NCBI GenBank assembly: GCA_001310715.1
Contig: BAXV01000134.1
Coordinates: 1-5,822, forward strand
DNA: 5,822 nt
Direction: 5' to 3'
Source: Pseudovibrio sp. JCM 19062
GTDB taxonomy: Bacteria; Pseudomonadota; Alphaproteobacteria; Rhizobiales; Stappiaceae
The translations under genes were made by a program, and so were the position numbers. The notes under the pieces were generated by a model. It made no database searches and had not been told where the DNA came from. It saw only the letters and a list, made by a program, of their open reading frames with translations. Of this stretch, positions 1-5,822 are shown one piece after another; the stretch's first letter is position 1, and each line of letters opens with the position of its first letter.

Positions 1-185
1 GTGCGGACTTGTGGTTGCTGGTGCTGCACTGCCCTGCTTCCCGCGTTCCAGAATATGCGGATAAGTTGCGCGCCGAAGGGGCACAAATGGTCACGGTGAC
101 ACCGCTGGACTACGTGTTCCACACCGCAACCCCCCTTTTTGAGCCGCTGGCCGCAAAAGTCGCCATGCAAGACTTAAGGCACTGA
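1..185 (+). CDS. hisG: Partial C-terminus of ATP phosphoribosyltransferase (HisG), probable
   Basis: Only the last 60 codons are present. They read in the frame beginning at base 3 and end with TGA at 183-185. The peptide ends with VTVTPLDYVFHTATPLFEPLAAKV and a short tail (written here as VTVTPLDYVF then HTATPLFEPLAAKV). From memory this aligns with the end of the Caulobacter HisG protein, which has VTVSRPDYVF followed by a helix. HisG condenses ATP with PRPP as the first step of histidine synthesis in the cytosol. The visible part is a C-terminal alpha/beta segment (LWLLVLHCP, then a helix with KLRAEGA, then a strand) and contains no catalytic residue, so the call rests on family resemblance alone. 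A strong hairpin terminator follows 10 bases after the stop, so this is the end of its transcript. The upstream part lies outside the window. Confidence 0.6.
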   Translation, partial: ADLWLLVLHCPASRVPEYADKLRAEGAQMVTVTPLDYVFHTATPLFEPLAAKVAMQDLRH

Positions 186-195
186 TATAAAACAT

Positions 196-226
196 AAAAA
201 CGCACTCCACTCCAAAGTGCGTTTTT
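196..226. terminator. Bidirectional intrinsic terminator after hisG
   Basis: The 11-base arms AAAAACGCACT (196-206) and AGTGCGTTTTT (216-226) pair perfectly around a 9-base loop. A T-run closes the + strand copy, and the A-run gives a T-run on the minus strand. It therefore can stop hisG from the left and the convergent cargo 1 gene (-) from the right. From here to 360 I see no gene; the DNA is AT-rich. Confidence 0.88.
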
Positions 227-360
227 ATTGAGCTGGTTTGCGTTTTTTAGGTGATTCACTGCGTTGGTTTGTGGAGGACGAGCTTTGTAATTCTTTGACC
301 ACTATAGCTCTAAACTAGCATCTCATATTCAATCCAGCTTCAATGTTTTTTTGCAACGAT

Positions 361-1433
361 TTACTTAAAGAAATCATCAATGAATTGAAAGCTCAATTGC
401 TTTGTATTCTTTTCTTGTTCTAGGGTTCCCTTGACATCACCAAACACTGAAGTGATATCTTGAAGATCTTGATCTGTATAAATAAGAGAAAACACGCCGT
501 GGGATTTGAAGAAATCTTTATGTTTCTTCATCTCTTTGTCAAAATTGGCCGCCGCTTCCTCATTTATTTTTTTTCTGTGTTTTATCCTTTGTTCCTGTCA
601 GTCTTCCATGAGATGACCATGGAGAAAGCTCAAAACCAACCTTGTCCATCGTATCCGGATTGATGACAGTAAAATCCAGCCGGTATTTGTGTTTTTTCTC
701 GCGGCCATCATAGCGAAACTCTGGAATCAGCAGAGGTACATCCTCTGGCTTCTCTGCATTGCGTACATATTCAGCGTACATTTCAGCAATTTCATCTTGG
801 TACTTTGAACCTGCGCTCCTCACAAGAACGCTTTTAAAGAACGTCAAGTAAGCATCTACGTCGTTGAATGTGATTTTTTCATCTTTATCGGGAACAACGA
901 GGCCAGTTTCCAAGACGTGCCCTATAGACCAATATCGCTTCTTAAAATGGCGAATTTCACTCTTATCATTTTCCCATTGGCCATTCTTGAAGCGTGGTGA
1001 AATGAAGAGTCCAAAGTCCGCATTATTCTGCCCAATCCAAAGCTCTGCCTCATTTACTGTTGGACGTTTTTTTATACAACTCTTCATAGTGGCTAAGGTA
1101 TGAGCGCCGTAAAAACTTATCTAGGTATTCCTTTAGAGCACTCGACTGCTTAATTATATCAAATAGTTCATCATACCGTGTTGTAAATCCATTGGTTGAT
1201 AAATGCTCCCGAAAGCCTTCCATCCAAAGCTGTACGTAATGATCGGGCGAATTGATGATTTCATTCTTCAGGTCAATGAATTCGCCTGTCTTACCACCAA
1301 TTAGGGCGTTTAGTGATGCCTCACTCTCAATAGTTGTTTCTTCTAATACTCTTGGAAGTATACTCCGCAACTCTTTCTTAAGAGATTTAATAAGTTTGTT
1401 ACGGGCCGTTTTGGCTGGATCACGTTTCGCCAT
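361..1433 (-). pseudogene. Cargo 1: conserved-looking protein of unknown function, two homopolymer frameshifts
   Basis: Three overlapping minus-strand frames form one protein. Frame 1 starts at ATG 1433 (MAKRDPAKTARNKLIK). The frame changes at an A7 run (1067-1073), and again at an A8 run (567-574). The last frame ends in DDFFK and TAA at 361-363. Removing one A from each run gives a continuous 356-residue product with no other stop, and 1073 minus 2 bases is exactly 357 codons. As read, the pieces are 1050-1433 and 560-1087, plus an unlisted tail at 361-559. The protein has a lysine-rich N-terminus, a helical middle, and a C-terminal part with PEFRYDG (237-243), YRLDF (250-254) and FELSPWSSHG (267-276). 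The acidic spacing E238, D253, E268 recalls PD-(D/E)XK nucleases, but the usual final lysine is absent (E-L-S). I do not recognise the family with certainty. The gene is AT-rich compared with tag and cheZ, which suggests transfer. It is convergent with hisG and has its own promoter. Confidence 0.75.
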
Positions 1434-1496
1434 AATCTCATCTCAAGATTGTAATTTGAAAATTTACGTGAAATGTACAGCATTGAGATTGAAATC

Positions 1497-1525
1497 GTTA
1501 TGTCTGATAGCCTAAGAACCGTCAA
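1497..1525 (-). promoter_or_regulatory. Candidate sigma-70-type promoter for cargo 1
   Basis: Read on the minus strand, TTGACG (1520-1525) and CATAAC (1497-1502) are separated by 17 bases. They match the consensus -35 at 5 of 6 positions and the -10 at 4 of 6. Transcription would begin near 1490, leaving a leader of roughly 57 bases before ATG 1433. A second TTGACA lies a little farther upstream but has no good -10 partner. The rest of 1434-1607 is AT-rich and shows no gene. Confidence 0.45.
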
Positions 1526-1607
1526 ATTCAACAACTTACTATTAGTGTCAAAGATAAAGTGTGAGCAGCCCCTATTGAAAGTTCCATCTTGAAAGTTAGT
1601 GCATGGT

Positions 1608-1742
1608 TGGTCGTTGACCATTCCCATGGCTTGCATGAAGGCGTAGGCGGTGGTTAGGGCCAGCACAGAACCAGCCACGTTTCTTCAAGTCTTGGGAGAT
1701 GGAGGTGGAAATCTCTATTTTGTCCACTTGGCGGAGGATGGC
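1608..1742 (-). repeat. Degenerate copy A of the tag 3' region
   Basis: This stretch aligns with the intact tag gene at about 3852-3985, same strand. By hand it matches about 107 of 129 positions, with one 1-base insertion. Read as tag it gives LRQVDKIEISTSIS and then QDLKKRGW, against LRQLGKTEISTTIS and KDLKKRGW in the intact gene. After a frameshift in the GPTT region it continues as YAFMQAMGMVND. It stops at VND, so it lacks the zinc-binding HVEGCCC end and the stop region. Several differences in the LKKRG part are synonymous third-position changes, as expected if it came from a once-functional tag. It cannot make a glycosylase. It separates cargo 1 from cargo 2. Confidence 0.9.
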
Positions 1743-2056
1743 GATCAGGTGTGACTGGAATGCTATGGGCGTTCTAGCGGCTCTCGGTCTGGTGGCTGTT
1801 GTCTCTTGCAGGTTATTTGTCTGAGCCTTACCTGAATTCTCAAAGATCCCCTAACCCTAATGGTTATCACTCATATATCTCGGATTCGCTTATTGATATC
1901 TAGAAGTTTCTGGCAAATGGGCCGCTTGTTCAATCCTGTGACGGGTCGTTAGAGGAATCCGGCAGAGAGGTAGCCATAAAAGGGTTTTGGTTGGCAGGGC
2001 GGCGGGCCAGTGTAATTCTGATTAATGTGAGAGCCACTTAGTGGCCGCGAGGAAAC
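1743..2056. other. Non-coding stretch between tag copy A and cargo 2
   Basis: No convincing reading frame is present on either strand. Any similarity to tag fades out just inside the left end. Close to the cargo 2 start there is a short palindrome, GCCAC-TTA-GTGGC (2033-2045). It is followed by a GAGGA Shine-Dalgarno-like stretch (2049-2053) only three bases from ATG 2057. I found no persuasive -35/-10 pair. The stretch most likely holds the cargo 2 promoter and leader. Confidence 0.6.
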
Positions 2057-2799
2057 ATGAGAACGCAGAGGAATAGTTGGATCATCGGCAGCTTACTCGC
2101 CGTATCCATAGTCGGCACAGCCTATGGAGAGGACATGAATCTCACCGACCAACAACTCGAAGCTGCAATCCAGAGCCGCCTGACAGATCAACTGGGAAGT
2201 GCAGAAGAGGCGACAAGACTGAGCGATTTCTTGATGCGCGAGGTTTTGACGTGGAAACCGGCAGTAACCAACATTGATGATGCAGACAGCATTATCGCAT
2301 ATGCCTTTGGAAACCGCCTTGATGCCCACGCAATCGATTACCGGGTCCGATGAACCAGCAACTGGCAGATGTTGTTGTCGATATTTATAATGAGATCCAC
2401 AAGCCAGTATATGCACAATGGGAGATTGCCGAGGAGATTGGTGACCGTATTCCAGCGGCAGATTTGGTCTCAATTGAGCCGCTGATCAACGACAATGGCG
2501 ATGTGGTTTACCTGAGCACCAGAGGTGTTGCCGAAGAGGTCGTTCAGCATGTAGGCGGGGCGGATAATTTGGGAACCGCCGTTGTGGTCGGTTTTTACGA
2601 ACATCATCTGCGTACTGTTGAAACCTCTCGCGCTTTGGGGATTAACGCCTTTGGTCCCGAAGGATACCCCATGCCCCATAATTACGACGCAGACTCCGGC
2701 CAACCATGGACACGCGACGCCGCCAATTTCATCTTGTACGAGGTGGCAGTTCGAGCCGGCGTAGAACGTGAGCAACTCACGAACGCTCAAGACGATTAG
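2057..2799 (+). pseudogene. Cargo 2: exported DUF218/YdcF-like protein split by a probable frameshift
   Basis: Two frames overlap at ATGA: 2057-2353 and 2350-2799. I read them as one gene with a base missing near 2330-2331. Adding one G there turns the junction into LDAHGNRLPGPMNQQLADVV. The whole then becomes 248 codons (247 residues). The N-terminus is a signal peptide: basic MRTQR, a hydrophobic core IIGSLLAVSIVG, and likely cleavage after TAYG. The mature part contains ADSIIAYAFGNRL, then a helix (MNQQLADVVVDIY) followed by KPVYAQWEIAEE, then YLSTRGVAEEVV, then TAVVVGFYEHHLRTVETSRALG. This order resembles DUF218 proteins (YdcF, SanA, ElyC type), whose members act at the envelope. The match is by layout and no reaction can be assigned. 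Alternatively the ATGA overlap could be a real two-gene coupling, but the second piece would then lack a start of its own kind and a signal peptide. It is flanked by tag copies A and B. Confidence 0.65.
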
Positions 2800-2808
2800 T
2801 CTTGAGCG
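2784..2808 (+). terminator. Perfect stem-loop overlapping the cargo 2 stop codon
   Basis: CGCTCAAGAC (2784-2793) pairs with GTCTTGAGCG (2799-2808) around the loop GATTA. The TAG stop (2797-2799) lies in the loop and first stem base. No T-run follows (CCGTAAATTTG), so it may protect the transcript end or be a weak terminator. Confidence 0.5.
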
Positions 2809-2837
2809 CCGTAAATTTGAAGGTATTCGGAAGGCTG

Positions 2838-2869
2838 GCAACGAGGTGGCAATGACACTGCCTCGTTGC
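2838..2869 (+). terminator. Second hairpin downstream of cargo 2
   Basis: GCAACGAGG (2838-2846) pairs with CCTCGTTGC (2861-2869) across a 14-base loop. The bases after it are TGTTGCAGCTTTG, with no strong T-run. It lies just before tag copy B and could end the cargo 2 transcript together with the hairpin upstream. Confidence 0.4.
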
Positions 2870-2895
2870 TGTTGCAGCTTTGCAGCGCCCAAGCG

Positions 2896-3071
2896 TATCC
2901 CCCTATACAGGCCGCACTAATACCTCGCGTTTTGCTTCCACCACGTCGCGGCAGCAGCAGCCTTCTACGTGGTCGTTGACCATGCCCATGGCTTGCATGA
3001 AGGCGTAGACGGTGGCTGGGTCGGCGAAAGAGGAGCCGCGTTTTTTTCAGGTCTTTGGAGATGGCGGTGGA
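2896..3071 (-). repeat. Copy B of the tag 3' end
   Basis: This aligns with 3778-3952 of the intact tag locus. I count about 159 identities in 175 aligned positions plus one extra T (a run of 7 at 3041-3047 against 6 at 3923-3928). It keeps the tag stop codon, the VRPV end, the HVEGCCC zinc-site segment and the YAFMQAMGMVNDH core. It also keeps the 7 bases TATCCCC just past the stop. Changes near the stop are mostly synonymous or conservative. Toward the inner end the conserved GWSFVGPTT has become GSSFADPAT, and the extra T shifts the frame, so that end is decaying. It has no 5' part of tag. It separates cargo 2 from cargo 3. Confidence 0.95.
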
Positions 3072-3143
3072 TATTAGAATTCCATTGGATGACCTAATCG
3101 TTTGCTCGTCGTGCGAGGCCTGCTACATTTTGCAGTCCATCAA

Positions 3144-3170
3144 TTGGATTCGAGAAAGACCCAAAATAAT
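3144..3170 (+). promoter_or_regulatory. Weak candidate promoter for the GNAT gene
   Basis: TTGGAT (3144-3149) and AATAAT (3165-3170) lie upstream of ATG 3197 with a short 15-base spacing. The -10 is good (5 of 6), while the -35 and the spacing are poor. The surrounding 3072-3196 stretch is AT-rich and otherwise empty. Confidence 0.25.
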
Positions 3171-3196
3171 TATTTCCTCTAAGGGAGAATTTTGTA

Positions 3197-3763
3197 ATGG
3201 TGACTGCCGATTTGCATGCTGGTTGCTTGTTGAGTGAGCGTATTCATCTCATACCGCCGAGCGCTGTCAGAGTTGACGAAATGCACACTCTCATTGCGAA
3301 CTTCGGGCAGTTGCACTCCCAATTTCTTGACTGGGTCGGTAATCCGCCCTCTCCTGAGAAAACATCTCATAACATGCAAGTCGCTATTAAGAACTTCAGT
3401 GAGGGCAAGGAAGAATACAAATTCTTAATTGTAGACAACCAAACCGAAAATCTGCTCGGCTGTATAAGTCTGTTTATTCGCAATCCCTTAATCCCTTTCT
3501 TCGAGATAGGGTATTGGTTAGGAAATGGTGCAATGGGAAAAGGTTTTGCAACAGAAGCATGCGCACTCATTAAAACGATCGCGTTGGATTTCTTCAACGC
3601 TAAACGGCTAGAAATAAGAACAGCGAAGCGAAACACTCGCAGCATCAGAGTTGCGGAGCGCGCAGGGTTTCAATTGGAAGCTATATTAGTAAATGAACGC
3701 ATAGATAAAAATGGCGAGCTGGATGACACCTGCATTTACGTATGCCCGAAACTTCCAAAATGA
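3197..3763 (+). CDS. Cargo 3: GNAT N-acetyltransferase, RimJ/RimL type
   Basis: This is an intact 188-residue protein. GNAT enzymes of the RimJ/RimL group move the acetyl group of acetyl-CoA onto an amine, often a protein N-terminus; the substrate here is unknown. It starts with a typical LLSERIHLIPPS strand near residues 11-22. The centre has LLGCISLFIRN, then FEIGYWLGNGAMGKGFATEA, the acetyl-CoA-binding motif A with its pyrophosphate loop (GKGFATEA). It continues with KRLEIRTAKRNTRSIRVAERAGF, the conserved segment in which asparagine and serine precede the ERAGF helix. The length is normal for the family. AAGGGAG (3181-3187) stands 9 bases before ATG 3197 and fixes the start. Its stop is 21 bases from the convergent tag stop, with no terminator between. 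Base use is more AT-rich than tag, which suggests acquisition. It is the only undamaged cargo gene and lies next to tag. Confidence 0.9.
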   Translation: MVTADLHAGCLLSERIHLIPPSAVRVDEMHTLIANFGQLHSQFLDWVGNPPSPEKTSHNMQVAIKNFSEGKEEYKFLIVDNQTENLLGCISLFIRNPLIPFFEIGYWLGNGAMGKGFATEACALIKTIALDFFNAKRLEIRTAKRNTRSIRVAERAGFQLEAILVNERIDKNGELDDTCIYVCPKLPK

Positions 3764-3784
3764 CGCGATAGATTTCCTATCCCC

Positions 3785-4435
3785 CTATACAGGCCGCACC
3801 AGTGCCTCTCGTTTTGCTTCCACGACTTCGCGGCAGCAGCAGCCTTCTACGTGGTCGTTGACCATACCCATGGCTTGCATGAAGGCGTAGACGGTGGTGG
3901 GGCCGACGAAGGACCAGCCGCGTTTTTTCAGGTCTTTGGAGATAGTGGTGGAGATTTCTGTTTTGCCGAGTTGACGAAGGCTCGCCCAGTCGCAAACTTC
4001 AGGTCGCTGGTCGGGGGTTGGTTCCCATTTCCAGAAGTAGGCTGCGAGGGAGCCGAATTCTTCGCGCATCTCTAACGCACGGTTGGCGTTGTTGATGGTG
4101 GAGTTGATTTTGCCACGGTGGCGGATGATGCCAGCGTCCTGCACAAGGCGCTCGATATCGTTCTGCGTGAACTTGGCGACTTTCTCAAAATCAAAGCCAG
4201 CAAAGGCGGCGCGGAAGTTTTCGCGTTTGCGCAGGATGGTGAGCCATGACAGGCCGGACTGGAATCCTTCGAGGCAGATCTTCTCAAACAGACGGATATC
4301 GTTGGTGACAGGGTGTCCCCACTCATTATCGTGATAGGCTTGGTAGAACGGGTCGCCGCCATGCCACTGGCAACGGTCCTTGCCATCTTCTCCGCGAATG
4401 AGCCCCTCGGCAATCGGTGTTGTGCTCTGGTCCAT
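3785..4435 (-). CDS. tag: DNA-3-methyladenine glycosylase I
   Basis: The enzyme removes 3-methyladenine from alkylated DNA in base excision repair. The product has 216 residues. RCQWHGGDPFYQAYHDNEWG (21-40) matches the E. coli Tag start, giving Cys22 and His35 as zinc ligands and Tyr34 in the base pocket. CLEGFQSGLSW (54-64) carries the pocket Glu56 and Trp64. The strongly conserved VQDAGIIRHRGKI follows. KKRGWSFVGPTTVYAFMQAMG leads to NDHVEGCCC near the end, supplying zinc ligands His195 and Cys199. I prefer ATG 4435 over the in-frame TTG at 4456, because a GGGAAGGGCAGGG stretch lies just before the ATG and the shorter form fits the family. Everything needed for activity is present. Its last ~175-205 bases are duplicated twice to the left (copies B and A), so this gene end seems to be the insertion target that keeps being rebuilt. 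Confidence 0.97.
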   Translation of the reverse strand: MDQSTTPIAEGLIRGEDGKDRCQWHGGDPFYQAYHDNEWGHPVTNDIRLFEKICLEGFQSGLSWLTILRKRENFRAAFAGFDFEKVAKFTQNDIERLVQDAGIIRHRGKINSTINNANRALEMREEFGSLAAYFWKWEPTPDQRPEVCDWASLRQLGKTEISTTISKDLKKRGWSFVGPTTVYAFMQAMGMVNDHVEGCCCREVVEAKREALVRPV

Positions 4436-4544
4436 GGCCCTGCCCTTCCCGGTCAATTTGCTTTGCGGGTTGAGCCAGACTTGCTGTTTGGATCTGCCTT
4501 ACGACACCGCTTAAATGTTTACGTTATGTTCTCATTTAGAGCAT

Positions 4545-4567
4545 TGGCTTGCCAAAATAGCAAGCCA
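4545..4567 (-). terminator. Hairpin downstream of cheZ
   Basis: TGGCTTGC (4545-4552) and GCAAGCCA (4560-4567) pair perfectly around 7 bases. It lies between the cheZ stop and tag. On the minus strand no T-run follows, although a run of eight T follows the cheZ stop directly. It may end the cheZ transcript or lie in the leader of tag. No other gene is seen in 4436-4593. Confidence 0.45.
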
Positions 4568-4593
4568 TTTGCAGGTCGGATTACCAAAAAAAA

Positions 4594-5343
4594 TCAGTCG
4601 AACAGAGCGTCGATGTCGTCCTGTGTGACGGTGCCAGCTTCCACATCCAGCGCAGGGCCGTGGAGCAGAGCTGACGCATCATCAGCTCTTTCTGCCGCGA
4701 CACGCTCGCTGATTTCCTTGAAGCTTTCGATGCCGCCCCAGATCTCGATCATGCGGATGATGCGCTCTTCCACGAAGGAGAGTGTGTTGACCACTTTGCT
4801 GATGCGCTGGCCTGTCAGATCCTGAAAGTTACAGGCTTCGAAGATGGAGACCACCTGTTCCTGAATGTCGCCCACCAGCCCTTCATGTTCAGTCGGAACC
4901 ATTGGCATAATTGTTGCCGCGTTCTGGTCGATGAGCTCGGCTGCTGTCAGGATCTGCTCGGTTGCACCTTCCGTGCCCGAGACGATTGCACCCAGCTCCA
5001 TGGTAACGCGGCCACGCTCATCGTTGTCAACGCTGGCTTTGCTGTGAAGGGCTGCGATTTCGGTTTTGGTTTCGGCGATGGCTTCATAGATGGCGTCCAA
5101 CTCGCGTTTGAGCTTGGCAGCTTCGCCGATTTCCTCACGCAGTTCCTCAGCAACGCGTTTGGACAGTTCCTGTGGGTCGGTTCCCGGCGAGGCGAGCATT
5201 TCTTTCAGGCTGGCGATTTCTTCCATGACCTGCTGGTGACGCAACTCTCCGCCATTGTCCTGAATGGGAGCACCTTTGTCGGCATGTTTGCTGCGCGCTC
5301 CGAACTGAGCCTCTACACGAAAGGTTTTTCTTACAACTGACAT
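4594..5343 (-). CDS. cheZ: Protein phosphatase CheZ
   Basis: CheZ removes the phosphate from CheY-P and so resets the chemotaxis signal at the flagellar motor. The product has 249 residues from ATG 5343. A GTG nine codons earlier (5370) is possible, but MSVVRKTFRVEAQF is the more natural start. Long charged helices fill residues 34-110, as in the CheZ coiled-coil hairpin. The catalytic segment CNFQDLTGQRISKVV (171-185) holds Asp175 and Gln179, equivalent to E. coli Asp143 and Gln147. The end, QDDIDALFD (241-249), is the CheY-binding helix, joined by a low-complexity linker. The gene is intact and GC-rich. No cheA, cheY or cheW is visible beside it; a short broken frame lies 54 bases upstream, and a divergent gene starts farther off. 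The TGA stop is followed at once by eight T. Confidence 0.93.
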   Translation of the reverse strand: MSVVRKTFRVEAQFGARSKHADKGAPIQDNGGELRHQQVMEEIASLKEMLASPGTDPQELSKRVAEELREEIGEAAKLKRELDAIYEAIAETKTEIAALHSKASVDNDERGRVTMELGAIVSGTEGATEQILTAAELIDQNAATIMPMVPTEHEGLVGDIQEQVVSIFEACNFQDLTGQRISKVVNTLSFVEERIIRMIEIWGGIESFKEISERVAAERADDASALLHGPALDVEAGTVTQDDIDALFD

Positions 5344-5397
5344 CCGAACCCCGAACCCTTGAAGCAACACTGCTTCCTAATGAAGGGCACACCGTCG

Positions 5398-5580
5398 TTA
5401 CTCCTGTCCGGCGATGTGCTCTTTTTTGTATTCCGCCGCCGCTTCGCAAACTGGCACGAATTCACGAAGGCTGGCTCTAAATTGCAGATATTAAACGCAA
5501 TTTCGGTGGCAAGACACGCGTTTGCAGCCCTCTTTGTTGATGGCCACGATTCGCGGTTCTGCACGCCGATCAGTACTCAC
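5398..5580 (-). pseudogene. Possible small ORF upstream of cheZ with an in-frame TAA
   Basis: From GTG 5580 the frame reads MSTDRRAEPRIVAINKEG and then CKRVSCHRNCV, and stops at TAA (5491-5493). The same frame then continues without a stop as YLQFRASLREFVPV and CEAAAEYKKEHIAGQE to TAA at 5398-5400. Both halves look like protein (charged, few rare residues), and together they make 61 codons counting the final stop. This could be a small gene with one nonsense mutation, a 29-residue peptide plus chance open frame, or no gene at all. An AAGAAG stretch lies just before the GTG. I recognise no family; the RRAEPR start recalls PilZ proteins only loosely. Confidence 0.3.
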
Positions 5581-5792
5581 ATACTTCTTAGAGTGTTAAT
5601 TATTACCTTAGATTTCTTCTCATTGATTTTATAGGGAGTTCTGGTGCTGGCGGCGCGCAGCGCCGTAACAATTGATTAACCTTAGATCGCACTTGCATAA
5701 ATTACATTGATAATTTTAACTATTGATAGAGCTGCATCTCCTAGTTTTTCCGGCAGGTAATGGGGCGTTGGCAAGGTCCAAAGGAGCGTGGA
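5581..5792. promoter_or_regulatory. AT-rich divergent intergenic region upstream of cheZ and the + strand gene
   Basis: No gene is seen here. The stretch is rich in A and T except for a GC-only palindrome, CGGCGC-GCA-GCGCCG (5651-5665), which is not followed by T. The octamer CCTTAGAT occurs at 5606-5613 and again at 5680-5687 in direct order. Promoters for the divergent genes probably lie here, but I cannot place them. Confidence 0.4.
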
Positions 5793-5822
5793 ATGTTTGG
5801 GGCATCAGAAAAAGCAGAGCAA
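5793..5822 (+). CDS. Start of an unidentified gene, cut by the window edge
   Basis: Ten codons are visible, reading MFGASEKAEQ. AAAGGAG (5780-5786) lies 6 bases before ATG 5793 and is a strong ribosome binding site, so this start is preferred over the in-frame ATG at 5760. The gene is divergent from cheZ. A chemoreceptor or other signalling protein would suit the neighbourhood, but ten residues cannot show it. Confidence 0.55.
   Translation, partial: MFGASEKAEQ

Follow-up and report, generated by a model that had tools for sequence, protein, structure and literature searches.

Entry of single genes into bacterial chromosomes without mobile-element machinery has so far mostly been inferred. 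Laboratory work has shown one-sided, additive recombination: in PMC3240628, homology-facilitated illegitimate recombination proceeds by one homologous and one illegitimate join, or by formation of a circle and a single crossover, in rare, single events (in E. coli, 3e-10 per recipient cell). It has also been proposed for toxin loci. In Kirchberger et al. 2017 (PMC5361080), T6SS effector genes of Vibrio cholerae are described as sequentially displaced, rhs loci are cited for the same idea, and homology-facilitated illegitimate recombination is put forward by the authors. Hotspots without mobile elements are described in PMC5635113 as remaining variable through recombination in flanking core genes. 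In PMC3146451, the tandem ssrA islands and CIME-like units of Dehalococcoides form a cargo row punctuated by repeated gene ends, with many units integrase-free; the ssrA system features one integration site within that gene, a 20-bp repeat, a common 15-bp motif and integrase modules. A search of open-licence text found no paper linking a glycosylase to an integrase or attB, and no paper was found on displaced gene ends in hotspots. The words "glycosylase", "integrase" and "hotspot" are absent from the main text of one Pseudovibrio genome paper (PMC5959193).

The DNA analyzed here (the window) is a whole contig of 5,822 bp from a marine Pseudovibrio near P. japonicus. Its features are as follows.

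18..185, plus strand: 3' end of hisG, ca. 56 last codons only (from the hisG alignment)
361..1433, minus strand: cargo 1, split among three frames and homologous to a 363-aa plasmid protein
1562..1607, minus strand: end of an IS3-like insertion sequence, 46 bp, fused to copy A
1608..1742, minus strand: copy A, a displaced tag 3' fragment without the last ca. 22 codons
2057..2799, plus strand: cargo 2, a protein without assigned function and of patchy distribution, with one frameshift
2896..3074, minus strand: copy B, a tag 3' end displaced together with its stop and ca. 8 bases past it
3197..3763, plus strand: GNAT acetyltransferase, intact
3778..3955, minus strand: 3' segment of the working tag, repeated by copy B
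3785..4456, minus strand: tag, DNA-3-methyladenine glycosylase I, intact
4594..5370, minus strand: cheZ-like gene, a conserved flank of tag

The presence of two additional tag 3' ends in the same orientation as tag, first described in an earlier note on this DNA, was confirmed by repeat comparison within the window. Positions 2896–3046 match 3778–3928 with 91% identity; a block of 51 nt recurs at 1608, 2970 and 3852, and one of 34 nt at 1680, 3042 and 3923. In pairwise alignment with tag, copy B is identical at 159 of 176 positions (90.3%, one gap), close to the ca. 91% given in the note, and copy A at 88 of 103 (85.4%, one gap), against the ca. 83% given there. Chance repeats are ruled out by matches far beyond chance: against the tag ends of loci L002–L008, the two segments give E values of 4e-19 to 7e-48. 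Copy B is a decayed, separate copy, as it carries 11 private changes and a 1-nt insertion. In copy A, tag homology ends at 1608, ca. 22 codons before the stop, and the tag terminus is absent. A simple tandem duplication of the tag end with its cargo was ruled out, because cargo 2, not a second GNAT gene, comes after copy B.

The condition of the cargo genes is as the earlier note had reported. The GNAT frame is open (188 aa), and its DNA has no match in 16 Pseudovibrio genomes. Cargo 2, a single 247-aa frame in P. japonicus, occupies two overlapping frames in the window (one frameshift), and cargo 1 matches in three successive frames (two frameshifts) an intact 363-aa homologue, a plasmid protein adjoining abortive-infection genes. 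Cargo 1 is encoded on the minus strand, cargo 2 and GNAT on the plus strand. No relative of cargo 2 was found in viral contigs, and the whole window, searched in near mode, had no match to plasmids.

An intermediate of the kind predicted by serial addition exists in P. japonicus, where tag leads directly into cargo 2, followed by what is left of copy A; neither GNAT nor the junction at copy B is present. Window positions 1689–3074 align unbroken to this genome at 95%. The window is the P. japonicus arrangement plus one further step, in keeping with the serial model of the earlier note. In that step, as we infer, the window lineage may have gained GNAT, as opposed to a loss in P. japonicus.

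The junction between GNAT and copy B could in principle be an assembly artefact. The window is a single short contig, and its first bases do not fit hisG: the hisG piece is the final ca. 168 bases of the gene, homology begins only at base 18, and bases 1–17 match none of nine other aligned hisG rows (eight genes and a fragment on P. japonicus contig C8). However, the P. japonicus genome independently has cargo 2 between two tag ends, copy B has diverged and carries a private insertion, and GNAT joins in mid-tag, where no shared word would be expected to mislead an assembler. We regard an artefact as highly improbable.

Insertion sequences as the driver of the rearrangement were also considered. 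Copy A is fused to the end of such an element, a fusion also present in P. japonicus, both at tag and on contig C8. The fusion resembles a later deletion, since copy A is joined to the element end on its inner side. At copy B and at GNAT, no insertion-sequence end was matched: these stretches had no further match in the 16 genomes and no repeat partner in the window. This explanation is considered very unlikely.

The earlier note had read an age order from percent identity and had proposed a tree of all tag 3' ends, including copies A and B. Neither provided dates: in a tree of 15 rows, two of the 12 inner branches were well supported, and tree and site pattern alike are star-like. A better sign of the age of copy A is its fusion to the insertion-sequence end, which is common to the window and P. 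japonicus and suggests, from the shared junction, that copy A is old. The window and P. japonicus tag genes differ by 8.7% in the body and 5.7% in the end (p = 0.25, mosaic test); by this test, the tag end of the window is not detectably foreign relative to P. japonicus.

It was also considered that the stacked state is ancestral and that P. japonicus lost GNAT through recombination between tag and copy B. The two are direct repeats (ca. 176 bp at 90%) that could recombine, and such a loss is compatible with the site pattern. None of the 11 private changes of copy B occurs in the P. japonicus tag end, and a loss must therefore have followed soon after the duplication. The origin of the array, moreover, would still require serial insertion. 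Loss in P. japonicus is judged unlikely.

The best explanation, and in our estimation a probable one, is repeated additive recombination that is homologous on one side and illegitimate on the other. The contig would record at least two successive additions on the tag side of the hisG–tag gap. The incoming DNA would carry a tag 3' end with a foreign gene behind it. Homology within tag would allow it to recombine with the resident copy, and its other end would be joined non-homologously, either directly or, alternatively, once the fragment had become circular and could enter by a single crossover. The gene would remain whole because the incoming 3' end is taken over, and the former 3' end would be pushed outward and decay, along with everything behind it. 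The recombination route and the donor may have been of this kind. The order observed is an intact tag, then cargo, then an old tag end in the same orientation, and P. japonicus is a relative with one step fewer. The displaced ends start ca. 154, 171 and 196 nt ahead of the stop, i.e. the non-homologous junctions lie at three positions in tag, though within about 45 nt.

In its gene-anchored homology, downstream displacement of the old end or gene, repeated array and lack of an integrase, the locus resembles the V. cholerae T6SS loci of PMC5361080. There, however, the displaced effector and immunity genes are selected, whereas tag is a housekeeping repair gene with junk ends and unrelated cargo. 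The two forms of joining in the laboratory system (PMC3240628) would have their likeness here as well; in contrast to those rare, single events, tag offers a stacked natural record.

The principal competitor for the same arrangement is a set of CIME-like site-specific islands without an integrase of their own, inserted in tandem at an attachment site in the tag end by an integrase supplied in trans. Known gene-end islands likewise keep the gene whole through a replaced 3' end and have displaced old ends in direct orientation, and an attachment site would also give start points within about 45 nt. Further, the window tag, copy B, the P. japonicus tag and C8 f2 agree through AGGGGGATA past the stop and then diverge. 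On the other hand, no integrase was found among the window proteins, as the earlier note had stated, or among 10 cargo proteins scanned from four relative genomes. Three differing start points, with neither a shared core nor a common flank motif, argue against a fixed crossover at one integrase site; among 10 pairs of cargo-side flanks of displaced ends, no common motif was seen except in two pairs expected by descent. Also, 5' gene ends are displaced as well, and other P. japonicus genes are affected (see below). None of the hallmarks of the Dehalococcoides ssrA system listed in PMC3146451 was seen at tag, although its punctuated, often integrase-free cargo row is similar. Site-specific islands are judged an unlikely source of the array. 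Of the proposal that modules enter repeatedly at the tag 3' end, the serial addition is supported by the P. japonicus intermediate; the island-like entry at one site is not supported, given the differing starts and the lack of a flank motif.

Among 16 Pseudovibrio genomes, the hisG–tag interval could be assessed in 14; it is empty in six and filled in eight, and the fills comprise at least four kinds of cargo. A single fixed arrangement in all relatives, which the earlier note had named as fatal to the serial model, is ruled out by the six empty sites and the varied cargo. The same core-gene interval thus holds varied cargo and is empty in some relatives, and the gap is probably a small acquisition hotspot, a likelihood that we attach to the best explanation as a whole. 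Like the hotspots of PMC5635113, it is flanked by two core genes, its cargo changes, and no integrase was seen in it; unlike in the double-exchange model given there, old gene ends remain at tag.

Across 16 genus genomes, two of which gave no match whatever in the DNA search, and 87 family genomes, P. japonicus alone shared displaced tag ends with the window, so most fills left no such trace. Among 80 loci, repeats of the locus's own tag in the fetched flanks occurred in L001 and in L039, where they were confined to the sequence past the stop. In a protein search of the 87 family genomes, short, stop-containing extra tag copies were seen in P. japonicus only; five further genomes had a second match in an open frame of >200 aa, resembling a paralogue. 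As this search missed the short remnant of copy A in P. japonicus, short old ends elsewhere would also have been missed. The tag end had no match on phages or, as one exact pattern, in viral contigs; on plasmids it matched 15 Rhizobiales and Azospirillum records, none covering 80% of the query.

A scan of 1.603 Mb of P. japonicus yielded 11 intergenic partial gene copies, and a control scan of 0.8 Mb of another Pseudovibrio yielded zero. All 11 are on the strand of the gene itself, and nine are displaced outward, at 3' and 5' gene ends. For parent ORFs of >600 nt, this holds for seven of seven; four of the 11 parents are doubtful ORFs of 312–363 nt, and the scan covers one draft genome and one control. 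Displacement is not special to tag, since displaced ends occur at other P. japonicus genes. A fixed length of 150–200 nt for displaced ends was dropped as a candidate rule, as the scan also gave lengths of 41–117 and 240–307 nt. Against the best explanation count this narrow base of the scan and the MarR case, for which an empty site was not demonstrated.

The tag locus, where two stacked old ends of a housekeeping gene have decayed separately and a relative stands at the prior step, provides a natural example of probable one-sided addition, in which the displaced part need not be selected for. We tentatively suggest, as a possibility that we hold less firmly than the reading of tag itself, that one-sided recombination of this additive kind may be a frequent, genome-wide route of gene gain in the P. 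japonicus lineage. Ordinary gene ends would be its landing pads; each gene would stay whole by taking over the incoming end, and every event would leave one outward-displaced, decaying end. If this is true, stacked ends like those of tag would be a readable order of acquisition, without a dedicated mobile element; should the pattern seen genome-wide in P. japonicus hold, scars of this sort would be countable in any genome, and the process would become measurable.

The interval between hisG and tag (the DNA-3-methyladenine glycosylase I gene) was judged in 14 of 16 Pseudovibrio genomes; loci L004 and L005, in which tag lay near a contig end and hisG on another contig, were excluded. If modules had entered repeatedly at the tag 3' end, as the earlier note proposed, relatives should differ here, and the arrangement was indeed variable. 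Six genomes had an empty interval, with hisG ca. 70-120 bp from tag (L009, L010, L014, L019, L118 and L119), and eight had 2.4-10.1 kb of differing cargo. A Pfam scan of 10 interval ORFs from four genomes found no integrase.

Contents of filled hisG-tag intervals
P. japonicus: cargo 2, a type VI retron reverse transcriptase and its HTH partner (retron pair at 8528-9743 of L001, the P. japonicus tag locus)
P. axinellae: Ada-AraC, EamA, nitroreductase
Genome G014: EamA, nitroreductase, MarR
Five genomes: proteins of similar repeat-rich look; the one scanned had RTX repeats

The window is a complete contig of 5,822 bp. In it, two extra stretches matched the tag 3' end in the orientation of tag.

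Features of the window and of P. japonicus contig C8
361-1433, minus: cargo 1
1608-1742, minus: copy A; starts ca. 25 bases further upstream in tag than copy B and lacks the last ca. 22 codons
2057-2799, plus: cargo 2
2896-3074, minus: copy B; about the last 171 coding bases of tag, the stop and ca. 8 bases past it
3197-3763, plus: GNAT gene
3785-4456, minus: tag
4594-5370, minus: cheZ-like gene
Contig C8 (L110 12331-17704), separate from the tag locus: LysR gene, aldolase and GntP permease, flanked by two tag fragments and a hisG 3' end

In alignments to tag, copy B was identical at 159 of 176 bases and copy A at 88 of 103. The closest relative of the window's tag and its flank was P. japonicus (tag, 96% in amino acids; cheZ side, 91% in DNA). 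On contig C8, the tag fragments and hisG end kept their chromosomal relative orientation, and beyond the cargo came a partial, 238-bp copy of NfeD, a neighbouring gene. C8 may be a plasmid, but its RepC match fell below the family cut-off. The window's hisG may likewise be a displaced fragment, as on C8. Positions 1-17 had no hisG match, while the following 168 bases did.

A relative with fewer modules was sought and found in P. japonicus. Window 1689-3074 aligned without a break to L001 7887-6502 (95.2%); there, the working tag occupied the position of copy B, followed by cargo 2 (a single frame, 247 aa) and a copy A remnant. The GNAT stretch had no match in any of the 16 genomes (no positive control was included, but the method was identical to that detecting cargo 2, for which P. 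japonicus was the sole match in this set). Since tag stands at copy B's place and GNAT is absent there, the window, on sequence comparison, has the same arrangement as P. japonicus with an additional module and an additional displaced tag end. In its coding core (2089-2788), cargo 2 showed only 14 differences from P. japonicus over 700 positions, though the window copy is frameshifted; the block ends differed by 6.5-8.8% and the cheZ block by 8.5%. Because the core differs less than the cheZ block, there may have been an exchange of the cargo 2 block after the split of the two lineages.

The age order that the earlier note drew from falling identity was not established. A tree of 15 tag ends did not resolve window tag, copy B, copy A and P. 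japonicus tag. Within the copy B segment, 11 sites were private to copy B, five to window tag and three to P. japonicus tag, one differed in all, and no shared derived base grouped any two; that copy A preceded copy B is not proven by percent identity alone. Copy A is joined to a dispersed repeat (1562-1607) with matches in five of 16 genomes (16 matches in one). Nine such places were compared: a 1.2-kb element was common to six, 371 bp of it was present at one, and two had no more than ca. 50 bp. The element, which we take to be an IS3-like insertion sequence, has HTH_Tnp_1 and rve domains in its encoded proteins, and its ends are TGAGC...CCCC. Because the same fusion of tag fragment and insertion-sequence end occurs at two P. 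japonicus places (at tag, with an extra deletion, and on C8), copy A either predates the split of the lineages or passed between them by exchange. At L129 and L135, the ca. 50-bp end of the element stood alone, and its junction with other sequence lay almost at copy A's inner point.

GNAT had only distant relatives (11 besides itself, the best at 54%). Cargo 2 had 232, and the named ones among 120 listed were mostly from Vibrio, Photobacterium, Shewanella and Francisella, with some actinobacteria. A piece of cargo 1 matched five plasmid records; an intact homologue on a Rhizobium plasmid adjoined AbiEi/AbiEii-type and abortive-infection genes, and no Pfam or PADLOC family was found for it. By these matches, cargo 1 belongs to an unnamed family and is broken in the window.

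Were a single integrase site at work, all displaced ends should start at the same point and have a motif in common beside them. The tag ends started ca. 154 (two C8 fragments), 171 (copy B) and 196 nt (copy A) before the gene end; their clustering within ca. 45 nt counts against one-sided recombination. Two of 10 pairs of cargo-side 60-bp flanks beat all 500 shuffles (copy A with its P. japonicus counterpart, and both C8 fragments), and these are the pairs expected by descent. On the other side, copy B/P. japonicus tag alone among six pairs did so, and the window tag/copy B score was reached by 22 of 500 shuffles. Four tag-end sequences were identical as far as AGGGGGATA past the stop and then diverged, which both models allow.

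Intergenic partial gene copies within 10 kb of their gene were sought in 1.603 Mb of P. japonicus (1,379 ORFs; the first 1.06 Mb of contig 1, first 0.4 Mb of contig 3 and last 0.143 Mb of contig 8), and copies inside other ORFs were discarded. Eleven were found, including the tag remnant, all on their own gene's strand. Nine showed the pattern of displacement, with five 3'-half copies located downstream of the gene and four 5'-half copies upstream of it; the other two did not. Four parents were doubtful ORFs of 312-363 nt, including both exceptions and one paralogue-family look-alike; for the remaining seven, every copy lay outward. Applied to 0.8 Mb of genome G013 (662 ORFs), this search gave zero partial copies. 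A less strict scan, run earlier on part of the P. japonicus sequence, had yielded 61 matches, 10 of them intergenic.

Clearest case in P. japonicus
Contig 1, 628744-629475: MarR gene
Contig 1, 626913-627062: 150-bp copy of its end (94.7%), 1.7 kb downstream

This copy lies past two genes, one for a small unknown protein and one for a GNAT; the GNAT frame stops at the junction but retains the complete domain (L193 6913-9475); in relatives, the MarR end was matched and the downstream stretch had no match. In P. japonicus, displaced gene ends are thus not special to tag. Because a 3'-end integration site would not account for displaced 5' ends, the pattern points to general one-sided additive recombination, or to circles integrating by single crossover, which would have the same final appearance (PMC3240628).

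Sequential displacement of T6SS effector genes works alike, and PMC5361080 cites it also for rhs; the tag array sits in the kind of hotspot without mobile elements described in PMC5635113. Integrase-borne gene-end islands, exemplified by tandem ssrA islands (PMC3146451), differ in two tested features that were not seen in the tag array, an integrase gene and a fixed crossover with a shared motif. Given this likeness and this difference, the tag array is classed as serial gene-end displacement, with a housekeeping gene as its site and unrelated genes as cargo.
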